Shown: positions 1 to 7,651 of the stretch, piece by piece
How the letters are laid out: every line of letters starts with the position of its first letter
Numbering within the stretch: position 1 is the stretch's first letter
Source of the DNA: an uncultured Eubacteriales bacterium
Lineage (GTDB): Bacteria > Bacillota > Clostridia > Lachnospirales > Anaerotignaceae
Assembly (NCBI GenBank): GCA_902406135.1
Contig: CABPCX010000079.1
Coordinates: 1 to 7,651, forward strand
Reading direction: 5' to 3'
DNA length: 7,651 bases
Position numbers and translations under genes: made by a program
The notes under the pieces: model-generated
Database searches by the model: none
What the model saw: only the letters and a program-made list of their open reading frames with translations
What the model was told of the DNA's origin: nothing

Positions 1-231
1 CTGTCTATGCCTCCAAAGGAGCTGGAACTTTTGTATTTCCTTGCGGAGAATAAAAATCAGGTTTTTACAAGGGAGCAGCTGCTGGATAAAATCTGGGGAT
101 ATGAATATGTTGGAGACTCCAGGACTGTGGATGTTCATATAAAAAGAATAAGAGAAAAGCTTAATAAAGATGATGAGAGCTGGAGCATAAAGACAGTCCA
201 TGGTGTAGGTTATAAATTTGAAACGAGATGA
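1..231 (+). CDS. OmpR/PhoB-family response regulator, C-terminal DNA-binding domain (5' partial)
   Basis: The frame is open from base 1 to the TGA at 229-231, so only the last 76 residues of the gene are in the window. They form almost a whole winged-helix transcriptional regulatory domain: the PPKELELLYFLAEN opening, the REQLLDKIWG helix, the recognition-helix segment SRTVDVHIKRIREKL, and the VHGVGYKFE wing at the end. These are hallmarks of the PhoB/OmpR output domain. The receiver domain with its phospho-accepting Asp must lie upstream of base 1. The ATG at 7 is an internal Met and not a start. The sensor kinase begins 5 nt after the stop, so this is the regulator half of a two-component pair; which genes it controls cannot be told from here. 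Confidence 0.93.
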   Translation: MSMPPKELELLYFLAENKNQVFTREQLLDKIWGYEYVGDSRTVDVHIKRIREKLNKDDESWSIKTVHGVGYKFETR

Positions 232-236
232 TGTAA

Positions 237-1667
237 ATGGCGAAAAAAAGCTCACTGTTTTTTAAACAGACAGCGGTTTATATACTTATATTCATAACGG
301 CTTTCAGTATAATGACAGCATCCGTATATTATTTCTGCACGGACTATTATTTTGACCAGAAGCAGACTCAGCTTAAGGACAGCGCCAAATCCATTGCAAG
401 GCAGTACGCAAAATCTTTTTCAAGCGGAATAATAGATATAAATGGAATAATGGACAAAATGGAGGTAATAGAGGATTATACCGGAACAAGTATATTTTTT
501 ATAAATAGTTTCGGTCAGGTGTCTGCTGTTTCATCATCTATAAATCCTGAATGGGTAGGGCAGTCCATAACAAATGAGACCATACGAAGTGTGCTTGACG
601 GAAATATAGTTACTGTAAGAGGCAAAATAGGCGGTATGTTTTCTGAAAATATGATGACGGTAGGCTATCCTATTTCATTTAATGGGGTAACGTACGCAGG
701 AATATTTTTATGTTCGCCTGTTCCTGAAATACAGGAAACCATACTTGCCACGTTTGAGATACTGTTTTTGTCGGGAGCGCTGGGGCTTCTGCTGGCAGTG
801 GTTATGATATACTTTTTCTCAAAGAAAATGACAAGGCCATTGCTTGAGATGAATAAAGCGGCCCAGATAATTGCTGACGGAAACTTTGACCGAAGGCTTG
901 ATATCACGTCCAATGACGAGATAGGAGAGCTGGGAGACAGTTTTAACTATATGGCTGAAAGTCTGGAGAAAAAGGAGCAGGAAAGACGTCTTTTTGTTGC
1001 CAGTGTTGCCCATGACCTGCGCTCGCCGCTTACGAGCATACAGGGCTTTATACAGGCTATGAAAGACGGCATAGTGCCCGATGATAAATACGAATATTAT
1101 CTTGACATAATATTTGATGAGACAAAAAGGCTGGCACTTCTTACTAACAATATAGTTGATATGGGAAAAACTCAGGAAAGCGTACTTGAGCTGGATATTT
1201 CCGACTTTGACCTTAATGAGCTCATAAGAGACGTGCTGGATATATTTGAACATAGATTTAAGGAAAGAAATCTGATATGCAAGGTCGTATTTGACGAAAA
1301 AGAAACTCATGTTTCTGCCGACAGGAAAGAGATACACAGGGTACTGCATAATCTTATAGATAATGCGGTTAAGTTTACTCCCGAGGGAGGAACCATAGAA
1401 ATCGAAACGACCATACCAAAGAATGAAAATAAGGTGCACGTATCCGTAAGCGACAGTGGATGCGGTATACCTGAGAATCAGAGAAGAAAAGTTTTTGAAG
1501 CTTTTTATAAAACAGATGCATCAAGGGGCTGTGACAAAACAGGAAGCGGCCTTGGCCTTTGTGCCGCTAAAGAGATAATAAACGCCCACGGCGAAATAAT
1601 CGGCTGCAAAGAATCAAAAATGGGCGGAGCCAGATTTGAATTTACGCTTAAGCTGTCAGAAGAATGA
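237..1667 (+). CDS. Membrane-bound sensor histidine kinase (HAMP-HisKA-HATPase)
   Basis: This is a complete 476-residue sensor kinase. Order of parts: a membrane segment at about residues 12-33; an extracytoplasmic sensor region at about 34-170, plausibly a single Cache/PAS-like fold; a second membrane segment at about 171-194; a HAMP linker at about 195-247; the HisKA helix with phospho-acceptor His259 in VASVAHDLRSPLTSI; and a HATPase domain with N-box DNAVKFTP (Asn376), G1 box DSGCGI (406-411), F box FEAFYKTD and G2 box GSGLGL (436-441). All catalytic motifs look intact. It starts 5 nt after the response-regulator stop with only a weak GA-rich stretch upstream, so translation is probably coupled. 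It should phosphorylate the regulator encoded just before it. The signal sensed is unknown. Confidence 0.93.
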   Translation: MAKKSSLFFKQTAVYILIFITAFSIMTASVYYFCTDYYFDQKQTQLKDSAKSIARQYAKSFSSGIIDINGIMDKMEVIEDYTGTSIFFINSFGQVSAVSSSINPEWVGQSITNETIRSVLDGNIVTVRGKIGGMFSENMMTVGYPISFNGVTYAGIFLCSPVPEIQETILATFEILFLSGALGLLLAVVMIYFFSKKMTRPLLEMNKAAQIIADGNFDRRLDITSNDEIGELGDSFNYMAESLEKKEQERRLFVASVAHDLRSPLTSIQGFIQAMKDGIVPDDKYEYYLDIIFDETKRLALLTNNIVDMGKTQESVLELDISDFDLNELIRDVLDIFEHRFKERNLICKVVFDEKETHVSADRKEIHRVLHNLIDNAVKFTPEGGTIEIETTIPKNENKVHVSVSDSGCGIPENQRRKVFEAFYKTDASRGCDKTGSGLGLCAAKEIINAHGEIIGCKESKMGGARFEFTLKLSEE

Positions 1668-1673
1668 GGAGGA
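1667..1673 (+). promoter_or_regulatory. Ribosome binding site fixing the start of the exonuclease gene
   Basis: AGGAGGA lies 4 nt before the ATG at 1678 and shares its first base with the TGA stop of the kinase (1665-1667). This favours the ATG at 1678 over an in-frame ATG at 1636, which lies inside the kinase gene and would add 14 residues that the family does not have. Confidence 0.85.
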
Positions 1674-1677
1674 CAAA

Positions 1678-2619
1678 ATGAAGTATATAAATGAGATAAG
1701 AGAGGGAGAGCAGGTAATCGAGCACTATCTTTGCAAAAGCAGACAGACTTTTAAGTCAAAGAATGACAAAAATTATCTGTCCCTTAAACTTGCGGACAAA
1801 ACAGGAACAGTAGACGCAAAGGTATGGAATCTGGGAAATGACATACAGTCCTTTGCCGAAAACGATATGATAAAAATCGATGCTACAGCTCAGATTTTCA
1901 ACAACGATATCCAGCTTAACGTAAAGAGGATAAGGAAAAGCCGTGAGGGCGAATATGACCCCGCTGACTATATTCCTTCTACGGAAAAAGATATTAAGCA
2001 GATGTGGGGAGAATTTACGGGATATATTGAGACCTTTAAAAACCCCTATATCAAGGAACTGCTTGATAAGATAATACTTAAAAACGGCTTTGTATCAAAG
2101 GAATTTCCCATACATTCCGCAGCAAAGAGTGTTCACCATGGATATTTAGGCGGACTTTTGGAACATTCGCTTTCAGTAACAAAAATCTGTGATTTTATGG
2201 CAGATAAATATAAATTTGTTGACAGAGATGTGCTTGTTGCATCGGCTATGCTCCATGACGTGGGAAAACTGTGGGAGCTTTCGGATTTCCCTTTAAATGA
2301 CTATACCGATGACGGACAGCTCCTTGGACATATTTATATAGGCGCAGAATTGGTTGAAAAGACAGCAGCTACAATAGACGGATTCCCTGACAGGCTTAAA
2401 ACCATAATAAAGCACTGCATACTTTCCCACCATGGCGAGTACGAGTATGGCTCACCTGTGCTTCCCAAGACCATAGAGGCGCATATCCTCCATTGCGCGG
2501 ACGATATGGACGCAAAGAGCAAGGTGTTTGAGGAATTTATAAGTGCTGACTCAACCTCAGGACCCTGGGCAGGATACCAGAAAATGCTCGGAAGAAATAT
2601 CAGAAAGTCAGAATATTGA
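1678..2619 (+). CDS. yhaM: YhaM-like 3'-5' exonuclease (OB fold plus HD domain)
   Basis: The product is 313 residues, essentially the length of Bacillus YhaM. An N-terminal OB-fold nucleic-acid-binding domain covers about residues 10-85 (LSLKLADKTGTVDAKVW is the typical core). It is followed by an HD metal-dependent phosphohydrolase domain with HHGYLGGLLEHS (153-164, metal ligand His163), MLHDVGKL (His193-Asp194), the HCILSHHGEYEYGSP segment (His251/His252) and HCADDMDAK (272-280). The C-terminal GPWAGYQKMLGRN is also typical. YhaM proteins are cytoplasmic exonucleases that trim short or single-stranded RNA 3' ends and can act on DNA. All expected ligands are present. The gene follows the sensor kinase by 10 nt and is the last gene of the plus-strand operon, an uncommon neighbour for a two-component system. 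Confidence 0.92.
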   Translation: MKYINEIREGEQVIEHYLCKSRQTFKSKNDKNYLSLKLADKTGTVDAKVWNLGNDIQSFAENDMIKIDATAQIFNNDIQLNVKRIRKSREGEYDPADYIPSTEKDIKQMWGEFTGYIETFKNPYIKELLDKIILKNGFVSKEFPIHSAAKSVHHGYLGGLLEHSLSVTKICDFMADKYKFVDRDVLVASAMLHDVGKLWELSDFPLNDYTDDGQLLGHIYIGAELVEKTAATIDGFPDRLKTIIKHCILSHHGEYEYGSPVLPKTIEAHILHCADDMDAKSKVFEEFISADSTSGPWAGYQKMLGRNIRKSEY

Positions 2620-2812
2620 TATAAGTGGAAGATGCAGCCTGGATTTATGATGAATATATGCTGTAAGTGGAAACTTAAGTAACCGTAATAGGCTGATTTT
2701 CACTTGAAAGTGGTAAATGTACTTAGATAAACTAAGATATTAATAAGTATATGGCAACCTGCTGATAATGTGCAAAAGCGGTTATAAATTTGTGGATAAT
2801 ACAAAAATAAAT
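2620..2812 (+). other. A+T-rich spacer with several small inverted repeats (possible 3' UTR or small RNA)
   Basis: This 193-nt stretch has no convincing gene. Readable inverted repeats are: CAGCCT 2635-2640 with AGGCTG 2690-2695; TAAGT 2664-2668 with ACTTA 2673-2677, closed by a GGAA (GNRA) tetraloop; CACT 2701-2704 with AGTG 2709-2712; CTTAG 2722-2726 with CTAAG 2732-2736; and TAACCG 2680-2685 with CGGTTA 2779-2784, which would cross the first stem as a pseudoknot. The stretch leads directly into a strong intrinsic terminator. It could be the operon's 3' UTR or a separate small RNA. Pairings of 5-6 bp are expected by chance in this length, and I match it to no known RNA family. Confidence 0.25.
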
Positions 2813-2846
2813 GGGAGAAAAGTGAATACTTTTCTCCCGTTTTTTT
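2801..2846. terminator. Intrinsic terminator, probably bidirectional, between convergent operons
   Basis: GGGAGAAAAG (2813-2822) pairs perfectly with CTTTTCTCCC (2829-2838) around a 6-nt loop. On the plus strand the stem is followed by G and seven T (2840-2846), a textbook terminator for the operon ending with the exonuclease. Read on the minus strand, the same stem is followed by ATTTATTTTTGT (complement of 2801-2812), so it can also stop transcription arriving from the CotH gene, whose stop codon lies about 120 nt away. Confidence 0.9.
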
Positions 2847-2956
2847 ATTTAGTGATCATTTAAGAGGAATTATAAAAAAGTAAATTTTTTAAATTCTATT
2901 GTGTAGTGAAAGTGTTAACATAATTTTTTTAGGTTAGTGAATTTTATAATTTAAGA
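2847..2956. other. A+T-rich gene-free stretch downstream of the CotH gene
   Basis: About 110 bases between the shared terminator and the CotH stop codon form the minus-strand 3' untranslated region. There are A and T tracts but no open frame, no second convincing terminator and no recognisable RNA. Confidence 0.5.
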
Positions 2957-5161
2957 TTATCTCTTATATAAAGCGGCTATTATAATTCCAACAGCTAAGG
3001 CAATGAGTGATGCCGCAATGATTATCACTGTAGAGCTGCTGCTTTGAGTGTCTGTTGGAAAGCTTCCTGCACGAGCACTGTCCGCCGAGGGTGATGTTTC
3101 AGACGGCTGCATCTGTGTACTGCGCCCGTTTGTGGCTGAATTTTCTGTAGTGCCTGATGCACTTGATGTGGTGTCTGACTGTTCTGCAGCTGTTACAGCT
3201 GAATCGTCAGCAGTTTCTTCTGATGTGGTGTTTTGAGAGTCTGATGCTGAAGATGAGTTCGGCTGACTTTCAAATGACATATCAGGAGCAGCAAACGACG
3301 TATTAAATGCTCGTGAAGAAACTGTATTTTCTGTGCTTTCTATATTTTCTGTATTTTCTGCGGTTTCAGACTGTATCTGCAAATCTGCATCGGAACTGTC
3401 AGAAGATGTTACTGTATTGGTTTCGCTTCTAAAATCACCTCCTTTACTGCCTTTATTACCCATATTGCCCATATTCATATTTCCCATATCAGAAATAGAA
3501 ATGAATGAAGCATCTACAAGATTTGAAGAATCCTCCTGCTGTCCTTCTGAAGTAGAAGGTATTGTACCGTTAAGCTGTCCGTTTATACTTTCAGCTCGTA
3601 AAGTACAGAACTGTCTAAGAGTTTCAAATCCTGTTTCAAATTCTTCATAAGTACAGAACTTAGTGGGGTCTTTTTCAACATAGGGTGCTATCAGCGAATA
3701 TACATCATCCATCATCTGGTCAAAATATCCGCTGTCGAAAAAGTCCGATATAAATTCTGCAAAATATGCATGGTAAAGCTGGGTGTGGGTCTCATCTGCA
3801 AATATCCAAGCAAGCATTGGTCTTTCTTCCACCGATAAACCTGAAACAGGAGTATCAATAGGATAGTTAACCATGGATGTAGCATCTGAGCCCCCCTGGA
3901 AACCTCCAAAAGCAAGGTTATAATCCCAGGGTATCATTGAAAGCTGTCCGTCTTCTTCATACAGATAATAATTGTGTATCATTGAGCCGGTATAGCTGTC
4001 AAAGTTGCAGACAAAATTATGAACTACAAAGTATCTTATGACCTCATCAATATTAACGACTTCCTCAATGTTCTCGCCTTCATTCAGCTGTTTTAAGGAT
4101 TCTATAAGGCGGTCCTTATCGGCGTCTGTGATGTCGGTCTCGGCGTTATCAAATATATTGCTGTAACTATCGTAATCGTCATCGGTATATACAAGCAGGG
4201 TGTCATCACTGCTCATTCCTCCGCCACGGCCTCCCTGTTCACGTTTGAAGTCCTGCATATTGGCTGCAGCCGTATCTTCTGTCCCAAGAAAATCAGCAGT
4301 TCCGGAAGAAACGGAAGATTCTGAATTATCATCCGATTCAGATGGAGCCGTGGATTCAAAGGGACCGGCTGATTCAGAAGGAGCAGCCGATTCGGAGGAA
4401 TCTGTGTTATCAGAAGGAATATTTGTATCGGAAGCATTTGGCGGTGTTAAAGATGCCGTATCTTCATTTTCTGTAGGAGGTGAGGGCATATTCTGCATAT
4501 TTTCCGGCTGTTCACCAGGTGCACGGCCGCCGCCACCCATATTTCCGGTGCTGTCAGGCTTATAAAGTTCGCCGTAATCATTCCCGTAGTTTCTTTCCAG
4601 GAATGAGTCTGAAACATCCTCTACAGCAACATACAGTCCCCAGTCCTCACCGTTTACTGTGATGTATGCAAAGCTGCTTAATGGAGCGTCAACACCGAAA
4701 AAGTTCATCATCTGATAGGTCAGATAATCTTTCATATATGTATCATCCTGAATGATGTTGTTTAGGCAGAGACGGTCAAGCCCCTGATAATTGATACTGT
4801 CATCATAGTGGTCAAATTCTATTTTAAAGCTGTATCGGTCATTGCCATAGTTTTGAACCTGTGAAAGAGATGTATTGCCCTTAGCTCTTATTGCTACATT
4901 TGACAAAGTTTCACCGTCTATTGTAACGGAACAGATGGTATATTCTTCATCTGTACAGGTTTCAAGAAAGCTCTCCCAGTCATCCATTTCGATGTCTATT
5001 GTATGTACGACTGATGTATCAAAAAGGGATTCTTCATACTCCTTTGCCTGAGCCGCAGGCTGAATGCCGAATTTTTCGGCATTCATAAACAGTATTGACA
5101 GTATGATTATCACAAGGGTGGCAACAGCACAAATCCTTTCAATATACTTGTGTGTTGACAT
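2957..5161 (-). CDS. CotH-family kinase-like protein, membrane-anchored at both ends
   Basis: The product is 734 residues. The start is fixed by AAAGGAGG 6 nt before the ATG. Parts: a short basic N-terminus, a hydrophobic segment at about 10-26 (signal anchor; an AQA at 37-39 could be a cleavage site but lies far from it), then a CotH kinase domain at about 50-530. That domain carries RAKGNTSL (92-99), GLYVAVEDV (175-183), NFD (Asp388) and PWDYNLAFG (Asp413). The two Asp lie 25 residues apart and match the catalytic metal-binding pair of Bacillus CotH, an atypical protein kinase that phosphorylates spore-coat proteins. A Gly/Met- and Ser/Glu-rich insert (about 204-320) splits the domain. A Ser/Thr-rich tail (535-708) leads to a second membrane segment (711-731) ending in YKR. 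Positive charges at both termini place the domain outside the cytoplasm. It is the third gene of the VTC operon. Substrate unknown. Confidence 0.88.
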   Translation of the reverse strand: MSTHKYIERICAVATLVIIILSILFMNAEKFGIQPAAQAKEYEESLFDTSVVHTIDIEMDDWESFLETCTDEEYTICSVTIDGETLSNVAIRAKGNTSLSQVQNYGNDRYSFKIEFDHYDDSINYQGLDRLCLNNIIQDDTYMKDYLTYQMMNFFGVDAPLSSFAYITVNGEDWGLYVAVEDVSDSFLERNYGNDYGELYKPDSTGNMGGGGRAPGEQPENMQNMPSPPTENEDTASLTPPNASDTNIPSDNTDSSESAAPSESAGPFESTAPSESDDNSESSVSSGTADFLGTEDTAAANMQDFKREQGGRGGGMSSDDTLLVYTDDDYDSYSNIFDNAETDITDADKDRLIESLKQLNEGENIEEVVNIDEVIRYFVVHNFVCNFDSYTGSMIHNYYLYEEDGQLSMIPWDYNLAFGGFQGGSDATSMVNYPIDTPVSGLSVEERPMLAWIFADETHTQLYHAYFAEFISDFFDSGYFDQMMDDVYSLIAPYVEKDPTKFCTYEEFETGFETLRQFCTLRAESINGQLNGTIPSTSEGQQEDSSNLVDASFISISDMGNMNMGNMGNKGSKGGDFRSETNTVTSSDSSDADLQIQSETAENTENIESTENTVSSRAFNTSFAAPDMSFESQPNSSSASDSQNTTSEETADDSAVTAAEQSDTTSSASGTTENSATNGRSTQMQPSETSPSADSARAGSFPTDTQSSSSTVIIIAASLIALAVGIIIAALYKR
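3038..3559 (-). repeat. Ser/Thr/Glu-rich low-complexity tail of the CotH protein
   Basis: Residues 535-708 are dominated by Ser, Thr, Glu, Asp, Asn and Ala, with short tandem-like motifs: MGNMNMGNMGNKGSKGG at about 559-575 and ENTENIESTENT at 602-613, where the DNA repeats TTTTCTGT-like units (about 3323-3358, plus-strand reading). It resembles a flexible stalk spanning the cell wall up to the C-terminal membrane anchor. Confidence 0.7.
4202..4552 (-). repeat. Low-complexity insert inside the CotH kinase domain
   Basis: Residues about 204-320 interrupt the kinase-like domain between GLYVAVEDV and the Asp388/Asp413 catalytic region. The insert opens with a Gly-rich stretch (GNMGGGGRAPGE), runs through Pro/Thr/Asn-rich sequence and PSES-type repeats (Ser-Glu-Ser motifs at about 255-285), and closes with a second Gly-rich stretch (GGRGGGM). 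It is probably a disordered surface loop. Confidence 0.7.
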
Positions 5162-5167
5162 ATACTA

Positions 5168-5175
5168 CCTCCTTT
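5168..5175 (-). promoter_or_regulatory. Ribosome binding site of the CotH gene
   Basis: Read on the minus strand, AAAGGAGG lies 6 nt before the ATG at 5161 and overlaps the TAA stop of the DUF4956 gene (5174-5176). This is consistent with coupled translation of the two genes. Confidence 0.85.
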
Positions 5176-5845
5176 AACCCATATACTCGCCGTTATAGCT
5201 GACTAAAACAGCACTGCTTACGCCTGACATATCGGCCAGAGTATTTATAAAGTCAGTATTATCGTCCTTAAGTCTTATTTCTATATTAAGCTCAATAAGG
5301 TCTTTTTGAGCCGTTTTGCTCTTAACCACTGAGCGCTGTACCTGTGACTTTAAAAATTTGCTTGCTGAAAGTTCGCTTTCGTGGTCCTCACAGCGTATTA
5401 CTACCATATATGGATTGTAGTGAGCCTTTCTGTTTGCGAATACGAGAAGCATAAGTCCGATAACGACACTGCCGAATACGGCGAGGGGAATAAGTCCTGC
5501 CGCAAGGACTATGCCGGCTGCGATAGACCAAAACAGAAACGCTATGTCCAGCGGTTCTTTGATAGCGGTACGGAAACGTACAATAGAAAGGGCGCCGACC
5601 ATACCTAAGGAAAGAACTATATTTGAAGTAACCGCAAGGATAACGAGAGTTGTTATCATAACAAGGGCTATTAATGTAACTCCAAAGTTTGAGGAATACA
5701 TTACTCCTGCAAATGTTTTCTTATGGATAAGAAAAATAAATAACCCTATGCCAAAGGCCAAAACCAATGCAAGCACCATATCAAATATTGATACGCTTGA
5801 TATGTTTTCTAAAAAGCTTGATTTAAAAATGTCTTGAAATGTCAT
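5174..5845 (-). CDS. DUF4956 family membrane protein
   Basis: The product is 223 residues and matches the DUF4956 family by its conserved core GALSIVRFRTAIKEPLDIAFLFWSIAAG (about 84-111). Hydrophobic segments at about 20-40, 55-88, 100-118 and 119-137 suggest four or so membrane passes. A soluble C-terminal domain of about 85 residues (139-223) follows, with alternating beta/alpha pattern and an end (MSGVSSAVLVSYNGEY) reminiscent of ferredoxin-like or ACT-like folds. The start is supported by AAGGAG 6 nt before the ATG. The gene sits between the VTC and CotH genes with gaps of 27 and 12 nt, and these three families are commonly found together. The biochemical role is not established. By position, it may partner the VTC enzyme, as the membrane subunits do in the yeast VTC complex, but that is inference. 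Confidence 0.88.
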   Translation of the reverse strand: MTFQDIFKSSFLENISSVSIFDMVLALVLAFGIGLFIFLIHKKTFAGVMYSSNFGVTLIALVMITTLVILAVTSNIVLSLGMVGALSIVRFRTAIKEPLDIAFLFWSIAAGIVLAAGLIPLAVFGSVVIGLMLLVFANRKAHYNPYMVVIRCEDHESELSASKFLKSQVQRSVVKSKTAQKDLIELNIEIRLKDDNTDFINTLADMSGVSSAVLVSYNGEYMG

Positions 5846-5850
5846 AAAAT

Positions 5851-5857
5851 TCTCCTT
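5851..5857 (-). promoter_or_regulatory. Ribosome binding site of the DUF4956 gene
   Basis: Minus-strand AAGGAGA lies 5-6 nt before the ATG at 5845, within the 27-nt gap after the VTC gene. Confidence 0.8.
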
Positions 5858-5872
5858 GTTTTAAATTTGTTT

Positions 5873-6547
5873 TCAGCCATATATTCTGCAGGCCGCATAT
5901 TTTGAAAATGCACTTGTATGTCTGCCGGGTATCTGTACCAGGTCGGTGACAAATGAAGGAAGGAATTCATCCCATTTTACTTCGAGTATTACTGAAGTAT
6001 CTCCGGCAGGAACCGTAATGCTGTCAGGGGTAAGAAAGTCTTTGCTGGCAATGCCTGTTCGTATATCATAGTCCATTGTTACCCGGGTATTGCCTGCATC
6101 ACATACAAACGGTTCCCTTTTATAGTCCGCTATGGTCCTTGGCATAAGACCCTGAGTTTTCATTTTTATGCCCAGCTCCATAAGTAAAGATGGACTGTTT
6201 CCGGACGTAAGGGCTTCTACATTGCCTGAAAGTATATGCTGTGTCTGTTCATAGCTGATAATCTGCTGCTGTTTGCTGCAAAGCCCGTTTATTTTGCTCT
6301 TTTTTTCAAGAGAAATATGTGAAAGGTCATCATTATAGTATCTAAGACGGAATTTTTCTCTATGATTTACTCCGTTGATTTTTTCTAAAAGTGCCTTATC
6401 CTGAAGATTATCGAAATATAGGCTCCTTACCAAGTAATGTCCGTCTTTTGCGTTGGGGTCAGGCTTCATAACTGCTCTAAGACGGCTTCTCAATATTAGA
6501 AGGTCAGAGTAGCCTATTTCATGTTTCCATTCATGTCGGAATTTCAT
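5873..6547 (-). CDS. VTC-domain polyphosphate polymerase-like protein
   Basis: The product is 224 residues, a stand-alone VTC domain of usual bacterial size with no membrane segment. Family motifs run in order: RHEWKHEI at 4-11 (Arg4, Lys8), YFDN (45-48), REKFRLRYYN (63-72), LEKKSKING (80-88), TIADYKREPF (138-147), NTRVTMDYDIR (153-163), ILEVKWDEFLP (187-197) and the late SKY (215-217). The alternating Arg/Lys/Glu strands are those lining the catalytic tunnel of yeast Vtc4, which makes polyphosphate from ATP, so the active site looks intact. I chose the ATG at 6547 and not the in-frame one at 6580: AAAGGAG sits 8 nt before it, and the family begins with RHE(Y/W)K. It is the first gene of the operon and is probably cytoplasmic. 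Polyphosphate synthesis is inferred from family membership. Confidence 0.88.
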   Translation of the reverse strand: MKFRHEWKHEIGYSDLLILRSRLRAVMKPDPNAKDGHYLVRSLYFDNLQDKALLEKINGVNHREKFRLRYYNDDLSHISLEKKSKINGLCSKQQQIISYEQTQHILSGNVEALTSGNSPSLLMELGIKMKTQGLMPRTIADYKREPFVCDAGNTRVTMDYDIRTGIASKDFLTPDSITVPAGDTSVILEVKWDEFLPSFVTDLVQIPGRHTSAFSKYAACRIYG

Positions 6548-6555
6548 ATAAATCA

Positions 6556-6562
6556 CTCCTTT
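6556..6562 (-). promoter_or_regulatory. Ribosome binding site deciding the VTC start
   Basis: Minus-strand AAAGGAG lies 8 nt before the ATG at 6547. It argues against the upstream in-frame ATG at 6580, which has no such site and overlaps the -10-like element. Confidence 0.8.
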
Positions 6563-6578
6563 CAGTATTTTCAAATAC

Positions 6579-6609
6579 ATAATAAAATCAGAAACTTAAT
6601 TTAACTTAA
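6579..6609 (-). promoter_or_regulatory. Candidate promoter and direct-repeat operator of the VTC operon
   Basis: On the minus strand two perfect TTAAGTT copies (complement of 6603-6609 and 6593-6599) are separated by AAA, a 10-bp period. Eight nt further downstream is TATTAT (complement of 6579-6584), a good -10 element, with no recognisable -35. Tandem half-sites one helical turn apart that take the place of the -35 are how many PhoB/OmpR-type activators bind. The predicted transcript start would leave a leader of about 25 nt before the VTC ATG. The region is very A+T-rich, so this may be chance. Confidence 0.4.
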
Positions 6610-6626
6610 AAATTACACGGATTTAA

Positions 6627-6671
6627 TAAAAAAATATCAGCTTCCAAAAACAATGTTTTGGAAGCTGATAT
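6627..6671 (-). terminator. Intrinsic terminator after the second sensor kinase
   Basis: A perfect 16-bp stem (6634-6649 with 6656-6671) encloses a 6-nt loop. On the minus strand it is followed by a run of T (complement of the A tract at 6628-6634). It begins 8 nt past the kinase stop codon and separates the kinase transcript from the VTC operon, implying that the latter has its own promoter. Confidence 0.9.
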
Positions 6672-6678
6672 AAGTGTT

Positions 6679-7651
6679 TTAAAGAGGCAGTATAACGGAA
6701 ATATTTAATGAATGTTCATCAGTGGTTGATGCTGTTATTTTTCCCTTGTGGGATGATACTATTGCATGGGCAATGGATAAGCCAAGGCCGTATCCTCCGG
6801 TATCGGAATTTCTTGACTGGTCAGTGCGGTAAAAACGGTCGAATAAATACGGCGTCTGAGCCTTTGAAATATATTCTGTAGTGTTATAAACAGAAAAATA
6901 AATTTGATTTTTCTGCTGTTTCAGCACACAGGATATCTTTCCTTTAGGCTCAGAGTATTTGAGTGCATTATCCATAAGAAGCGAAACAAGCTTTCGTATG
7001 GCTTTTTCGTCACCTCGAAAAGAAATAAGTGGCTGTATGCTGATTTCCAAAGTTTTTTCCTGCGCTTTTGCCATGGTCTGAAAACTTTGAATTGTTTCCT
7101 CAACTATATCTGACAAAGGAAAATCCAGTACCTGGGTCTTAGTCTGTTCTTCTTCCATTCGGGAAAGGAGTATCAGGTCATTTGTCAGCTCGGATAAGCG
7201 TTTGGTCTGGGACTGGATATCACTGAGCCATTCGTTTTCTCCAAAATCCATGGTAAGTATTTCGGCATCGGCATCGATAATAGTAAGAGGGGTTTTTAGT
7301 TCATGTCCCGCATCTGTTATAAAGCGTTTCTGCTTTTCGTAATTTTCTGAAAATGGCTTAACTATACGGCCTGAAAGCAAGATAAGCAGGAACAGTACAA
7401 GAGCTGAGCCTGTAATAGATACCGCAATGCAGCTTGCAAGAAGAGTTCTGAAATTATCTAAGCTTCTTCCGCAGTCTAAAAAAATGATGAGAGATTCGCC
7501 ATCCGAAGTAGACATAAGATAACGATAGTCTCCTATAAAACCTTCTGTGCTTCCTTCTTCTCATACATCCTTTGCGTATTCAACTGCCGTTTCTGAATCT
7601 ATGGCGGCAATCTTTCCTGTATTTACAGAAAGAGTATCGCCTTTTTCAGCC
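6679..7651 (-). pseudogene. Sensor histidine kinase interrupted by an in-frame TGA (5' end outside window)
   Basis: From the window edge the minus-strand frame reads kinase-like sequence (ending VEYAKDV), meets TGA at 7561-7563, and continues in the same frame (EEGSTEGFIGDYRYL) into a normal kinase. Numbering from the Met at 7515, there is a membrane segment at about 25-48, HisKA with His71 in DAGHELKTPLTII, N-box MDNALKYS (181-188), F-box LFDRFYRTD (224-232) and G2 box GGYGLGLS (240-247). The G1 box is VYNTTEYIS in place of DxGxG, a variant seen in a common group of Firmicute kinases. The sensor region spans the stop, so full-length protein would need readthrough or a sequencing error. Restart at Met 7515 would lack the first membrane segment and most of the sensor, and its nearest AGGAG is about 14 nt away. 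A partner response regulator probably lies beyond the window. Confidence 0.75.

What the first reader, a model, noticed from the sequence alone, without database searches (positions are those of the whole stretch)
2957..6547. VTC / DUF4956 / CotH operon: possible polyphosphate-linked surface phosphorylation system
Three tightly packed genes encode a cytoplasmic polyphosphate-polymerase domain with intact charged motifs, a multi-pass membrane protein of unknown function, and a CotH kinase-like protein. The families are known and recur together, but to my knowledge their joint function is not established. In yeast, Vtc4 couples polyphosphate synthesis to transfer through membrane subunits. By analogy DUF4956 could be the membrane partner here, delivering polyphosphate to the side where the CotH domain sits.
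Basis: partly seen in the sequence, partly recalled or inferred. Interest (0 to 1): 0.7.

Follow-up and report, generated by a model that had tools for sequence, protein, structure and literature searches.

The report
Polyphosphate synthase operon with tagged partner
This bacterial operon pairs a protein that likely makes polyphosphate with a membrane protein found in exactly the same genomes of the sample searched, plus a surface protein that shares an N-terminal tag with an unrelated surface protein in sister operons, so it is likely a regulated machine that would hand polyphosphate to the cell surface.

Summary
In detail: VTC (5873-6547, -), DUF4956 (5174-5845, -) and CotH (2957-5161, -) form one operon. 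The trio is in print as a Pel-polysaccharide accessory set, with the statement that the arrangement was not found outside Pel loci. That does not hold: in a 249-genome phylum sample VTC and DUF4956 occur in the same 35 genomes (43 copies each; 42 of 43 pairs within 2 kb on one strand), and one copy of 43 lies beside PelG. New here: (1) VTC-DUF4956 is the core pair; (2) the third gene is interchangeable, CotH in 59 and the unrelated family Cthe_2159 in 16 of 81 close loci; (3) both kinds share a 33-residue N-terminus (50% identical, then 6%), 49 of whose 52 hits in 48 genomes lie at VTC loci; (4) a two-component system is the nearest upstream neighbour in 34 of 73 loci, with 10-11 bp direct repeats before VTC, in the window too. 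VTC keeps yeast Vtc4's fold and tunnel residues. Best reading: a regulated membrane polyphosphate synthase that likely passes polyphosphate through MgtC-like DUF4956 to a docked surface partner. Export, docking and any use by CotH are inferred; for the published streptococcal VTC deletion no aggregation change is reported.

The parts
5873..6547 (-). VTC protein (224 aa), predicted polyphosphate polymerase; start ATG at 6547 with AGGAG just upstream
5174..5845 (-). DUF4956 protein (223 aa), five helices in the first 137 residues and a C-terminal ACT-like domain in the model; invariant R90-F91-R92 in the loop between helices 76-88 and 98-115
   Evidence: PF16316 E 1.4e-10; NCBIfam MgtC/SapB 9.2e-9 but far below its cut-off; invariant columns in 87 sequences; model pLDDT 79.9; MgtC C-terminal domain 2lqj top match
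2957..5161 (-). CotH-family protein (734 aa), N-terminal and C-terminal hydrophobic segments, motifs NFD (D388) and PWDYN (D413), Ser/Thr-rich stretches
   Evidence: PF08757 E 4.3e-61; aligned to spore coat protein H 5jd9; hydrophobicity and Ser/Thr 21%
5063..5161 (-). 33-residue N-terminal tag of the CotH protein (MSTHKYIERIC, hydrophobic helix, LFMNAEKFGI), shared with Cthe_2159 proteins in the same slot of related loci
6579..6608 (-). promoter-like element in front of VTC: TAAG direct repeat with 10 bp spacing (6605-6608 and 6595-6598) and TATTAT (6579-6584)
   Evidence: TAAGN6-7TAAG in 17 of 20 loci with a same-strand two-component system, window included, against 8 of 548 other genes; read by eye first; places read
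6634..6671 (-). intrinsic terminator-like stem of 16 pairs between the histidine kinase and VTC
6679..7515 (-). C-terminal part of the histidine kinase of the upstream two-component system (its frame runs on upstream behind an in-frame stop)
   Evidence: HisKA and HATPase_c; kinase directly upstream in 18 of 73 loci, divergent regulator in 16
7561..7563 (-). in-frame TGA in the sensor part of that histidine kinase; sequencing error or real, not told apart

Best explanation
This operon likely encodes a two-component-regulated membrane polyphosphate synthase: the VTC protein is predicted to build polyphosphate from ATP at the inner membrane face, DUF4956, its constant genomic partner, would be its membrane subunit and likely exit path, and the CotH protein, which carries a 33-residue N-terminal tag, likely docks on that pair and would meet the polymer outside. 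Shown by the calls: gene order, constant pairing of VTC and DUF4956, kept Vtc4 residues and (in the model) fold, interchange of CotH with Cthe_2159 behind one shared N-terminus, and a neighbouring two-component system with direct repeats in front of VTC. Inferred: enzyme activity, that the basic R-F-R/K loop of DUF4956 receives the chain, passage through the membrane, docking by the tag, control by the neighbouring regulator, and what the surface partner does with polyphosphate (bind it in the Cthe_2159 case; use it or be modified by it in the CotH case).
Against: No activity data. In S. intermedius no aggregation change is reported for the VTC deletion (SIR_1593), while the DUF4956 deletion raised and the CotH deletion lowered Pel (PMC12345266, section 20); a simple VTC-to-CotH chain predicts a shared phenotype. 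The window VTC has E6 where Vtc4 has T198, so one acidic position of tripolyphosphatase-type tunnels is kept. MgtC kinship rests on weak scores: 35 bits against a cut-off of 214, no Foldseek match at E 1e-3. The tag is not general: in 26 genomes 27 of 38 VTC copies have a tagged neighbour, 11 do not, and in 30 sampled loci 3 of 12 CotH and 1 of 10 Cthe_2159 carry it. No two-component gene within three genes upstream in 34 of 73 close loci. No VTC-DUF4956 fusion among 45 homologues of at most about 505 aa. DUF4956 could bind VTC without being a pore.
Confidence: 0.45

Rival explanations
1. The module is an accessory of surface polysaccharide synthesis: VTC/DUF4956 act as an inner-membrane regulator and CotH phosphorylates a protein or sugar of the envelope; polyphosphate is not exported.
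For: Pel linkage in streptococci, clostridia and bifidobacteria (PMC7112168, passages); deletions of the DUF4956 and CotH genes change Pel amount and aggregation (PMC12345266, section 20); glycosyltransferase neighbours on Planococcus and Pseudobutyrivibrio plasmids and in C. perfringens NELoc-2 (PMC2879425, passages).
Against: 42 of 43 VTC copies in the phylum sample are not beside a PelG gene; PelG is over its cut-off in 7 of 78 genomes of the close set and then on another contig of the draft. No polysaccharide gene stands in the window. Compatible with the best reading if polyphosphate acts on the matrix.
Confidence: 0.2
2. Cytosolic polyphosphate or phosphate homeostasis: VTC makes polyphosphate that stays inside, and DUF4956, like MgtC, tunes ATP or phosphate metabolism; CotH is a passenger.
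For: Weak MgtC-like sequence match and ACT-like domain; 23 of 35 VTC genomes have no PPK1 hit; the authors of PMC12345266 suggest a role in phosphate metabolism (passage).
Against: The third gene is an exported-type protein in 75 of 77 legible cases of the close set and carries a tag seen almost only there. PPK1 does not avoid VTC: 12 of 35 VTC genomes have it against 25 of 214 others.
Confidence: 0.15
3. The shared N-terminus is a relic: an ancestral gene kept its signal anchor while the mature domain was replaced; it has no docking role.
For: Sharp boundary after residue 33 fits a domain replacement; distant loci use other N-termini, some of lipoprotein type by eye; 11 of 38 VTC copies in 26 genomes have no tagged neighbour.
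Against: Identity across kinds (50.3%) is about that within kinds (50.8 and 53.9%) although the mature parts differ completely, against 13.7% when shuffled, so the segment looks constrained beyond hydrophobicity; an orphan tagged CotH lies away from VTC in a genome whose VTC slot holds a tagged Cthe_2159; 14 further Cthe_2159 frames in ten of the same genomes have no tag.
Confidence: 0.25
4. VTC here is another triphosphate-tunnel enzyme, e.g. a tripolyphosphatase, not a polymerase.
For: E6 keeps one acidic position; tunnel enzymes share fold and residues but differ in activity (PMC4641920, passages).
Confidence: 0.1

Closest known systems
CotH / poly-phosphate polymerase / DUF4956 / DUF4832 accessory set of Gram-positive pelDEADAFG loci (PMC7112168; SIR_1591-1594 in PMC12345266)
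   Same: The same three families side by side; the membrane protein is described there too as MgtC plus ACT
   Different: No Pel gene in the window; order VTC-DUF4956-CotH instead of CotH-VTC-DUF4956; two-component system next to it; CotH exchangeable for Cthe_2159; shared N-terminal tag
Yeast VTC complex (Vtc4/Vtc3/Vtc1)
   Same: Tunnel fold and tunnel residues; cytosolic enzyme with a separate membrane part
   Different: No SPX domain; membrane subunit is DUF4956, not Vtc1-type; not a vacuole; coupling unproven
NELoc-2 of Clostridium perfringens (PMC2879425)
   Same: VTC, a 222-226 aa membrane protein annotated as tubulin/FtsZ GTPase, then CotH
   Different: Followed by a HEAT-repeat and a glycosyltransferase gene, as on the Planococcus plasmid; that the membrane gene is DUF4956 is my inference from size and order
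MgtC/SapB proteins
   Same: Membrane half plus C-terminal ACT-like domain; weak sequence match
   Different: R-F-R loop and constant pairing with VTC; family model not reached
CotH spore coat kinase
   Same: Family and motifs
   Different: Membrane-anchored (predicted), with the tag; nothing in the context points to the spore coat

Membership tests
VTC polyphosphate polymerase (PF09359, Vtc4-like) | family model over cut-off | tested here: met
   120.3 against 23 bits
VTC polyphosphate polymerase (PF09359, Vtc4-like) | tunnel fold closest to Vtc4 | tested here: met
VTC polyphosphate polymerase (PF09359, Vtc4-like) | basic and catalytic residues of the tunnel | tested here: met
   invariant in 76 sequences; aligned to Vtc4 R196, K200, R264, R266, K281, K294, R361, R373; E426 and S457/K458 only through a weak second stretch (-0.6 bits)
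VTC polyphosphate polymerase (PF09359, Vtc4-like) | acidic patch of tripolyphosphatases replaced | tested here: inconclusive
   R4 basic as in Vtc4, E6 still acidic; patch described in PMC4641920 (passages)
VTC polyphosphate polymerase (PF09359, Vtc4-like) | makes polyphosphate from ATP | not testable with these tools
   bench assay
Eukaryotic VTC complex | SPX domain and Vtc1-type membrane subunit | tested here: not met
   Pfam finds only VTC, DUF4956 (plus one sub-threshold hit) and CotH in the trio
DUF4956 (PF16316) | family model over cut-off | tested here: met
   41.6 against 30.6 bits
MgtC/SapB | family model over cut-off | tested here: not met
   35.2 against 214 bits for PRK09977; of five further DUF4956 proteins two ring at E below 1e-3, one at 0.064, two not
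MgtC/SapB | C-terminal ACT-like domain of the MgtC type | tested here: inconclusive
CotH kinase (PF08757) | family model over cut-off and kinase motifs | tested here: met
   207.6 against 23.8 bits; NFD and PWDYN align to 5jd9; which residues are catalytic is recalled
CotH kinase (PF08757) | kinase activity | not testable with these tools
   bench assay
Pel accessory set | contiguous with pelDEADAFG | tested here: not met
   no Pel family in the seven window proteins scanned; the genome around is not held, so Pel genes further off are not excluded
Pel accessory set | order CotH-VTC-DUF4956 | tested here: not met
   VTC-DUF4956-CotH

The most novel reading that the evidence does not exclude
Bacteria have their own secretory polyphosphate machine: a VTC polymerase threads polyphosphate through an MgtC-fold channel (DUF4956) straight into surface partners that are addressed to the machine by a short N-terminal membrane tag; with CotH as partner, exported polyphosphate is the phosphoryl source for an extracytoplasmic kinase that has no ATP outside the cell, and with Cthe_2159 it is held by a surface beta-helix.
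Probability: 0.22. Interest if true: 0.88.

Novelty: new variant of a known kind. Interest (0 to 1): 0.66.

Why it matters
DUF4956 is a Pfam family of unknown function, and in the listings and passages that I saw no bacterial VTC protein had been assayed (searches; most listed papers were not opened). A constant pair, a swappable surface partner and a shared tag turn 'three genes near Pel' into a testable machine: does bacterial VTC need DUF4956, which way does the polymer go, does the tag address the partner? If so, it gives bacteria a way to place polyphosphate outside the membrane, and a possible answer to how CotH-type kinases could work where there is no ATP.

Tried and rejected
Pel context as the general explanation: rejected for the genomes seen. 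Caveat: the published statement may mean the order CotH-VTC-DUF4956; that order stands on a Pseudobutyrivibrio plasmid among glycosyltransferase genes with no gene annotated as Pel within 7 kb (Pel models were not run there, and a GT4 family gene is present). CotH as the constant third gene: rejected after the motif check and Pfam; my first profile had mislabelled Cthe_2159 proteins as CotH, probably because of the shared N-terminus, so the CotH counts are superseded. VTC as substitute for PPK1: not borne out; PPK1 in 12 of 35 VTC genomes and 25 of 214 others, odds ratio 3.9. Natural VTC-DUF4956 fusion to fold as one chain: none among 45 homologues. Other kinds of tagged proteins: the listing (best 120 of 196) held CotH only and was full; the genome scan showed, besides VTC loci, one tagged CotH at a contig end (G048), one orphan CotH and one weak hit at E 5.7e-4 in a frame that I read by eye as a PASTA-type Ser/Thr kinase, discarded as chance. 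A signal for the kinase: its scores to PhoR, RppB and others are general kinase similarity, none inferred. The structure search of DUF4956 gave no row for the membrane half; the list is filled by the ACT-like domain. The protein complex could not be predicted with the single-chain tool. In one search VTC and DUF4956 were adjacent in 79 of 81; L045 is an ORF-picking artefact (its VTC matched), L017 has no DUF4956 label.
Full report
WHAT IS THERE. The window (7651 bases, 31-46% G+C in 500-base steps; source not given, no whole genome held for it) carries on the minus strand VTC (5873-6547), DUF4956 (5174-5845) and CotH (2957-5161), with gaps of 27 and 12 bases, all over Pfam cut-offs. The listed ORF start at 6580 is too early: ATG 6547 has AGGAG in front and the likely -10 element covers 6579-6584. 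Upstream lies a histidine kinase (6679-7515 and beyond) followed by a terminator-like stem (6634-6671). On the other strand an unrelated operon (response regulator, kinase, YhaM-like nuclease) converges on a terminator-like stem at 2809-2842.

WHAT IS IN PRINT. PMC7112168 (passages) reports CotH, a poly-phosphate polymerase, DUF4956 and DUF4832 next to pelDEADAFG in streptococci and clostridia; in bifidobacteria DUF4832 is replaced by a c-di-GMP enzyme. PMC12345266 (abstract, section 20, passages of the discussion) deleted each gene in S. intermedius: the DUF4956 (SIR_1592) and CotH (SIR_1594) deletions cut aggregation by more than half in artificial sputum and changed Pel (more and less); the VTC deletion (SIR_1593) still aggregates and no change is reported for it. 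[quoted passage not shown] PMC2879425 (passages) lists VTC, a 222-226 aa membrane protein and CotH in C. perfringens NELoc-2.

OUTSIDE PEL. A scan with the window VTC alone gave 212 relatives, the best 80 kept (58-67% identity). With the window that is 81 loci. PelG is over its cut-off in 4 of 29 and 3 of 49 of their genomes, each time on another contig than the VTC locus; L031's genome was not held and L079 shares a genome with L075. To get away from a set chosen by similarity I drew 249 genomes of the phylum (G016, one of the close set, among them): DUF4956 in 35, VTC in 35, CotH in 33, 32 over the cut-off, PelG in 8, 7 over the cut-off. The VTC and DUF4956 genomes are the same 35, with 43 copies each; 42 of 43 VTC copies have DUF4956 on the same strand (41 within 353 bp between matches, one 1966 bp away with CotH between, one on another contig). 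Orders: VTC-DUF4956-CotH 23, VTC-DUF4956 11, DUF4956-VTC 4, four other orders one each, VTC alone 1. Of the 43, one (G183, C5: CotH-CotH-VTC-DUF4956) lies beside PelG. These are drafts and MAGs, so absences are soft, and the Fisher value (1.7e-43 for the pair) ignores kinship.

THE THIRD GENE. Clean profiles of the mature parts give, for the 81 close loci, CotH 59 (window included), Cthe_2159 16, contig end 3, opposite strand 1, other 1, no DUF4956 1; for 30 sampled loci CotH 12, Cthe_2159 10, VTC next 6, other 1, end 1. The ten Cthe_2159 cases are ten of the eleven VTC-DUF4956 copies that had no CotH. Pfam confirms PF14262 in 7 of 8 and 9 of 10 proteins submitted (the other two are CotH); the rest rest on my profiles. 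CotH and Cthe_2159 are different Pfam families, yet their first 33 residues are alike: 50.3% identity across kinds over 1-33 (67% over 1-11), 6.1% over 34-66, shuffled 13.7% (54 and 15 sequences chosen by a pattern that favours positions 5, 8 and 11). Without that choice: a profile of 26 CotH N-termini finds 16 of 16 Cthe N-termini (E 8e-21 to 3e-8) and 0 of 941 other ORFs; a profile of 11 Cthe N-termini finds 58 of 59 CotH and 0 of 941. In 48 whole genomes, all chosen because they hold VTC, the tag hits 52 places: 49 at VTC loci (29 by DUF4956 and VTC in the fetched stretch; 20 by position), one CotH 145 bases from a contig end (G048), one orphan CotH in a genome whose VTC slot holds a tagged Cthe_2159, one weak chance hit. 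Against a general tag: in the 26 genomes common to, 27 of 38 VTC copies have a tagged neighbour and 11 do not. Fourteen further Cthe_2159 frames over the cut-off in ten of these genomes carry no tag; one of them (G029, C35) lies beside a second VTC copy. In the sampled, more distant loci 3 of 12 CotH and 1 of 10 Cthe_2159 are tagged; several others look like lipoproteins by eye.

REGULATION. Of 73 loci with 1 kb or more upstream, 18 have the kinase directly upstream on the same strand, 16 the response regulator divergent, 5 a two-component gene within three genes, 34 none (7 loci were too short and one had no VTC label). Position -1 is a two-component gene in 36 of 78, position +1 in 1 of 65. 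A direct repeat TAAGN6-7TAAG, about 10 bases before a TATAAT-like box, stands before VTC in 17 of 20 same-strand loci, window included, in 0 of 16 divergent ones, in 6 of 39 loci without a neighbouring system and in 8 of 548 other genes; TCAGN7TCAG in 10 of 16 divergent loci and 3 of 548; TTCAAN6TTCAA in 2 of 20 and 0 of 548. The patterns were read from 27 of these upstreams first, so the hit rates are not independent of the search. 12 of 44 response regulator genes carry the first repeat too. On an E. faecalis plasmid the order is VTC-DUF4956-regulator-kinase-CotH, which supports the regulator as part of the module in another class.

READING. The constant unit is VTC plus DUF4956; the surface protein and the promoter element are swapped around it. 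That fits a membrane synthase whose product is used outside by a docked partner better than a Pel-specific accessory. The weak point is the published VTC deletion without a reported aggregation change; what I saw of that work read aggregation and Pel, not polyphosphate.

Noticed in passing
window 7561-7563 (-): In-frame TGA in the sensor part of the histidine kinase; related loci (e.g. L005, 409 aa) have an uninterrupted kinase frame. Sequencing error or decay not told apart.
   Followed up: partly
window 1-2619 (+): A second two-component pair (OmpR-type regulator C-terminus, WalK-like kinase) followed by a YhaM-like HD nuclease, converging on the trio.
   Followed up: no
window 2957-5161 (-): CotH here has 21% Ser/Thr, the highest of 71 third-gene proteins checked, much of it in low-complexity stretches: possibly its own substrate.
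   Followed up: no
L118 6887-12014: E. faecalis plasmid with VTC-DUF4956-regulator-kinase-CotH on one strand; by eye an amidase gene upstream and a resolvase gene downstream.
   Followed up: partly
L116 5389-12824 (Planococcus maritimus plasmid): VTC-DUF4956-CotH-690 aa protein-HEAT repeat-glycosyltransferase, the same layout as the CotH end of C. perfringens NELoc-2 in PMC2879425.
   Followed up: partly
L149 2535-4250 (-): Orphan tagged CotH with no VTC in the 8.5 kb read, with WNSYTG where the relatives have NFD or NGD: possibly an inactive kinase with the tag.
   Followed up: partly
G019 contig C16, 45915-54695: Two VTC genes about 8 kb apart, two more on other contigs, in one genome.
   Followed up: no
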